Origin: Betaproteobacteria bacterium
GTDB taxonomy: Bacteria > Pseudomonadota > Gammaproteobacteria > Burkholderiales > Burkholderiaceae_C
Direction: 5' to 3'
DNA length: 64,000 nucleotides
Assembly (NCBI GenBank): GCA_013289985.1
Contig: JABCYW010000002.1
Location: 1-64,000, forward strand
Made by a program: the position numbers and the translations under genes. Below are positions 1-64,000 of this stretch, one piece after another. Below the pieces are notes generated by a model, which searched no databases, was not told where the DNA came from, and saw only the letters and a program-made list of their open reading frames with translations. How positions within the stretch are numbered: the stretch's first letter is position 1; every line of letters starts with the position of its first letter.

Positions 1-1
1 G

Positions 2-460
2 ATCACGGCCGCCAACGCGTCGAGCATCTCGGACGGCGCCGCGGCGCTGGTGCTGATGCGCGAGTCCGACGCGGCGAAGTACGGCGCGAAGCCGATCGCC
101 CGCATCGCCGGCCACGCGGTGCACGCGCAGGCGCCCGAGTGGTTCTCCACGGCGCCCGCCGGCGCGATCGCCAAGGTGCTGAAGAAGACGGGCTGGAGCG
201 CCCAGTCGGTGGACCTGTGGGAAGTCAACGAGGCCTTCGCCGCCGTCACGATGGCCGCGATGAAGGAGTTCGACCTCGCGCACGACATCGTCAACGTGCA
301 TGGCGGCGCCTGCGCTCTGGGCCACCCGATCGGCGCCTCGGGCGCGCGCATCGTGGTGACGCTGCTGGGCGCCCTTCGCAAGCAGGGCAGGAAGCGCGGC
401 GTCGCGGCGCTGTGCATCGGCGGCGGCGAAGCCACGGCGATGGCGGTGGAGCTGCTGTAA
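2..460 (+). CDS. Acetyl-CoA C-acyltransferase (thiolase), 3' part
   Basis: C-terminal 152 residues of a thiolase, open at the left edge. Thiolases condense or cleave acyl-CoAs in beta-oxidation or acetoacetyl-CoA metabolism. Visible hallmarks are the NEAFA motif, the GGACALGHPIGASGARI block carrying the catalytic histidine, and the late CIGGGEA block with the second catalytic cysteine. The N-terminal domain with the nucleophilic cysteine lies outside the window, so acetoacetyl-CoA thiolase and longer-chain thiolase cannot be separated. The neighbours downstream (MaoC-like hydratase, SDR, acyl-CoA dehydrogenase) fit a small acyl-CoA degradation group on the same strand. Confidence 0.92.
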   Translation: MTAANASSISDGAAALVLMRESDAAKYGAKPIARIAGHAVHAQAPEWFSTAPAGAIAKVLKKTGWSAQSVDLWEVNEAFAAVTMAAMKEFDLAHDIVNVHGGACALGHPIGASGARIVVTLLGALRKQGRKRGVAALCIGGGEATAMAVELL

Positions 461-634
461 TCGGCCTGAAACCGGAGGCGAGCTTGAAACGGCGGGTAAC
501 GGTGAAAGGCCGTGTTCCGCATCCCCGATGCGGACCCGGCACACTGCGTGCCTTTGAATCGACAGCGGCGCGTCTGTCCGAACTCCCTCCGCGAGGACGA
601 CGTCGACTGTCCGCACCCGCAGAAGGCTCCCCCC

Positions 635-1117
635 ATGTCCATGACCGATTCCTCCACGATCATCGCCGACGAGTCCGCCATCGCCGCCCTGGTGCAGGTA
701 GGCGAACGCATCGAGCACGTCAGCCGTTTCACGCGCGAGGAGATCTCGCGCTTCGCCTTGCTCACGCTCGATTCGAACCCGGTGCACCACGACCGCGAGG
801 CGGCACGGCAGGCCGGCCTGTCCGACGTGATCGCCAGCGGCCAGCACACGTCCGCCCTGATGAGCGGCCTGGCCGCGACGTACTTCTCGCGGGCCGACGG
901 CGGCGTCGCGCGCTCGATGCTGTGCCTGCATTTCAACTTCGCCTATCGCGAGCCCATCTTTGCCGATTCCGACGTGACGATGCGCTGGGTGGTGGCCAGC
1001 ACCGAGTGGAACGCCAGCCTCGACGGCGTGATCGCGCAGATCGAGGGCAAGGCCACCGTCGCCAATGCACTGGCTGTGATCGCGCGCGGCACGGTACTGG
1101 TGCGCCGCGCGTCATGA
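635..1117 (+). CDS. MaoC-like hotdog-fold hydratase/dehydratase
   Basis: About 160 residues, the length of a single hotdog domain. The motif with Asp, Asn-Pro and His-His-Asp (DSNPVHHD, about residues 44-51), followed by a conserved Ala and Gly region (SDVIASGQHT), matches the active-site loop of (R)-specific enoyl-CoA hydratases and MaoC-type dehydratases, where Asp and His activate water. The ATG at 635 is chosen because the sequence upstream of it is not hotdog-like; a second ATG six bases later is also possible. Cytoplasmic. The substrate is probably an enoyl-CoA, inferred from the thiolase, SDR and acyl-CoA dehydrogenase neighbours. Confidence 0.75.
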   Translation: MSMTDSSTIIADESAIAALVQVGERIEHVSRFTREEISRFALLTLDSNPVHHDREAARQAGLSDVIASGQHTSALMSGLAATYFSRADGGVARSMLCLHFNFAYREPIFADSDVTMRWVVASTEWNASLDGVIAQIEGKATVANALAVIARGTVLVRRAS

Positions 1118-1139
1118 CGGTGAACGAAATGAGCGGGCG

Positions 1140-1661
1140 ATGAACCGCTGGCTGCTGCGTCCGCGGGTCATGGGGTGGATCGCCGCCGCGGTCTTCCTGT
1201 GCATCGCGCTGTTCCAGTGGCCGGCGAGTCCCGCGGCCAGCAGCCGTTTCGCCGCGCTGGCCGGCGCGCCGCCGTTCGACGAGCGGCCGGCCGGCTATAC
1301 CCTGTCGGGTGTCCTGGCGGCGCTCCACTCGCTGGGCCCCCAGGGGTTGGCCGACTACGCGGCCTACCGCACGCTGGACATGGTGTTCCCGTGGCTGCTG
1401 TGCGCGCTGGTGGCCGCCGTGATGCTGCGCCTGGACGCGCCGCGCGCCACGCTGTGGCCCTGGCTGGCGGCCATCGCCGACACGATCGAGAATGTGCTGC
1501 AGTGGCGCATCCTGCTCACCCGCGACGATCTCTCGCCCGAGCTCGTGCAGTGGGCCAGCGGCGTCACGCAGGTCAAGTTCGCGTTCTACGGCGGCATGCT
1601 GCTGATGCTGCTGGTCGTGGGCGTGCGCGCGCTGTGGCGCCAGCACCGCGCGCTGCGTTGA
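1140..1661 (+). CDS. Hypothetical inner-membrane protein
   Basis: 173 residues with about four hydrophobic segments: residues 10-28, 80-97, 102-120 (weaker) and 150-167. It is arginine-rich at the N-terminus (MNRWLLRPR) and at the C-terminal tail, consistent with a polytopic membrane protein having both ends in the cytoplasm. No recognised family motif is visible. It starts 22 bases after the hydratase stop and is followed after 25 bases by the SDR gene, so it probably belongs to the same transcript. No function is proposed. Confidence 0.7.
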   Translation: MNRWLLRPRVMGWIAAAVFLCIALFQWPASPAASSRFAALAGAPPFDERPAGYTLSGVLAALHSLGPQGLADYAAYRTLDMVFPWLLCALVAAVMLRLDAPRATLWPWLAAIADTIENVLQWRILLTRDDLSPELVQWASGVTQVKFAFYGGMLLMLLVVGVRALWRQHRALR

Positions 1662-1686
1662 GCGTCTTCCTTCGAAAGCCGACACC

Positions 1687-2370
1687 ATGTCTTCTCCTCC
1701 CGCCCGCAACGTCCTGATCGTCGGCGCCTCGCGCGGCCTCGGGCTGGAGTTCGTGCGCCAGTACCGCGCCGACGGCGCCCGCGTCACCGCCACGGCGCGC
1801 GACGACGCCGGCCTGGCCGCGATCGCGGCGCTCGGCGCCAAGCCGCTCAGGCTCGACGTGGCGGACGCGGCCAGCGCCTCCGGCCTCGCCTGGACGATCG
1901 CCGGCGAGGCCTTCGACACGATCTTCCACGTCTCGGGCGTCTACGGCCCGCGCAGCACCGGCCTGGAGCCGCCGTCGGTGGCCGACTTCGACGCGGTGAT
2001 GCACACCAACGTGCTGGGCGCGATGCGCGTGCTGCCGCAGGTGGCCGAGGCGCTGGCGCCCGGCGCGCGCATCGGCGTCGTCTCGTCGCGCATGGGCTCG
2101 ATCGGGCTGCGCGCCAGCACGGCCGGCTGGACGTACCGGGCCTCCAAGGCGGCCGTCAACTCGGTGGTGAAGGACGCCTCCCTCGCGCTGGCCGGCCGCG
2201 CGCTGTGCGTCGCGTTCCACCCCGGCTGGGTGCGCACCGAGATGGGCGGCGCCGATGCCGACATCGACGCCTCCGAATCGATCGCCGGCATGCGCCGCGC
2301 GATCGCCGCCCTCCGCCCGGAGGACACCGGCAGCTTCCTGAACTACGACGGGACGCCGCTGGCCTGGTGA
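1687..2370 (+). CDS. SDR family oxidoreductase
   Basis: 227 residues, typical for a classical short-chain dehydrogenase. The N-terminal Rossmann motif GASRGLG (residues 13-19) binds NAD(P). A VSSRMGS stretch supplies the catalytic serine and a YRASK segment gives the Tyr-x-x-x-Lys pair. It resembles the C-factor/sniffer branch of SDRs. The reaction is NAD(P)-dependent oxidation or reduction of an alcohol or ketone; the substrate is unknown. Its position just before an acyl-CoA dehydrogenase suggests a role in acyl-chain metabolism, but this is inference only. Confidence 0.87.
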   Translation: MSSPPARNVLIVGASRGLGLEFVRQYRADGARVTATARDDAGLAAIAALGAKPLRLDVADAASASGLAWTIAGEAFDTIFHVSGVYGPRSTGLEPPSVADFDAVMHTNVLGAMRVLPQVAEALAPGARIGVVSSRMGSIGLRASTAGWTYRASKAAVNSVVKDASLALAGRALCVAFHPGWVRTEMGGADADIDASESIAGMRRAIAALRPEDTGSFLNYDGTPLAW

Positions 2371-2400
2371 CATCGAACAACGACTGAGCAAGAGACAACC

Positions 2401-3534
2401 ATGTACCTCTCCGAAGACCATCGCGCCGTGCAGGACGCCGTCCGCGCCTTCGTGCGCGACCGCATCGCGCCCAAGGCCGCGGCCTGGGATCGCGACTGCC
2501 ACTTCCCGCGCGACGAACTGCGCGGGCTGGCCGAACTGGGCTGCTACGGCATCGCGGTGCCGGTCGAATGGGACGGCGCGGGGCTGGACTACCTCTCGGT
2601 GTCGCTGATCCTCGAGGAGATCGCCGCCGGCGACGGCGCCACCTCCACCATCATCAGCGTCACCAACTGCCCGGTGAACACGATCATGATGGCGTTCGCC
2701 AACGCCGAGCAGAAGGAGCGCTTCCTCAAGCCGCTGGCGCGCGGCGAGATGCTGGGCGCGTTCTGCCTGACCGAGCCGCACGTGGGCTCGGAGGCCGGGG
2801 GCCTGCGCACCACCGCCGTGAAGGCCGGCGACCAGTACGTGCTCAATGGCGTCAAGCAGTTCATCACCAGCGGCAAGAACGGCGACGTCGCGATCGTGAT
2901 GGCGGTCACCGACAAGGCCGCCGGCAAGAAGGGCATCAGCGCCTTCCTGGTGCCGACGAACACGCCCGGCTACGTGGTGGCGCGCATCGAGGAGAAGATG
3001 GGCCAGCACGCGAGCGACACCGCGCAGATCCTGTTCGAGGACTGCCGCATCCCGTCGGCCAACCTGATCGGCGAGGAGGGCCAGGGCCTGAAGATCGCGC
3101 TGTCCGGGCTGGAGGGCGGGCGTATCGGCATCGCGTCGCAGGCCGTGGGCATGGCGCGCGCGGCCTTCGAGGCGGCCGTGGCCTACGCCAAGGACCGCGT
3201 GGCCTTCGCCAAGCCCATCTTCGAGCACCAGGCGATCCAGTTCAAGCTGGCCGACATGGCCACGCAGATCGAGGCGGCGCGCCAGCTGATCCATCACGCG
3301 GCGAGCCTGAAGGACGCCGGCCAGCCGTGCCTGAAGGAGGCCGCGATGGCCAAGCTGTTCGCCAGCGAGATGGCCGAGCGCGTGTGCTCCGCGGCCATCC
3401 AGGTGTTCGGCGGCTACGGCTACACCACCGACTTCCCGGTGGAGCGCATCTACCGCGACGTGCGCGTGTGCCAGATCTACGAAGGCACGTCCGAAGTCCA
3501 GAAGATCCTCATCGGGCGAGCCCTGGCGCTGTGA
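2401..3534 (+). CDS. Acyl-CoA dehydrogenase
   Basis: 377 residues, the usual length of short/medium-chain acyl-CoA dehydrogenases. N-terminal helical domain, a middle FAD-binding segment with the CLTEPHVGSEAGG motif (about residues 122-134) and ITSGK, and a C-terminal domain with QVFGGYGYTTDFPVERIYRD. The YEGTSEVQ motif near the C-terminus carries the catalytic glutamate found in short-chain enzymes. It oxidises acyl-CoA to 2-enoyl-CoA and passes electrons to ETF. A sequence AAGAGACAACC just before the ATG is a plausible ribosome site. The liu operon in this window has no isovaleryl-CoA dehydrogenase of its own, but this gene lies 13 kb away and cannot be assigned that role from sequence. Confidence 0.92.
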   Translation: MYLSEDHRAVQDAVRAFVRDRIAPKAAAWDRDCHFPRDELRGLAELGCYGIAVPVEWDGAGLDYLSVSLILEEIAAGDGATSTIISVTNCPVNTIMMAFANAEQKERFLKPLARGEMLGAFCLTEPHVGSEAGGLRTTAVKAGDQYVLNGVKQFITSGKNGDVAIVMAVTDKAAGKKGISAFLVPTNTPGYVVARIEEKMGQHASDTAQILFEDCRIPSANLIGEEGQGLKIALSGLEGGRIGIASQAVGMARAAFEAAVAYAKDRVAFAKPIFEHQAIQFKLADMATQIEAARQLIHHAASLKDAGQPCLKEAAMAKLFASEMAERVCSAAIQVFGGYGYTTDFPVERIYRDVRVCQIYEGTSEVQKILIGRALAL

Positions 3535-3569
3535 AGCCGCTGCTGGTCTCGAGGAGAGGCATCCACCCG

Positions 3570-4148
3570 ATGCCGTCTTCAAGAAAGATGAGCGCCTGGC
3601 TGCAGATCGACGGCTCGCTCAGCGCGCGCATCGCGTCGGTGAGCGGCAGGCTCGCGGTGCGCGTGCTGCGCCAGGGCCGGGTGCGGCTGCAGCCGGCCGA
3701 GGCGCAGCGGCTGCGCTGTCCCGCCGGCGCGGCCGCGCACGGTCGCGAGGTGATCCTGCTGGCCGACGGCGTGCCGGTGGTCTATGCGCGGTCGGTGCTG
3801 CAGGCGGTGCACGCCCGCGGCACGTGGAAGGCGATCCGCGGGCTGGGCAACCGGGCGCTGGCCGACCTGCTGTTCGGGCTGCCGGCGGCGCAACGCTCGA
3901 GCTTCGAGTTCGCGCGCTTCGCGCCGGGGTCGGGCCTGGCCGCCACCGTGCATCGGCGCTGGCGCGACGCGACGGGCACCGATTGGGGCCGGCGCGAGGT
4001 CTGGGCGCGCTGCTCCGTGTTCAGGCGGCGCGGCGCGCCGTTGCTGGTCACCGAGTGCTTCGCGCCCGCGATCGCGGTGTTCGACGCGCCGAAACGCGCG
4101 CGCGCCGTGCCCTGGCGGCCGCCCGCGCGGCGCGAACCTGCGGGTTAG
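3570..4148 (+). CDS. ubiC: Chorismate--pyruvate lyase
   Basis: 192 residues, close to the family length of about 165-200. UbiC removes pyruvate from chorismate to give 4-hydroxybenzoate, the first committed step of ubiquinone synthesis. The late block REVWARCSVF...LLVTECFAP matches the family's arginine and glutamate active-site region, and the middle block RGLGNRALADLLF is also characteristic. A GAGGAGAGG ribosome site sits about ten bases before the chosen ATG. It lies 35 bases after the acyl-CoA dehydrogenase with no other ubi gene nearby; the ubiquinone hydroxylase coq7 is 55 kb away. Confidence 0.82.
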   Translation: MPSSRKMSAWLQIDGSLSARIASVSGRLAVRVLRQGRVRLQPAEAQRLRCPAGAAAHGREVILLADGVPVVYARSVLQAVHARGTWKAIRGLGNRALADLLFGLPAAQRSSFEFARFAPGSGLAATVHRRWRDATGTDWGRREVWARCSVFRRRGAPLLVTECFAPAIAVFDAPKRARAVPWRPPARREPAG

Positions 4149-4412
4149 CCCGGACCCTCGCCGTAGCCGGCCCGTATTTCGGAACCCGTCCGCTGCAGTT
4201 CGTCGCAAACGCCGGGCATCCCGCGACCATCGAGGGAACCATTGACGCCGTGGCGACCCTCAAGTCGTCATGTTGAAAAGTTGCAGGCCGCGCGGCTTCC
4301 CGCTGCGCGGCGGCAGGCCGTCTCCGGGCGGCCGCGGCCTGTACCGCCGGCGCTCCAAGAGAGTGCTTCCACGGTCGGGCTGAACACCGTCAATCCCACC
4401 CGAGGACGCCCC

Positions 4413-6449
4413 TTGAATCCCTTTCGCCCCGCCACGCTGGTGGCTGTCGTTGCGCTGGCCATGGCCGCGCAAGCCGCCGTCGGCGCACCGTCGCCCGCCG
4501 TCACCCACACCGGCCTGGACAAGTCGGGCATGGATCCCGCCGTGCGACCGCAGGACGACCTGTTCCTCGCGATGAACGGGGGCTGGCTCGCCAGCACCGG
4601 GATCCCGGCCGACAAGACGGCCTGGGGCGCGGTCTACGAAATGCGTCAACTCTCCGACCAGCGCGTCAAGGGCATCGTCGAGGAGCTCGCCGCCAAGCCG
4701 CAGGCCGCCGGCTCCGTCAGCGCCAAGATCGGCGACTTCTACTCGAGCTACATGGACACCGCGGCCATCGACGCCGCCGGCATCCGGCCGCTGGCGCCGT
4801 TCAAGGCGCAGGTGTCGGCCGTGAAGAACAAGAAGGACCTGGTCCTGCTGATGGGCCGCTGGGCCGGCGTCATGGACATGCCGCTGGGCCTGGGCGTCGG
4901 CCCCGACGCCAAGGAGCCCGGCGTCTATTCGGCCGGCGCCGATCAGGGCGGCCTGGGGCTGGACGATCGCGACTACTACCTCAAGGCCGACGAGCGCTTC
5001 GCGAAGGCGCGCGCCGCCTACGCCACGTACCTGCACGCGATCCTGGCGCTGGACGGCGACAGGAACGCCGTCATGGACGCCAGGTCGGTGATGGCGCTGG
5101 AGACGAAGATCGCCACGGCGCAGTGGTCCAAGGAGGCCAACCGCGACCCGGTCAAGACGTACAACCCCATGACGCCGGCGGAGCTGGCGGCCCACGCGCC
5201 GTCCGTCGACTGGAAGGCCTGGCTCGCGGCCGGCGAGTTGCCCGACGCGCCGTTCGTCTCGATCTCGCAGCCCAGCTACGCATGGGCGCTGGCCAAGCTG
5301 GTCAAGGACGAGCCTCTGGACGTCTGGAAGGCCTACCTGCGCGTTCGCCTGCTCGACGCGAATGCGCGCATCCTGCCGGCCGCCTTCCGCGACGCGAGCT
5401 ACCAGTTCCACGACGTCGCGATCACCGGCGTCAACCAGGACCAGCCGCGCTGGCAGCGTGGCGTGGCCAGCGTCAACGCGGCGCTCGGCGAGGCCGTCGG
5501 CCAGGTCTACGTGGCGCGCTACTTCCCGCCGGCCTACAAGGCGCGCATGGTGGAGCTGGTGGACAACCTGCTCAAGGCCTATTCGCAGTCCATCGACAAC
5601 CTCACGTGGATGAGCCCGGCCACCAAGGTCGAGGCGCACGCCAAGCTGGCCAAGTACGGCGTCAAGATCGGCTATCCCGATGTCTGGCGCGACTACGGCG
5701 CCCTCGAGGTGAAGGCCGGCGACCCGGTGGGCAACCGGGCGCGCGCCGCGCAGTTCCTGTACCAGCGCCGTGCCGTCCGCAACGGCAAGCCGGTGGATCG
5801 CACCGAGTGGAGCATGACGCCGCAGACGGTCAACGCCTACTACGCACCCGACCGCAACGAGGTCGTGTTCCCGGCCGCCATCCTGCAGCCGCCGCTGTTC
5901 GACATGCAAGCCGACGACGCCGTCAACTACGGCGCCATCGGCGCCATCATCGGCCACGAGATCAGCCACGGTTTCGACGACCAGGGCAGCCAGTACGACG
6001 GCGACGGCCGGCTGCGCAACTGGTGGACGGCCGACGACCGCAAGGCGTTCGACGCCATCACGTCCAGGCTCGACGCGCAGTACTCGGCCTACGAGCCGCT
6101 GCCCGGCACGCACCTGAACGGCAAGCTCACGCTGGGCGAGAACATCGCCGACCTGTCGGGCCTGCAGATCTCCTACAAGGCCTGGAAGCTGTCGCTGGGC
6201 GGCAAGCCGGCGCCGGTGATCGACGGCGTCACCGGCGAGCAGCGCTTCTACTACGGCTTCGCGCAGGAGTGGCGGTCGAAGACGCGCGACGCGCGCGCGC
6301 TGCAGCTCATCGTGATCGATCCCCACTCCCCGGCGAGCTTCCGCGCCGACGGCGCGGCGATCAACAGCGATGGCTTCCACGAGGCGTTCGGCACCAAGCC
6401 GGGCGACCGGATGTGGAAGGCGCCGGAAGACCGGTTGCGCCTCTGGTAG
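4413..6449 (+). CDS. Secreted M13 family zinc metallopeptidase (first of tandem pair)
   Basis: 678 residues from a TTG start, chosen because LNPFRPATLVAVVALAMA matches the N-terminus of the next gene and forms a clean signal peptide ending near VGA; GAGGACG upstream is a possible ribosome site. M13 peptidases (neprilysin/PepO type) cut short peptides in the periplasm or outside the cell. Zinc-site motif HEISH is at residues 515-519, the third ligand glutamate is in ENIAD at about 576-580, and NAYYAPDRNE before them is the substrate-backbone NAY motif. The C-terminus ends in a Trp of the WKAPEDRLRLW type. Complete and probably active. Strongly similar to the following gene. Confidence 0.92.
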   Translation: MNPFRPATLVAVVALAMAAQAAVGAPSPAVTHTGLDKSGMDPAVRPQDDLFLAMNGGWLASTGIPADKTAWGAVYEMRQLSDQRVKGIVEELAAKPQAAGSVSAKIGDFYSSYMDTAAIDAAGIRPLAPFKAQVSAVKNKKDLVLLMGRWAGVMDMPLGLGVGPDAKEPGVYSAGADQGGLGLDDRDYYLKADERFAKARAAYATYLHAILALDGDRNAVMDARSVMALETKIATAQWSKEANRDPVKTYNPMTPAELAAHAPSVDWKAWLAAGELPDAPFVSISQPSYAWALAKLVKDEPLDVWKAYLRVRLLDANARILPAAFRDASYQFHDVAITGVNQDQPRWQRGVASVNAALGEAVGQVYVARYFPPAYKARMVELVDNLLKAYSQSIDNLTWMSPATKVEAHAKLAKYGVKIGYPDVWRDYGALEVKAGDPVGNRARAAQFLYQRRAVRNGKPVDRTEWSMTPQTVNAYYAPDRNEVVFPAAILQPPLFDMQADDAVNYGAIGAIIGHEISHGFDDQGSQYDGDGRLRNWWTADDRKAFDAITSRLDAQYSAYEPLPGTHLNGKLTLGENIADLSGLQISYKAWKLSLGGKPAPVIDGVTGEQRFYYGFAQEWRSKTRDARALQLIVIDPHSPASFRADGAAINSDGFHEAFGTKPGDRMWKAPEDRLRLW

Positions 6450-6522
6450 CCCGGCTGTCCCTTTCGAAGAAGACGGCGGCCGCCCCGGCTCGCCGCGTCC
6501 ACCACCACCGAGGAAAATCCTG

Positions 6523-8586
6523 ATGCGTCCCTTCCGTCCCGCGACCCTGGTCGTCGCCCTGTCCCTGACCTTCGCGGCCGACCTGTCCATCGGCGCGGCG
6601 CCGCTGACCGTCGCTCCCGCAGCCGTCGCCCAGTCGCCGCTGACCTCGGGCCTGGACAAGTCCGGCATGGACACCAGCGTGCGTCCGCAGGACAGCCTGT
6701 TCGGCGCGATGAACGGCACCTGGGTGAAGAACATGCAGCTCCCGGCGGACAAGGCCGACTACGGCACGTTCACGATGCTCGACGACCAGTCCAACGAACG
6801 CGTCAGGAAGATCATCGAAGGCCTGGCCGGCAAGCCGCAGGCGCCCGGCACCGCCGGCGCCAAGATCGCCGACTTCTACAACAGCTACATGGACACCGCG
6901 GCCATCGACGCCGCCGGCATGCGTCCGCTGTGGCCGTACCTGGCGCAGGTCGACGCCGTCAAGACCCGGGCCGACCTGATGCGCCTGATGGGCCAGTGGG
7001 TCTCGTTCGTCGACCTGCCGATGGGCCTGGGCGTGGGCCCCGACGCGAAGGATCCGACCGTGTACTCGGCCGCTGCCGGCCAGGCCGGGCTCGGCCTGGG
7101 CGAGCGCGACTATTACCTGAACAAGGACGCGCGATTCGCGAAGGCTCGCACGGCCTACGTGGAGTACGTCCGCAAGATGCTGGCCGCGCAGGGCAGCAAG
7201 AACGCGAAGGTCGAGGCCGCCGCGGTGATGGGCCTCGAGACCAAGCTGGCCAAGGCGCAGTGGGCGCCCGAACAGCTGCGCGATCCCGTCAAGGGCTACA
7301 ACCCGCTGACGGTCGCCCAGATCGCCGCCAAGGCGCCAGACGCCGACTGGAAGGACTTCTTCGCCGCCGGCGAGCTGGCCGATGCGCCGTTCGTCTCCAT
7401 CGGCCAGCCGAGCTACGCCCAGGCGATGGCCAGGCTGGTCCGATCCGAACCGCTGGACGTGTGGAAGGCCTACCTGCGCGCGCACCTGATCGACGCCGTC
7501 GCGCTGGAGCTGCCGGCCGACGTGCGCGAGGCGCGCTTCCAGTTCCACGGCGTCGCGATGAGCGGCGTCAAGACCGACCGCGCGCGCTGGGAGCGTGCCG
7601 TGCGCACCGTCAACGGTTCGATGGGCGAGGCCGTCGGCCAGCTCTACGTGGCCGAATATTTCCCGCCCGCGTACAAGGCGCGCATGGTGGAGCTGGTGGA
7701 CAACCTGATGAAGGCCTACGCGCAGTCCATCGACGGCCTCGCGTGGATGAGCCCGGCCACCAAGGTCGAGGCCCACGCCAAGCTGGCCAAGTACGGCATC
7801 AAGATCGGCTACCCCGACACGTGGCGCGACTACACGGCGCTCGACGTCAAGTCCGGCGACCCGCTGGGCAACGCCGTGCGTGCCGCGCAGTTCGAGTACC
7901 ACCGCCAGGTGGCGCGCAACTCCAAGCCGGTCGATCGCACCGAGTGGGGCATGACGCCGCAGACGGTCAACGCGTACTACGACCCGACCAAGAACGAGAT
8001 CGTGTTCCCGGCCGCCATCCTTCAACCGCCGTTCTTCGACATGAAGGCCGACGACGCGGCCAACTACGGCGCGATCGGCGCCATCATCGGCCACGAGATC
8101 AGCCACGGCTTCGACGACGAAGGCAGCCAGTACGACGGCGACGGCAAGCTGCGCAACTGGTGGACCGCCGACGATCGCAAGGCCTTCGACGCCGTCACGT
8201 CCAGGCTCGACGCGCAGTTCTCGGCCTACGAGCCGCTGCCCGGCGTGCACGTCAAGGGCAAGCTGACGATGGGCGAGAACATCGCCGACCTGTCCGGCCT
8301 GCAGATCGCCTTCAAGGCCTGGAAGCTGTCGCTGGACGGCAAGCCGGCGCCGGTGATCGACGGCCTCACCGGCGAGCAGCGCTTCTACTACGCGTTCTCG
8401 CAATCGTGGCGCGAGAAGGTGCGCGACGAGGCGCTGCTCAACCAGGTCACCACCGACCCGCATTCGCCGGGCCAGTTCCGGGCCGACGGCGCGTCGATCA
8501 ACAGCGACGGCTTCCACGAGGCGTTCGCCACCAAGCCGGGCGACAAGCTCTGGAAGGCGCCGGCCGATCGGATCCGTCTCTGGTGA
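6523..8586 (+). CDS. Secreted M13 family zinc metallopeptidase (second of tandem pair)
   Basis: 687 residues. Signal peptide MRPFRPATLVVALSLTFAAD up to about residue 30, then the same GLDKSGMDTSVRPQDSLFGAMNG start of the mature protein as in its neighbour. Catalytic HEISH at 524-528, ENIAD downstream, NAYYDPTKNE before. It lies 73 bases after the first copy and both are probably co-transcribed. The two proteins are nearly identical over the catalytic half and more divergent in the N-terminal half, consistent with an old tandem duplication followed by specialisation of the lid domain, which controls peptide size. GAGGAAAATCCTG precedes the ATG. Confidence 0.93.
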   Translation: MRPFRPATLVVALSLTFAADLSIGAAPLTVAPAAVAQSPLTSGLDKSGMDTSVRPQDSLFGAMNGTWVKNMQLPADKADYGTFTMLDDQSNERVRKIIEGLAGKPQAPGTAGAKIADFYNSYMDTAAIDAAGMRPLWPYLAQVDAVKTRADLMRLMGQWVSFVDLPMGLGVGPDAKDPTVYSAAAGQAGLGLGERDYYLNKDARFAKARTAYVEYVRKMLAAQGSKNAKVEAAAVMGLETKLAKAQWAPEQLRDPVKGYNPLTVAQIAAKAPDADWKDFFAAGELADAPFVSIGQPSYAQAMARLVRSEPLDVWKAYLRAHLIDAVALELPADVREARFQFHGVAMSGVKTDRARWERAVRTVNGSMGEAVGQLYVAEYFPPAYKARMVELVDNLMKAYAQSIDGLAWMSPATKVEAHAKLAKYGIKIGYPDTWRDYTALDVKSGDPLGNAVRAAQFEYHRQVARNSKPVDRTEWGMTPQTVNAYYDPTKNEIVFPAAILQPPFFDMKADDAANYGAIGAIIGHEISHGFDDEGSQYDGDGKLRNWWTADDRKAFDAVTSRLDAQFSAYEPLPGVHVKGKLTMGENIADLSGLQIAFKAWKLSLDGKPAPVIDGLTGEQRFYYAFSQSWREKVRDEALLNQVTTDPHSPGQFRADGASINSDGFHEAFATKPGDKLWKAPADRIRLW

Positions 8587-8587
8587 C

Positions 8588-9244
8588 ATGATGCGGGGGA
8601 TGAACGAGTCCCTGCTTCCCGAACTCCCCGCCAGCGCGCGCATCCGCGCGAACGAGCTGATCAAGCGCAGCGGCCGCGCGCTGCTGGGCCTGGTCGGCCC
8701 GCCGGGCTCCGGCAAGTCCACGCTGGCGGCGGCGCTGCAGGCGGAGTTCGCGAGCGTGGCGCAGGTGGTGCCCATGGACGGCTTCCACCTGGCCAACGCC
8801 GAACTCGAGCGCCTGGGCCGGCGCGCGCGCAAGGGCGCGCCCGACACCTTCGACTCGGCCGGCTACGTGGCGCTGCTGCGCCGGCTGCTGGCGCAGGCCG
8901 ACGACGAGATCGTCTACGCCCCCGAGTTCCGGCGCGAGATCGAGGAGCCCATCGCCAGCGCGATTCCCATCCACGCCCGCACGCAACTGGTCATCACCGA
9001 GGGCAACTACCTGCTTCTCGAGGAGGGTCCGTGGGCGCGGGTGAGGGAGCTGCTGGACGAGATCTGGTATGTGGACGTCGACGACGCGCTGCGCATCGAC
9101 CGCCTCACGCAACGCCACCAGCAGTTCGGCCGCAGCGCCGAGGACGCCGCCGCGTGGGTGGCGGGCACCGACGAGCCGAACGCGCGCCTGATCGAGGCGT
9201 CGCGGGCGCGGGCGTCGTTCGTGTTCCGCTGGGACGACGACTGA
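8588..9244 (+). CDS. Uridine kinase-like P-loop kinase
   Basis: 218 residues. Walker A motif GPPGSGKST at residues 38-46, then VVPMDGFHLANAEL, the substrate-binding Asp-Gly-Phe-His motif of the phosphoribulokinase/uridine kinase/pantothenate kinase group, and FDSAGYVALL and EGNYLLLE typical of the 'nucleoside/nucleotide kinase' family. It probably phosphorylates a nucleoside, sugar or vitamin; the substrate cannot be read from the sequence. It starts two bases after the peptidase stop; a second in-frame ATG at 8600 is an alternative start. It converges with the oxidoreductase gene that follows. Confidence 0.8.
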   Translation: MMRGMNESLLPELPASARIRANELIKRSGRALLGLVGPPGSGKSTLAAALQAEFASVAQVVPMDGFHLANAELERLGRRARKGAPDTFDSAGYVALLRRLLAQADDEIVYAPEFRREIEEPIASAIPIHARTQLVITEGNYLLLEEGPWARVRELLDEIWYVDVDDALRIDRLTQRHQQFGRSAEDAAAWVAGTDEPNARLIEASRARASFVFRWDDD

Positions 9245-9262
9245 CCAGCTGCCCGCGGCCCG

Positions 9263-12200
9263 TTACGCCACGCTGATCGGAATCACCCGCCCGCGCTCGT
9301 TCGCCCCGGCCTTCGTGGCCGCATCGCCGCCGCGGCCGTGCCACTTGTCCAGCAGCACGCGCCACTGCGCGCGCCCCGTGGCGAGGTTACCCAGCTTCAC
9401 GTGGCCGTAGCCGCGGATGCGTTCGGGCACGCGGGCGATCTGCTGCGCCAGCGAATGCCTCTCGGCGTCGAGCAGCGGCAGGATTTCGTTGCGCAGCATC
9501 GTCTCGTAGTCGTCCGCGAGCTGGCGTTCCAGCCTGCGTTCTTCCGTGTGGCCGAACGGATCTGCCCAGGTGCCGCGCAGGCCCTTGAACTTCGCCAGCG
9601 CGCGCAGAGCGGGCATCAGCCACGGGCCGATGCGCATCTTCTGCGGCCGGCCGTTGGGGCCCGGGCGCGCCAGCAGCGGCGGGGCCATGTGGAATTCCAT
9701 CCTGCCCACCGTCTCGAACTGCTCCGCCAGCGACTTCGCGAAGCTGCCGTCGGTGTACAGGCGCGCGACCTCGTACTCGTCCTTGATCGCGAGCAGCCGC
9801 GAGAACTGCTGCGCCACGATCGTGGTCAGCGGCGCGCCCGCGGCGCCGAGCGCCTGCTCGCGTGCGTGCACCGCCTCGACGAGCGAGCGGAAGCGCGCGG
9901 CGAGCGCGGCGTTCTGGTACGCGGTGAGGAACGCGACGCGGCGCTCGACCAGGCCTTCGGGGCCGAACAGCGACAGCTTCGCGGAGGCGTCCGCCGGTGG
10001 CTGGTCGGCGCCCATGATGCGCTTGAACGCGGTCGGGTCGGTGACGGCCAGGCGGCCGATCGCGAAGGCCGTCTTGTTGTTCTCCACCGCCACGTTGTTC
10101 AGCTCGATCGCCCGCATCAGCGCGGCGTGCGACACCGGCACCAGGCCGCGCTGCCAGCACGCGCCCAGCATGATGATGTTGGACGGCATCGTGTCGCCCA
10201 TCAGCTCCTGCGCCAGCGCCTGCGCGTCCACCAGCTGCACGCGGTCGTCGCCGGCGGCGTGGTGCAGCTTGGCGACCAGGGCCGGCGCGTGCATCGTCGC
10301 GTCGGGGTTGCGCACGAAGGCGGCGGTGGCGATCTCGTGGGTGTTGGCGAGGATGGACGTGCGGCCGTTCTTCACCGTGGCCAGCGCGTCGTCGGAGGCG
10401 CCCACCACCAGGTCGCAGGCCAGCAGCACGTCGGCCTGCTGGGTGTCGATGCGCACCTGGTTCAGCTGGTCGGCCGTCGGCGCCACGCGCACGAACGACA
10501 GCACCGCGCCGCCCTTCTGCGCGAAGCCCATGAAGTCCAGCACCGAGGCCTGCTTGCCCTCCAGGTGCGCGGCCATCGTGATCAGCGCGCCCACCGTGAC
10601 GACGCCGGTGCCGCCGACGCCGGTGACCAGCATGTCGAACGGGCCCGTCCAGTGCCATGCCGCGGGGCGGCCGATCCTCTCGATCTCGGCTGCCAGCCGC
10701 GTGGCGTCGAAGCCCGAGCCCACGCGCTTCTTCAGCGTGGCGCCCGTCACCGTGACGAAGCTGGGGCAGAAGCCGTTGATGCAGGAGTAGTCCTTGTTGC
10801 AGGAGCTCTGCTCGATGTGGCGCTTGCGGCCCCACTCGGTCTCCACCGGGATCACGCTGAGGCAGTTCGAGGCCTGGCCGCAGTCGCCGCAGCCCTCGCA
10901 CACGGCCTCGTTGATGAAGACGCGCTGGGGCGGATCCGGGTACTCGCCCTTCTTGCGGCGGCGCCGCTTCTCGGCGGCGCAGGTCTGGTCGTAGATGAGG
11001 ATGGTGACGCCCTCGACCTCGCGCAGTTCGCGCTGCACCGCGTCGAGCTCCTCGCGCGGGTGGAACGTGGTGCCGTTCGGGAACAGGTTGGCGTGCGCGC
11101 GGTGCGGCGCGATGTCGTCGCTCACGATGACGACGCGCTTCGCGCCCTCGGCCTCCACCTGGCGCGCCATCTCGGGCACCGACAGCGAGCCGTCCACCGG
11201 CTGGCCGCCGGTCATCGCCACGGCGTCGTTGTAGAGGATCTTGTAGGTGATGGTGGCCTTGGCGGCGATCGCCTGGCGGATGGCCAGGTAGCCCGAGTGG
11301 TAGTACGTGCCGTCGCCCAGGTTCTGGAACACGTGCTTCTCTTTGGTGAAGCGCGAGTGCGCGGCCCAGTCGACGCCCTCGGCGCCCATCTGGATCAGGC
11401 CGCTGGTGTCGCGCTCCATCCAGCTGGCCATGAAGTGGCAGCCGATGCCGGCCAGCGCGCGCGAGCCCTCGGGCACCTTGGTGGACGTGTTGTGCGGGCA
11501 GCCCGAGCAGAAGTAGGGCTGGCGCTTCGTGGCGTCGCCCTCGTTGTGCAGAAGGCAGGGCATCGTGAAGTCAGTGACCAGGTGCGTGCGGTCCAGCGCG
11601 GGGTTCAGGCGCGCGAGCCAGCCGGCCACCACTTCCATGATGCGTGAAGGACGCAGCTCGCCCAGCGACGACAGCAGCGGCATGCCGTCGGGCGTGGTCT
11701 TGCCGGCGATGCGCGGGCGCTGCAGGTCGGGCAGGCCGTACAGCAGTTCCTTGATCTGCCGTTCGACCACCGGCCCCTTCTCCTCGATCACGAGGATCTC
11801 CTCCAGGCCCTGCGCGAACTCCGCCATGCGCGTGGGCTCCAGCGGGAAGACGAGGCCCACCTTGTAGATGCGCACGCCGGCCGCCGCGAGCGCGTTCGGA
11901 TCGAGTTCGAGGCGGCGCAGCACCTCCAGGAAGTCGTAGTGCGCCTTGCCCACGGTGACGATGCCCAGCGTGGCGCTGGGGCTGGCCACGATGTGCTTGT
12001 CCACCGAATTCACCTTGGCGAACGCGCGCACGGCGGCGAGCTTCTCGGCCAGGCGCGATTCCAGCACCAGCGAGGGCAGGTCGACGCTGCGCACGTGCAG
12101 GTCCTGCGTGGGCGTGAAATCTACCGGCTGCGTGAAGTCCAGCGGGATCGCGTCGAGGTCGACGGTCATGCCCGACTCGACCACTTCCGAGATCGCCTTG

Positions 12201-12844
12201 AAGCCCACCCACGCGCCCGAGAAGCGCGACAGCGCCCAGCCGTACAGGCCGAACTCCAGGTACTCGGCCACGTTGGCCGGATGCAGCACGGGCATGCTCC
12301 ACGCCTGCATCGCGAGGTCGCTCTGGTGCGGCATCGACGACGACACGCAGCCGTGGTCGTCGCCCGCCACGACGAGCACGCCGCCCTTGGGGCTGGAGCC
12401 GTAGACGTTGCCGTGCTTCAACGCGTCGCCGGAGCGGTCGACGCCGGGGCCCTTGCCGTACCACATGGCCGTCACGCCCTCGACCGTGCGCTTGGGGTCG
12501 AGCGCCACACGCTGCGTGCCCAGGCAGGCCGTGGCCGCGAGATCCTCGTTGATCGCCGGCAGGAACTCCACCTGCGACTCGGCCAGGAACTTCTTCGCCT
12601 TCCACAGCTGCTGGTCGACCATGCCCAGCGGGCTGCCGCGGTAGCCGGAGACGAAGGCGGCGGTATCGAGCCCGGCGGCCTGGTCGCGGCGGCGTTGCAT
12701 CAGCAGCAGCCGCACGAGCGCCTGCGTGCCGGTGAGGAACACGGCGCCCGAATCGGCGGCCAGGTTGTCCGTCAACGCGTAGGGGCGCAGCGGTGCGGTG
12801 TCCGGGTCGGGCGTGGTGGTGATGTCCGAGGAAGGCAGGGTCAT
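9263..12844 (-). CDS. Indolepyruvate ferredoxin oxidoreductase, fused alpha/beta chain
   Basis: About 1193 residues, the length of the fused IorA-IorB enzymes found in aerobic proteobacteria. It oxidatively decarboxylates aryl- or branched 2-oxo acids to acyl-CoA using thiamine diphosphate. The N-terminal part carries the pyrimidine-binding region and YRGSPLG; the middle has GIGCHFM, GDGTYYHSG and NDAVAMTGGQ, the ThDP-binding core; then CEGCGDCG with further cysteines (about residue 660), a ferredoxin-like segment reduced compared with stand-alone enzymes; the C-terminal third is the gamma-type domain (VTGVGGTGVVTVG). The ATG at 12844 is preferred; an in-frame ATG at 12883 is possible. Divergent from an Lrp/AsnC regulator, as is common for amino-acid catabolic genes. 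Confidence 0.9.
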   Translation of the reverse strand: MTLPSSDITTTPDPDTAPLRPYALTDNLAADSGAVFLTGTQALVRLLLMQRRRDQAAGLDTAAFVSGYRGSPLGMVDQQLWKAKKFLAESQVEFLPAINEDLAATACLGTQRVALDPKRTVEGVTAMWYGKGPGVDRSGDALKHGNVYGSSPKGGVLVVAGDDHGCVSSSMPHQSDLAMQAWSMPVLHPANVAEYLEFGLYGWALSRFSGAWVGFKAISEVVESGMTVDLDAIPLDFTQPVDFTPTQDLHVRSVDLPSLVLESRLAEKLAAVRAFAKVNSVDKHIVASPSATLGIVTVGKAHYDFLEVLRRLELDPNALAAAGVRIYKVGLVFPLEPTRMAEFAQGLEEILVIEEKGPVVERQIKELLYGLPDLQRPRIAGKTTPDGMPLLSSLGELRPSRIMEVVAGWLARLNPALDRTHLVTDFTMPCLLHNEGDATKRQPYFCSGCPHNTSTKVPEGSRALAGIGCHFMASWMERDTSGLIQMGAEGVDWAAHSRFTKEKHVFQNLGDGTYYHSGYLAIRQAIAAKATITYKILYNDAVAMTGGQPVDGSLSVPEMARQVEAEGAKRVVIVSDDIAPHRAHANLFPNGTTFHPREELDAVQRELREVEGVTILIYDQTCAAEKRRRRKKGEYPDPPQRVFINEAVCEGCGDCGQASNCLSVIPVETEWGRKRHIEQSSCNKDYSCINGFCPSFVTVTGATLKKRVGSGFDATRLAAEIERIGRPAAWHWTGPFDMLVTGVGGTGVVTVGALITMAAHLEGKQASVLDFMGFAQKGGAVLSFVRVAPTADQLNQVRIDTQQADVLLACDLVVGASDDALATVKNGRTSILANTHEIATAAFVRNPDATMHAPALVAKLHHAAGDDRVQLVDAQALAQELMGDTMPSNIIMLGACWQRGLVPVSHAALMRAIELNNVAVENNKTAFAIGRLAVTDPTAFKRIMGADQPPADASAKLSLFGPEGLVERRVAFLTAYQNAALAARFRSLVEAVHAREQALGAAGAPLTTIVAQQFSRLLAIKDEYEVARLYTDGSFAKSLAEQFETVGRMEFHMAPPLLARPGPNGRPQKMRIGPWLMPALRALAKFKGLRGTWADPFGHTEERRLERQLADDYETMLRNEILPLLDAERHSLAQQIARVPERIRGYGHVKLGNLATGRAQWRVLLDKWHGRGGDAATKAGANERGRVIPISVA

Positions 12845-12964
12845 GGCATCTGGTTCGCGCAGGAAGGGCGCTCCGCTGGGCATGGGAGGCTGACCGACGA
12901 TGCTATTCCTCGGTGAGCGTAGCGATCTTGCGCAATCAATGCGGATTCGTCTGAAAACGAGATG

Positions 12965-12980
12965 GGCATTTCGGAATGCC
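12965..12980. promoter_or_regulatory. Inverted repeat in the divergent oxidoreductase/lrp promoter region
   Basis: Perfect 6-bp arms GGCATT and AATGCC separated by TCGG, in the AT-richer gap between the two divergent genes. This is a plausible operator for the adjacent Lrp/AsnC protein, which usually controls its divergent neighbour. The link is inferred from position; Lrp sites are degenerate and no second copy was found. Confidence 0.35.
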
Positions 12981-13035
12981 TGAAGATCTGGAATGAATGT
13001 CTCGACAGATGGTGAATCCGAGGGAAAATACGCCC

Positions 13036-13509
13036 ATGACCTTGCCCGCCCCCATCGACCGCGTGGCCCGCCGCATCGCCGCCGCCCTGCAGCGTGACGG
13101 CCGCCAGAGCGCCCAGCAGCTTGCCGACAATGTCGGGCTCTCGGCCACGCCCGTGTGGCGCCGCGTGAAGGAACTGGAGGCCAGCGGCGTGATCCGCGGC
13201 TACGTGGCGCTGCTCGACCGCGAGAAGCTGGGCCTGTCCATCTGCGTGCTGGCGCACGTCACGCTGGTGCGGCACAGCGAGGGCGCCGTCGAGCAGTTCG
13301 AGGCGATGGCCCGGTCCAGCCCGGAGATCATGGAGTGCCACAGCACCACGGGCGAGGGCGACTACCTCATCAAGGTGGTGGCGCCCGACATGAAGGCCTA
13401 CGACCGCTTCCTGCAGGACAAGGTGTTCAAGACGCCGGGCGTGGCCAACGTGCGCAGCAGCGTCGTCTTGCGCGAGGTGAAGTACGAGACGGCGTTGCCG
13501 GTGGATTGA
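13036..13509 (+). CDS. Lrp/AsnC family transcriptional regulator
   Basis: 157 residues, typical of the family. N-terminal winged helix-turn-helix (residues 5-55) with DNVGLSATPVWRRVKELEASGVIRGY, where most relatives have a similar LSxxPVxRRVxxLE helix. C-terminal RAM (AsnC effector-binding) domain from about residue 70 with the GEGDYLIKVVAPD motif that forms the amino-acid pocket and octamer interface. The ATG at 13036 is preceded by GAGGGAAAATACGCCC, a reasonable ribosome site; an upstream in-frame ATG at 12997 lacks one. Probably senses an amino acid and controls the divergent indolepyruvate oxidoreductase. Confidence 0.9.
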   Translation: MTLPAPIDRVARRIAAALQRDGRQSAQQLADNVGLSATPVWRRVKELEASGVIRGYVALLDREKLGLSICVLAHVTLVRHSEGAVEQFEAMARSSPEIMECHSTTGEGDYLIKVVAPDMKAYDRFLQDKVFKTPGVANVRSSVVLREVKYETALPVD

Positions 13510-13522
13510 CGTCAATGCCAAG

Positions 13523-13572
13523 TGGAATAAATATATTCCATAGACGCATATTTGGATAAAATTATTTCCAAA
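13523..13572 (+). promoter_or_regulatory. Two palindromic operators in front of the XRE/nucleotidyltransferase pair
   Basis: First site 13523-13540: arms TGGAATA and TATTCCA around AATA. Second site 13551-13572: arms TTTGGA and TCCAAA around a 10-bp AT-rich centre. The centres are 30 bp apart, close to three helix turns. The last base of the second site is the A of the ATG, and TAAAAT at 13557-13562 inside it is a good -10 box, so binding there would block transcription. Both sit in a sharply AT-rich stretch unlike the surroundings. The XRE protein encoded next is the obvious candidate ligand. Confidence 0.6.
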
Positions 13573-14276
13573 TGACGGACCACGAAAATCATTCCCTTGA
13601 TCGCAGTCGCTCGGCAGCTCCCGTGCTCGAGCGCCAGTTGCTCCTGCAGTTTGGCGAGCGACTCAAGCGGCTGCGCAAGGCGCAACGGATAGGTACCGTG
13701 GAAATGGCGGAGCGGCTGGGCATTTCACGTCCCACTTTGCGCGCGGTCGAAGCCGGCGACCCGGGCACGGCGATCGGAACTTACCTGCGCGTCATGTCCG
13801 TGCTGGGAATCGCCGCTGAGCTCGCGCTGCTGTCCGGCGACATTCTCCAGGCGCCTCACAAAGGGGGCGCCGCCGCGCGGTCGCGCCGCGCGAGGCCGCT
13901 CGTCCAGGTCACTGTCACGGCCGAAGACGCGCGCCACCAGGTGCAGGACCTGCAGAGCCTCGCACTGCACGAGGAAGCGGTGCGTCTCGTGCGCGCCAAC
14001 CCCGAACTCGTCGAACGGGCGCAGGACACGTTGAGGCGGTGGCTTTCCGCCGGCAATTCGCGCTCGATGGGCCTGTGGCGAGAGTGGGAAGACATCCTGG
14101 CCGGCCGGACATGGCGCAAGGTGCTCAGCCGGACACGCCGCGCGCAGGAGCTGCGCCAAGCCTCGCCCCTCGTCACGCTGCTGCCCGACACCGTACGCCA
14201 GGACGTGCTCGCGCAGGTGCGAGAGCTCAAGAAGGGCGTGGAACTCGGCGATGTCGCTTCCCCGGAATCGCCATGA
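13572..14276 (+). CDS. XRE-family DNA-binding protein (putative antitoxin)
   Basis: 234 residues. Helix-turn-helix domain at about residues 25-80: FGERLKRLRKAQRIGTVEMAERLGISRPTLRAVEAGDPGTAIGTYLRVM, the HipB-like XRE pattern with the EAGDPG turn. The C-terminal 130 residues are basic and helical and match no family I recognise. There is no ribosome site, and the likely -10 box lies only about ten bases upstream, so translation may be leaderless. The stop overlaps the next start as ATGA, indicating translational coupling. The tandem palindromes before it suggest autoregulation, as in toxin-antitoxin operons. Base composition is lower in GC than in the flanking genes. Confidence 0.72.
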   Translation: MTDHENHSLDRSRSAAPVLERQLLLQFGERLKRLRKAQRIGTVEMAERLGISRPTLRAVEAGDPGTAIGTYLRVMSVLGIAAELALLSGDILQAPHKGGAAARSRRARPLVQVTVTAEDARHQVQDLQSLALHEEAVRLVRANPELVERAQDTLRRWLSAGNSRSMGLWREWEDILAGRTWRKVLSRTRRAQELRQASPLVTLLPDTVRQDVLAQVRELKKGVELGDVASPESP

Positions 14277-14809
14277 CGCGGGAGGAGCTTGAACATGTGA
14301 TCCGTGCGAGCGCGGGCATCACGAACCAGTACGAATTCGTGATCCTCGGCAGCCAGTCCATCCTGGGCGCCATTCCTCATCCGCCGGCGATCTTCACCAT
14401 GTCTGCCGAGGCGGATGTCTATCCGCTGCATGCGCCCGAACTCGCCGACGAGATCGACGGGGCCATCGGCGAAGGCTCCCAATTCCACCTCGCCAAAGGC
14501 TTCTATGCCCAGGGCGTCGGACCCGACACGGCCGTATTGCCGGATGGATGGCTGGAGCGCGTGCACCGCGTCCAGAACGCCAACACCGATCTGCGAGTGG
14601 GCTTGTGCCTGAGCGTTGTCGACCTCTTCCTCTCCAAGGCCTGGGCCGGGCGAGACAAGGATCGCGAGTTCTGCATCGAATTGCTGAGGCATGCGTTCGT
14701 GGCGGTCGAGGACGCGCTGGCCCTGGTTCCTCGGATGCCGCTGGACGGACCGCAGCAACAGACCTTGATTCGCCGCATCAGGCGATGGGGGCGATCTTCA
14801 ATCCCCTGA
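14273..14809 (+). CDS. DUF6036-like nucleotidyltransferase (putative toxin)
   Basis: 178 residues. The fold signature is ILGSQS at residues 24-29, followed by SAEADVY at 44-50, matching the G-S and acidic pair of minimal nucleotidyltransferases, and DLFLSKAWAGRDKDREF at 117-133, the conserved Lys...Arg-x-Lys-Asp block of DUF6036/AbiEii-like proteins. Such proteins transfer nucleotides to RNA or proteins in several abortive-infection and toxin-antitoxin systems. The 4-bp overlap with the XRE gene and the shared operators make a two-gene module likely. Family assignment is from remembered motif patterns; the target is unknown. Confidence 0.65.
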   Translation: MTREELEHVIRASAGITNQYEFVILGSQSILGAIPHPPAIFTMSAEADVYPLHAPELADEIDGAIGEGSQFHLAKGFYAQGVGPDTAVLPDGWLERVHRVQNANTDLRVGLCLSVVDLFLSKAWAGRDKDREFCIELLRHAFVAVEDALALVPRMPLDGPQQQTLIRRIRRWGRSSIP

Positions 14810-14892
14810 GCGAGATGCGGCGGCGCCGAAAGCGCGCGCGACTTGCCACGTTCGGATGTACTCTGGCCCCAACGAGTCAGGAGGTCTTCAAC

Positions 14893-15483
14893 ATGTCCGA
14901 CACGAATGAATCCGACCCGCGCCCGCTGGGCCTGGCGCGCGTGCTGAGCATCCAGGCGCACGCCAACCGCCTGGCCAACCGGCGCCTGCAGGCCGCGCTG
15001 GCCAACCTGTCCACGTCCGAGCTGCATGCGAAGCGCACGAGCTTCTTCCCCACCCTCATCGGCACGCTCAACCACCTGCTCGCGGTCGACCGCTACTACA
15101 TCGCGGCGCTGCACGGCGAGCCCGACATGGTGGAGTCGTACAAGCGCTTCGCGCCGCACGACGAGCTCTTGCCCTACGCCGCGGCGCAGGACGCCAGCGA
15201 CAACAAGCTGATCGCGTTCTGCGACAGGCTCGACGACGCGGGCGCCAACGCCGTCGTCCACATGCTGCACGGCGCCGACCCCACCCGGAGCGACCTGGCC
15301 TGCCTGGTGCTGAACCACCTGTTCATGCACCAGACGCACCACCGCGGCCAGGTGCACTCGATGCTCTCGGGCACGCACGTGAAGCCGCCGCAGCTCGACG
15401 AGTTCATCCTGCGCGTGGACGAGCCGTTCCGCGTGATGGAGATGTCGGCGCTGGGGTGGACGGAGCGCGAGGTGTTCGGTTGA
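14893..15483 (+). CDS. DinB family protein
   Basis: 196 residues forming a four-helix bundle of the DinB/YfiT type. Metal-binding histidines fit NHLL (first) and NHLFMHQTHHRGQVH (about residues 145-160), where the HxxxH pattern completes a three-histidine site. Relatives are damage-inducible proteins or metal-dependent thiol transferases; the actual reaction here is unknown. A clear AGGAGG at 14879-14884 precedes the ATG at 14893. The stop overlaps the probable TTG start of the following AraC-type regulator, so the two are likely co-translated. Confidence 0.85.
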   Translation: MSDTNESDPRPLGLARVLSIQAHANRLANRRLQAALANLSTSELHAKRTSFFPTLIGTLNHLLAVDRYYIAALHGEPDMVESYKRFAPHDELLPYAAAQDASDNKLIAFCDRLDDAGANAVVHMLHGADPTRSDLACLVLNHLFMHQTHHRGQVHSMLSGTHVKPPQLDEFILRVDEPFRVMEMSALGWTEREVFG

Positions 15484-16139
15484 GCGACGCGCCCGAGTTG
15501 CCCGATGTCGCGCTCGACCTCTGGCGCTTCACCGCCCGCGGCCGGGTGGCGGTGCAGGTGCCGCCCGATGGTTGCCGCGACCTGATCGTCGTCGCGCCGA
15601 GGGCGGGCGCCCCGGTGTGCTTCGTCAGCGCGCTGGCCGACACGACGGAAATGCCGGAATTCGCGCCCGGCGACCGGGCCGTCGGCGTCCGCCTGCGGCC
15701 CGGCGCGCAGTTCGACGAGACCGCGCTGCTGGCGCTGCTGCGCGACGGCGAACGTGCCGACGACAGCGACCTGATGGCCGCGATCGGCAGTGCGGTGCAG
15801 CTCGACACGCGGGTGCGCGAGGCGCTGGACTGCCTGCGTGAGGCGCCGACGCTGCTGTTGGCCCGGCGCCGGCTCGGCGTCTCGGAGCGCAGCCTGGAGC
15901 GCCTGCTGGCGCTGCGCACGCAACGTGGCCCGCTCTTCTGGCGCCAACTCGCACGGGCGCGCCGCTGCGCACGCGCGCTGGCGGGCACGGCGCCGCTCGC
16001 GTACCTGGCGGCCGAACACGGCTACGCCGACCAGGCGCACATGACGCGCGACCTGCGCCGCTGGTTCGGTGCCACGCCGACCGGGTTGCGCGCGACGCCT
16101 GGTTTCCTGGAGACCCTGGCGGCCCCCGCCTATGCGTGA
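15480..16139 (+). CDS. AraC family transcriptional regulator
   Basis: 219 residues from TTG 15480. The N-terminal half resembles the small DUF6597-like sensory domain (LWRFTARGRVAVQVPPDGCRDLIVV). The C-terminal half holds the two helix-turn-helix motifs: LGVSERSLERLL and AAEHGYADQAHMTRDLRRWFGATPTGLR, the latter a textbook AraC second motif. The TTG start overlaps the dinB-like stop and has GAGG nine bases upstream; a GTG at 15456 is an alternative. It ends ten bases inside the convergent VOC gene. It probably regulates the adjacent DinB-like gene; the inducer is unknown. Confidence 0.82.
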   Translation: MSDAPELPDVALDLWRFTARGRVAVQVPPDGCRDLIVVAPRAGAPVCFVSALADTTEMPEFAPGDRAVGVRLRPGAQFDETALLALLRDGERADDSDLMAAIGSAVQLDTRVREALDCLREAPTLLLARRRLGVSERSLERLLALRTQRGPLFWRQLARARRCARALAGTAPLAYLAAEHGYADQAHMTRDLRRWFGATPTGLRATPGFLETLAAPAYA

Positions 16140-16516
16140 GCGACCGGCGTGCAGATCTCGACCAGGAAGTCGTTCAGGTCGCCGACGTAGGCGATCGTCT
16201 GGCCCCAGGGCATCGCCGCGGGCTCCTGCACGAGCTTCGCGCCCGCACCGGTCGCGCGCGCGACCGCGGCCGCGACGTCGTCGGTGACGAACGCGATCTC
16301 GGCGGTCGGCTTGTCCAGCACCGGCGCCTGCGGCGTCTTGCCGATCTGGCGCAACAGCGCGTGCGACACGAAGGCCAGCGCGGTCGCGCCGGTCTCCAGC
16401 TCGCCGTACGAGCCGCTCTCGTGCGTGTAGCGGGTGCTCAGGCCGAAGGCCTTGCCGTAGAAGGCCAGCGTCGCGGGAACGTCCGCGACGTAAAGGATGG
16501 TGTAGCCGAATTGCAT
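16130..16516 (-). CDS. VOC (glyoxalase/bleomycin-resistance) family protein
   Basis: 128 residues, one pair of beta-alpha-beta-beta-beta modules. It begins MQFGYTILYVADVPATLAFYGKAFGLSTRY, the classic start of vicinal-oxygen-chelate proteins, and ends DLNDFLVEICTPV with the metal-ligand glutamate. Members include glyoxalase I, extradiol dioxygenases and resistance proteins; this one has no feature that fixes its substrate. It is divergent from liuB, with about 200 bases between them that hold a strong palindrome. The convergent end overlaps the AraC gene by ten bases. Confidence 0.85.
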   Translation of the reverse strand: MQFGYTILYVADVPATLAFYGKAFGLSTRYTHESGSYGELETGATALAFVSHALLRQIGKTPQAPVLDKPTAEIAFVTDDVAAAVARATGAGAKLVQEPAAMPWGQTIAYVGDLNDFLVEICTPVAHA

Positions 16517-16612
16517 GAATCTCTCCGGATGCGATGGCGCCCACGATAGGGCAGGAACGCCGTGCGCGTCTTGAAGATTTCCGCCATCCTGCGGGCATCG
16601 TGAAATGACGTA

Positions 16613-16643
16613 ATTGACGTTTACGTAAACGTCAATCGATAAT
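16613..16643 (+). promoter_or_regulatory. liu operon promoter with 24-bp palindromic operator (LiuR-like)
   Basis: 16613-16636 is a perfect 24-bp palindrome whose half is ATTGACGTTTAC. TTGACG at 16614-16619 forms a -35 box and GATAAT at 16638-16643 a -10 box with an 18-bp spacer filled by the palindrome. Known LiuR (MerR-family) operators of leucine-degradation genes in proteobacteria contain ACGTTTACGTAAA-type cores, and liuB starts 76 bases downstream. No liuR gene is in the window. Assignment to LiuR is by remembered motif. Confidence 0.68.
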
Positions 16644-16719
16644 CATCCACGCAACGTGTCAGGCCACGCGCGCGGCCTGACCGGACACGCGCCTCAACGA
16701 GACAAGCCAGAACCACTCC

Positions 16720-18357
16720 ATGTCCACCCTCTCGACCCAACTGAACGCCCGCTCGGAAGACTTCAAGGCCAACGCCGCGGCGATGCGCCTGCTGGTGGAC
16801 GACCTCAACGCCAAGCTCGCGAAGATCGCGCTGGGCGGCGGCGACGATGCCCGCAGGAAACACCTGTCGCGCGGCAAGCTGCTCCCCCGCGACCGCGTGG
16901 AGCGCCTGCTCGACCCGGGCACGCCGTTCCTGGAGATCGCGCCGCTGGCCGCGCTGGGCATGTATCCCGAGAAGGGCGGCCAGGACGCCGCGCCGGGCGC
17001 CGGCATGATCGCCGGCATCGGCCGGGTGGCCGGCGTCGAGTGCCTGATCGTGTGCAACGACGCCACCGTCAAGGGCGGCACCTACTACCCGCTCACCGTG
17101 AAGAAGCACCTGCGCGCGCAGGAGATCGCCGCGCAGAACCGGCTGCCGTGCATCTACCTCGTCGACTCGGGCGGCGCCAACCTGCCCAACCAGGACGAGG
17201 TGTTCCCCGACCGCGACCACTTCGGCCGCATCTTCTACAACCAGGCCAACCTCAGCGCGCAAGGTATCCCGCAACTGGCCGTGGTGATGGGCTCGTGCAC
17301 GGCCGGCGGCGCCTACGTGCCGGCGATGAGCGACCAGACCATCATCGTCAAGAACCAGGGCACCATCTTCCTGGGCGGCCCGCCGCTGGTGAAGGCGGCC
17401 ACCGGCGAGGTGGTGAGCGCGGAAGACCTCGGCGGCGGCGACGTGCACACCCGCCTGTCGGGCGTGGCCGACCACCTGGCCGAGAACGACATGCACGCGC
17501 TGGCGCTCGCCCGCGGCGTGGTGGGCACGCTCAACTGGCGCAAGGACGTGGGCGTCGCGCTGCGCGAGCCCCGGGCGCCGCTGCTGCCCGAATCCGACCT
17601 GCACGGCATCATCCCGCTGGACGCCGAGGGCAAGCCGGCGCGCAAGCCCTTCGACGTGCGCGAGGTCATCGCCCGCATCGTCGACGGCTCCGAGTTCGAG
17701 GAGTTCAAGGCGCGCTACGGCGCGACGCTGGTCTGCGGCTTCGCGTGGATCGAGGGCATGCCGGTGGGCATCGTCGCCAACAACGGCATCCTGTTTTCCG
17801 AGAGCGCCGACAAGGGCGCGCACTTCATCGAGCTGTGCTGCCAGCGCAAGGTGCCGCTCGTGTTCCTGCAGAACATCACCGGCTTCATGGTGGGCCGCAA
17901 GTACGAGAACGAGGGCATCGCGCGCGCCGGCGCCAAGATGGTGACGGCCGTGGCCTGCGCCAACGTGCCCAAGTTCACGGTGATCATCGGCGGCTCGTTC
18001 GGCGCCGGCAACTACGGCATGTGCGGCCGCGCCTACAGCCCGCGCTTCCTGTGGATGTGGCCCAACGCGCGCATCAGCGTGATGGGCGGCGAGCAGGCGG
18101 CGAGCGTGCTGGCGACGGTGCGCCGCGACGGCATCGAGGCCAAGGGCGGTGCGTGGTCGGCCGACGAGGAAGAGAGCTTCAAGGCGCCGATCCGCGACCA
18201 GTACGAGGCGCAGGGCCACCCGTACTTCGCCAGCGCGCGCCTGTGGGACGACGGCGTCATCGACCCGGCCGACACGCGTCGCGTGCTGGCGCTGGGGCTG
18301 TCGGCCAGCCTCAACGCGCCGATTCCGGACATGAAGTTCGGCGTGTTCCGGATGTGA
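16720..18357 (+). CDS. liuB: 3-methylcrotonoyl-CoA carboxylase, carboxyltransferase (beta) subunit
   Basis: 545 residues. Moves CO2 from biotin on the alpha subunit to 3-methylcrotonyl-CoA, step four of leucine degradation. It has the two crotonase-like carboxyltransferase halves: the N half with [28 protein letters not shown], and the C half with [26 protein letters not shown] and [16 protein letters not shown], both hallmarks of the MCC branch rather than propionyl-CoA carboxylase. It is first in the operon, right after the palindromic promoter. The partner alpha subunit is at 22804, separated by four secreted-protein genes and liuC. Confidence 0.95.
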
Positions 18358-18454
18358 CGTGCGTGACGCCGTTCACAGCGTCGCGACAGGTTCGAACGCC
18401 GCGGGCCGCCGCAGCCGCGATGATGGCGTTCCTTCCAACCTCACCAGACACCGC

Positions 18455-19276
18455 ATGACCTCTTTCGCCCCCCGATTCGTACCGCTGCTGGTGCTGCTCG
18501 CTGCGCTCGCCGTAGTGCAGACGGCTCATGCCCGCAATGAGAGCTTCAAGCGGCCCGTCGACCAGGCGCTGGCCAAGAAGCATCCGCGCGAGACCCTGGG
18601 CGAATTGCCCCTGCGCTTCGGCAGCGCGAGCGCGACAGGCGTCGATCTGCTCAACGGCGACGTCGTCGGGCAAGGCGTGGCGAGCATCATCATCGACCCG
18701 CGCAGGCGCGATCACCTGACCGACGACGAGGTCTGCCAGAACGCGTTCGACGACGCGATCGCCCAGCTGGCGGAACAGGCGCATCGCGCCGGTGCGGCCG
18801 CGGTCGTCGGCATCGTCTCCGATTTCAAGGACGAGGTCTTCGACGATCCGCGCAGTTACGACTGCCATGCGGGTTCGGCGAAGTCCTACGTCACCTTGCG
18901 CGGCAGGCTCGCGCGCACCTACACCGTGGCGAGCTCGCGCGCACTGCCGCGCGCAACCGCCTACGCTGCCCTTGACGATGTGAAGGCGGTGCCGATCGGG
19001 GACGCTGGCCGCGAACGCTACGCGTACTTCCTGACCTTGCCCAAGCCGCGCGCGTTCGTTGTCTACGAGGACGGCGCCTGGCGCTTCTACTCGAAGGATC
19101 CCGAGGCGATGACGAAGGCGCTCGACTATTGCGCGCGCGAAGGCCGCCGCTGCTGGCTCTACGCGGCCGACGACCGCGTCGTGTGGAGCGCGGACGTGAG
19201 CCAGCGCATCGGGTCGTCCACGCAGCTCGACGGCGGCGTGGCCAAGACCAATGCTTCCGGGGACGTGAATCAATGA
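18455..19276 (+). CDS. Secreted YbjQ-like protein with C-terminal C-x-LYA domain (paralogue 1)
   Basis: 273 residues with a signal peptide ending near AHA (residue 26). The first domain (30-165) has LRFGSAS, then AAAVVGIVSDFKDEVFDDPRSYDCHAG, a pattern seen in secreted proteobacterial proteins often mislabelled 'excinuclease ATPase subunit' and related to the YbjQ fold. The second domain (about 178-248) contains LPKPRAF, GAWRFY, and CAREGRRCWLYAADDRVVW, shared with the next gene and with the hydrolase at 21582. Cysteines in both domains may form disulfides in the periplasm. No function is known. Its stop overlaps the next start as ATGA. Confidence 0.75.
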   Translation: MTSFAPRFVPLLVLLAALAVVQTAHARNESFKRPVDQALAKKHPRETLGELPLRFGSASATGVDLLNGDVVGQGVASIIIDPRRRDHLTDDEVCQNAFDDAIAQLAEQAHRAGAAAVVGIVSDFKDEVFDDPRSYDCHAGSAKSYVTLRGRLARTYTVASSRALPRATAYAALDDVKAVPIGDAGRERYAYFLTLPKPRAFVVYEDGAWRFYSKDPEAMTKALDYCAREGRRCWLYAADDRVVWSADVSQRIGSSTQLDGGVAKTNASGDVNQ

Positions 19277-20079
19277 ACGCACGCCACATTCCCGCGCTGT
19301 TGCTGCTCGTGTCGGCTGTCATGTCGGCCCAGGCGCGCGACCGCGTGTTGCACCTGCCGGTCGACGAGGCATTGGCCGACGTCACCACCCGGGGCATCGT
19401 CGGTTCGATGACGGTGCGATTCGGTTCGGCCTCGGCATCGAACGTCGATGTCCTGACTCACGACGTGCAGGTCGACGGCGGCGCCCTGCCGGTGCGCGAG
19501 AACGCGTACCAGCGCGACAGCCAGCCGCCCAGCGACGAATCCGTGTGCCAGAAGGCGTTCACCGACGCGATGAAGCGCCTCGCCACCGCTGCACGCCAGG
19601 CGGGCGCGACCGCGGCCGTGGGCATCGTCTCGGACTTCAAAGGGCAGCTCGTGGACGATGCCGCCACCTATGAGTGCCACGCCGGCAGCTTCCACTCCTA
19701 CGTGTCGCTGCGGGCGCAGCTCGCGCGCACGGTGTCCCAGGCGTCGCCGGTGCCGGTGAATTCCGGTTACGCCGACCTGGCGAACCTCGACGCCGTCCCG
19801 TCGACGCCGGCCGGCAAGGCGCGCTACGCGCACTTCCTCACGTTGCCCAAGCCGCGCGCGTTCGCGTTCCTCGAAGACGGCACGTGGCGCTTCTGGGCCG
19901 ACACCCCGGACGCGGTCAGCAAGGTGTTCGACGACTGCGCGCGCCTGAACAAGCGGTGCTGGCTCTACGCCGTCGACGACGGCGTCGTCTGGAACGCGGA
20001 AGAAGGGCGGCGCATCGCCAGCGCGGCGCAGTGGCGCCTCGCGACGGCGCCGGTCGCGCCCAAGGACGAGCACCAATGA
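19273..20079 (+). CDS. Secreted YbjQ-like protein with C-terminal C-x-LYA domain (paralogue 2)
   Basis: 268 residues, signal peptide ending near SAQA (residue 21). Same two-domain plan as the preceding gene: LPVDEALAD near the mature N-terminus, VRFGSASASNVDV, AVGIVSDFKGQLVDDAATYECHAGSFHSYVSL, then at about 175-245 FLTLPKPRAF, GTWRFWAD and CARLNKRCWLYAVDDGVVWNAE. The paralogues are clearly homologous along their full length, so this is a tandem duplication. Translationally coupled to the previous gene by a 4-bp overlap. Periplasmic or surface location is inferred from the signal peptide. Function unknown. Confidence 0.75.
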   Translation: MNARHIPALLLLVSAVMSAQARDRVLHLPVDEALADVTTRGIVGSMTVRFGSASASNVDVLTHDVQVDGGALPVRENAYQRDSQPPSDESVCQKAFTDAMKRLATAARQAGATAAVGIVSDFKGQLVDDAATYECHAGSFHSYVSLRAQLARTVSQASPVPVNSGYADLANLDAVPSTPAGKARYAHFLTLPKPRAFAFLEDGTWRFWADTPDAVSKVFDDCARLNKRCWLYAVDDGVVWNAEEGRRIASAAQWRLATAPVAPKDEHQ

Positions 20080-20179
20080 CCCGTGCCGCGTCGGAGGCGC
20101 TGTCGACGGCCGGCAAGGCGCTTGCCCCATGGCGACGTGCGATCGCCATCGCGGCCGCCGCGCCAGAAAGGGCTTGCCA

Positions 20180-20800
20180 ATGACACACTTTCGTCTCCCC
20201 CCGTTCCCCGTCGCGCTGGCCGCCGCGCTGGCCGCGCTCGCGCTGCCCGCTCAGGCCCGCAACGTCCGCCTGATGGAGTCGGTGCCCGACACCGTCCGCG
20301 TCACGCGCACGCACGACATCCTCGGCACGCTGGACCTGCGCTTCGGCAGCGACAGCGCCCGCGGCGCGACGATCGTGCGGCGCGACGTGGTCGTCAAGGG
20401 CGTGGGCACCACCCAGCTGCACGACGTCGGCCAGGACGACAAGGTGCGCCCGGCCGACCACGACCTGTGCGCCCGCGCGTTCGAGGACGCGATGACGCAG
20501 CTGGCGTTCGCCGCCCGCGGCGCGCGCGGCACGGCCATCGTCGGCGTGATCTCCAACTACGAGGGGACGGTGTTCGACGACCCCGTCCACTTCGAGTGCC
20601 ACGTCGGCGCGCTCAAGGCCGCCGTCACGCTGCGCGCCCAGATCGCCTCGGGCCCGCTGGCGCCGGCGGACGTGCCGGCGGCGTCTCCGCCGGCCCCGCC
20701 CGCGCAGCCGCCCGCGATCTCGCCGCTGCCGGACGCGCCGCAGCCGCCCGCGCCCACCTTCCAGCCCCTGCCGCCGCGGCCCGCGCCGGCGTCGAACTGA
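20180..20800 (+). CDS. Secreted YbjQ-like protein with proline-rich tail (paralogue 3)
   Basis: 206 residues. Signal peptide MTHFRLPPFPVALAAALAALALPAQA. Only the first domain of its two neighbours is present: LDLRFGSDSARG, CARAFEDAMTQLAFAARGARGTAIVGVISNYEGTVFDDPVHFECHVG. In place of the C-x-LYA domain there is a proline/alanine-rich tail (about residues 165-206), perhaps a flexible linker or wall-spanning segment. GAAAGGG about eight bases before the ATG at 20180 supports this start over an in-frame ATG at 20129. It is followed after 11 bases by liuC. Confidence 0.72.
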   Translation: MTHFRLPPFPVALAAALAALALPAQARNVRLMESVPDTVRVTRTHDILGTLDLRFGSDSARGATIVRRDVVVKGVGTTQLHDVGQDDKVRPADHDLCARAFEDAMTQLAFAARGARGTAIVGVISNYEGTVFDDPVHFECHVGALKAAVTLRAQIASGPLAPADVPAASPPAPPAQPPAISPLPDAPQPPAPTFQPLPPRPAPASN

Positions 20801-20811
20801 GCGGCTTCACG

Positions 20812-21591
20812 ATGACCGCCATCCTCCAGATCACCCGCGACGGCGCCGTCGCCCGCGTGTTCCTCAACCGCCCCGACGTGCGCAACGCGTTCAACGACAG
20901 CGTCATCGCCGAACTCACCGCGGCGTTCACCGGCTTCGCGGCCGACGCGTCGTTGCGAGCGGTCGTGCTGGGCGGCCACGGCAAGGCGTTCTGCGCCGGC
21001 GCGGATCTGTCGTGGATGCGCGCGATGGCCGACTACACGTGGGAGCAGAACCGCGCCGACGCGCAGGCGCTGGCCGACATGCTCCACGCGATCTGGTCGT
21101 GCCCGGTGCCGGTGATCGGCCGCGTGCACGGCGACTGCTACGCCGGCGGCGTGGGCCTGGCCGCGGTGTGCGACATCCTCGTCGCGGCCGAGGGCGTGAA
21201 CTTCTGCCTCAGCGAGGCGAAGCTGGGCCTGCTGCCGGCCACCATCGGCCCCTATGTGGTCAAGGCGCTTGGCGAGCAGGCGTCGCGCCGCTACTTCGCC
21301 ACCGCCGAACGCTTCGACGCCGCACGCGCCCACGCGCTGGGCTTCGTGCACGAGGTCGTGCCGGCGGACGCGCTCGACGCCAAGGTCGATGAACTCGTCG
21401 CTGCGCTCGTCGCCAACGGCCCGGCCGCCGTGCGCGCCTGCAAGAAGCTGGTGCAGGACGTCGCCGATCGCGTGATCGACGATGTGCTGCGCGGCGAGAC
21501 GGCCAGGCGCATCGCCGACATCCGTGCGAGCACCGAAGGCAAGGAGGGCGTGCAGGCCTTCCTCAACAAGCGGGATCCGGCATGGCGTTGA
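20812..21591 (+). CDS. liuC: Methylglutaconyl-CoA hydratase (enoyl-CoA hydratase family)
   Basis: 259 residues, crotonase fold. Hydrates 3-methylglutaconyl-CoA to HMG-CoA in leucine degradation. The oxyanion-hole motifs are KAFCAGADLSWMR (about residues 60-72) and YAGGVGLAAVCDI, and the CKKLVQDV region near the C-terminus fits liuC proteins. The pathway role rests mainly on its position between the two methylcrotonyl-CoA carboxylase subunits and HMG-CoA lyase. The next gene starts inside or at its stop codon. Confidence 0.88.
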   Translation: MTAILQITRDGAVARVFLNRPDVRNAFNDSVIAELTAAFTGFAADASLRAVVLGGHGKAFCAGADLSWMRAMADYTWEQNRADAQALADMLHAIWSCPVPVIGRVHGDCYAGGVGLAAVCDILVAAEGVNFCLSEAKLGLLPATIGPYVVKALGEQASRRYFATAERFDAARAHALGFVHEVVPADALDAKVDELVAALVANGPAAVRACKKLVQDVADRVIDDVLRGETARRIADIRASTEGKEGVQAFLNKRDPAWR

Positions 21592-22775
21592 TGGCCCTCG
21601 CGGCAAGGTCGCGCCGTACCGTCGCCTGGGTCGCGCTGGCGTGGCTGGTGCTCGGCGCGGGCGTGGCGAGCGCCGCGGAGACGCTGGCCGCGAGCATGCG
21701 CGAAGAGGTGATCTACATCGACAAGCCGGGTCGCGGCGACGTCAAGCTCGAGACCACGCTGTTCCTGCCACCCGGAGACGGACCGTTCCCTCTCGTGATC
21801 GTCAACCACGGCAAGTCGCTGGGCGATCCTCATTTCCAGCCGCGCGCGCGTTTCCTGCTGCCGGCGCGGGAATTCCTCAGCCGCGGCTATGCCGTCGCGG
21901 TGCCGATGCGCCAGGGCTTCGCGGACTCCGGCGGCCGCTATCTGGGCACCGGGTGCGACATCGAAGACAACGGCAAGGCGCAAGCCGTCGACGTCGCGGC
22001 AACGCTTTCCGCACTGTCCAGGCGGCCAGGCATCGACGCCAGCCGAACGGTCGTGGTGGGCCAGTCGCATGGCGGCCTGGCCACCCTGGCGACCGGCGCG
22101 CTCAGGCTGAAGGAGGTCGTGGGACTCGTGAACTTCGCCGGCGGCCTGCGTCTTGAAAACTGTGCGCACTGGCAGGCCGACCTGACGAGCGCCGTGCGTG
22201 ATTTCGGCGCGGAAACGCGCGTACCCAGCCTCTGGTTCTACGGCGACAACGACCAGGTCTTCGACACTGACTTGTGGCAGGGCATGTTCAAGGCCTACAG
22301 CGGCGCGGGCGGCCCGGCGCGCATGGTCGCGTTCGGCATCTTTCGCGACAACTCGCACGACATGTTTGCCTCGGGCGCCGGACTCAAGATCTGGGTGCCC
22401 GAGGTACGCAACTTCTTTCGCGAGCTGGGCCTGCCGTTCGACGTGAAATACCGCGTCGTGGTGGCTGACCACGAGACGCCGCCGCCCCCGCCGAGCCGCT
22501 TCGCGCCCATCGACGACGCGGCACGCATCCCTTTCGTGGGCAAGGAGGGCCGGGCCGCTTGGCGGGAGTATCGCGAGGCGGCACCCCCGAAGGCCTTCGC
22601 CGTGTCGCCGCACGGCCGCTGGTCGTATCGCTATGGCGACCCTGCCGCGATGCGTGTCGCGCTCGAGCGCTGCGCCGAGCGCGAGACCAGGGAACCATGT
22701 CAGCTGTATGCGGTGGACGACGATGTCGTCTGGCACGCCGAGATGTTGCCGACGGCTGCGGCCGCCACGAACTGA
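21582..22775 (+). CDS. Secreted alpha/beta hydrolase (dienelactone-hydrolase-like) with C-terminal C-x-LYA domain
   Basis: 397 residues, N-terminal signal anchor ending about AEA near residue 33. Alpha/beta hydrolase core: LPPGDGPFPLVIVNHG (oxyanion region), nucleophile Ser162 in GQSHGG, acid region WFYGDNDQVFD, and His in DNSHDMF. A second module at about 315-385 carries PPKAFAV, GRWSYRY, and CAERETREPCQLYAVDDDVVWHAE, the same domain as in the two secreted proteins upstream. The start may be ATG 21582 (10-bp overlap with liuC) or 21591 (TGATG overlap). It sits inside the liu operon with no known role in leucine breakdown. Confidence 0.78.
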   Translation: MALMALAARSRRTVAWVALAWLVLGAGVASAAETLAASMREEVIYIDKPGRGDVKLETTLFLPPGDGPFPLVIVNHGKSLGDPHFQPRARFLLPAREFLSRGYAVAVPMRQGFADSGGRYLGTGCDIEDNGKAQAVDVAATLSALSRRPGIDASRTVVVGQSHGGLATLATGALRLKEVVGLVNFAGGLRLENCAHWQADLTSAVRDFGAETRVPSLWFYGDNDQVFDTDLWQGMFKAYSGAGGPARMVAFGIFRDNSHDMFASGAGLKIWVPEVRNFFRELGLPFDVKYRVVVADHETPPPPPSRFAPIDDAARIPFVGKEGRAAWREYREAAPPKAFAVSPHGRWSYRYGDPAAMRVALERCAERETREPCQLYAVDDDVVWHAEMLPTAAAATN

Positions 22776-22803
22776 CAACGAATTCGCTTTCCCGGAGACA
22801 GCA

Positions 22804-24825
<2,022 letters not shown>

Positions 24826-24828
24826 GCC

Positions 24829-25758
24829 ATGGCGTCACTGCCTGAATTCGTCAAGATCGTCGAGGTCGGCCCGCGTGATGGCCTGCAGAACGAGAAGAAC
24901 CACGTGCCGGCGGCCGACAAGATCGCGCTCGTCGGCCTGCTGCAGGACGCCGGCCTGCGCGAGATCGAGGTCACCAGCTTCGTCAGCCCGAAGTGGGTGC
25001 CGCAGATGGCCGACGCGCTCGAGGTGATGGCCGGCATCGCGCGCCAACCTGGCGTGCGCTACTCGGTGCTGACGCCCAACATGAAGGGCTGGGAGGCTGC
25101 CATCGCGACGCGTCCCGACGAGATCGTCGTGTTCGGCGCGGCCAGCGAGGCGTTCAGCCAGAAGAACATCAACTGCTCGATCGCCGAGTCGATCGACCGG
25201 TTCGCGCCGGTCGTGGCCGCGGCCAAGGCGGCCGGCGTGAAGGTGCGCGCGGCGATCTCGTGCGCGGTCGGCTGTCCCTATGAAGGCGACATCGCGCCGT
25301 CGCGCGTGGCGATGGTCGCGAAGATGATGCGCGCGATCGGCGTCGACCACGTGGGCGTGGCCGACACCATCGGCGTGGGCACGCCGCTGAAGGTGCGCGC
25401 CGCGATGGAGGCCGCTCTGGAACACTTCCCAGCCGCCGAGACCAGCGGCCACTTCCACGACACCTACGGCCAGGCGCTCTCGAACATCTATGAATGCCTG
25501 CGTATGGGCATCCACACCTTCGACACCAGCGTGTCCGGCCTCGGTGGCTGCCCGTACGCGAAGGGCGCCACCGGCAACGTGGCGACCGAGGACGTGGTCT
25601 ACCTGCTGCACGGGCTGGGCATCGAGACCGGCATCGATCTCGACAAGCTCGTGGACGCCGGCGCGTTCATCAGCAGGGCGATCGGCAAGCCCAACGGTTC
25701 GCGTGTCGCGCGGGCGATGCTGGCCAAGCGGGCCGATTCAACGGCAGCGAGCGCATGA
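24829..25758 (+). CDS. liuE: Hydroxymethylglutaryl-CoA lyase
   Basis: 309 residues. Cleaves HMG-CoA to acetyl-CoA and acetoacetate, the last step of leucine degradation. TIM-barrel HMGL family with VGPRDGLQNEK at the N-terminus (Arg and Asp of the active site), SCAVGCPYEGD, HFHDTYGQAL (metal-ligand histidines), and the signature SVSGLGGCPYAKGATGNVATED containing the catalytic cysteine. Starts three bases after liuD. Complete, with no missing catalytic residue visible. Confidence 0.95.
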   Translation: MASLPEFVKIVEVGPRDGLQNEKNHVPAADKIALVGLLQDAGLREIEVTSFVSPKWVPQMADALEVMAGIARQPGVRYSVLTPNMKGWEAAIATRPDEIVVFGAASEAFSQKNINCSIAESIDRFAPVVAAAKAAGVKVRAAISCAVGCPYEGDIAPSRVAMVAKMMRAIGVDHVGVADTIGVGTPLKVRAAMEAALEHFPAAETSGHFHDTYGQALSNIYECLRMGIHTFDTSVSGLGGCPYAKGATGNVATEDVVYLLHGLGIETGIDLDKLVDAGAFISRAIGKPNGSRVARAMLAKRADSTAASA

Positions 25759-25789
25759 GCACCGCAGTCCGCAGGACGGAGGTTGCCTT

Positions 25790-26284
25790 ATGAGTCTGGA
25801 AGAACGCCCCGAAGGCTTCCAGCGCGTCTCGCAGGAGCTGCAACGCCTGGGCCATCCGCACGCGCCGCAATTCCTGGACACCGCCGCGCGCACCTCGCAG
25901 GAAGCAGCCGACGCGCTGGGCGTGGCCGTGGGCCAGATCGCCAAGAGCGTGATCTTCCGGCGCCGGTCCGACGAGGTGGCGATCCTCGTGGTGGCGTCCG
26001 GCGACCGCCGCGTCGACGAGAAGAAGGTGGCGCAGATCGTGGGCGCCATCGGTCGCGCCGACGCCGACTTCGTCAAGGCCAAGACCGGCTTCACGATCGG
26101 CGGCGTGTCGCCGCTGGCGCATGCCACGCCGGTGGTCACGCTGATCGACCGCGAGCTGTTCCGCTTCGATCGCGTGTGGGCCGCGGCGGGCCATCCGCAC
26201 GGCGTGTTCCCGATGACGCCGGCCGAGCTCGAGCGCCTCACGGGTGCGCCGGTGCACGACGTGGTGCAGGCACTTTCGGCATGA
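25790..26284 (+). CDS. YbaK/ProX-type aminoacyl-tRNA deacylase-like protein
   Basis: 164 residues. The INS/YbaK editing domain hydrolyses mischarged tRNAs, for example Cys-tRNA(Pro). Typical motifs are VGQIAKSVIFRRR, where the lysine activates water, and TGFTIGGVSPLAHATPV (GVSP loop) in the C-terminal half, ending with AGHPHGVFPMTPAEL. GGAGG 6-11 bases upstream fixes the ATG at 25790. In related bacteria a ybaK-like gene is often found in liu clusters, so the position may be conserved rather than accidental. Its stop overlaps the following start as ATGA. Confidence 0.85.
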   Translation: MSLEERPEGFQRVSQELQRLGHPHAPQFLDTAARTSQEAADALGVAVGQIAKSVIFRRRSDEVAILVVASGDRRVDEKKVAQIVGAIGRADADFVKAKTGFTIGGVSPLAHATPVVTLIDRELFRFDRVWAAAGHPHGVFPMTPAELERLTGAPVHDVVQALSA

Positions 26285-26526
26285 CGATCCGCGACGGCAT
26301 CGAGCACGCGCCCGGCAGCGAGTTCTTCGCCGCGCGCCTGGCCGAGATCGGCGATGCGGGCCTGGTGCCGTCGCCCTGCGTCAACATCTGCAAGATCGAT
26401 CCCTACACCAGCGTGTGCCACGGCTGCCGCCGCACGCTCGACGAGATCGCGGCGTGGAGCAGCCTGGGCGACGCCGACAAGCGCTGGGTCTGGCAACAGC
26501 TTCCGGGCCGCGAACCGCCAGTCTGA
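26281..26526 (+). CDS. DUF1289 small cysteine-rich protein
   Basis: 81 residues. The conserved C-x3-C-x8-C-x2-C cluster (SPCVNICKIDPYTSVCHGCRRT) followed by EIAAWSSLGDADKRWVW is diagnostic for DUF1289. The four cysteines could bind zinc or an Fe-S cluster. Cytoplasmic; its molecular role is not established. Translationally coupled to the deacylase upstream by a 4-bp overlap. Confidence 0.85.
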   Translation: MTIRDGIEHAPGSEFFAARLAEIGDAGLVPSPCVNICKIDPYTSVCHGCRRTLDEIAAWSSLGDADKRWVWQQLPGREPPV

Positions 26527-26539
26527 TAAGGGAGAGCCC

Positions 26540-27145
26540 ATGCAGCGCGTGATCTTCGACTTCGACATCGTCTCGCCCTACGCGTACCTCGCGTTCGAGC
26601 GCCTGCCGTCCGCGCTGGACGGGCTGTCGCACCACGTGGAGTACCGGCCGCTGCTGTTCGCCGGCCTGCTCAAGCACTGGGGCAACACCGCGCCGGTGGA
26701 CGTGCCGCCCAAGAAGGCCTGGCTGTTCCGCCAATGCGCATGGATCGCCGAGCGCGACGGCGTGGCGTTCCGCCCGCCGGTGCCGCACCCGTTCAACCCG
26801 CTCGCGCTGCTGCGCCTGCTGGTGGCCAGCGTGCCGGCCGGGCAGCAGCCCAACCGCCGCGCGGTGGAGCTGGCGATGCGCCACGTATGGGCGGGCGACG
26901 GCGGCGATCCCAACGACGCGGTCGCGCTGCAGGCGCTGGCCGGCGCGATCGCGCCCGTGCGCGATCCCGCGAGCCCGGAGGTGAAGGCCGAGCTGCAGGC
27001 GCGCACCGCCCAGGCGGCCGCCGCGGGCGTGTTCGGCGTGCCGTCGTTCCGTCTCGACGACGGCCAGCTGTTCTGGGGACAGGACGGGCTGGAGATGCTG
27101 GTCGACGTGATGCGCAGGCAGGCCGCGGTGTCATCCGACGCGTAG
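26540..27145 (+). CDS. 2-hydroxychromene-2-carboxylate isomerase (DsbA-like, GST kappa type)
   Basis: 201 residues. Thioredoxin-fold DsbA/GST-kappa family: FDFDIVSPYAYLAFERLP is the typical glutathione-binding N-terminus with Ser in place of the CxxC of oxidoreductases, and VFGVPSFRLDDGQLFWGQDGLEMLVDV closes the fold with the cis-proline loop. In naphthalene pathways it isomerises 2-hydroxychromene-2-carboxylate with glutathione; in a liu-linked cluster its true substrate is unknown. AAGGGAGAG precedes the ATG. Last gene of the operon. Confidence 0.82.
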   Translation: MQRVIFDFDIVSPYAYLAFERLPSALDGLSHHVEYRPLLFAGLLKHWGNTAPVDVPPKKAWLFRQCAWIAERDGVAFRPPVPHPFNPLALLRLLVASVPAGQQPNRRAVELAMRHVWAGDGGDPNDAVALQALAGAIAPVRDPASPEVKAELQARTAQAAAAGVFGVPSFRLDDGQLFWGQDGLEMLVDVMRRQAAVSSDA

Positions 27146-27382
27146 TCGCAGGCGGGACGGGGGTTTTGCTGCAATGCGGCACGGGGTATCCCCCTCGACG
27201 GTGTTTACCCTCGCCACCGCTTTCATTCCCACGATGAGAAACAAAGTCTCCGCGTTATCCCTCGAGTTGTAAGTTTCGAATAAGTCCCGCGTCAGACCTC
27301 AGTCAGAGGGCAGTCTCACCATGCGCAACAGATGCCTCCGAACCATGCGGGCATCGTGACGCATAACAGGAGACAGCATCCC

Positions 27383-29071
27383 ATGGCAACCAGCAACGCG
27401 CCCGCCAGGCCGATGACCGGCGAGGAGAAGAAGGTCATCTTCGCCTCGTCCCTCGGCACCGTTTTCGAGTGGTACGACTTCTACCTGTATGGCTCGCTCG
27501 CGGCCATCATCGGCAAGCAGTTCTTCTCGGGGCTCGACCCGTCCGCGGCGTTCATCGCGGCGCTGCTGGCGTTCGCCGCCGGCTTCTTCGTGCGTCCGTT
27601 CGGTGCGCTGGTGTTCGGGCGGCTCGGCGACATGATCGGGCGCAAGTACACGTTCCTGGTCACCATCCTGATCATGGGCCTGTCGACCTTCATCGTCGGC
27701 GTGCTGCCCAGCTACGCGTCCATCGGCGCCGCGGCGCCGATCATCCTGATCGCGTTGCGCATGCTGCAGGGCCTGGCCCTTGGCGGCGAGTACGGCGGTG
27801 CCGCCACCTACGTGGCCGAACATGCGCCGCGCGGCAAGCGCGGTGCGTACACCTCGTGGATCCAGACCACGGCCACGCTGGGGCTGTTCCTGTCGCTGCT
27901 GGTGATCATCGGCATCAAGTCCTTCCTGGGCGACGCCGCGTTCAACGACTACGGCTGGCGCATCCCGTTCCTGGTCTCGATCCTGCTGCTCGCGGTGAGC
28001 GTGTGGATCCGGCTGTCGATGAACGAGTCGCCGGCCTTCAAGAAGATGAAGGAAGAGGGCAAGACCTCCAAGGCGCCGCTGACGGAATCGTTCACGAAGT
28101 GGGGCAACCTGAAGATCGTGCTGCTGGCACTGTTCGGCCTCGTGGCGGGCCAGGGCGTGGTCTGGTACTCCGGCCAGTTCTACGCGCTGTTCTTCCTGAC
28201 CAGCTCGTTGAAGGTCGATCCGACCACGGCGCAGTACATGATCGCGGCCGCGCTGCTGCTCGGCACGCCGTTCTTCGTCATCTTCGGCACGCTGTCGGAC
28301 AAGATCGGCCGCAAGCCCATCATCCTGGCGGGCATGGTGCTCGCCTGCGTGACCTACTTCCCGATCTTCCACGCCATCGCCGGCGCGGCGAATCCCGAGC
28401 TGGCCGCCGCCCAGGCGTCGTCGCAGATCACGGTCAAGGCCGACCCGGCGAGCTGCTCGTTCCAGGGCAGCCCGGTGGCTCGCGAGATCGACTTCACGTC
28501 GCCGTGCGACATCGCCAAGCGCGCGCTGACCGCCAACTCGGCCAGCTATGCCAACGAGGCGCTGCCGGCCGGATCGCCCACCGTCGTCACCGTGGGCGAC
28601 AAGACGCTCACGCCGCCGTCGGGCGCGCTGGCCGCGGGCGGCTTCAAGTTCGACGAGGCTTCGGGCAAGGCGATCGCCGCCTTCAAGAAGGACGTGGCCG
28701 ACACGCTCAAGGCCGCCGGCTATCCGGCCAAGGCCAAGCCCATCGAGGCGTTCAGCGGCCAGTGGTTCACGGTCGTCGGCCTGCTGTGGATCCTGATGGT
28801 CTATGTCACGATGGTGTACGGCCCGATCGCGGCCATGCTGGTGGAGCTGTTCCCCACGCGCATCCGCTACACGTCGATGAGCCTGCCGTACCACATCGGC
28901 AACGGCTGGTTCGGCGGGCTGCTGCCGTCGGTGACCTTCGCCATGGTGGCCCAGAACGGCAACATGTTCTACGGCCTCTGGTACCCGATCGTCATCGCGG
29001 CCGTGTGCTTCGTGATCGGCCTGCTGTTCATCAAGGAAACCAAGGACGTGGACATCTACGCCCAGGACTGA
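27383..29071 (+). CDS. MHS family MFS transporter with large periplasmic-type insertion
   Basis: 562 residues. Metabolite:H+ symporter branch of the major facilitator superfamily: GTVFEWYDFYLYG near the N-terminus, FGRLGDMIGRKYTF (loop 2-3 motif), and LALGGEYGGAATYVAEHAP in helix 5. Twelve membrane spans are expected. Between spans 8-9 and the last ones, roughly residues 335-455, there is a hydrophilic stretch with two cysteines and several Lys/Ala-rich helices, not present in ProP/KgtP. Substrate probably an organic acid or betaine. AGGAGACAGCATCCC upstream is a good ribosome site. Confidence 0.88.
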   Translation: MATSNAPARPMTGEEKKVIFASSLGTVFEWYDFYLYGSLAAIIGKQFFSGLDPSAAFIAALLAFAAGFFVRPFGALVFGRLGDMIGRKYTFLVTILIMGLSTFIVGVLPSYASIGAAAPIILIALRMLQGLALGGEYGGAATYVAEHAPRGKRGAYTSWIQTTATLGLFLSLLVIIGIKSFLGDAAFNDYGWRIPFLVSILLLAVSVWIRLSMNESPAFKKMKEEGKTSKAPLTESFTKWGNLKIVLLALFGLVAGQGVVWYSGQFYALFFLTSSLKVDPTTAQYMIAAALLLGTPFFVIFGTLSDKIGRKPIILAGMVLACVTYFPIFHAIAGAANPELAAAQASSQITVKADPASCSFQGSPVAREIDFTSPCDIAKRALTANSASYANEALPAGSPTVVTVGDKTLTPPSGALAAGGFKFDEASGKAIAAFKKDVADTLKAAGYPAKAKPIEAFSGQWFTVVGLLWILMVYVTMVYGPIAAMLVELFPTRIRYTSMSLPYHIGNGWFGGLLPSVTFAMVAQNGNMFYGLWYPIVIAAVCFVIGLLFIKETKDVDIYAQD

Positions 29072-29092
29072 GCGTACCGAAACCCTCTCCGC

Positions 29093-29117
29093 AATGGGCC
29101 CGACCGGGCCCATTTTT
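29093..29117 (+). terminator. Rho-independent terminator after the MHS transporter
   Basis: Arms AATGGGCCCG and CGGGCCCATT with a 2-base centre, followed by a T run, 22 bases after the transporter stop. The very tight centre means the top pairs probably open to form the loop. Strong and oriented for the plus strand. Confidence 0.85.
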
Positions 29118-29304
29118 CATGCTGTCGCGCCCGCGGAACGGTGATTTCGCAAGGCATTGACGCGGCGCGCGCGGGGGTGGGATCTCCAGTGCACAATGGG
29201 TCGTCACTGCCTCGGAAAAGAGGGCGGGATACAAGGCGCGGCGCTTGCCCGCGACCTGCTGGTGGACGGGGTGGCCGATGACGGCCTCGGCGCTGGGGGC
29301 TGGA

Positions 29305-30915
29305 ATGGCGGAACAGGATCTGTTGGACGACGACCTTCGCGCGCTCGACCGTGAGGCCGAGGAGCGCGGCGCCTCGGGGTTGGACGCGATACGGGCGGCG
29401 GTCGACCGGATGCGCGGCGACGGCGATCGCGACCGGCTTGCCTGGGCGCTTCCGCCGCTGGCGCGGGCGTTCGCGCTGTGCGAGAAGTTCGAGGAAGCCG
29501 AGGCGGCCGCCAACGAGGCGCTGGCGCACTTCCGCGTCAACGGTTCCGTGCGGGGGCAGGCGTTCGCGCTGAACGCGCTGGGCGTCACCGCCCTGCGCCG
29601 CGGCGTGCCGTCGCGGGCGCTGGAGGTGGCGGGCGAGGCCGTGGTGCTGGCCCGCGCCGCCGAGGATCCCGTCCTGCAGGTGCGCATCGCCAACACGCTG
29701 GGCATCGTGCTCAACGATATCGGGCGCCTGCCCGAGGCGGTGCAGATCTTCGAGGAGGGGCTGCGCGCATCGCGCGGCTTCCTGGGCGAGGCGGTGGTGC
29801 TGCGGCTGCGCTCGAACCTGTCGCTGGCGCTCGGCCGCTGGGCGCTCAAGGAGCACGACGACGGCGTTGCCGAGACCACCTGGCGTCCGCGCGCCGAGCG
29901 CGCGATCGAGCTGATGGTGCCCACGCTGCAGACCTGGCGCGAGGAGAAGAAATGGGTGGAGATCAGCAACGCGCTCGATCACCTGGCCATCTCGCACATC
30001 GTGCTCGGCGACCTGGCGGCCGCGCACGCGTCGCTGGACGAGGCCGAGTCGCTGATGGACGCGTCGGCGCCGCACTCGATGGTGTTCTTCAGCTGCGCCC
30101 GCGCCAGGGCCCACCTGCACGCGAACGAGCCGCAGCTGGCGCTGCAGGCGCTGGAGCGCGGCCGCGTGGCCGCCGACAGCCGCGGCGGCCACATGCACAT
30201 GGACGAGCTGTTCCGCCTGAAGTCGCAGGCGCACGAGGCGCGCGGCGAGTGGCACGATGCGCTGGTCGCCCACAAGCGGTTCCATGAGCTGCGTTCGCGC
30301 ATGGTGCTGGAGCGCGCGGAGCAACAGGCCTCGGCCCTCGTCGTGGCGCTGAGCACCGAGCGCGCGCTGCGCCAGGTGAGCGAGGAACGCGACCGCGCCG
30401 AGCGCGCGCACCTGGAGGCGCGCCACGACCAGCTCACCGGCCTGGCCAACCGGCGCCGCTTCGACGAGTTCCTGGCCGGCGTGCTGCCGCGCGCCAGCGA
30501 CCAGCATCCCGTGTCGCTGGTGCTGATCGACCTCGACCATTTCAAGTCCATCAACGACCGCTACCGCCACCTGGCCGGCGACGCGGCGCTGCGCTGGGTG
30601 GCCACGCACCTGCAGGCGCAGTGCCGCCAGACCGACCTGCCGGCGCGCCTGGGCGGCGACGAATTCGCGCTGGTGCTGTCGGCACCGCTGGCCGTCGCGC
30701 ACCATGTGTGCAACCGCCTGCGCGTGGCCGTCGCCGAACGCGCCACCGGCCTGCCGGCCGACGTCACCATCCGGCTGAGTGCCGGCATCGCCGAGGCCAC
30801 CGCGCCGTGCGACGCCGTCCACCTGTTCAAGCGCGCCGACGAGGCCCTCTACGCGGCCAAGGCCGCGGGCCGCGACGCCGTGCACGACGACATCCCCGAC
30901 GCGCGCCACGGCTAG
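29305..30915 (+). CDS. TPR-GGDEF diguanylate cyclase
   Basis: 536 residues. Residues 1-350 are helical repeats of TPR type (WALPPLARAFALCEKFEEAEAAANEALAHFR and following), with a short coiled coil at about 350-375. The GGDEF domain follows: DQLTGLANRRRFDEFL, LIDLDHFKSINDRYRHLAGD (metal and substrate Asp), and LGGDEFALVL with the catalytic signature intact, so it should make cyclic-di-GMP. No membrane span or signal peptide. The ATG at 29305 aligns with its paralogue at 38906; an in-frame ATG at 29245 is less likely. Only 33 bases separate it from the ribonucleotide reductase, so they may share a transcript. Confidence 0.9.
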   Translation: MAEQDLLDDDLRALDREAEERGASGLDAIRAAVDRMRGDGDRDRLAWALPPLARAFALCEKFEEAEAAANEALAHFRVNGSVRGQAFALNALGVTALRRGVPSRALEVAGEAVVLARAAEDPVLQVRIANTLGIVLNDIGRLPEAVQIFEEGLRASRGFLGEAVVLRLRSNLSLALGRWALKEHDDGVAETTWRPRAERAIELMVPTLQTWREEKKWVEISNALDHLAISHIVLGDLAAAHASLDEAESLMDASAPHSMVFFSCARARAHLHANEPQLALQALERGRVAADSRGGHMHMDELFRLKSQAHEARGEWHDALVAHKRFHELRSRMVLERAEQQASALVVALSTERALRQVSEERDRAERAHLEARHDQLTGLANRRRFDEFLAGVLPRASDQHPVSLVLIDLDHFKSINDRYRHLAGDAALRWVATHLQAQCRQTDLPARLGGDEFALVLSAPLAVAHHVCNRLRVAVAERATGLPADVTIRLSAGIAEATAPCDAVHLFKRADEALYAAKAAGRDAVHDDIPDARHG

Positions 30916-30948
30916 CCGCCGCGCGCGTCGCCGAAACGAGGACAACCC

Positions 30949-33900
30949 ATGACCACCGACCTCCAACGCGGCCTCTACGACGCGCTCGCCCCGGACGCGG
31001 GCGACGCGCCCGCGCTGCCCGGCGGGCTGCCGCCGCAGGACATCAGCACCGAGGTGCTGCTCGAGAAGTACGCCAAGGGCGACGAGAAGGACCTGCACGA
31101 CGTGCGCGCGCGCGTCGCGCTGGCGCTCGCGCAGGTGGAAGCGCCCGACCAGCGCGAGGCCTGGGCCGCGCGCTTCCTCGACGCGCTGCAGGGCGGCTTC
31201 GTGCCCGCGGGCCGCATCAACTCAGCCGCCGGCACCGAGCTCACCGCCACGCTCATCAACTGCTTCGTGCAGCCCGTGGGCGACTCCATCGCGCAGGCCG
31301 AGGACTCGGTGCCGGGCATCTACACGGCGCTCACCGAGGCGGCGGAGACCATGCGCCGCGGCGGCGGCGTGGGCTACGACTTCTCGCGCATCCGCCCGCA
31401 AGGCGCCTGGGTGGGCTCCACGCGCAGCCGCGCCTCGGGCCCGGTCAGCTACATGCGCGTGTTCGACCGCAGCTGCGAGACGGTGGAGTCCGCCGGCAGC
31501 CGGCGCGGCGCGCAGATGGCCGTGCTGCGCTGCGACCACCCCGACATCGAGGCGTTCATCCACGCCAAGGACAAGGGCGACCTCACCAACTTCAACATCT
31601 CGGTGGGCGTCACCGACGCGTTCATGCAGGCCGTCGACGACGACACGACCTTCGACCTCGTCCACCGCGCCCAGCCCAGCGAGGAACAGATCGCCGCCGG
31701 CGCGAAGCAGCGCGACGACGGCCTGTGGATCTACCGCCAGCCGCGTGCCCGCGCGCTGTGGGACCAGATCATGCGCTGCACCTACGACCACGCCGAGCCG
31801 GGCGTGCTGTTCCTGGACCGGATCAACCAGGACAACAACCTGAGCTATTGCGAGACGATCGCGGCGACGAATCCGTGCGTGACCGGGGACACGCGGCTTG
31901 CCACCCAGCATGGCCTGGCGTCCATTCTTGCGCTCGAGGCCAACGGTGCCGCACTGGATTGCACGGTCGACCGGCGCGCGCTCGGCGAGACAACGCGCGG
32001 TACGGCGACGCGAACGGCAAAGGCGGCCTTCCAGACGGCGGCGCGGTCAAAGGTGTTCCGTGTGCAGACCGTGGAAGGCTACGAGATCACGGCGACGCCT
32101 TGGCACGACTTCTATACGACGCGCGGCAAGATCAAGCTGCCCGAACTGGTGCCCGGCGACGAGTTGTTGGTTCAGTCCGGAAAGGGGCAGTTTGGTGAGC
32201 AGGGCAGCGCGGAGCTTGGCCTCCTGATCGGGTTGATCACGGGAGATGGCCACTTCACGAATCGAGGCAAGGGGCAGATGGCTGCGGTCGTCAACCTGTG
32301 GGGCGAGGACCGGCAGCTGGCAGCACAGGTATGCGAGACGGTCAATGCCTTGATCGCCGGCGAAACTCAGAGAACGCGCGACTATGTTTGCCGTCCTGTG
32401 TCCGTTTCGACCCGTCAGCTCGTCATCATTCGCTCGACGCTGTTGGCGCGGGTACTGGAACGTTTCGATTTCAACGCCGCGACCAAGCTCGCGGTACCCG
32501 AGGTCGTATGGCAAGGGAGCGAGGCCTGTGTCCGCGGCTACCTTCAGGGTCTGTTCCAGATCGACGGGACGGTCAACGTCAGCGGCCACAACCACAACAA
32601 GAGCTGTTCCGTCAGGCTTTCTTCCGTGAACCGCCGGATGCTGCAGGACGTGCAGGTGTTGCTCTCCAACTTCGGCATCTTCTCTCGAATCCACCTGCGA
32701 CGACGTGCGTCCCTGCGGCCGATGCCCGACGGCAAGGGCGGCCTCCGCCACTACGTCTGCCAGGCGCAATACGAGTTGCTCATCGATGGCGAATCGAGAG
32801 AGACCTTCATGCGAGACATCGGCTTCCCGTTGCCGGCGAAGCGGGAGAAGTACGAGGTCTGGTCAGGCGACCGGATCCAGCGCAAGACGCAGCGCTTCAC
32901 CGCGAGAGTCAGCACTGTCGAATTCGCCGGTGTCGAACCGGTCTACGACACGACTCAGCCCGACGGCAACACGGTCATCTTCAATGGCCTGGTGACCGGG
33001 CAATGCGGCGAACAGCCGCTCCCGCCCTACGGCTGCTGCTGCCTCGGCTCCATCAACCTCACCCATTTCGTCCGCAACCCGTTCGCCGACGACGCGAGCT
33101 TCGACTACGCCGCCTTCAACGCCGTCGCCAAGACCGCCACCCGCATGCTGGACAACGTGCTGGACATCACCGTCTGGCCGCTGCCCGCGCAGCTGGCCGA
33201 GGCCAACGCAAAGCGGCGCGTGGGCCTGGGCTTCACGGGCCTGGGCGACGCGCTGGTGATGCTCAACCTGCGCTACGACACGCCCGCCGCGCGCGACGAG
33301 GCCGGGCGCATCGCGCAGGCCATGCGCGACGCGGCCTACGACGCGTCGGCCGACCTCGCGGTGGAGCGCGGCGCGTTCCCGCTGTTCAACGCCGACCTGT
33401 ACCTGTCGCGCGGCACCTTCGCCTCGCGCCTGCCGCCGGCGCTCAAGGACAAGATCCGCGCGCAGGGTCTGCGCAACTCGCACCTGCTGTCCATCGCACC
33501 CACCGGCACCATCAGCTTGGCCTTCGCCGACAACGCGAGCAACGGCATCGAGCCGCCGTTCTCGTGGTCGTACACGCGCAAGAAGCGCATGCCCGACGGC
33601 GGCGCCAAGGAATACGCGGTGGAGGATCACGCGTGGCGGCTGTATCGCCACCTCAAGGGCACCGATGCGCCGCTCACCGACGCGTTCGTCACCGCGCTCG
33701 AGATGAGCGCCGAGAGCCACGCCGCGATGGTGGCCACCGTCGCGCCCTTCGTGGACACGGCCATCAGCAAGACAGTGAACGTGCCGGCCGACTACCCGTT
33801 CGCCGACTTCGAGGGCCTGTACCGCTTCGCGTGGAAGTCCGGCCTCAAGGGCCTGGCCACCTACCGGCCCAACGCGGTGCTGGGGTCGGTGCTGAGCACC

Positions 33901-35079
33901 ACGCCCGCCGCGTCCGGGCCCCTGCCCAACGCGGCCACCACCGAGACTCCGCAGCCGCTGGTGGCCTCGGTCGACGGCGGCGGCAACCTGGCCGACCAGC
34001 GCCTCACGCTCGATCGCCCGTCCACCGCGGTGATGAGCTCGCTGCGCTGGCCCGGCCGCCCCGAGATGAACGGCGGCAACCCGGCATGGACGTACATGAT
34101 CCGCCACCCGCACGGCGAGTTCGCGCTGTTCGTCGGCGAGATGCCCGCGCAGGCCGGCCCCGGCTTCGGCCTGTTCGCGCAGAGCGTGCCATTCGAGGTG
34201 TGGGTCAACGGCGCCGAGCAGCCGCGCGGCCTGTCGGCGCTGGCCAAGACGCTGTCGATGGACATGCGCGTCAACGATCCGCAGTGGCTCAAGCTGAAGC
34301 TCGACGTGCTGGCCACCGTGGCCGAGGAGCGCGCCTTCGACATGCCGTTCCCGCCCGCCGGCGAGCGCCGCCTGTTCCCCGGCGTCGTGGCCGCCACCGC
34401 CGCCGTCATCCGCTGGCGCTGCGAGCAGCTCGGCGCGCTCGCCGAGGGCGGCCCCGCGCCCATGCTCGACGCGATGTTCAGCCGCGACGAGCCGCGCACC
34501 GGTACCGCCGGCACGCTGGCCTGGGCCGTGGACGTCGACAACCCGGCCACCGGCGAGAGCTTCACGCTCACGATGAAGGAGGTGACGCTGCGCTCGGCCG
34601 CTGGCGCCAACGCGCCCGCGGGCGCCGCGCCCACGCTCGTCACGCGCCCGTGCGCGGTGGGCTTCTCCGGCAACTACCCGCGCGCGCTCGACGGCCTCGC
34701 GCGCCTGCTGTCGCTCGACATGCGGGTGATCGACCCGGCCTGGATCGGCATGAAGCTGCGCAAGCTGCTCAACGTCGGCGAGCCGCTGGGCCACTTCATG
34801 GCGCCGCTGCCGGGCCAGAAGCGCCAGCAGGTGTGGCCGTCGACGATCGCCTACGTCGCGCGCCTGATGATCCACCGCTACGCGATGCTGGGCGTGCTGG
34901 ACGAGGAAGGCTTCCCGCTGGGCGCGATGGGCCTGCTGGAGCCGCCCGCGCCGCGCGCCACCGGCCAGCTCGCGCCGCAGGCCGGCATGCCGTGCCCCGA
35001 GTGCGGCAACGCCACGATGATCCACAAGGACGGGTGCGATTTCTGCACGTCGTGCGGGTACGTGGGGGCCTGCGGCTGA
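30949..35079 (+). CDS. nrdJ: Class II (B12-dependent) ribonucleotide reductase precursor with intein
   Basis: 1376 residues as translated, 1000 after removal of the 376-residue intein at 310-685. It reduces ribonucleotides with adenosylcobalamin. The host parts show [12 protein letters not shown] (redox cysteine), [14 protein letters not shown] with radical Cys and Glu (spliced residues 308-321), [17 protein letters not shown] (substrate phosphate loop), two TSCPD-type domains in the C-terminal third, and a terminal cysteine cluster (CPECG and CTSCG) that may bind metal or act as redox thiols. GAGGACAACCC precedes the ATG. There is no cobalamin riboswitch in the 33-base gap upstream. Confidence 0.93.
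31876..33003 (+). mobile_element. Intein with LAGLIDADG homing endonuclease in nrdJ
   Basis: 376 codons from Cys310 to Gln685 of the precursor. Block A is [10 protein letters not shown]. Block B TATPWHDF has Thr383 and His386. The endonuclease motifs are [12 protein letters not shown] (425-436, Asp433) and [12 protein letters not shown] (531-542, Asp539), both with the catalytic aspartate, so the homing enzyme looks intact. Block F is [16 protein letters not shown], with Asn where His is usual. The last residues are VTGQ, so the terminal residue is Gln and the penultimate is Gly instead of His-Asn. The +1 residue is Cys686, the radical cysteine of the enzyme. Base composition and codon choice (TTG, AAT, ATT more common) differ from the host gene. 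Confidence 0.93.
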
Positions 35080-35242
35080 TCGGGGGAATCCGCGAGCGGC
35101 TGAGTGGCGTTGCGTGGCGGCGGGCGCGGGACACGCTCGCAGGGCGCCAAAGTAGCGTCGACTGGCGCACTCGTATGCGCCTGGCGCTCGCCCGATAAGC
35201 GCGTCGAAGGTGCGGTGATGCAGCTCTCAGAGCGGAAAAGAT

Positions 35243-35287
35243 AACATATATGTTGACAGTAGTGGGTACATCGATAAACTATATGAT
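35243..35287 (+). promoter_or_regulatory. hipBA promoter and operator
   Basis: Perfect 12-bp palindrome AACATATATGTT (35243-35254) overlapping a consensus -35 TTGACA (35253-35258), with TAAACT at 35275-35280 as a possible -10 box after a 16-bp spacer. Transcription would start almost on the GTG at 35288, and there is no ribosome site, so the mRNA may be leaderless. Strongly AT-rich compared with the surroundings. HipB-type proteins bind such palindromes to repress their own operon. Confidence 0.6.
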
Positions 35288-35665
35288 GTGACGAAAGCCT
35301 CCAACGCCCTGGACCGGCTGCCCCCTGCCACCCTTGCAGCCATTGAAAAGCTGGGGGCCGACCTGGCCGTGGCCCGGCTGCGTCGTGGCGAGTCCCAGAG
35401 GACGTGGGCCAAGCGCATGGGTGTCTCGACGCCTACGCTGCAGCGCCTGGAGGCCGGCGATCCCGGCGTGTCCTTGGGCATCCTGGCCACCGCACTCTTC
35501 CTCATCAACCGCGATGGCCAGCTGACCAAGCTTGCCGCGCCCGAGGTCGATCAAGGCGCCATCGAACTCAGCGTCCAGGAAGCCAGCGATCTGGGCAAGC
35601 GCCGCGCCCAAGCCTCGGCCGAAGCCCGGCTGAAGCGTTCAGGTTCTGAGCCCTCGACGCGATGA
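35288..35665 (+). CDS. HipB-like XRE antitoxin
   Basis: 125 residues from a GTG start; no ATG is available in frame upstream. HTH_XRE domain at about residues 22-75: LAVARLRRGESQRTWAKRMGVSTPTLQRLEAGDPGVSLGILATALFLI. The charged C-terminal tail (EASDLGKRRAQASAEARLKR) could contact HipA. The stop overlaps the toxin start as ATGA, the standard coupling in hipBA. It should neutralise the kinase and bind the upstream palindrome. Confidence 0.87.
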   Translation: MTKASNALDRLPPATLAAIEKLGADLAVARLRRGESQRTWAKRMGVSTPTLQRLEAGDPGVSLGILATALFLINRDGQLTKLAAPEVDQGAIELSVQEASDLGKRRAQASAEARLKRSGSEPSTR

Positions 35666-37008
35666 CGACGATGACACAGCCGCCGGCGCCGCGCCACGAC
35701 ACCCTGTACCTCTGGTACCTCGGCAATCCCGCGGTGCCGCGCTACGTCGGCATCCTGCGACTCGTCGCGTCCGGCAAGGGAGTCTCCCTCCAGTACGGCG
35801 CCGAGTGGATCACGAGTGGCTTTCCCCTCAGCGAAGACCTGCCCCTGAGCGACGCCACGCACATGCCGCGCGGGCGCCTGACAGGCGACGGCGAGCGCGC
35901 GGTGGGCGCCGTCGACGACGCACGCCCTGACCGGTGGGGGCAGAAGGTGATTCGCGTCATCGTCAACCCGAAGCGCAGGTCGCTGATGGAGTACCTGTAC
36001 TACGCCGGCGACGACCGGTTCGGCGCACTCAGCGTGTCGACGAGTAGCGACGTCTACGCGCCCCATGCCACAGGCGCCTTGCCCAGGCTCGAGCAGGCCG
36101 AGGCACTCAGCCAGGTCGTCGCCAAGATCGAGGCGAGCGAGGAGTTGTCCGATCAGGAACAGAAGATGATCCAAGCCGGCGGCAGCATCGGCGGCGCCAA
36201 GCCGAAGGCGCTCATCGACATCGACGGGCATGAGTGGGTCATCAAGTTCTTCAACGGCGAGCCCGTGGACTCGCCCCTCATCGAGCACGCGACGATGACA
36301 CTGGCCCGGAAGGCCAGGATCACCGTTGCGACAACCCGGGTGATCAAGCTGCCGACGTCCAACGCCGTGGCGGTCAAGCGTTTCGACCGTGCCGATGGTC
36401 GCCGCATCCACAGCATCTCTGCGGGCACGGCGCTGCGCGCCGCCGCGGTCGACGCTGAGCCCGAGTTGAGCTACCCGGCACTCGCCCAGTTGCTGCGCCG
36501 CGCCGGCGTGACGCAGGACGACCGCAACGAGAAGGATGCGCGCGAGCTATTCCGGCGGATGGTCTTCAACATCCTGATCGACAACACCGACGACCATGAG
36601 AAGAACCACGCGCTCCTGGTAACTGCCCCTGAAGCTCACGGGAAATACGAGCTGGCGCCGGCCTACGACGTCTTGCCGACCGGTTCAGGCCAGGGATATC
36701 AGGAATTCGTCTGCGGCGCCGATGGGCATGACTCGACGCTGGCCAACGCCATGTCGCAGTCGGGCCTGTTCGGGATGACGCCAGCGGAAGCGGCCGCGGA
36801 GGCCGCCCGCGTGATCGGCGTCGTCAACGGCTGGCGCGAGCACTTTGAAGCCGAGGGCGTCTCGCAGCGCGACATCGAGAGCCTGGCCCAGCAGATCGAC
36901 GGCGACGATCTGCGTGCGCAGCGGGACGCATTCTCTCCAGCCGACTACGCAAGCAAAGGCATCCGGCAGCGCCGGAGCGGACCTTTCAGCCCTCGCCGAG
37001 AGCGGTGA
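35662..37008 (+). CDS. HipA-like serine/threonine kinase toxin
   Basis: 448 residues. HipA kinases phosphorylate tRNA synthetases or other translation targets and cause growth arrest or persistence. N-terminal subdomain, then the glycine-rich loop GGSIGGAKPK (173-182), where Ser175 is in the position of the regulatory phospho-serine loop, the ATP lysine in HEWVIKF, the catalytic loop NTDDHEKN (308-315), and the metal-binding ELAPAYDVLPT. All key residues are present, so the toxin looks functional. GC is lower than in neighbouring housekeeping genes, consistent with acquisition. Confidence 0.9.
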   Translation: MTTMTQPPAPRHDTLYLWYLGNPAVPRYVGILRLVASGKGVSLQYGAEWITSGFPLSEDLPLSDATHMPRGRLTGDGERAVGAVDDARPDRWGQKVIRVIVNPKRRSLMEYLYYAGDDRFGALSVSTSSDVYAPHATGALPRLEQAEALSQVVAKIEASEELSDQEQKMIQAGGSIGGAKPKALIDIDGHEWVIKFFNGEPVDSPLIEHATMTLARKARITVATTRVIKLPTSNAVAVKRFDRADGRRIHSISAGTALRAAAVDAEPELSYPALAQLLRRAGVTQDDRNEKDARELFRRMVFNILIDNTDDHEKNHALLVTAPEAHGKYELAPAYDVLPTGSGQGYQEFVCGADGHDSTLANAMSQSGLFGMTPAEAAAEAARVIGVVNGWREHFEAEGVSQRDIESLAQQIDGDDLRAQRDAFSPADYASKGIRQRRSGPFSPRRER

Positions 37009-37141
37009 TCGCAACGGCACTGATCAGCGATCAATCCGCATTCGGTGTGAAATGCCAGGGCAAGAACTCCGGCGCCCTACAGTCGCGCCGCGCCGAAATA
37101 GCCCCAGACCGTGTCGCTCGTGCCGGCCGCGTGGAGCGTGA

Positions 37142-37423
37142 GCAGATCGGCGGCTCGGTGTCGGCTCTGCGCTGGCGCGTGCCCTGTGCGCGCAGGCCTC
37201 GCGCGACCCACGGGCGCGCCCGCTGTCGGCGATCGTCTTCCGCGAGAACCGGGCCTCCGCCGCGCTGCTCGAGCGGCTCGGCTTCCGCTTCGCGGGCCTG
37301 TGCCCGGCGGGGCGCGGCGCGTTCGCCGCGCGCGAGCGGCTGCGCCATGTGCTGCGTGTCAAGGCGATGGCCGGCCTCATGAAGGGTGCGACACCCCCAC
37401 GCCGTCCCGCCCCTGCGTCTTGA
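37142..37423 (+). pseudogene. GNAT acetyltransferase remnant (C-terminal half)
   Basis: An open stretch with no usable start codon translates to about 93 residues beginning RRLGVGSALARAL, the acetyl-CoA-binding RxxGxG/A motif of GNAT enzymes, followed by LSAIVFRENRASAALLERLGFR, the classic motif-B pattern. A stop codon at 37139-37141 closes the frame upstream, and the N-terminal 60-70 residues of the domain are missing. Its last part overlaps the 3' end of the opposite-strand cyclase gene. Best read as a decayed gene cut by the arrival of the hipBA module or by deletion. Confidence 0.5.
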
Positions 37424-38906
37424 CGCCATACAGCGCCAGGTCGGCCCGCTGGATCAGCTCATGCTCCGCGCACGGCGAGCTGGTCTCGGCGATGCCGATG
37501 CTGAGCGTCATCGCCATGTCGCGCGGCAGCTCGCCGGGGCACGTGGACATGGCGGCGCGCAGGCGTTCGCAGATGCCGTGGGCGTGCGGCAGCGGCGCCG
37601 CCAGCACGAACGCGAACTCATCGCCGCCCAGCCGGACGGGCAGGTCGGTGTGGCGGCTCAAGGCCTGCATCTCCGAGGCGACCCAGCGCAGGGCGGCGTC
37701 GCCGATGGGGTGGCCGAAGCGGTCGTTGATGGCCTTGAAGAAGTCGACGTCGATCAGCGCGAGGCAGACGGGCGCCTCGGTGCCGACGCGCGGCAGCACG
37801 CCGGCGAGGTATTCGTCGAAGCGGCGGCGATTGGCCAGCCCGGTCAGGGCATCGTGCCGCGCCTCGAGCTGCATGCGCTCCACGCGCTGCAGCACCTGGC
37901 GTTCGTGCAGTTCGTGGAAGCGCCGGTAGGCCGCCAGCGCCTGCACCGGTTCGCACTGCGCCTCGTGCACGGCTGACTTCAGGCGCCAGAGTTCCTCGAC
38001 GTTGAACGCGCCGTCCTGCTGGTCGGCCATGGCCAGGCCCTGCTCGATGGCGCGCATGGCCTGCGAGGTCTCGTTCGCCTGCAGGTGCGCGCGCGCGCGG
38101 ATGGCGTGGAACGCGACGACCGACAGGGCCGGGATCTCCAGCCGCAGTCGCAGGCTGCCGGCGTCGAGCTCGGCATGGGCCTGTTCCAGCTGCCCGAGGG
38201 CGACATGGGACAACGCCAGGCAATCGCTCGCCTCCTGCGCCTCGTACTGGTTGCCGCGCAGGACCCACGCCTTGGCGACGCTCTCGGCCATCGCGACGGC
38301 TCGCTGGGCCACCGGCTTCCAGGTGGCCTCGGAAGCGTTGCGCTCGCGCGCGTCGATGGCCGTGCGGGCCAGGATCCAGCTCATGTTCGAGCGCAGGCGC
38401 AGCGTGGCGGGTTCCTCGGGATGCCGCGCGGTCAGGCCGATGGCCTCCTCGAGCACCTGCGAGGCCTCCGACGCCAGCCCGAAGTCCATCAGCGCGATCG
38501 CACGGATGTTGGCCGCGCGCGCCAGCAAGGAGAGCTCGCCCGCGGCCCGGGCGAGGGCGTTGGCCCGCAACACGGCGTCCAGCGCGGGCGCCGACCGCCC
38601 CTGCATCACGTGGACCAGCCCGTGCACGATGAGCGCCATGGTCTGCCCGCGCACGGAGCCCACCTGGCGGAAGTGCGACAGCGCCTCCTTGGCCACCGCC
38701 TCCGCGGCGTCGTACTGGCGATGGAACGCGAGCGCGCGCCCCAGCAGCGGGGACAGCCACATCAGCCGCTCGCGCTCGTCGCGCTCGCGCATCCGGTGGG
38801 CCGCCGCCTGGATCGCCGACAGCGCCGCCCCGCCGACCTCTTCGACGGCGGCATCCAGCGAACGCAATTCCTCGTCCAGCACCGCGACAGCCCCTTTTTT
38901 CACCAC
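37377..38906 (-). CDS. TPR-GGDEF diguanylate cyclase (paralogue)
   Basis: 509 residues from a GTG at 38906, chosen because VAVLDEELRSLDAAVEEVG then aligns with the start of the cyclase at 29305. Helical TPR repeats cover residues 15-320, with clear counterparts of each repeat in the paralogue, and the GGDEF domain runs from about 340: DALTGLANRRRFDEYL, LIDVDFFKAINDRFGHPIGD and LGGDEFAFVL, all intact. Cytoplasmic. The two genes are 6.5 kb apart in opposite orientation around nrdJ and hipBA. An ATG at 39035 would add 43 residues that have no match in the paralogue. Divergent from the MFS gene. Confidence 0.85.
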   Translation of the reverse strand: MVKKGAVAVLDEELRSLDAAVEEVGGAALSAIQAAAHRMRERDERERLMWLSPLLGRALAFHRQYDAAEAVAKEALSHFRQVGSVRGQTMALIVHGLVHVMQGRSAPALDAVLRANALARAAGELSLLARAANIRAIALMDFGLASEASQVLEEAIGLTARHPEEPATLRLRSNMSWILARTAIDARERNASEATWKPVAQRAVAMAESVAKAWVLRGNQYEAQEASDCLALSHVALGQLEQAHAELDAGSLRLRLEIPALSVVAFHAIRARAHLQANETSQAMRAIEQGLAMADQQDGAFNVEELWRLKSAVHEAQCEPVQALAAYRRFHELHERQVLQRVERMQLEARHDALTGLANRRRFDEYLAGVLPRVGTEAPVCLALIDVDFFKAINDRFGHPIGDAALRWVASEMQALSRHTDLPVRLGGDEFAFVLAAPLPHAHGICERLRAAMSTCPGELPRDMAMTLSIGIAETSSPCAEHELIQRADLALYGVKTQGRDGVGVSHPS

Positions 38907-39098
38907 CCCGCACCGATTCTCGCAGGATGCGGCGGCATTGCCGCGACCGCCGGAATCGACTGCACATCTCCGCCCAACGCTTGCACATAACGAACATTCC
39001 AGGGAAAGCCCGCACGCTGCCTTGCGCGCGCGCATGGACACTCCGCCAGAATCAGGCCGCCGCCGCCGCGGCCGCCACAACGAAGCGAGAGACAAGCC

Positions 39099-40460
39099 AT
39101 GCAAGACCGCCAGAGCGTCGACGTCCAGTCGTTCCTCAACGAACACCGGTTCTCCGGCTTCCAGTGGATGATCTTCGGGCTGTGCTTCCTGATCGTGCTG
39201 CTGGACGGCTTCGACACGGCGGCCATCGGCTTCATCGCGCCGTCGCTGGTCAAGGAGTGGGGCGTCACCAGGCCCGCGCTGGCGCCGGTGCTCAGCGCCG
39301 CGCTGTTCGGGCTGGCCTTCGGCGCGCTGTCGTCAGGCCCGCTGGCCGACTGGCTGGGCCGCAAGATGCTGCTGGTGGCGTCGGTGCTCGTCTTCGGCAT
39401 CGCCTGCATGGGCTCGTCGTTCTCGCAGTCGCTGGAGCAACTCACCGCGCTGCGCTTCCTCACCGGACTGGGGCTGGGCGCGGCCATGCCCAACGCGGTG
39501 ACGCTGATGAGCGAGTACTGCCCCGACCGGCTGCGCGCCACGCTCACCAACGCGATGTTCTGCGGCTTCCCGCTGGGGGCCGCGTTCGGCGGCTTCCTGG
39601 CCGCGTGGCTGATCCCGCAGTTCGGCTGGCGCAGCGTGCTCGCGCTGGGCGGCATCGCGCCGCTGGTGCTCGCGCTGGCCATGCTGGCGATGCTGCCGGA
39701 ATCGGTGCGCTTCATGGTGGCGCGCGCGCGGCCGGTGGAAAAGATCCGCGCGACGCTCGCGCGCGTCTCGGCGAGCGCCGCGTCGGCGCCGTCGTTCAGC
39801 CTGTCCGAGTCGCGGCCATCCAGCGCCGGCAAGGCCGGCATCGCGCTGGTGCTGTCGCGCCAATACCTGGTGGGCTCGGTGATGCTGTGGCTCACCTACT
39901 TCATGGGCCTGGTGATCTTCTACGCGCTGATCAACTGGATGCCCATCCTGTTCAAGGACGCCGGCGTCGAGCCGCGCTCGGCCACGCTCATCGCCGCGCT
40001 GTTCCCGCTGGGCGGCTGCGGCGCGGTGCTGTTCGGATGGCTGATGGACCGCTTCAACGGCAACAAGATCATCGCGCTCGGCTACCTGGTCACGGCGGCG
40101 CTGATCTGGCTGATCGGCCAGGCCGCGGGCAACGTGGGCAGCCTGGTGGTGGTGGTGTTCCTGGGCGGCGCGTTCATGAACACGGCGCAGTCGTCGCTGC
40201 CGGCGCTGGCCGCGGCGTTCTATCCGACCGCGGGACGCGCCACGGGCGTGTCATGGATGCTGGGGTTCGGCCGCTTCGGCGGCATCGCGGGATCGTTCCT
40301 GGTGGCGGAGCTCTCGCGCCGCCAGTTCACGTTCACCGAGATCTTCACCGTGGTCACCGTGCCGGGCGTGATCGCCGCGCTGGCGCTGGTGGTCAAGCAA
40401 TGGGCCCATCCGGAGCCGGCGCCGGGGTCGGTGCCGCGCGCCGAAATCGCCGGGCACTGA
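39099..40460 (+). CDS. AAHS-type MFS transporter (aromatic acid:H+ symporter)
   Basis: 453 residues, twelve predicted spans. The LLDGFDTAAIGFIAP motif in the first helix and SGPLADWLGRKMLL in loop 2-3 match the aromatic acid:H+ symporter branch (PcaK, MhbT, GenK). Helix 5 has GAAFGGFLAAWLIPQFGWR. Expected substrates are hydroxybenzoates or related aromatic acids. No ring-cleavage genes are next to it, so the substrate is open. GCGAGAGACAAGCC is a weak ribosome site. Transcribed away from the cyclase gene. Confidence 0.87.
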   Translation: MQDRQSVDVQSFLNEHRFSGFQWMIFGLCFLIVLLDGFDTAAIGFIAPSLVKEWGVTRPALAPVLSAALFGLAFGALSSGPLADWLGRKMLLVASVLVFGIACMGSSFSQSLEQLTALRFLTGLGLGAAMPNAVTLMSEYCPDRLRATLTNAMFCGFPLGAAFGGFLAAWLIPQFGWRSVLALGGIAPLVLALAMLAMLPESVRFMVARARPVEKIRATLARVSASAASAPSFSLSESRPSSAGKAGIALVLSRQYLVGSVMLWLTYFMGLVIFYALINWMPILFKDAGVEPRSATLIAALFPLGGCGAVLFGWLMDRFNGNKIIALGYLVTAALIWLIGQAAGNVGSLVVVVFLGGAFMNTAQSSLPALAAAFYPTAGRATGVSWMLGFGRFGGIAGSFLVAELSRRQFTFTEIFTVVTVPGVIAALALVVKQWAHPEPAPGSVPRAEIAGH

Positions 40461-40462
40461 GC

Positions 40463-40636
40463 TCAGAAGTTCGCGGCGCTGCGCAGGAACTGGCTCACGT
40501 CCTTCGGGTGCCAGTTGACGGTCTTGAGCGCGTGGACCAGCGCCTCGTCGTCGAACTGCGACAGGAAGGCGTCGTCGAGCGGGAGGGATTGCTCGCCGCT
40601 GTCTTGCGGGGCGGAGGTGATCAGGGGCTTGTTCAT
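40463..40636 (-). CDS. Small hypothetical protein
   Basis: 57 residues: a polar N-terminus (MNKPLITSAPQDSGEQ), then an acidic-hydrophobic helix region FLSQFDDEALVHALKTVNWHPKDVSQFLRSAANF. Compositionally plausible as a folded helical peptide rather than random. It ends two bases beyond the transporter stop on the other strand. No family recognised; could also be spurious. A 190-base stretch upstream on its strand holds an 8-bp inverted repeat (GCCAAGCC at 40694, GGCTTGGC at 40714) that may be regulatory. Confidence 0.45.
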   Translation of the reverse strand: MNKPLITSAPQDSGEQSLPLDDAFLSQFDDEALVHALKTVNWHPKDVSQFLRSAANF

Positions 40637-40828
40637 GGTGTGGGCCGGTCGTGTTCGGGGGGATGCCTGCATCTTCGCGTGGTGTTCGAAGTTGCCAAGC
40701 CAGACGTTAGCGCGGCTTGGCGTCCGTGCAGTCCTACAAAAGACGCGACTTCTACCTTTATCTGTGCCCGTCCCCGGCGAATCGAGAAGTCCCCGCACGG
40801 AGGACGCGGACCCTGTCGCCGATCCGCG

Positions 40829-42067
40829 TCAGGCGGCGGCGCGCGCCTGCAGCTGGCGCTGGATGTTCCAGACCAGGCCGACGGCCGCCAGCGTGGTGCC
40901 CACCACCACGTAGCCCACTTCGGGGAAATGCTCGATCCGGCCGTCGGCGCCCAGCGTGACGATGTGGCCGGCTACCAGCGAGGCGACGCCGCCCGACACC
41001 TGCTGGATGGACGCGCTGATGGCGTTGAACGCGCCGCGCCTGGTGGGCTCCGGCACCTGGCTGGCCAGCGCCTGGAACGGGATCATGCGCGAGAAGATGC
41101 CCACGAACATCACCACGTTGACCAGCACCACCACCGCCAGCGGCGTCGTCCCGAGGTGGGTGTAGACCACCACCATGAGGATGGACAGCGCGCTGCCGAA
41201 CAGGAACACCTCGAACTTCCCGAACTTGTCGGCCGCCTTGCCTATCATCGGGCCGAACACCATCGTGCAGATGCCCGTGAAGAAGTAGATGGTGGGCAGG
41301 TGGGCCAGCTCGATGCCCAGGTTGTGCACGAGGAACGCGCTGCTGAACGGCATCAGCATGAAGCCGCCGGTGGCCAGCAGGGTCACCGTGAGGAAGGCCA
41401 GCAGGTGGCTTGGCTCGGTGATCGTGTGGAACAGGTGCATGAACGGGCTGTGCTCCTGCGGCTTGCCCAGGTGGCCGTCCACCGGCTTCAGCTTCGCGGA
41501 GATGACGGCCAGGCCGGCCACGCCCAGCACGGCCAGCACGACGAACGGCGCGTGCCAGTCCCAGCGGTTAGACAGGTAGAGCCCCATTGGCAGGCCCAGC
41601 ACCTGGCTGGCGGCGAAGGCGGTCTGGATCAGGCCCATCACGCGGCCGCGCAACGAGACGTCGAACAGGTCGGTGGCGATCGCCAGCACCACCGAGCCGA
41701 TCACGCCGCCGAACAGGCCCGTGAACACGCGCGCGGCCAGCAGCAGCTCGAAGGTGGGCGCCAGTCCGCACCACAGCGTGCCCACCAGGAAGCCCGTGTA
41801 GAAGAACATGAGGATCTTCTTGCGGTCGAAGCGGTCGGCGAAGCCGGCGGTGACGAAGCCGGAGACGCCGGCGCTGAACGCGTAGGCGGACACGACCAGG
41901 CCGAACTGCTTGGGCGAGATCTGCAGCGCCGGCATGATCAACGCGCCCAGCGGCGCCATGATCATGAAGTCGAGGATGACGGCGAACTGCAGGAAGGCGA
42001 GCAGGCCGACGACGAACTTCTGGTACGGCGAGAAGCCGGCGGCAGGTGGGGAGGTGGGCGGGGCCAT
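40829..42067 (-). CDS. DHA1-type MFS efflux transporter
   Basis: 412 residues, twelve spans. ILDFMIMAPLGALIMPAL in helix 1, TAGFADRFDRKKILMFFY as loop 2-3 motif, and AFAASQVLGLPMGLYLSNRWDWHAPF in helix 5, which carries the antiporter motif C-like glycines. Typical of drug/metabolite or sugar efflux proteins (AraJ/YdhP-like). It is divergent from a MarR regulator whose palindromic operator lies in the 170-base gap, a common arrangement for regulated efflux. Confidence 0.87.
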   Translation of the reverse strand: MAPPTSPPAAGFSPYQKFVVGLLAFLQFAVILDFMIMAPLGALIMPALQISPKQFGLVVSAYAFSAGVSGFVTAGFADRFDRKKILMFFYTGFLVGTLWCGLAPTFELLLAARVFTGLFGGVIGSVVLAIATDLFDVSLRGRVMGLIQTAFAASQVLGLPMGLYLSNRWDWHAPFVVLAVLGVAGLAVISAKLKPVDGHLGKPQEHSPFMHLFHTITEPSHLLAFLTVTLLATGGFMLMPFSSAFLVHNLGIELAHLPTIYFFTGICTMVFGPMIGKAADKFGKFEVFLFGSALSILMVVVYTHLGTTPLAVVVLVNVVMFVGIFSRMIPFQALASQVPEPTRRGAFNAISASIQQVSGGVASLVAGHIVTLGADGRIEHFPEVGYVVVGTTLAAVGLVWNIQRQLQARAAA

Positions 42068-42206
42068 GGAGGAGCTCTCTTGATTCTCTAACCCGCCATG
42101 TTCGCCGAAATTGTCTTGCGGCGGCCTTTCCGGCCGACGGACGAACGTGCCGGGGCGTCGAACGACGGCCAGCAGTCGCCCGCGCTCGACGCGGATGGCG
42201 GTCGGA

Positions 42207-42223
42207 TATACTTCGCATGCGAA
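42207..42223 (+). promoter_or_regulatory. marR promoter -10 box and palindromic operator
   Basis: TATACT (42207-42212) is a near-consensus -10 box, and the perfect palindrome TTCGCATGCGAA (42212-42223) overlaps its last base and the expected transcription start. A MarR dimer bound here would block its own promoter and could also affect the divergent MFS gene. The ATG inside the palindrome (42217) is probably not the start codon. Confidence 0.55.
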
Positions 42224-42237
42224 ATAAACCCGCTGCC

Positions 42238-42684
42238 ATGACCAAGCCGCCTCGCCTGATCTTCCTGCTCAACAGCGCCCAGCGCCGCCTGCAGCAATTC
42301 ATCGCCGCCGAACAGGATCGCGCCGCGCGCGACGGCTTGGCCGCGCCCTCGCCGGCGCAGAGCGGGGTGCTGTTCGTGCTCGCGCGAGAGGACGGCGTCA
42401 CGATGGGCCGCCTCGCGCAGGCACTCGACCTGGCGCCGTCGGCGATATCTGGCCTGGCGCAGCGCATGGAGGCGCTGGCCTGGGTGGAGCGCCGTACCGA
42501 CACGGCCGACGCGCGCACGCAGCGCGTGTGGTTGCTGCCCGCGGGCAGCGCGCAACTGCCCGCGCTGCGCAAGGCGCTGGGCCGCATCAACGAGTGCCTG
42601 ACCGGCGACTTCACGCCTGCCGAGCTGCAGACCGTGGGGCGCTGGCTGGAGCACGTGCAGACCCTGGGAGATGCCGATGACTGA
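42238..42684 (+). CDS. MarR family transcriptional regulator
   Basis: 148 residues from ATG 42238; an in-frame ATG at 42217 lies in the palindrome at the likely transcription start. Winged helix at about residues 35-95: VTMGRLAQALDLAPSAISGLAQRMEALAWVERR, then the wing DTADARTQRVWLLPAG, the standard MarR layout. Dimeric repressor that usually senses phenolic or lipophilic compounds. Likely controls the divergent efflux gene and the overlapping hydrolase gene downstream. Confidence 0.87.
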   Translation: MTKPPRLIFLLNSAQRRLQQFIAAEQDRAARDGLAAPSPAQSGVLFVLAREDGVTMGRLAQALDLAPSAISGLAQRMEALAWVERRTDTADARTQRVWLLPAGSAQLPALRKALGRINECLTGDFTPAELQTVGRWLEHVQTLGDADD

Positions 42685-43579
42685 AGCCCGAACCGACCCG
42701 CTCAAGCCCGAACCCGTCACGCTCGCCTGCGCCGACGGCCAGCGCCTGCAGGGCCACTTCTTCGCCGCGCGCGGCGGCGTCGCCGCCGCGCCGGTGCTGA
42801 TCTCGCCGGCCACCGGCGTCCGCCAGCAGTTCTACTGGCGCTTCGCCGACTGGCTGGCAGCGCAGGGCCACCCCACGCTGGTCTTCGACTACCGCGGCAT
42901 CGGCCTGTCGCTGGACGGCAGGCTGGCCGACAGCCGCGCCCGCCTGGTCGACTGGGGCCGCCTCGACCAGGTCGCCGCGCTGCAATGGCTGCTGGCGCGC
43001 AGCGGTGCGCCGCAGGTGGTGCTGGTGGGCCACAGCGCGGGCGGCCAGATGATCGGCCTGCTGCCCAACCACGACCGCCTCTTGCGCGTGGTGGGCGTGG
43101 CCGCATCCACCGGCTGGTTCGGCGGCATGCGGCTCGCGTTCGCGCTCAGGGCGCGGCTGGGCCTGCGCCTGCTGGTGCCCATCGGCACGCTGTTCAAGGG
43201 CTACGCGCCCACCGCCTGGCTGGGCCTGGGCGAGAACCTGCCGGCCCAGGTGGCGCGGCAATGGGGCCAGTGGTGCGCGGCCGGCGGTTACGCCACCAAC
43301 GCCGTGCGTGCCGGCCTGGCCGACGACTTCCACGCCCAGGTGCGCACGCCCATCGTGGTGCTGCATGCCGAGGACGACGACATCGCCAACCCCGTCACTG
43401 TGCGCGACCTGCTGCGCACCTTGCCCGGCGCGCCGCGCGCGACGCTGCAGGTGAGCCCGGCCGACCACGGCCTGCGCGGCATCGGCCACCTCGACTGGTT
43501 CCGCCAGTCGCACCAGGCACTGTGGCCGCTGCTGCGGCGCGCGGTGCTGGGCGAGATCGCGTTGACGGCGGCGCCCTAG
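42677..43579 (+). CDS. Alpha/beta hydrolase (serine aminopeptidase S33-like)
   Basis: 300 residues. Starts eight bases inside marR with GGGAG six bases upstream. Nucleophile elbow GHSAGG (about residue 119), oxyanion strand VLISPATGVRQQFY, VFDYRGIGLS, acid Asp in VLHAEDDDIA, and the base in GHLDWF. The family is COG4757-like predicted hydrolases. Cytoplasmic. The tie to MarR suggests a role in detoxification of an ester or lactone, but no substrate is evident. Its end overlaps the convergent DUF1428 gene by four bases. Confidence 0.85.
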   Translation: MTEARTDPLKPEPVTLACADGQRLQGHFFAARGGVAAAPVLISPATGVRQQFYWRFADWLAAQGHPTLVFDYRGIGLSLDGRLADSRARLVDWGRLDQVAALQWLLARSGAPQVVLVGHSAGGQMIGLLPNHDRLLRVVGVAASTGWFGGMRLAFALRARLGLRLLVPIGTLFKGYAPTAWLGLGENLPAQVARQWGQWCAAGGYATNAVRAGLADDFHAQVRTPIVVLHAEDDDIANPVTVRDLLRTLPGAPRATLQVSPADHGLRGIGHLDWFRQSHQALWPLLRRAVLGEIALTAAP

Positions 43580-43920
43580 AGTTTCTCGAACCCGCCGTAG
43601 ATCATCCGCTTGCCGTCGAACGGCATCGGGTTCGCGCCGGGCTGCATGCGCGGATCGGCCATCACCTTCTTCCACGCCTCGTCGCGCGCCGCGCGCGAGG
43701 CCCAGGCCGTCCAGCCGAACGCGACAGTCTCGTTCTCCGCGCATTGCACGGCGAGCGGGAAGGACGTCAGCTTGCCGGGCGGCACGTCGTCACCCCAGCA
43801 ATCGATCACCTCGAGCGCGCCGTACTCCTTGAACAAGCCGCCCATCAACTGGCAGTAGGCGCGGTAGGCTTCCTTGTTCGCGGTCGGAACGGCGGTGACG
43901 AATCCATCGACGTAGGTCAT
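43576..43920 (-). CDS. DUF1428 family protein
   Basis: 114 residues, single alpha/beta ferredoxin-like domain. The start MTYVDGFVTAVPTANKEAY and the centre CWGDDVPPGKLTSFPLAV are characteristic of DUF1428, as is the C-terminal PFDGKRMIYGGFE. Small cytoplasmic protein of unknown activity, sometimes described as RNA-signal-recognition-like without proof. GGAGATCGCC precedes the ATG on its strand. Confidence 0.88.
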   Translation of the reverse strand: MTYVDGFVTAVPTANKEAYRAYCQLMGGLFKEYGALEVIDCWGDDVPPGKLTSFPLAVQCAENETVAFGWTAWASRAARDEAWKKVMADPRMQPGANPMPFDGKRMIYGGFEKL

Positions 43921-43995
43921 GGCGATCTCCTTCGGTGCGGTTGAACGGGCTGCTCGTACGACGAACGAGTGTCGCCGGATTCGACAACGGTGCGC

Positions 43996-44679
43996 TCAGG
44001 CGCTGGCCGCGGGCTCCGTCGGCGCCGTCATCTGGCCCAGGCTCGCGACGAGATCGCCGAAACGCTCGCCCTGCACGACCACATGCGAGCGGATGGCCTG
44101 CACCGCCTTCTCGGCGTCGCCCTCGTGCAGCGCGTCGACGATGGCCTGGTGCTCCTCGAACGAGCGCTGCGGCCGGTTGCGCACGCGCAGTTGCAGGCGT
44201 CGATATGGCCTGAGCTTGCGCTGCAGCGACGCGGCCTGCTCGAACAGGAAGGTGTTGTGCGAGGCCGCGTAGATGGCGTAGTGGAAGCGTTCGTTGGCGT
44301 AGAAGTAGGCGTCGGCGTCGCGCGCGGCGGCCGAGCCCCGGCAGGCCTCGTGCGCGGCCTCGATCTCGGACAGCTCGGCGTCGGACATGCGCCGTGCCGC
44401 CAGGCGGGCGCACATCGCCTCCAGCTCGGCCATCACCTCGAACATCTCGATCAGCCGCTGCGGCGTCACCTGCGCCACGACGGCGCCGCGCTGCGGTCGC
44501 GTCTCCACCAGGCCTTCGCCCAGCAGCAGCCGCAAGGCCTCGCGGATGGGCGTGCGGGAGACACCGAAGCGCGTGGCCAGCTCGGTCTCGTCCAGGCGCG
44601 TGCCCGGCAGCAGCTTGCCCGTGGCGATCTCTTCCTCGATGGACTCGCGCAGGCGTTCGGGCAGGCGGGTGGTTGACAT
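43996..44679 (-). CDS. GntR family regulator, FCD type
   Basis: 227 residues. N-terminal GntR winged helix (residues 5-70): LDETELATRFGVSRTPIREALRLLLGEGLVETRPQRGAVV. FCD ligand domain from 80 to 215 with AYFYANERFHYAIYAASHN and EEHQAIVDALHEGDAEKA, the usual metal-binding His residues that recognise small carboxylates. Divergent from the TRAP-mdc operon, so malonate or a related acid is the likely effector. It takes the place of the LysR-type MdcR known from enterobacterial mdc clusters. Confidence 0.9.
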   Translation of the reverse strand: MSTTRLPERLRESIEEEIATGKLLPGTRLDETELATRFGVSRTPIREALRLLLGEGLVETRPQRGAVVAQVTPQRLIEMFEVMAELEAMCARLAARRMSDAELSEIEAAHEACRGSAAARDADAYFYANERFHYAIYAASHNTFLFEQAASLQRKLRPYRRLQLRVRNRPQRSFEEHQAIVDALHEGDAEKAVQAIRSHVVVQGERFGDLVASLGQMTAPTEPAASA

Positions 44680-44863
44680 GGCCTGTATTTTAGAAGGCCT
44701 GCATTGCGTGCGGCTCGAGGGAAATCATCCACCGAACCACGGGTTGTCACCAGTGCATCTGCCACATATTGGATGCAAACTCGCCGAAATTGTATTCATA
44801 GAGACCGCCACGCTGCGCTGGATGGTCGACTCCGAATCGCCGCGACCTCAAGAAGGAGACCCC

Positions 44864-45883
44864 ATGACGATCACCCGACGCACCTTGGTCCAGGGCGCCG
44901 CCGTTGCCGGCCTCGCCCCGTTGTCCGCCGCGTTGCTCGCGCAGGAAGGCACGCTCAAGATCTCGCACCAGTTCCCGAGCGGCACCATTGCCGAGGGCGA
45001 CTTCCGCGACCGCCTGTGCCGGCGCTTCGCCGCCGAGATCGAGAAGCGCAGCAACGGCGCGCTCAAGGCGGCCGTCTATCCCGGCTCGTCGCTGATGAAG
45101 ACCAACTCGCAGTTCTCGGCGCTGCGCAAGGGCGCGCTGGACCTCAGCCTGGTGCCGCTGTCGTATGCCGGCGGAGAGGTGCCAGAGACCAACATCGGCC
45201 TGATGCCGGCGCTGGTGCCCAACTACGAGGTGGGCGCCGCATGGAAGACGGCCGAGGTGGGCAGGCTGTTGTCCAAGGTGCTCGACGACAAGGGCGTGAT
45301 GATCGTCAGCTGGATCTGGCAGGGCGGCGGCGTGGCCAGCAAGAACGCGCCGCTGGTGGCCCCGGCGGACGCCAAGGGCATGAAGGTGCGCGGCGGCAGC
45401 CGCGAGATGGACATGATGCTCAAGGAGGCGGGTGCCTCGGTCATCTCGCTGCCGTCCAACGAGATCTACGCGGCGATGCAGACCGGCGCGATGGAGGCGG
45501 CCATGACGTCGTCCACCAGCTTCATCTCGTTCAAGCTGGAAGAGATCGCCAAGCACCTGACCACGGCGCGCAAGTGGGCCTACTGGTTCATGCTGGAGCC
45601 GCTGATGATCTCCAAGGAGGTGTTCGCGCGACTGCCGAAGGCACACCAGGACATCATCATGGCCGTCGGCGCCGAGCAGGAGAAGTTCGCGCAGGACGCC
45701 GCGCGCGCCGACGACAAGCTCGTGGCCGACATCTACGCCAAGGCCGGCGCCAAGGTCTACGACATCGACGCGCCCACGCTGGCCAAGTGGCAGGCCATCG
45801 CCAAGGCCACGGCGTGGAAGGACTACGCCGAGAAGAACGAGAGCACCAAGGCGTTGATCACCGCCGCGCAGAAGCTCCTGTAA
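44864..45883 (+). CDS. TRAP transporter substrate-binding protein (DctP type)
   Basis: 339 residues. N-terminal MTITRRTLVQGAAVAGLAPLSAALLAQ carries a twin-arginine (RR-T-L-V) Tat-type signal, so it is probably exported folded. The DctP fold shows LKISHQFPSG, YPGSSLMKTNSQFSALRKGALDL, the helix VRGGSREMDMMLKEAGAS and EAAMTSSTSF. It binds a carboxylate in the periplasm and delivers it to the DctQM permease. A clear AGAAGGAGA lies before the ATG. With the mdc genes directly downstream, malonate is the expected ligand. Confidence 0.9.
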   Translation: MTITRRTLVQGAAVAGLAPLSAALLAQEGTLKISHQFPSGTIAEGDFRDRLCRRFAAEIEKRSNGALKAAVYPGSSLMKTNSQFSALRKGALDLSLVPLSYAGGEVPETNIGLMPALVPNYEVGAAWKTAEVGRLLSKVLDDKGVMIVSWIWQGGGVASKNAPLVAPADAKGMKVRGGSREMDMMLKEAGASVISLPSNEIYAAMQTGAMEAAMTSSTSFISFKLEEIAKHLTTARKWAYWFMLEPLMISKEVFARLPKAHQDIIMAVGAEQEKFAQDAARADDKLVADIYAKAGAKVYDIDAPTLAKWQAIAKATAWKDYAEKNESTKALITAAQKLL

Positions 45884-45890
45884 GACGACC

Positions 45891-46490
45891 ATGAGCCTCG
45901 ACCTGCCCTCCGTGCCCGTCGGGCTGGCCGCCGCGCCGGCCGGCGCCGGGCTGCACCAGCACATCGACCCGGCCACGCCGCGCTGGCTGCTGCCGCTGAC
46001 GCGCGCGCTGGTGCTGGTCAACCGCGGCGTGATGGTGCTGGGCATGATCGCGCTGCTCGCGTCGGCGCTGGTACTCACGTCCAGCGTGCTCACGCGCTAC
46101 GTGCTGCATGCGTCCACCGACTGGCAGGACGAGGCCTCGGTGTTCTGCCTGGTGGGCGCCACCTTCCTGTGCAGCGCATTCGTGCAGGCCATCCGTGGAC
46201 ACGTGGGCATCGAGGCGGTGTCGTCGCTGCTGCCGGCGCGCGTGAACCGCGTGCGCATCGCCATCGTCGATCTCGGCTGCCTCGCGTTCTGCGCGTTCTT
46301 CGCGTGGAAATCGTGCACGCTGCTGCACGAGGCCTGGGTGGAGGGCCAGACGACGTCGTCGTCGTGGGCGCCGCCGCTGTGGATCCCCTACCTCCTGATG
46401 TCGCTTGGCATGATCCTGCTCTCCGTGCAACTGGCGCTGCAGTGCGTGGTCAGCTTCAACAAGCTGCGCCTGCCGGCGGGGGATCGCTGA
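45891..46490 (+). CDS. TRAP transporter small permease (DctQ type)
   Basis: 199 residues with four membrane segments (about 40-60, 85-105, 120-140 and 165-185) and a polar N-terminus of about 35 residues. TDWQDEASVFCLVGATFLCSAFVQAIRGHVGIE contains the usual E-x3 and R-GHxxI pattern of DctQ proteins. Forms the permease with DctM. Starts eight bases after dctP, and its stop overlaps dctM as TGATG. Confidence 0.88.
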   Translation: MSLDLPSVPVGLAAAPAGAGLHQHIDPATPRWLLPLTRALVLVNRGVMVLGMIALLASALVLTSSVLTRYVLHASTDWQDEASVFCLVGATFLCSAFVQAIRGHVGIEAVSSLLPARVNRVRIAIVDLGCLAFCAFFAWKSCTLLHEAWVEGQTTSSSWAPPLWIPYLLMSLGMILLSVQLALQCVVSFNKLRLPAGDR

Positions 46491-47851
46491 TGTCGATGCT
46501 GCTGCTCGGTTCGCTGTTCGGCATCGTCACGCTGCTGGTGATGTTCTCGGGCATGCCCATCGCGTTCTCGCTGGGCGCCGTCGGCGTGCTGTTCATGGCG
46601 CTGTTCATGCCGGCGTCCTCGCTCGACACGGTCACGCAGAACGTCTACGAGGAGATGTCCAGCATCACGCTGCTGTCGATCCCGCTGTTCATCCTGAAGG
46701 GCTCGGCGATCGGCCGCACGCGCGCCGGGCAGGACCTGTACGCGGCGATGCACGTGTGGATGGGCCGCATTCCCGGCGGCCTGGGCATCGCCAACGTGTT
46801 CGCCTGCGCGCTGTTCGCGGCCATGGCCGGCTCCAGCCCGGCCACCTGTTCGGCCATCGGCAGCGCGGGCATCCCGGAGATGCGCCGCCGCGGCTACTCG
46901 CCCGGATTCGCCGCGGGCATCATCGCCGCCGGCGGCACGCTGGGCATCCTGCTGCCGCCGTCGGTCACGATGATCCTGTACGCGGTGGCGGCCGAGCAGT
47001 CGCTGGGCCGGCTGTTTCTCGCGGGCATCGGGCCGGGCGTGCTGCTGGTGGCGCTGTTCGCGCTGTGGGCGGCCATCAACTACCAGCGCGAGTACCGCGT
47101 CGCGAAGCGCAACTTCGAGGCGAACGGCGTCGAGTCGCCGCTGTTGCTCGACGAGCACTTCACCATGCGCGAGCGCTTCGAGATCCTGCCGCGCGTGCTG
47201 CCCTTCCTGATCCTGCTCACCGGCGTCATGGTGGCGCTTTACGGCGGCTTCGCCACGCCGTCCGAGACCGCGGGGCTGGGCAGCCTGCTGGCGCTGGTGC
47301 TGATCGCGATCATCTACGGCGTCTGGCGCGTGAAGGACATCGCGCCCATCCTGTCGGCCACGCTGAAGGAGTCGACGATGCTGATGTTCATCATCGGCAT
47401 GTCGCTGCTGTTCTCCTACGTGATGAGCTACCTGCACATCAGCCAGTCGATGGCGCAGTGGATCGTCGGGCTCGCGCTGTCGAAGTGGCTGCTGCTCGCG
47501 GCCATCCTGGGCATGGTGATCGTGATGGGCTTCTTCCTGCCGCCGGTGTCCATCATCCTGATGACCTCGCCCATCTTCCTGCCGCCGCTCAAGGCCGCGG
47601 GCTTCGACCTGGTGTGGTTCGGCATCGTGATGACCATCGTGATGGAGACCGGGCTGATCCACCCGCCGGTGGGCCTGAACATCTTCGTCATCAAGAACAT
47701 CGCGCCGGACATCCCGCTGGGCGCCATCATCCGCGGCATCATCCCGTTCGTCGTGCTGATGCTGCTCACCGTGGTGCTGCTGGCGGCGTTCCCGACGATC
47801 GCCACGGCGCTGCCCGACCTCGTGATGGGGCCGCTCGCGCGCCCGACGTGA
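46490..47851 (+). CDS. TRAP transporter large permease (DctM type)
   Basis: 453 residues with about twelve spans, the Na+-coupled translocator of the TRAP system. FSGMPIAFSLGAVG at the start, IPLFILKGSAIGRTRAGQDLY, MAGSSPATCSAIGSAGIPEMRRRGYSPGFAAGIIAAGGTLGILLPPSVTMILYA, and the late ETGLIHPPVGLNIFVIK are all signature blocks. Followed after one base by mdcA. Confidence 0.92.
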   Translation: MSMLLLGSLFGIVTLLVMFSGMPIAFSLGAVGVLFMALFMPASSLDTVTQNVYEEMSSITLLSIPLFILKGSAIGRTRAGQDLYAAMHVWMGRIPGGLGIANVFACALFAAMAGSSPATCSAIGSAGIPEMRRRGYSPGFAAGIIAAGGTLGILLPPSVTMILYAVAAEQSLGRLFLAGIGPGVLLVALFALWAAINYQREYRVAKRNFEANGVESPLLLDEHFTMRERFEILPRVLPFLILLTGVMVALYGGFATPSETAGLGSLLALVLIAIIYGVWRVKDIAPILSATLKESTMLMFIIGMSLLFSYVMSYLHISQSMAQWIVGLALSKWLLLAAILGMVIVMGFFLPPVSIILMTSPIFLPPLKAAGFDLVWFGIVMTIVMETGLIHPPVGLNIFVIKNIAPDIPLGAIIRGIIPFVVLMLLTVVLLAAFPTIATALPDLVMGPLARPT

Positions 47852-47852
47852 G

Positions 47853-49526
47853 ATGACGACCGTCGCCGACTCGCCCTGGACCCGCCAGCGCGGCAATCGC
47901 GCGGCGCGTCTCGCGCGCGCCTCCGCGCTGGCCGGCGTGCGGGCGAAGACGGTGGAGGCCGGCGCCATCGTCGCGCTGCTGGAGGCGCTGATCGAGCCCG
48001 GCGACCGCGTGTGCCTGGAGGGCGACAACCAGAAGCAGGCCGACTTCCTCGCGCGCGCGCTGACGCAGGTGGCGCCCGCGCGCGTGCACGACCTGCACAT
48101 GGTGCAATCGGTGCTGTCGCTGCCCGAGCACCTCGACGTGTTCGAGCTGGGCATCGCCAGCAGGCTCGACTTCTCGTTCTCGGGCCCGCAGGCCGCGCGC
48201 CTCGCGCAGCTGCTGGGCCAGGGCAAGCTGCAGATCGGCGCGATCCACACCTACCTCGAGCTGTTCGGCCGCTACTTCATCGACCTCACGCCCAAGGTGT
48301 CGCTGATCGCGGCGCAGGCCGCCGACGCACAGGGCAACCTCTACACCGGGCCCAACACCGAGGACACGCCGGCCATCGTCGAGGCCACCGCGTTCAAGAG
48401 CGGCATCGTGGTGGCGCAGGTCAACGAGATCGTCGACCGGCTGCCGCGCGTGGACATCCCCGCCGACTGGGTCGACTTCGTCGTGAAGGCGCCCCAGCCC
48501 GCCTTCATCGAGCCGCTGTTCACGCGCGACCCGGCGCAGATCTCCGAGATCCAGGTGCTGATGGCGATGATGGCCATCAAGGGCATCTACGCGGAATACG
48601 GCGTGCAGTCGCTCAACCACGGCATCGGCTTCGACACCGCGGCCATCGAGCTGCTGCTGCCCACCTATGGCGAACGCCTCGGCCTGAAGGGGAAGATCTG
48701 CCGCCACTGGGCGCTCAATCCGCATCCGGCGCTGATCCCCGCCATCGAGGCCGGCTGGGTCGAGTCGGTGCACTCGTTCGGCTCCGAGCTGGGCATGGAG
48801 GACTACATCCGCGCGCGGCCCGACGTGTTCTTCACCGGCGCCGACGGCAGCCTGCGCAGCAACCGCGCGTTCTGCCAGGCGGCCGGCCACTACGCGTGCG
48901 ACCTGTTCATCGGCTCGACGCTGCAGATGGACATGCAGGGCAACAGCTCCACCGCCACGCTGGGCCGCATCGCGGGCTTCGGCGGCGCGCCCAACATGGG
49001 CGCCGACGCGCGCGGCCGGCGCCACGCGAGCGAGGCCTGGCTGAAGGCTGGCCGCGAGGCACGCAGCGGCCTGTCCGGCGCGCGCGGCACGCCGCGCGGC
49101 CAGAAGCTGGTGGTGCAGATGGTGGAGACCTTCCGCGAGCACATGCAGCCCGCGTTTGTCGAGACGCTGGACGCGTGGAAGCTGGCCGAGCAGGCCAAGC
49201 TCGCGCTGCCGCCCATCATGATCTACGGCGACGACGTGACGCACGTGCTGACCGAGGAAGGCATCGCCAACCTGCTGCTGTGCCGCGACGACGAGGAACG
49301 CGAGCAGGCGATCCGCGGCGTCGCGGGCTTCACGCCGGCGGGCCAGTGGCGCGACCGCGCGATGGTGGAGCGGCTGCGCCAGCGCGGCGTCATCCGCCGG
49401 CCGGCCGACCTCGGCATCGATCCGCGCGACGCCACGCGCAACCTGCTGGCCGCGCGCACGATGCGCGACCTGGTTCGTGCCTCGGGCGGCCTGTACCAGC
49501 CGCCGCGGCGCTTCCGCAACTGGTGA
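47853..49526 (+). CDS. mdcA: Malonate decarboxylase alpha subunit (malonate:ACP transferase)
   Basis: 557 residues. It exchanges the acetyl group on the special acyl carrier protein MdcC for malonate. CLEGDNQKQADFLARAL near the start, EDTPAIVEATAFKSGIVVAQVNEI, and the glycine-rich GRIAGFGGAPNMGADARGRRH are conserved in MdcA and MadA. Starts one base after dctM, so transporter and enzyme genes form one transcript. Heads the order mdcA-C-D-E-G-B-H. Confidence 0.95.
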   Translation: MTTVADSPWTRQRGNRAARLARASALAGVRAKTVEAGAIVALLEALIEPGDRVCLEGDNQKQADFLARALTQVAPARVHDLHMVQSVLSLPEHLDVFELGIASRLDFSFSGPQAARLAQLLGQGKLQIGAIHTYLELFGRYFIDLTPKVSLIAAQAADAQGNLYTGPNTEDTPAIVEATAFKSGIVVAQVNEIVDRLPRVDIPADWVDFVVKAPQPAFIEPLFTRDPAQISEIQVLMAMMAIKGIYAEYGVQSLNHGIGFDTAAIELLLPTYGERLGLKGKICRHWALNPHPALIPAIEAGWVESVHSFGSELGMEDYIRARPDVFFTGADGSLRSNRAFCQAAGHYACDLFIGSTLQMDMQGNSSTATLGRIAGFGGAPNMGADARGRRHASEAWLKAGREARSGLSGARGTPRGQKLVVQMVETFREHMQPAFVETLDAWKLAEQAKLALPPIMIYGDDVTHVLTEEGIANLLLCRDDEEREQAIRGVAGFTPAGQWRDRAMVERLRQRGVIRRPADLGIDPRDATRNLLAARTMRDLVRASGGLYQPPRRFRNW

Positions 49527-49541
49527 GCGACGGAGGAGCGC

Positions 49542-49862
49542 ATGGCCGGCATGGAGACCCTGCACTACGCGTTCGACGGCGGCCGCGCGCTGCCGCCGTT
49601 CGCGCCGGCGCTGGTGGGCGTGGTCGCGTCGGGCAACCTGGAGGTGCTGGTGGAGCCCGCCGCCGGTACCGGGTGCCGTATCGACGTCGACACCTCCGCC
49701 CGCGGCTTCGGCCCGATCTGGGAGGCCGTTCTGCGTGACTTCCACGCGCGCCACGGGCTCGGCGGCCTCGTCGTGTCCATCCACGACATGGGCGCGACGC
49801 CGGCCGTGGTGAGCCTGCGGCTGGACCAGGCGATCTCCGCGATCGGTGGAGCGACGCCATGA
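49542..49862 (+). CDS. mdcC: Malonate decarboxylase acyl carrier protein (delta subunit)
   Basis: 106 residues. Small acyl carrier protein that carries a 2'-(5''-phosphoribosyl)-3'-dephospho-CoA arm. The attachment serine is in VVASGNLEVL (Ser30 from this start), and SIHDMGATPAVVSLRLDQA near the C-terminus is family-typical. GACGGAGGAG precedes the ATG. Its stop overlaps mdcD as ATGA. Confidence 0.9.
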   Translation: MAGMETLHYAFDGGRALPPFAPALVGVVASGNLEVLVEPAAGTGCRIDVDTSARGFGPIWEAVLRDFHARHGLGGLVVSIHDMGATPAVVSLRLDQAISAIGGATP

Positions 49863-50758
49863 ACGCGAGCTTCGCCGAACTGTCGGCCCGCGAGCGCCTG
49901 GCCGCGGTCGTCGACGCCGGGTCGTTCCATGAATGGCTGCCGCCGTCCGAACGCGTGATGAGCCCGCACCTGGCGCAGCTGGGCGTGCCCGCGGCCTTCG
50001 ACGACGGCGTCGCCATCGGCCGCGCCACGCTGGCCGGCCGCGTGATCTTCGTCGCGGCGCAGGAGGGCGAGTTCATGGGCGGCGGCGTCGGCGAGGTGCA
50101 CGGCGCCAAGCTGGCGGGCCTGCTGCGCCGCGCGCTGCGCGACCGGCCCGCCGCGGTGGTGCTGCTCGCCGAGTCCGGCGGCGTGCGGCTGCACGAGGCC
50201 AACGCCGGGCTGATCGCCGTCTCCGAGGTGATGCGCGCGCTGCTGGACGTGCGCGCCGCGGGCATCCCGACGATCGTGCTCATCGGCGGCGCCAACGGCT
50301 GCTTCGGCGGCATGGGCATCGTCGCGCGCTGCGCCGACACGGTGGTGATGAGCGACATCGCGCGGCATGCGATGTCCGGCCCCGAGGTGATCGAGTCGGC
50401 CCACGGCGCGGGCGAGTTCGACTCGCGCGATCGGGCGCTCGTCTGGCGCACGACGGGCGGCAAGCATCGCTGGCTCACCGGCGACTGCGACGAGCTGGTG
50501 GAGGACGACCCGGACGCCTTCCGCGCGGCCGCGATCGCGGCGCTGGCGGCGCATGGTCCGCTGACGCTGGCCGCGTTGCAGCAGGAGTCGGCGTTGCTGC
50601 AGCGGCGCGCCGACGTCGACGGCGACAACGCCGACGCGTTCGAGCTGTGGTCGCGGCTGGGCGTGGACGATGCCCGTGCCGTGCCCGACCTCGACGCCGA
50701 CGCGGTGCGCGCCCGGCGCCCCGTGGCGATGGCGCCCCTCGCGACGGGAGGCGCGTGA
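49859..50758 (+). CDS. mdcD: Malonate decarboxylase beta subunit
   Basis: 299 residues. With MdcE it decarboxylates malonyl-ACP to acetyl-ACP without biotin; the pair is related to the two halves of acetyl-CoA carboxyltransferase. EFMGGGVGEVHGAKLAG and LLAESGGVRLHEANAGL (oxyanion-hole glycines) and GANGCFGGMGIVARCADTVVMSD are diagnostic. 4-bp overlaps at both ends with neighbours (ATGA and TGATG style). Confidence 0.95.
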   Translation: MNASFAELSARERLAAVVDAGSFHEWLPPSERVMSPHLAQLGVPAAFDDGVAIGRATLAGRVIFVAAQEGEFMGGGVGEVHGAKLAGLLRRALRDRPAAVVLLAESGGVRLHEANAGLIAVSEVMRALLDVRAAGIPTIVLIGGANGCFGGMGIVARCADTVVMSDIARHAMSGPEVIESAHGAGEFDSRDRALVWRTTGGKHRWLTGDCDELVEDDPDAFRAAAIAALAAHGPLTLAALQQESALLQRRADVDGDNADAFELWSRLGVDDARAVPDLDADAVRARRPVAMAPLATGGA

Positions 50759-51456
50759 TGGACTGGCCCACGCTCGCCACGCGGCTGTTCGGCGACGCGC
50801 ACGCCATCGTCGCCGACGGCGACTTCCTCGGCGGCACGGCGACGTTCGACGGCGCCGCGATCGCCGTCGTCGGCACCACGAACCACGCCGCGGTCGGCGT
50901 GGAGCTCGCGCTGCGCCAGGCGCGCGCGATCCTGGCGACGATTGCCGAGCATCCTGGCCGGCCGTTGCTGCTGCTGGTGGACACGCAGGGCCAGAAGCTG
51001 CGCCGGCGCGACGAGCTGCTGGGCATCCACCGCGCGATGGCCCACCTCGGCTGCTGTCTCGACCTCGCTCGCCGCGAGGGCCATCCGGTCGTCGGCCTCG
51101 TCTACGACCAGGCCCTGTCGGGCGGCTTCATCACGTCGGGGCTGATGGCCGACGCCTGCCACGCGCTGCCCGAGGCCGAGATCCGCGTGATGCGCGTGCC
51201 CGCGATGGCGCGCGTCACCAAGCTTGCGGAGGAGCTGCTGGAATCGCTGTCGCGCACCAACCCCGTCTTCGCGCCGGGCGTGGCGAACTACGTGGCGATG
51301 GGCGGCGTGCGTTCGCTGTGGGAGGGCGACCTGGCCGCGGGCCTGCGTGCGGCGCTGGCCGATCGCGACACCGCCGATCGGCGCGCGGAAGAGGGCGCGC
51401 GGCGCGGCGGCCGCCGCGTCGCCAGCGACGTGATGCGCCGCGTGCTCGAGGCGTGA
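50758..51456 (+). CDS. mdcE: Malonate decarboxylase gamma subunit
   Basis: 232 residues, carboxyltransferase C-half-like partner of MdcD. VDTQGQKLRRRDELLGIHRAMAHLGCCLDLARREGHPVVGLVYDQALSGGFITSGL is the conserved core, followed by MRVPAMARVTK. Slightly shorter than many MdcE proteins, with a basic C-terminal tail. Start and stop both overlap neighbours by one base (TGATG). Confidence 0.93.
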   Translation: MDWPTLATRLFGDAHAIVADGDFLGGTATFDGAAIAVVGTTNHAAVGVELALRQARAILATIAEHPGRPLLLLVDTQGQKLRRRDELLGIHRAMAHLGCCLDLARREGHPVVGLVYDQALSGGFITSGLMADACHALPEAEIRVMRVPAMARVTKLAEELLESLSRTNPVFAPGVANYVAMGGVRSLWEGDLAAGLRAALADRDTADRRAEEGARRGGRRVASDVMRRVLEA

Positions 51457-52133
51457 TGGCCGAGGTGCAGCTTGCCGCGGAGCCGGTGGCGCTGCGCCGC
51501 CAGCAACTGCTGCGCCTGTCGGGCGAGGGCTGGGCGCGCGTGCTCGACGCGCCCTGGGACGCTATCGCGCGCCAGTGCCTGGCGCTGTGGGCCGCGCGCG
51601 GCCTGCCGCTGGTCGTCACGCGCCAGCCCGTGCCGGCCGCGGACACGCTGGCCACCGGACTGCCCGCGCCGGCGCGGTTCCGGCGTCTGCGGCTGGCGGT
51701 GGCCGTCGCGCCGCGGCACGTGATGTCCCTTGACGAGTTCCCGGCGGCCGAGGCCATCGCGCGCCTGCTGCCGCGTTCTAGCGTCGCCGCGTGGCGCGCG
51801 TTGACCGGCGCGCTGGCCGGGGCCGGCTGCGCGCCGCGCGTGTACGGCGGCTACGGCTGGCAGGCCCTCACGCGGCTGGCCTACGTGCACGCGGACTCCG
51901 ACATCGACCTGCTGCTGCCGGTGGAATCGTCCGTGCGGGCCGACGCGGTGGCGCGCGTCCTCGCGACGGCGGCATGGACGGGTCCGCGGCTGGACGGCGA
52001 GCTGCTGTTTCCCGACGGCGCGGCGGTGGCGTGGCGCGAATGGCTGGCGCACCGCGAGGGCCGCTCAGCGCGGGTGCTGGTGAAGCGCCTGCATGGCGTG
52101 GCGCTCGAGGCGCCCGGTGCGAGGCTCGCATGA
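51456..52133 (+). CDS. mdcG: Phosphoribosyl-dephospho-CoA transferase (holo-MdcC synthase)
   Basis: 225 residues. It attaches the dephospho-CoA derived arm made by MdcB to the serine of MdcC. Nucleotidyltransferase-type active site in YGGYGWQALTRLAYVHADSDIDLLLPV (about residues 128-154), where the DSDID aspartates bind metal; VVTRQPV and PAPARFRRLRLAVAV in the N-terminal half are typical of MdcG. Overlaps mdcB by ATGA. Confidence 0.9.
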   Translation: MAEVQLAAEPVALRRQQLLRLSGEGWARVLDAPWDAIARQCLALWAARGLPLVVTRQPVPAADTLATGLPAPARFRRLRLAVAVAPRHVMSLDEFPAAEAIARLLPRSSVAAWRALTGALAGAGCAPRVYGGYGWQALTRLAYVHADSDIDLLLPVESSVRADAVARVLATAAWTGPRLDGELLFPDGAAVAWREWLAHREGRSARVLVKRLHGVALEAPGARLA

Positions 52134-52993
52134 GCGCGGCCCTGTCGCGCGCCGATGACGAAGCCCCGGCGGCGAACGCGTTCCATGCCGCGCTGGGGCG
52201 CGCCGCCATCGTCTCGCTGTACGACGAACTCGCGCTGGAACCCAAGCCGGGCCTGGTGTCGTTCGCCGACGCCGGCAGTCACGACGACATGGACGCGTCC
52301 ACCTTCCTGCGCAGCCTGTTCGCGCTGCGCCACTTCTTCGTGCACGTGGCGGCGCAGGGCGCGGCGAGCGCCGACTTCGCGCCGCTGGAGGCGCTGGGCA
52401 TCGCCGCCGAGACGCGCATGCTGCGGGCCACCGGCGGCGTCAACACCCATCGCGGCGCCATCTTCACGCTGGGCCTGCTGTGCGCCGCCGCAGGCGCGGC
52501 CGGCCGCGCCTGCGACGCCGCCAGGCTGCGCGGCACGCTGATGGCGCGCTGGGGCCCGGCGCTGGCCCATCGCGCCACGCTCGCGCACGACTCGCACGGC
52601 GCCCGCGCGGCGCGCCGGCACGGCCTGCGCAGCGCCTCCGAGGAGGCCGCGCTGGGCCTGCCCACGCTGTTCGACCACGTGCTGCCGGCCCTGCGTGACG
52701 CGCGCCGGGCCGGCGCCGACGACCGCGGCGCGCGGCTGCACGCGCTCTTCACCGCCATGGCCGAGGTGGACGACACCAACCTCGTGCATCGCGGCGGACT
52801 GCAGGGCTTGCATGACGCGAAGTCGCTGGCGCGCCGGTTCCTTGCCGACGGCGGCGGCCTGGGCTCCGACGCCGTCGCGCGCGCAGCCCGCGTGCACGCG
52901 GTGTTCGTCGAACGCCGGCTGTCCCCGGGCGGCGCGGCCGACCTGCTCGCCGCGGCCTGCTGGGTCGACCGCATAGAACGGATGGTGCGATGA
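52130..52993 (+). CDS. mdcB: Triphosphoribosyl-dephospho-CoA synthase
   Basis: 287 residues. Condenses dephospho-CoA with ATP to form the prosthetic group precursor for MdcC. The CitG/MdcB family blocks are YDELALEPKPGLVSFADAGSHDDMD (residues 33-57), ATGGVNTHRGAIFTLGLL, and AEVDDTNLVHRGGLQGL, all intact. Overlaps both neighbours by 4 bases. Confidence 0.94.
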   Translation: MSAALSRADDEAPAANAFHAALGRAAIVSLYDELALEPKPGLVSFADAGSHDDMDASTFLRSLFALRHFFVHVAAQGAASADFAPLEALGIAAETRMLRATGGVNTHRGAIFTLGLLCAAAGAAGRACDAARLRGTLMARWGPALAHRATLAHDSHGARAARRHGLRSASEEAALGLPTLFDHVLPALRDARRAGADDRGARLHALFTAMAEVDDTNLVHRGGLQGLHDAKSLARRFLADGGGLGSDAVARAARVHAVFVERRLSPGGAADLLAAACWVDRIERMVR

Positions 52994-53910
52994 GCGTCGC
53001 GCTGTTGTTCCCCGGCCAGGGCACGCAGCACACGGCGATGTTGCCGTGGCTGGCGTCCGAGCCCGCGGCGCGGCCGGTGCTGGCCTGGATGGCCGAGCAC
53101 CTGGGCGGCGATTGGCGCGCCCGCGTCGCCGACGCGGACTGGTCGCAGTCCAACGCGATCGCCCAGCCGCTGGTGACCGGCGCCAGCCTCGCGGCCTGGG
53201 CCGCGCTGGAGGGCGGCCTGCCGCGTGTGGTCGCGGTGGCGGGCTACAGCGTGGGCGAGCTCGCGGCGTGCGTGGCGTCGGGGATGCTGGCGGCCGGCGA
53301 CGCGCTCGCGTTGGCGCGGCGGCGCGCGGCCGCGATGGACGCCTGCGCGGGCGACGGGCGGGCGGGCCTGCTGGGCCTGTCCGACGCCGATCCGGCGGAC
53401 GTCGATGCGGCGTGCGCGCGCTGGGGCCTCGAGGTGGCGATCCGCACCGGCGAGCGGCGCTGCATCGTCGGCGGCGGGCGCGCCGCGCTCGACGAGGCGG
53501 CGGCGCACCTGGCCGCGTTGGGCGCGAAGACCACGCCGCTGGGCGTTCGCGTGGCCTCGCACACGAGCGTGATGCGCGCGGCCGTGCCTGCGCTGGCGCG
53601 GGCGCTCGCCGAAGCGCCCTGGCGCGCGCCGCGCGTCGCCTGGGTGGCGGGCATCACCGGCGCGGTGGAACGCGATCCGGTCGAGGTGCGGCGGCTGCTC
53701 GCCGAGCAGGTGGCCACTACCGTGCGCTGGGACGCGTGCATGGACGCGGTGGCCGAGCGCCGGCCCGGCGCCGTGCTGGAGGTGGGGCCGGGCACGACGC
53801 TCGTGCGCCTCTGGCGCGAGCGCTTCCCGGCCATCCCGGCGCGCGCCTGCGACGAGTTCGCGAGCCGGCGCGAGATCGTCGAATGGATCGCGGACGCCGC
53901 GCGACCTTGA
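52990..53910 (+). CDS. mdcH: Malonate decarboxylase malonyltransferase (epsilon subunit)
   Basis: 306 residues, FabD-like acyltransferase that loads malonyl from malonyl-CoA onto MdcC to start the cycle. FPGQGTQHTAM at the N-terminus, nucleophile serine in GYSVGE (about residue 85), and the catalytic histidine in RVASHTSVM. The final block VLEVGPGTTL is also typical. Last gene of the operon; no clear terminator follows in the 100 bases to the next gene. Confidence 0.93.
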   Translation: MSVALLFPGQGTQHTAMLPWLASEPAARPVLAWMAEHLGGDWRARVADADWSQSNAIAQPLVTGASLAAWAALEGGLPRVVAVAGYSVGELAACVASGMLAAGDALALARRRAAAMDACAGDGRAGLLGLSDADPADVDAACARWGLEVAIRTGERRCIVGGGRAALDEAAAHLAALGAKTTPLGVRVASHTSVMRAAVPALARALAEAPWRAPRVAWVAGITGAVERDPVEVRRLLAEQVATTVRWDACMDAVAERRPGAVLEVGPGTTLVRLWRERFPAIPARACDEFASRREIVEWIADAARP

Positions 53911-54016
53911 TACCTCCACCGGTATGCGGCGCCGGGCCGCCGAATCCCTGCGGAAGAGGCGGCCTGGCATTCGGCGCTAAGCTCGGCCACCTGCCGATCC
54001 GCCTCGAAAGCCGTCC

Positions 54017-55900
54017 GTGACCCCCCAGCCGCCCGCTCCGCCCGCCCTTCCGACGAAGTTCCATGCCGGCGGCCTCGTCAACGGCGCGGTGGTGCTGGGG
54101 CTGCTGTATTTCGGACGCGAGGTGCTGGTGCCGATCACGCTGGCCATGATCCTGAGCCTGCTGATCGCGCCGCTGGTGCGCAAGCTGCGTCGCGTCGTGC
54201 GCTCGCAGGTGACGGCCGTGCTGGGCTCCGTCGTGGTGCTGACGATCCTGGTGGGCGGCCTGGCGGCGGTGATCGTCTCGCAGGTGGTGGCGATGGCCGA
54301 GGGCCTGCCGCAGTACGAGTCCACCATCCGCGACAAGCTCCATGCGGTGCAGGACGTGACGCTGGGCCGCGTGATGCAGGGCGAGACGGGGCGCATGATG
54401 AGCCGGCTGGGCGCGGAGGCCGACGCGGCCTCGGCGCCGGCGCGTGCCACGCTGGAGGGTGCGCCGCTGACCGCGTCGGGCGCGGTGCCGGTGGAGGTGC
54501 GTCCGCGGGAGCAGACGCCGGTGGAGGTGATCTCGCACCTGTTCTCGTCCATCTGGGGGCCGCTGGGCCGCGCGAGCATCGTGCTGATCGTGATGGTGTT
54601 CGTGCTGCTGGAGCACGAGGCGCTGCGCGACCGCTTCATCCGGCTGCTGGGCGGCGCCGACCTGCGCCGCACCACGCAGGCCTTCAACGACGCCGGCGAA
54701 CGGCTGTCGCGCTTCTTCGTGTCGCAGCTGGCGGTCAACGTGGGCGTGGGCGTGGCGGTGTGGCTGGGCCTGATGCTGATCGGGCTGCCGCACGCGCTGC
54801 TGTGGGCGGTGCTCACGGCGCTGCTGCGCTTCGTGCCCTACGTGGGCGTGTTCATCGCGGCCGGCAGCGCGGGGCTGATGGCCGCCGCGGTCGATCCGGG
54901 CTGGTCGCTGCTGCTCGAGACGCTGGGCCTGTTCGCCGCGGTGGAGCTGGTCTCGTCGCAGGTGGTGGAGCCGCAGCTGTACGGCCACAGCACGGGGCTG
55001 TCGCCGTTGTCGGTGGTGGTGGCGGCGATCTTCTGGAGCTGGATCTGGGGCCCCATCGGCCTGCTCCTGTCGACGCCGCTGACGCTGTGCCTGGTGGTGG
55101 CGGGCCGCCACATCAAGGGGCTCGCCTTCCTCGACGTGCTGCTGGGCGACACGCCGGCGCTGTCGATGTCGGAGCGCTTCTACCAGCGCGCGATCTCGGG
55201 CGACCACGAGGAGATCGTCGCGGCCGCGCACGCCTATCTCAAGCGCAAGTCGTTCGCGCGCTACTGCGACAAGATCCTGATGCCGGCGCTGCAGCTGGCC
55301 GGCGCCGACCTCGGCAAGCACACCATCACGCCGGGGCAGCAGGCCATGGTCAAGAGCACCATCGCCCGCGTCATCGAATCGCTGGGCACCGACGGCTGCC
55401 GCCCGACGCGGCGCAGCCGCCGCGGCTCTGTGCTGGACGAGACCAGCATCGGCACCCACCTGCGGCAGCAGCGCGAGGACGCGATGGGCAAGTGGCAGGG
55501 CCCGGTGGTGGTGCCGCCGGGCTCTGTGGCGCTGTGCATCGGCCTGGGCTCGATGCGCGACGACCTCGTCACCGAGCTGCTGGTGCGCATCCTGCGGACG
55601 CAGGACATCGACGCCCGTCACCTCTCGCTGGACGACCTGGACCGCGGGCCGCCGCCTGGCGCGAGCACCGACGGCGTCGCGATGGTGTTCGTCGTCACCG
55701 CGGCGCCTGCCGAAGAGTGGGCGCGCATCTCGGAGATCCTGCCCGGGCTGCGCGAGCGCTTCGCCGACGCCGTGTTCGTCGGCCTGCTGTCCGAGGGCGA
55801 GTTCGCGCCGGCCGACGAGGCGCTGGACGTGGTCGTCCGCTCCTTCGAGTCCGCGGCCGCCGAGGCGGCCGCGCGTTACAGCAAGACACCGGTCGCCTGA
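54017..55900 (+). CDS. AI-2E family membrane protein with long cytoplasmic C-terminal extension
   Basis: 627 residues from a GTG. The first 375 residues are a typical AI-2E (PerM/YdiK-like) protein: two early helices, a soluble segment (about 85-190), then FFVSQLAVNVGVGVAVWLGLMLIGLPHALLWAVLTALLRFVPYVGVFI and QVVEPQLYGHSTGLSPLSVV. A further 250 soluble residues follow, with helices (380-480) and a Rossmann-like end (about 505-610: VALCIGLGSMRDDLVTELLVRILRTQDID). Transport of AI-2 is disputed for this family; some members are Na+/H+ antiporters. The role of the tail is unknown. Confidence 0.85.
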   Translation: MTPQPPAPPALPTKFHAGGLVNGAVVLGLLYFGREVLVPITLAMILSLLIAPLVRKLRRVVRSQVTAVLGSVVVLTILVGGLAAVIVSQVVAMAEGLPQYESTIRDKLHAVQDVTLGRVMQGETGRMMSRLGAEADAASAPARATLEGAPLTASGAVPVEVRPREQTPVEVISHLFSSIWGPLGRASIVLIVMVFVLLEHEALRDRFIRLLGGADLRRTTQAFNDAGERLSRFFVSQLAVNVGVGVAVWLGLMLIGLPHALLWAVLTALLRFVPYVGVFIAAGSAGLMAAAVDPGWSLLLETLGLFAAVELVSSQVVEPQLYGHSTGLSPLSVVVAAIFWSWIWGPIGLLLSTPLTLCLVVAGRHIKGLAFLDVLLGDTPALSMSERFYQRAISGDHEEIVAAAHAYLKRKSFARYCDKILMPALQLAGADLGKHTITPGQQAMVKSTIARVIESLGTDGCRPTRRSRRGSVLDETSIGTHLRQQREDAMGKWQGPVVVPPGSVALCIGLGSMRDDLVTELLVRILRTQDIDARHLSLDDLDRGPPPGASTDGVAMVFVVTAAPAEEWARISEILPGLRERFADAVFVGLLSEGEFAPADEALDVVVRSFESAAAEAAARYSKTPVA

Positions 55901-56040
55901 CGAGGATGTGCAAAACGGCCGCTCAAATGCCGTTGACAGGGCATCGCCGGCTGCCCGGCGCGGGGTCAAACCGGCGATACTGAGGCGAAGAATCCCCTGC
56001 ACCCTCCGTTGCCGCGCGGCAGCGCCTGCGTTCCCCTCGA

Positions 56041-56691
56041 ATGTCCGCACGCAAATCCGGTCCGATCGACTACAACTCGCTGCCCGAGATCCTGCGTCCG
56101 CTGGCCGAGCGCAGCGAGATTCGCCGCTTCCGCAAGGGCTCCCTGGTGCTCGACGAGGGCGACCGCGGCGACGCGCTGCTGATCATCCTGGCCGGCGAGC
56201 TGCGCGCCTTCACCGGCTCGGACACCGGCCGCCACGTCACCTACGGCCTGTTCGGCCCGGGCGACTACCTGGGCGAGATGGGACTGGACGGCGGCGCGCG
56301 CATGGCCAGCGTCGAGGCGCTGTCGGACACCACCTGCGCCTATGTCGAGAAGGCCACGCTGACGCAGTACATCGGCGAACGCCCGCAGTTCGCGTTCGAG
56401 CTCATCGCCAAGGTGATCCAGCGCGCCCGCGTGGCCACCCTGGCGGCCAGCCAGTACGCGCTCAACGACGCCTACGGCCGGCTCAAGCGCTGGCTGGACG
56501 CGGTGGCGCAGGCGCAGTTCGACGGCACGCGCCTGGTGCGCGAACCGCTGGCCGAGATCGACCTGCCGCAGCGCCTTGGGTGCTCGCAGGAGATGGCCGG
56601 CAGCATCCTGCGCGACCTGGAGCACGCGGCCATCATCTCGCTGGAGGATGGGCGCCTGCGCATCCTGCGTGAGCTTCCTTCGCACTGGTAG
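56041..56691 (+). CDS. Crp/Fnr family transcriptional regulator
   Basis: 216 residues. Cyclic-nucleotide-binding-type beta-roll at residues 15-125 (FRKGSLVLDEGDRGDALLIILAGELRAF, then YGLFGPGDYLGEMGLDGG), long dimer helix, and a C-terminal winged helix with IDLPQRLGCSQEMAGSILRDLEHAAIISLEDGRL. There is no Fnr-type cysteine cluster, so oxygen sensing by Fe-S is unlikely, and the cAMP-contact Arg/Ser pair is not evident. Ligand unknown. It converges with ilvA across a REP-like inverted repeat. Confidence 0.88.
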   Translation: MSARKSGPIDYNSLPEILRPLAERSEIRRFRKGSLVLDEGDRGDALLIILAGELRAFTGSDTGRHVTYGLFGPGDYLGEMGLDGGARMASVEALSDTTCAYVEKATLTQYIGERPQFAFELIAKVIQRARVATLAASQYALNDAYGRLKRWLDAVAQAQFDGTRLVREPLAEIDLPQRLGCSQEMAGSILRDLEHAAIISLEDGRLRILRELPSHW

Positions 56692-56695
56692 GCCC

Positions 56696-56762
56696 GGGGT
56701 CAGGCACCCGCCCGCCGCGCCGTCAGCCAAGGGGTGACGTCTTCGGGCGGGAGCCAGACCCC
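56696..56762. repeat. REP-like inverted repeat between convergent genes
   Basis: Left arm GGGGTCAGGCACCCGCCCG (56696-56714), right arm CGGGCGGGAGCCAGACCCC (56744-56762); 17 of 19 positions pair, with a 29-base loop. It fills the 76-base gap between crp-like and ilvA stops. The GGGGTCAGGCACC core is the kind of sequence repeated in REP/BIME elements of beta-proteobacteria. It may serve as a two-way terminator although no T run follows. Confidence 0.55.
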
Positions 56763-56767
56763 TTGCG

Positions 56768-58405
56768 TCAGTTCAGGAACAGCCTGTAGACGGGGTTGTC
56801 GGTCTCTTCCACCCACGGGAACGCGAGCGTGGCCAGGAACGTGGCCAGCGCCTTGTTGTCCTTCTCGGGCACCACCAGCCCCACCAGGATTCGGCCGTAG
56901 TCGGCGCCCTGGTTGCGATAGTGGAACAGCGTGATGTTCCAGTCGGGGTGCATGGAGTTCAGGAAGCGCATCAGCGCGCCCGGGCGCTCGGGGAACTCGA
57001 AGCGGAACAGGCGTTCGCCGCTCGCCAGGTCGCTGCGCCCGCCCACCATGTGGCGCACGTGTTCCTTGGCCAGCTCGTCGCCGGTCAGGTTGGCGGTGGG
57101 GAAGCCGTGGCGCTCGAAATGGCGGGCGATCTTCTCGGCCTCGTCGCGTTTCGCGATGGAGATGCCCACGAAGACGTGCGCCTTGTCGGCGTGCGAGATG
57201 CGGTAGTTGAACTCGGTGACCTGGCGCGGCGCGCTGCCCGGCGGCCCGATGAGTTCGCAGAAGCGGCGGAAGCTGCCGCGTTCCTCGGGCACGGTCACGG
57301 CGAAGAGCGCCTCGCGCTGCTCGCCGAACTCGGCGCGCTCGGCCACGAAGCGCAGGCGGTCGAAGTTCATGTTCGCGCCGCAGGTGACCGCCACGAAGGT
57401 CTTGCCCTTGAGCTTGTGCGTCTCGACGTATTGCTTGATCGCGGCCACGCCCAGCGCGCCCGAGGGCTCGAGGATGCTGCGTGTGTCCTGGAACACGTCC
57501 TTGATGGCGGCGCAGGTGGCATCGGTGTCCACCGTCATGAACTCGTCGACCAGCGCGCGCGTGATGCGGAAGGTCTCGGCGCCCACCAGCTTCACCGCGG
57601 TGCCGTCCGCGAACAGCCCCACGTCGGTCAGCGTGACGCGCTTGCCCTTCCTCACCGACTGGATCATTGCGTCGGAGTCGGCCGCCTGCACGCCGATGAC
57701 CTTCACCTCGGGGCGCAGCGCCTTGATGTACGCGGCCACGCCGGAGATCAGGCCGCCGCCGCCGATGGCCACGAACACGGCGTCGATGGGGCCCTGGTGC
57801 TGGCGCAGCACCTCCATCGCGACGGTGCCCTGGCCGGCGATGACATCGGGGTCGTCGAACGGGTGCACGAAGGTCAGGCCCTCGTCCTTCTCGATCTTGA
57901 GCGCGTGGCCGTAGGCGTCGGAGTAGCTGTCGCCGTGCAGCACCACCTCGCCGCCGAGCGCATGCACGGCGTCGACCTTGAGCTTGGGCGTGGTGACGGG
58001 CATCACGATCACCGAGCGCACGCCCAGCCGCTTCGCGCCGAGGGCGACGCCCTGCGCGTGGTTGCCGGCCGACGCGCAGATGACGCCACGCTGCAGCGCC
58101 TCGGGCGCCAGGTTGATCATCTTGTTGTACGCGCCGCGCAGCTTGAAGCTGAAGACGGACTGCGTGTCCTCGCGCTTGAGCAGCACGTGGTTGCCCAGGC
58201 GGCGTGACAGGTTCTTCGCGGGCTCCAGAGGCGTCTCGACGGCCACGTCGTAGACGCGGGCCGTGAGGATGCGGCGCAGGTAGTCGCCGGCGATGGCCTG
58301 GGCGGCGCGGGACAGCGGGGCCGCGGGCGCGATCCCCGCGATGCCGGACGAGCGTCCCGTGTCGGCATCGGAAGAGGGGTCACGCGGGGGGCGTGCGGCG
58401 GCCAT
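56768..58405 (-). CDS. ilvA: Threonine ammonia-lyase, biosynthetic
   Basis: 545 residues. Converts threonine to 2-oxobutyrate, the first step of isoleucine synthesis. PLP-binding lysine in SFKLRGAYNKM (Lys88), glycine loop IGGGGLISGVAAY, SAGNHAQGVAL, and two C-terminal ACT-like regulatory domains (EALFAVTVPEERGSF and ERLFRFEFPERPGALMRFLNS), which mark the feedback-controlled biosynthetic form. ACAGGAGCTCCC precedes the ATG at 58405. The N-terminal 30 residues are variable and Ser/Ala-rich. A small-RNA locus with its own terminator lies just upstream on the same strand, so ilvA needs a separate promoter. Confidence 0.93.
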   Translation of the reverse strand: MAAARPPRDPSSDADTGRSSGIAGIAPAAPLSRAAQAIAGDYLRRILTARVYDVAVETPLEPAKNLSRRLGNHVLLKREDTQSVFSFKLRGAYNKMINLAPEALQRGVICASAGNHAQGVALGAKRLGVRSVIVMPVTTPKLKVDAVHALGGEVVLHGDSYSDAYGHALKIEKDEGLTFVHPFDDPDVIAGQGTVAMEVLRQHQGPIDAVFVAIGGGGLISGVAAYIKALRPEVKVIGVQAADSDAMIQSVRKGKRVTLTDVGLFADGTAVKLVGAETFRITRALVDEFMTVDTDATCAAIKDVFQDTRSILEPSGALGVAAIKQYVETHKLKGKTFVAVTCGANMNFDRLRFVAERAEFGEQREALFAVTVPEERGSFRRFCELIGPPGSAPRQVTEFNYRISHADKAHVFVGISIAKRDEAEKIARHFERHGFPTANLTGDELAKEHVRHMVGGRSDLASGERLFRFEFPERPGALMRFLNSMHPDWNITLFHYRNQGADYGRILVGLVVPEKDNKALATFLATLAFPWVEETDNPVYRLFLN

Positions 58406-58519
58406 CGGGAGCTCCTGTCGCTGAGTTGGGCAGAGCCGCCGCATGATACGGCCCCGCGCGGGCACTGGCTTCTCGATGCGACAACGGATGCAACGCTGGC
58501 AGCGAAAGCGACGGACAAA

Positions 58520-58552
58520 GAAAAAGGCCCAAAGCTTCACAGCTCTGGGCCT
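58520..58552 (-). terminator. Rho-independent terminator at the 3' end of the 6S RNA candidate
   Basis: On the minus strand the arms AGGCCCAGAGCT and AGCTTTGGGCCT form 12 pairs, one being G-U, with loop GTGA, then a run of five T. The G-U pair would be an A-C mismatch on the plus strand, which supports minus-strand transcription. It separates the RNA from ilvA downstream. Confidence 0.8.
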
Positions 58553-58725
58553 GAATCCACCAGTTTTAAGGAGGTGGAGGAGACAACTTGCGGTCGGTGC
58601 GGGAGGGTCCTGGCAGAGGCGAATCCGTCTTCCGGAAGGGCTTGCCGCAGCGACAATGAAGTCAGTCTATATCACTGGTTGTTGCACCGCAATATATCTT
58701 CTGTTCCCTCTGTAGAGAGGGGCCT
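58525..58725 (-). ncRNA. ssrS: 6S RNA candidate
   Basis: About 200 nt on the minus strand. CCTTAAAACTG (plus 58561-58571) is identical to the conserved 3' bubble sequence of E. coli 6S RNA. The fold matches 6S: a long apical stem pairs 58645-58662 with 58586-58602 around small internal loops, a small hairpin TTGC-GGT-GCAA (58682-58692) sits in the 5' side of the bubble, and the ends AGGCCC (58720-58725) and GGGCCT (58525-58530) can close the molecule. 6S RNA binds sigma-70 RNA polymerase and damps transcription in stationary phase. Ends are estimated; no clear -10/-35 was found upstream. Confidence 0.68.
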
Positions 58726-58871
58726 CAAATGTCCGTCGGAGGTGCAAAAAGCACGCTCGTGCACCAACTTGGTAAGGAATTTGCTATCTCCTGGAGCGGC
58801 AAGGCTTGTTCGGGCGTTGCACAATCGACACGCTCCGGCTGCGGAGCCTTCCCTTTTCGGACACGACCACC
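58726..58871. other. Gap between 6S RNA candidate and osmC-like gene
   Basis: The 466 bases between ilvA and the OsmC-like gene hold no credible protein gene. Apart from the 6S candidate and its terminator, this part shows an inverted repeat with arms GGTGCA and TGCACC (58740-58764) around AAAAGCAC-type sequence, which could be part of divergent promoters. Nothing else was seen. Confidence 0.4.
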
Positions 58872-59294
58872 ATGGAATGCACGATCAACTGGCTGCCGGC
58901 GACCGGCATGGCCTTCTCGGCCGAGACCGGCAGCGGCCACCTGCTCACGATGGACGGCGCGCCTGACGGCGGCGGACGCAACCTGGCGCCGCGCCCGATG
59001 GAGACGCTGCTGGCGGGCGCCGGAGGCTGCACGGCCTACGACGTGGTGCTGATCCTCAAGCGTGGCCGCCACGCGGTGACGGGCTGCCAGGTGAAGGCGA
59101 CGGCGGAACGCGCGCACGAGGATCCCAAGGTCTTCACGAAGTTGCACCTGCACTTCGTCGTCACCGGCAACGCGGTGTCGCCGGTGGCGGTTGAGCGCGC
59201 GATCGCGCTGTCGCACGAGAAGTACTGCTCGGCCACGGTGATGCTGGGCAAGACGGCCGAGGTCACGACCAGCTTCGAGGTGCTCGAAGGCTAG
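58872..59294 (+). CDS. OsmC/Ohr family peroxiredoxin-like protein
   Basis: 140 residues, intertwined dimer fold of the OsmC family. The two redox cysteines are in GAGGCTAYDVV (about residue 53) and KYCSATVML (about 118), both present, so thiol-dependent reduction of organic hydroperoxides is plausible. Spacing and the N-terminal ECTINWL fit the YhfA/OsmC subgroup rather than Ohr. Cytoplasmic. Converges with coq7, whose stop abuts its own. Confidence 0.88.
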   Translation: MECTINWLPATGMAFSAETGSGHLLTMDGAPDGGGRNLAPRPMETLLAGAGGCTAYDVVLILKRGRHAVTGCQVKATAERAHEDPKVFTKLHLHFVVTGNAVSPVAVERAIALSHEKYCSATVMLGKTAEVTTSFEVLEG

Positions 59295-59924
59295 TCAGAT
59301 GTAGTGCGCCGTGCCCGTCATCACCCTGGCGGCCAGGCGCATCGCCCCGCGCACCGGCGCCGGCAGCTCGATGCCGCCGGCCGATTGCGCGGCCGCCGCG
59401 TGTGCCGCCTCGTCGAGGCGCATCTGGCCGACGATCGCGCGCGAGGCCAGGTCGTTGGCCGGCAGGCGCTCCAGGTGGCTTTCCAGGTGACGCTCGACCT
59501 GGCGCTCGGTCTCGACGACGAAGCCCAGGCTCACGCGATCGCCCAGCCGTCCCGCGGCCAGCCCGATCAGGAACGCGCCGCCGTACCAGAGCGGATTGAG
59601 CAGGCTGGGCCGGTCGCCCAGCTGCGCGAGGCGTTCCTCGGTCCAGGCGAGATGGTCCACCTCCTCGCGTGCCGCCTGCGCCATTTGCGCCTTCAGTTGC
59701 GGGTCGGCGGTGGCCACGGCCTGGGCCTGGTACAGCGCCTGCGCGCAGACCTCGCCGACGTGGTTCACGCGCATGAGAGCGCCCGAGATCCGCTTCTGCC
59801 GCGCATCGAGGTCGTCGGCGCCGCCGGCCAATGGCGCAGGGCGGTCGGCGCGGCTGCCGCCGGACAAGGTGCGCAGCGCCACTTCGGCGCCGCAAAGCCA
59901 GCGATCGACAAGACTCAGTTCCAT
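59295..59924 (-). CDS. coq7: 2-polyprenyl-3-methyl-6-methoxy-1,4-benzoquinone monooxygenase
   Basis: 209 residues. Di-iron hydroxylase that adds the C6 hydroxyl in ubiquinone synthesis, the alternative to UbiF. The metal-binding Glu and ExxH motifs are all visible: [43 protein letters not shown] and [12 protein letters not shown]. Peripheral membrane association is expected. The ATG at 59924 is chosen by alignment with the family start; longer in-frame sequence upstream is not Coq7-like. Together with ubiC at 3570 it shows an aerobic ubiquinone-based chain. Confidence 0.92.
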
Positions 59925-60159
59925 GGCGAAACGATAACCGATGATGTCTGTTCGCCCCTCGCTACAGGGCAAAGCTACCCCCGCGTGTGACGTTGTGTGA
60001 GGACAACAGCCCCCCGCGATTTCGGCCGTGTTTCTTTGCGTCGGCAGAGCCCCTCTGGTGCAATACGTGCAGCTTCCGAAGAGGTTGCGGTTATCGCGGT
60101 TAAACACGCCCAGCCGCGCCGCGACCGGAATCTCTTGTTAACCCTAGGAGATATTCGCA

Positions 60160-61209
60160 ATGAAAAAGTCGCTGCTCGCTCTCGCAGTGCTCACCGCCGT
60201 CAGCGGCGCCGCATCCGCCCAATCGTCTGTCACCCTGTACGGCAAGATCGACCTGGGCATGGTCTATGACGCTGGCGGCCCTGGCAAGTCGGTTCGCCTC
60301 GACTCCGGCGTGACGGGTGGTTCGCGCATCGGCTTCAAGGGCGTTGAAGACCTCGGTGGCGGCACGAAGTTCTCGTTCCAGCTCGAGACCGGCTTCTGCG
60401 CCGACAGCGCCGCCGGCGCGTCCTCGGGCGGCGCGACCGTCCCCAACTTCTGCACGGGCAGCAACAACTTCATGGGCCGCCAGGCCCACGGTGACCTGAC
60501 CGGTTCGTTCGGTGCCCTGAGCGCCGGCCGCCAGTACAGCCTCGGCTTCAACAACCTGGCGACGATCGACCCGTTCGGCGCCGGTTTCGCTGGCCAGGCC
60601 AACAACGTCAGCGCCGCTGGCCTCTACCTGGTCGACCCGTCGGGCATCCGCCTGAACAACTCGGTCACGTACTCCACGCCGAACACCGCCGGCTTCACCG
60701 GCTCGGCCGAAGTCGCCTTCGGCGAGCAGGTCGGCAACTGGCAAGGCGGCCGCGAAACCGGCGCTGGCATCAACTACGCCTCGGGCCCGGCCTACGCTGG
60801 CGTCACGTTCTACAACCAGAGCAACACCGCCGGCACCGGCCCGGCCAAGAAGGTCGTCACCGTCGGCGGCACCTACGACTTCGGCGTCGTCAAGGTCCAC
60901 GGCCTGGGCCAGTCCGTCACCGGCACCAGCACGCTCGACTACCGCAGCTTCATGGTTGGCGTGACCGTGCCCGTCGGCCCGGCCAGCCTGATGGCGTCGT
61001 ACGTGCATCACAACGATCGCACGGTGGCCAACTTCGATGCCAACCAGGCCGGCATCGGCGTCCAATACCCGCTGTCGAAGCGCACCTCGCTGTACTCCTC
61101 GTTCGCCCGCATCCAGAACCAGCACGGCGCCGCCTTCCTGGTCGGCAACGCGACGGCGACCGGTACCGGCAACAAGGCATTCAACGCCGGCGTCGTCCAC
61201 AACTTCTGA
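60160..61209 (+). CDS. Outer-membrane general porin (Gram-negative porin family)
   Basis: 349 residues. Signal peptide MKKSLLALAVLTAVSGAASAQ, then SSVTLYGKIDLGMVYD, the standard start of Burkholderiales trimeric porins, a constriction-loop segment in the middle, and a C-terminal Phe (AGVVHNF) recognised by the Bam machinery. 16 beta strands are expected. Codon use is strongly biased to preferred C-ending codons, typical of very highly expressed genes. CCTAGGAGATATTCGCA is a strong ribosome site. A hairpin terminator follows. Confidence 0.94.
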   Translation: MKKSLLALAVLTAVSGAASAQSSVTLYGKIDLGMVYDAGGPGKSVRLDSGVTGGSRIGFKGVEDLGGGTKFSFQLETGFCADSAAGASSGGATVPNFCTGSNNFMGRQAHGDLTGSFGALSAGRQYSLGFNNLATIDPFGAGFAGQANNVSAAGLYLVDPSGIRLNNSVTYSTPNTAGFTGSAEVAFGEQVGNWQGGRETGAGINYASGPAYAGVTFYNQSNTAGTGPAKKVVTVGGTYDFGVVKVHGLGQSVTGTSTLDYRSFMVGVTVPVGPASLMASYVHHNDRTVANFDANQAGIGVQYPLSKRTSLYSSFARIQNQHGAAFLVGNATATGTGNKAFNAGVVHNF

Positions 61210-61268
61210 TCGCGCCCCGGCGCTTGCCGGGTCGTCTTCGGCGCCTCGCCTCGAGCGGGGCCTCCTCA

Positions 61269-61294
61269 AGGCTCGTCTTCGGACGGGCCTTTTT
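61269..61294 (+). terminator. Rho-independent terminator after the porin
   Basis: Arms AGGCTCGTC and GACGGGCCT closed by the extra-stable TTCG tetraloop, all nine positions paired (one G-U), followed by five T. About 60 bases after the porin stop. Confidence 0.9.
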
Positions 61295-61402
61295 CATTGG
61301 CGCCCCGTCGGCGTGACATCGTTGGCGGCGAAGCGCCCCGGCGTGTCCGGCCGGGGTGCGCTCCAGGGGCGGGGCCGCGATTCGCGAGTATTCTTGGCGT
61401 CG

Positions 61403-62392
61403 ATGCTGTCGTTCATCCTCCGCCGACTCGCCCAGGCCGTGCTCGTGCTGCTGGTCGTCGGCATGGGAGCGTTCTCGCTGTTCCAGTACGTCGGCGACCC
61501 GGTGAGCAACATGCTGGGCCAGGACGCGACGCTCGCGCAGCGCGAGCGCCTGCGCGATGAACTGGGCCTGGACAAGCCCGCCCCGGTGCAGTTCGCGCAC
61601 TTCGTCGGCAACGCGCTCGTCGGCGACTTCGGCGTCAGCCTGCGACAGGGCCGCGAGGTGTCGGCGCTGATCGCCGAACGCCTGCCCGCGACGCTGGAAC
61701 TGTCCGTCGTCGCGGCCGCGCTCGCCGTGGCGCTGGGAATACCCTTGGGGGTGTACGCCGCCCTGCGCCGCCGGCACTGGGATGCCAAGCTGACCATGGC
61801 CGTGTCGCTGCTGGGCGTTTCGCTGCCCACGTTCCTGATCGGCATCGTGCTGATCGAAGTCTTCTCGGTGCTGCTCGGGTGGTTTCCCAGTTTCGGCCGT
61901 GGCGCGACGGTGCAACTGGGCGCGTGGACCACCGGCCTGCTAACGACCGACGGCTGGCGTCACGTCGCGTTGCCCGCGTTCACGCTCGCTGTCTACCAGC
62001 TGGCGTTGGTGATGCGCCTCGTGCGCGCCGAGATGCTGGAGGCGCTGCGATCGGACTACGTGAAGTTCGCGCGGGCGCGCGGCCTGCCGGACCGCGTGGT
62101 GAATTTCGGTCACGCCCTGCGCAACACCCTGGTGCCGGTGCTCACGATTTCCGGCCTGCAACTGGGCAGCCTCATCGCGTTCTCGGTCATCACGGAGACG
62201 GTGTTCGCGTGGCCCGGCATGGGCAGCCTGTTCATCCAGGCGGTGCAGTTCCCCGACGTGCCCGTGATGGCCGCCTACCTGTGCCTGATCGCGCTGGTGT
62301 TCGTCCTCATCAACCTGGCCGTGGACCTGCTCTATGCGGTGGTCGATCCACGGCTGCGCGTGCACGCCATCGCGGGCGAGGCGCGGCGATGA
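61403..62392 (+). CDS. Oligopeptide/dipeptide ABC transporter permease (DppB/OppB type)
   Basis: 329 residues with six membrane spans. MLSFILRRLAQAVLVLLVVGMGAFSLFQYVGDP is the typical N-terminal span, and the EAA loop is YVKFARARGLPDRVVNFGHALRNTLVPVLT (about residues 215-245), which docks on the ATPase. ETVFAWPGMGSLFIQAV follows. The substrate-binding gene is not upstream; it may lie beyond the window or elsewhere. Overlaps the next permease by ATGA. Confidence 0.9.
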   Translation: MLSFILRRLAQAVLVLLVVGMGAFSLFQYVGDPVSNMLGQDATLAQRERLRDELGLDKPAPVQFAHFVGNALVGDFGVSLRQGREVSALIAERLPATLELSVVAAALAVALGIPLGVYAALRRRHWDAKLTMAVSLLGVSLPTFLIGIVLIEVFSVLLGWFPSFGRGATVQLGAWTTGLLTTDGWRHVALPAFTLAVYQLALVMRLVRAEMLEALRSDYVKFARARGLPDRVVNFGHALRNTLVPVLTISGLQLGSLIAFSVITETVFAWPGMGSLFIQAVQFPDVPVMAAYLCLIALVFVLINLAVDLLYAVVDPRLRVHAIAGEARR

Positions 62393-63351
62393 GGCAGCGG
62401 ACGCCGTCCACCGACGCGGTTGTCGCGGCGACCCCCGCCGCGGCCCGGCCCGTCGCGCGCTGGCTGCGCGGCGACCTCTGGTTCGATTTCACGCAATCGC
62501 CGCTGGCCGTGCTCGCCGCCTTCGTCGCGCTGCTGTGCGTGGGCGGCGCGCTGTTCGCGCCGTGGCTCGCGCCGCATGATCCGTTCGACCTCGCCACGCT
62601 GGACCTGGCCGACTCGCACCTGCCTCCCGCGTGGCTGGCGGACGGCCGTGCCGCCTATCCGCTGGGCACCGACGACCAGGGCCGCGACATCCTGTCGGCG
62701 CTGCTTTACGGCACCCGCATCTCCCTGATGGTGGGCCTCGGCGCCGTGACGCTGTCGGTGCTCGTCGGCGTCACCACCGGCCTGGTGGCCGGCTTCGTCG
62801 GCGGCGCGGTGGACGCGGTGCTGATGCGCACGTGCGACGTCATGCTGTCGTTCCCGCCCATCCTCATCGCCTTGCTCGTCGACGGCGTGGGACGCCTGCT
62901 GTTCCCGCACGCCCGCGACCTGCTGGCGTTCGCGGTGCTCATCTTCGCGCTGTCGGTCACCGACTGCGTGCGCTACGCCCGCACGGTGCGCGGCTCGACG
63001 CTGGTGGAGCGCCACAAGGAGTACGTGCAGGCCGCGCGCCTCGTGGGCATCTCGCGCGGCCGGCTGCTGCGCCGCCACGTGCTGCCCAACGTCCTGGGGC
63101 CGGTGCTGGTGCTGGCCACGATCCAGCTGGGGCAGGCCATCGTGGCCGAGGCGACGCTGTCGTTCCTTGGCGTGGGGGTGCCGCCCACCAACCCGTCGCT
63201 GGGCACGCTCATCCGCATCGGCAACGACTTCCTCTACGCCGGCGAATGGTGGATCACCGTCTTTCCCGGCGTCGCGCTGGTGCTCATCGCGATGAGCGTG
63301 AACCTGCTGGGCGACTGGCTGCGCGACGCGCTCAATCCGAGGCTTCGATGA
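62389..63351 (+). CDS. Oligopeptide/dipeptide ABC transporter permease (DppC/OppC type)
   Basis: 320 residues, six spans. The long N-terminal cytoplasmic part, then HPLGTDDQGRD-type block (YPLGTDDQGRDILSALLYGTRISLMVG), characteristic of OppC/DppC, the EAA loop EYVQAARLVGISRGRLLRRHVLPNVLGPVLV, and EATLSFLGVGVPPTNPSLG. Pairs with the preceding permease. Overlaps the ATPase gene by ATGA. Confidence 0.92.
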   Translation: MRQRTPSTDAVVAATPAAARPVARWLRGDLWFDFTQSPLAVLAAFVALLCVGGALFAPWLAPHDPFDLATLDLADSHLPPAWLADGRAAYPLGTDDQGRDILSALLYGTRISLMVGLGAVTLSVLVGVTTGLVAGFVGGAVDAVLMRTCDVMLSFPPILIALLVDGVGRLLFPHARDLLAFAVLIFALSVTDCVRYARTVRGSTLVERHKEYVQAARLVGISRGRLLRRHVLPNVLGPVLVLATIQLGQAIVAEATLSFLGVGVPPTNPSLGTLIRIGNDFLYAGEWWITVFPGVALVLIAMSVNLLGDWLRDALNPRLR

Positions 63352-64000
63352 GCGGCCCATTGCTCGACGTGCGCGACCTGGGTGTCGAATTCCCGACGCG
63401 CCACGGCATGCTGCGCGCGCTCGACGGCGTGAGCTTCGACATCGCGGCGGGCGAGATCCTGGGGTTGGTCGGGGAGTCGGGTGCCGGCAAGTCGCTGACG
63501 GGCGCCGCGATCATCGGCCTGCTCGAGCCGCCGGGACGCGTGTGCCGCGGCCAGGTATTGCTGGAGGGCCAGCGCATCGACGACCTGCCGCGCGAGGCGA
63601 TGCGGCGATTGCGGGGACGCCGCATCGGCGCGATCTTCCAGGATCCGTTGACGTCGCTGGATCCGCTGTACACGGTCGGCCACCAGCTGGTGGAGACCCT
63701 GCGCGCGCACCTGCCCCTGGGCGCGGCGCAGGCGCGCGAGCGGGCGGTCGAGCTGCTGCGCCAGACCGGCGTTCCGGCGCCCGCGGCGCGGTTCGGCCAG
63801 TATCCGCACGAGCTGTCCGGCGGCTTGCGCCAGCGCGTGGTGATCGCGCTCGCGCTGGCCGCGGAGCCCGCGCTCGTCATCGCCGACGAGCCGACCACGG
63901 CGCTCGACGTGGCGGTGCAGGCGCAGATCCTGCGCTTGCTGCGCGAGGTGACGCAGGCCCGCGGGGCCGCGGTGATGCTCATCACGCACGACATGGGCGT
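63348..64000 (+). CDS. Oligopeptide/dipeptide ABC transporter ATP-binding protein, 5' part
   Basis: First 217 residues, cut by the right edge. Walker A GESGAGKS (about residues 41-48), Q-loop IGAIFQDPLTSLDPL, ABC signature LSGGLRQRV (about 165), Walker B ALVIADEPTTALD, and the H-loop histidine in LITHD. The EPTTALDV and QDPxTSLDP wording is that of OppD/DppD. A second ATPase (OppF-like) may follow outside the window. Confidence 0.92.
   Translation, partial: MSGPLLDVRDLGVEFPTRHGMLRALDGVSFDIAAGEILGLVGESGAGKSLTGAAIIGLLEPPGRVCRGQVLLEGQRIDDLPREAMRRLRGRRIGAIFQDPLTSLDPLYTVGHQLVETLRAHLPLGAAQARERAVELLRQTGVPAPAARFGQYPHELSGGLRQRVVIALALAAEPALVIADEPTTALDVAVQAQILRLLREVTQARGAAVMLITHDMG

Follow-up and report, generated by a model that had tools for sequence, protein, structure and literature searches.

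Four genes lying within the leucine and isovalerate utilization (liu) operon of a soil-type Burkholderiales bacterium may form an extracytoplasmic accessory arm of this operon, made on the liu transcript, a reading to which we give a probability of slightly below one half. Three of them, exp1, exp2 and exp3, are located between liuB and liuC, and the fourth, hyd, between liuC and liuD. Judged from sequence, they are best read as an extracytoplasmic accessory that leucine (perhaps biotin) metabolism has recruited repeatedly and that would hydrolyse an ester or amide outside the cytoplasm. A wider and somewhat more tentative proposal is that leucine (and biotin) metabolism of the Burkholderiales has an extracytoplasmic arm that has gone unrecognised. 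Its members would be hydrolases, YbjQ/RcsF-fold proteins and further proteins, all of them exported and sharing an un-named, probably disulfide-bonded C-terminal module; repeatedly recruited into liu or bio genes, they would capture a substrate from outside, or make it ready, for the methylcrotonyl-CoA carboxylase pathway. To our knowledge, leucine degradation is regarded as wholly cytoplasmic; liu regulons were reportedly the subject of work by Kazakov in 2009. A literature search over titles and the beginnings of abstracts revealed nothing on exported proteins in liu operons. The available part of one article treats the liu regulators LiuR and LiuQ and does not enumerate the genes of the operon (PMC5343134).

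Gene order and transcription signals

The window analysed here is a stretch of 64,000 nucleotides. It carries, in this order and all on the + strand, liuB (16720..18357; Carboxyl_trans 1.2e-149), named from its liu context as the carboxyltransferase subunit of 3-methylcrotonyl-CoA carboxylase, liuC (20812..21591), of the enoyl-CoA hydratase family (Pfam ECH_1) and by context the 3-methylglutaconyl-CoA hydratase, liuD (22804..24825; BT_MCC_alpha 53.2 bits, cut-off 31), the biotin-carrying subunit of methylcrotonyl-CoA carboxylase, and liuE (24829..25758; PRK05692 467.7 bits, cut-off 246), the hydroxymethylglutaryl-CoA lyase. The 4.7 kb preceding liuB contain no called gene for an acyl-CoA dehydrogenase that might be liuA; a candidate acyl-CoA dehydrogenase gene lies at 2401-3531 of the window.

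The exported genes are exp1 (18455..19276), exp2 (19273..20079), which overlaps exp1 by 4 nt (ATGA), exp3 (20180..20800) and hyd (21582..22775), which overlaps liuC by 10 nt. Across the inserts neighbouring genes are separated by 11-100 nt or overlap shortly, and all are on the liu strand. A preliminary description, which had placed four same-strand reading frames with short gaps and overlaps between liuB and liuD, is correct in this respect but had left out liuC; as liuC parts exp1-3 from hyd, there are two inserts and not one. Nor do the inserts create a split between the two carboxylase subunits, as had been proposed, since, among the 77 family loci with liuB and liuD but with no exported gene found, 67 already have liuC between these two.

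A single sigma-70-like match was present in 16300-26000 (0.4 expected in shuffles), located upstream of liuB (16614..16643, + strand) and resting on consensus only. Internal terminators or separate promoters, which according to the preliminary description would uncouple the exported genes from liu, were not seen on the + strand in a simple consensus scan, which gave no terminator-like site in 16300-26000.

The predicted exported proteins and their C-terminal module

Judged by eye, the N-termini of exp1-3 and hyd consist of a hydrophobic stretch followed by an A-x-A-like site, so that all four proteins are predicted to be exported; no lipobox was seen by eye in exp1-3. The latter are paralogues, exp2 and exp3 presenting 49% and 33% identity to exp1. 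Their previous designation as YbjQ-like holds for exp1 by its fold, but by sequence the YbjQ_1 family (PF01906) scores only 15.7 bits against exp1, under the Pfam gathering cut-off of 23, and gives no match to exp2 or exp3 at E 0.1. In exp1 only, residues ~49-156 of the model, with a pLDDT of ~90 in most of this part, matched 3qkb (Z 8.7), 1vr4 (Z 8.1) and RcsF (2y1b, Z 6.2). These matches span 83-88 residues with an rmsd of 2.3-3.5 (83 residues and 3.5 for RcsF); Foldseek gave weak E-values, from 0.0045 upwards, and according to the warning of the tool a Z below 8 may reflect a common arrangement. In the model, the domain is of the YbjQ/DUF74/RcsF-like fold, with a sequence match below the Pfam cut-off. 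According to the accessible part of one article, RcsF, YbjQ and DUF74 proteins have the DUF1471 fold in common (PMC4092069). RcsF is a lipoprotein bearing redox-active disulfides; exp1 has one conserved cysteine pair, C94/C137.

An un-named module of ~85 residues with two invariant cysteines is common to the C-termini of exp1 (18956..19195; E 2.6e-31), exp2 (19762..20001; E 9.2e-30) and hyd (22494..22742; E 4.2e-31), each sequence being itself included in the profile; in exp3 (+ strand, as the others) a Pro/Ala-rich tail replaces it. Between hyd and exp1 the C-termini are homologous, with 39% identity, and hyd can no longer be treated as separate from the exp proteins, as it had been initially. 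Sequence comparison of the module with solved structures gave a best E of 0.013, which is not convincing. The family DUF4189 (PF13827) was rejected, as it matched weakly in 2 of 19 modules only (best E 0.018) and reached 25% probability over just 34 columns in a profile comparison. A cytidine deaminase-like fold for the module part of exp1 (Z up to 3.7, rmsd 4.5) was within noise.

The remainder of hyd is an alpha/beta hydrolase, with 26.3 bits against Peptidase_S9 (cut-off 22.6) and a fold that matches those of esterases and of S9 peptidases (E 6e-13 at best). It bears a serine-hydrolase signature (GxSxG, Asp, His), in which S162 and H259 are nearly invariant and D224 is invariant among 28 sequences; these three are the putative catalytic residues.

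The exp genes are more than chance reading frames: of the three further genomes of the genus, two (G139 and G200) carry relatives in the liuB-liuC interval, and dN/dS was 0.33-0.47 in four comparisons among congeners, orthology being assumed from place and similarity. By this measure they are under purifying selection.

Recurrence at liu loci and competing explanations

Searching 200 genomes of the family, we found 27 of the 37 strong module matches (E <= 1e-20), in 24 of 32 genomes, in the liu locus, which covers ~10 kb of genomes mostly of 3-6 Mb; as the profile was built from liu-located modules only, the search is biased towards such places. An earlier search with exp1 alone had found a liu gene within 1.5 kb in 20 of the 29 best loci. 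The ten strong places outside liu were judged on stretches of 9.5-16 kb, two of which (G039 and G104) stop at the end of a contig. The module of G039 has genes for DUF4126 and DH306, which are common liu guests, in its vicinity, and no core liu gene was found there. The 15 weaker places were distributed differently, with 2 at liu, 12 elsewhere and 1 assigned to neither. No strong module was present at liu in 176 of the 200 genomes, which, like the weaker places, counts against an accessory arm.

We also took a census of 109 loci, comprising those of the window, G139 and G200, six loci of the 200-genome draw fetched for their exp1 or module matches, and 100 selected manually among the 182 genomes of this draw that have liuB, at about one per genus, away from contig ends and with the exp1 search results in view. 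Because of the hand choice and the match-driven loci, its shares are not unbiased. The module was found in 21 loci, clustered exported genes in at least 26 and either in at least 28, the cluster counts being lower bounds since the module genes of L136 and L153 escaped gene calling. The 34 clustered exported genes all share the liu strand with both of their neighbours; the next gene lies at <=100 nt in 30 and the previous one in 22 of them.

The module is carried at liu loci by hydrolase, YbjQ-like or other exported N-domains. Genes combining a YbjQ domain with the module come directly after liuB at three loci of Variovorax, at the MAG locus L168 and, in another family, in G369; outside the family, module genes lie behind liuB in two families (f5 and f89), and the module follows liuB on other N-domains as well. 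In an order-wide sample 19 of 20 loci had no module at liu, the remaining one having been picked knowing its match. A hydrolase tree of 64 rows required five changes of the liu label, four of them forced by starred branches, so that linkage to liu was gained or lost several times.

The main rival, which we consider unlikely but the most serious, is that the liu gaps tolerate insertions and that the exported genes hitch-hike on a convenient promoter, with no role in leucine catabolism. Some extra gene was called between liuB and liuD in 83 of the 105 loci having both, and the guests of the liu gaps include DUF4126, DinB, PIN, bioAFDB and acyl-CoA dehydrogenase genes, all of which weighs against an accessory arm (the cluster labelled DinB/GNAT merges two gene kinds, and the 22 loci counted as without insert include L049, whose exported gene follows liuD, and L100, in which a gap of >400 nt holds no called gene). 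Likewise, the liu genes evolve more slowly than the exp genes, hyd was not found in three congeners and exp1 gave no match in one. Mere hitch-hiking is opposed, however, by the concentration of one exported module family at liu, by its occurrence on distinct N-domains and in separate clades of the hydrolase tree, by the purifying selection on the exp genes, and by the lack of flanking repeats suggesting a mobile element in 16500-25800, where the repeat search showed the paralogy of exp1-3.

It is less probable still that hyd frees biotin from extracytoplasmic conjugates or otherwise serves biotin supply, and would ride with liu because LiuD needs biotin. Among the best 80 of 491 module loci, 39, from Burkholderia except for three of Trinickia, are followed on the same strand by bioA-F-D-B, at a distance of ~0.3-1.1 kb from the module in 38 cases; a gene for the same hydrolase thus just precedes bioAFDB in Burkholderia. 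At two of the Trinickia loci a liu-type dehydrogenase gene and liuE come after bioAFDB, and 15 of the 105 family loci, as well as G489 from another family, hold bioAFDB between liuC and liuD or between liuB and liuD. Against this, the exported genes (26 loci) and bioA (15 loci) occur together in 3 of the 109 family loci, which is about chance, the liu operon of the window showed no bio gene, and the 80 loci are top-ranked ones rich in one genus. At the thresholds used, 66 of these 80 had no liu gene, which also speaks against an accessory arm; 12 had liuB and 2 more liuE only. No common theme was seen by eye in the neighbours of nine loci with neither liu nor bio (L171, L198, L223, L240, L244, L246, L266, L272 and L273).

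A role in envelope sensing, in which YbjQ/RcsF-fold proteins would sense or buffer envelope stress from branched acids and hyd would detoxify or remodel, is quite improbable. It would fit the match of exp1 to RcsF and the conserved cysteine pair; in addition, stand-alone relatives are accompanied by a beta-ketoacyl synthase in 14 of 17 loci, pointing to lipid-like clusters. Nevertheless, a lipobox is lacking by eye, and DUF74 and YbjQ match better than RcsF.

Finally, a recent insertion exploiting the liu promoter, as first suggested, and confined to this lineage is very improbable. In its favour, hyd was seen between liuC and liuD only in the genome of the window, compared with G139, G200 and the part of G201 read, and G201 gave no exp1 match anywhere (the contig read excludes its liuB-liuC gap), a result that does not fit the rejection of such an origin for exp1-3. 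However, G139 and G200 have exp genes in this very position, and YbjQ-plus-module genes follow liuB in Variovorax, at L168 and in G369, which leaves this origin poorly supported for exp1-3 and conceivable for hyd. The other initial suggestion, an extracytoplasmic function tied to the use of branched-chain acids, is favoured by the recurrence at liu, the function itself being putative.

Proposed function and comparison with known systems

If the four genes are an accessory arm of the operon, they would be expressed from one transcript, rising with the use of leucine or isovalerate. The four proteins would be exported and the cysteines of the module would pair outside the cytoplasm, where the module may serve as a common docking or ligand-binding piece, gathering the hydrolase and the YbjQ/RcsF-fold proteins at one site. 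There hyd would cleave an ester or amide, with exp1-3 as non-catalytic ligand-binding or adaptor partners, and the acid product would feed the cytoplasmic pathway as an isovaleryl-type acyl group or, less likely, from a biotin conjugate. Should exported enzymes indeed be co-expressed with leucine breakdown in many lineages, the pathway probably serves a still unnamed outside substrate; the shared module would then be a handle for finding it, and the link to bio genes a further testable clue.

Among known families, DUF4189 is, like the module, a small cysteine-bearing domain. hyd shares its domain type with the alpha/beta hydrolases of the esterase, dienelactone hydrolase and prolyl oligopeptidase type but, unlike these, ends in the C-terminal module. 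Similarly, exp1 has the fold of the YbjQ/UPF0145 (PF01906), DUF74 and RcsF group and differs from it by its export sequence, the C94/C137 pair and the extra C-terminal module. The known liu operon order in Proteobacteria is liuABCDE. The operon described here shares with it the liuB-liuC-liuD-liuE order on a single strand, and differs from it in having no liuA beside liuB and four predicted exported genes inside.

Operon layout in the window

The liu and exported genes lie on the plus strand in the order liuB (16720-18357), exp1 (18455-19276), exp2 (19273-20079), exp3 (20180-20800), liuC (20812-21591), hyd (21582-22775), liuD (22804-24825) and liuE (24829-25758), with successive gaps of 97, -4, 100, 11, -10, 28 and 3 nt. 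The preliminary description had placed three exported paralogues and an exported hydrolase as a single set inside this leucine-degradation operon. Their location is confirmed, but liuC, which it did not mention, lies between exp3 and hyd, and the exported genes therefore form two inserts. In a consensus scan the sole promoter-like sequence was at 16614-16643, ahead of liuB (0.4 expected), and no terminator-like site was detected on the plus strand between 16300 and 26000, the five found (4.2 expected) all being on the opposite strand; this weak evidence is consistent with a single liu transcript. Upstream of liuB are genes for an acyl-CoA dehydrogenase (2401-3531, approximately 13 kb away, possibly liuA), an M13-family peptidase (6370-8583) and a DinB-family protein (14893-15480); in relatives, DinB genes occur inside the operon (e.g. 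loci L051 and L276).

Exported proteins and their C-terminal module

At the N-terminus of each of the paralogues exp1, exp2 and exp3, a hydrophobic segment and a site of the A-x-A type can be recognised by eye. An AlphaFold2 model of exp1, built from 12 sequences and with a mean pLDDT of 77 (about 90 across most of residues 31-150), was matched to the DUF74 protein 3qkb (Z 8.7, 86 residues, rmsd 2.3), YbjQ 1vr4 (Z 8.1, 88 residues, rmsd 2.7) and RcsF 2y1b (Z 6.2, 83 residues, rmsd 3.5), and the top Foldseek matches were 1vr4, 1y2i and 2y1b, with weak E-values from 0.0045. A single fold common to RcsF, YbjQ and DUF74 proteins has been described (PMC4092069). The term "YbjQ-like" used previously suits exp1 at the level of fold (model against 1vr4 and 3qkb), its sequence scoring below the YbjQ_1 Pfam cut-off; exp2 and exp3 had no Pfam match at E 0.1. 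The cysteines C94 and C137 are invariant across 12 sequences.

Over their last 80-90 residues exp1, exp2 and hyd are homologous, sharing a module with six invariant columns, two of them cysteines (19 sequences), for which the best Pfam match had an E-value of only 0.018; exp3 carries a Pro/Ala-rich tail instead. As a whole, hyd belongs to the alpha/beta hydrolases (Peptidase_S9 at 26.3 bits against a cut-off of 22.6), with esterases and S9 peptidases as best fold matches of its model (mean pLDDT 89); an alignment of 28 sequences shows conservation of S162, D224 and H259. In liu loci the module is joined to alpha/beta hydrolases, YbjQ-like proteins and, with N-domains assigned by eye, a lipoprotein-like protein (L051) and a protein that carries it twice (L154).

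Distribution of the module and of the exported genes

Among congeners, three exp-type genes lie between liuB and liuC in Scleromatobacter humisilvae (G139) and two in G200, while the exp1 search gave no match in G201. Identity between the window and the congeners G139 and G200 is 88-98% for liu proteins, against 57-75% for exp proteins (four pairs aligned), and dN/dS was 0.33-0.47 for exp versus 0.07-0.22 for liu genes, indicating that the exp genes are kept by selection, more loosely than the liu genes. Between liuC and liuD, hyd was not found in any of the three congeners; the interval is occupied in G200 by a DUF4126-cluster membrane protein and in G201 by a similar ORF (by eye) plus a 609-residue ORF.

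In the family, liuB is present in 182 of 200 genomes and the module profile matches 38 (E <= 0.001). Strong module places (E <= 1e-20) fall in the liu locus in 27 of 37 cases (24 of 32 by genome), a share biased by the profile having been built from liu-located modules only; the other ten are in G164, G036 (contig 36), G012, G031, G168 (two), G039, G096 (contig 24), G104 and G029. Of 15 weaker places, two are at liu (both G076), 12 are away from it, either on a different contig or at a long distance from liuB, and one (G055) is unassigned. The earlier search with exp1 alone had found a liu gene within 1.5 kb in 20 of the 29 best loci. The G039 place (L267, 7014-9850) adjoins genes of the DUF4126 and DH306 types, both frequent guests of liu operons, on an 11-kb contig where no core liu gene was found.

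A census of 109 liu loci yielded 34 clustered exported genes in 26 loci (29 in liuB-liuC, four in liuC-liuD, one in liuD-liuE), all on the liu strand with their neighbours, the next gene being within 100 nt in 30 cases. Seven of these loci carry module-less ones, all alpha/beta hydrolases by eye.

In a set of named loci, liuB occurs in 12 of 80 (the best 80 of 491 stretches encoding a relative), Scleromatobacter itself being one. A YbjQ-plus-module protein directly follows liuB in three Variovorax loci (L182, L189, L190) and a Betaproteobacteria MAG (L168); it follows a hydrolase gene in Variovorax L206, and in Variovorax L188 it lies at least 8 kb from any liu gene. G369, from another family (f5), has the order liuB, YbjQ-plus-module gene, hydrolase, DinB, liuC, P450-like ORF (by eye), bioF, bioA, bioD, and G590 (f89) has a different exported module gene after liuB; of 20 loci from across the order, the sole one to hold the module was G590's, which had been picked for its match.

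A link to biotin genes is clearly patterned in Burkholderia. In 39 of the 80 named loci, three from Trinickia and the others from Burkholderia, a module hydrolase lies upstream of bioA-F-D-B. Two of the Trinickia loci continue beyond the bio genes with a dehydrogenase gene and liuE, a pair adjoining in many liu operons. Separately, 15 of 105 family loci, L081, L085 and L090 among them, carry bioA-F-D-B in the liuC-liuD interval (one of the 15 in the liuB-liuD interval), as does L315 from another family (G489), an arrangement that forms a leucine-biotin supercluster. Exported and biotin genes showed no excess co-occurrence in family loci. When 64 hydrolases, of which 25 are at liu and 39 elsewhere, are placed on a tree, the liu label needs five changes, against about 20 in shuffles, and at least four are forced by starred branches; the linkage is thus inherited within clades, yet was gained or lost several times.

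A working link or hitch-hiking

The chief rival explanation is hitch-hiking of the exported genes in a permissive operon. Among the 105 loci with both liuB and liuD, 22 have no called insert between them; guests include DinB or GNAT-like genes (37 loci), an acyl-CoA dehydrogenase gene (18), bioA, bioF, bioD and bioB (15 loci for each) and PIN genes (14). The operon is therefore open to guests, among which the exported family is frequent. The commonest is the DUF4126 membrane protein (60 of 105), of unassigned function; none was called in the window's operon. The recurrent liu association of one exported family, on different N-domains, is best explained by a working link, whose nature we can only infer. 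We give most weight to an extracytoplasmic hydrolysis step that would feed the leucine pathway, with YbjQ/RcsF-fold partners.

The window's genome also encodes a stand-alone exported YbjQ-like protein without the module (G000:C3:25261-25674, L005:1534-1968, minus strand), next to genes for a beta-ketoacyl synthase, a methyltransferase and a phosphopantetheinyl-transferase-like ORF (the last by eye). Among 17 loci retrieved that carry a stand-alone gene of this kind, 14 likewise contain a beta-ketoacyl synthase gene, and the cluster in the window's genome resembles the aryl-polyene type.
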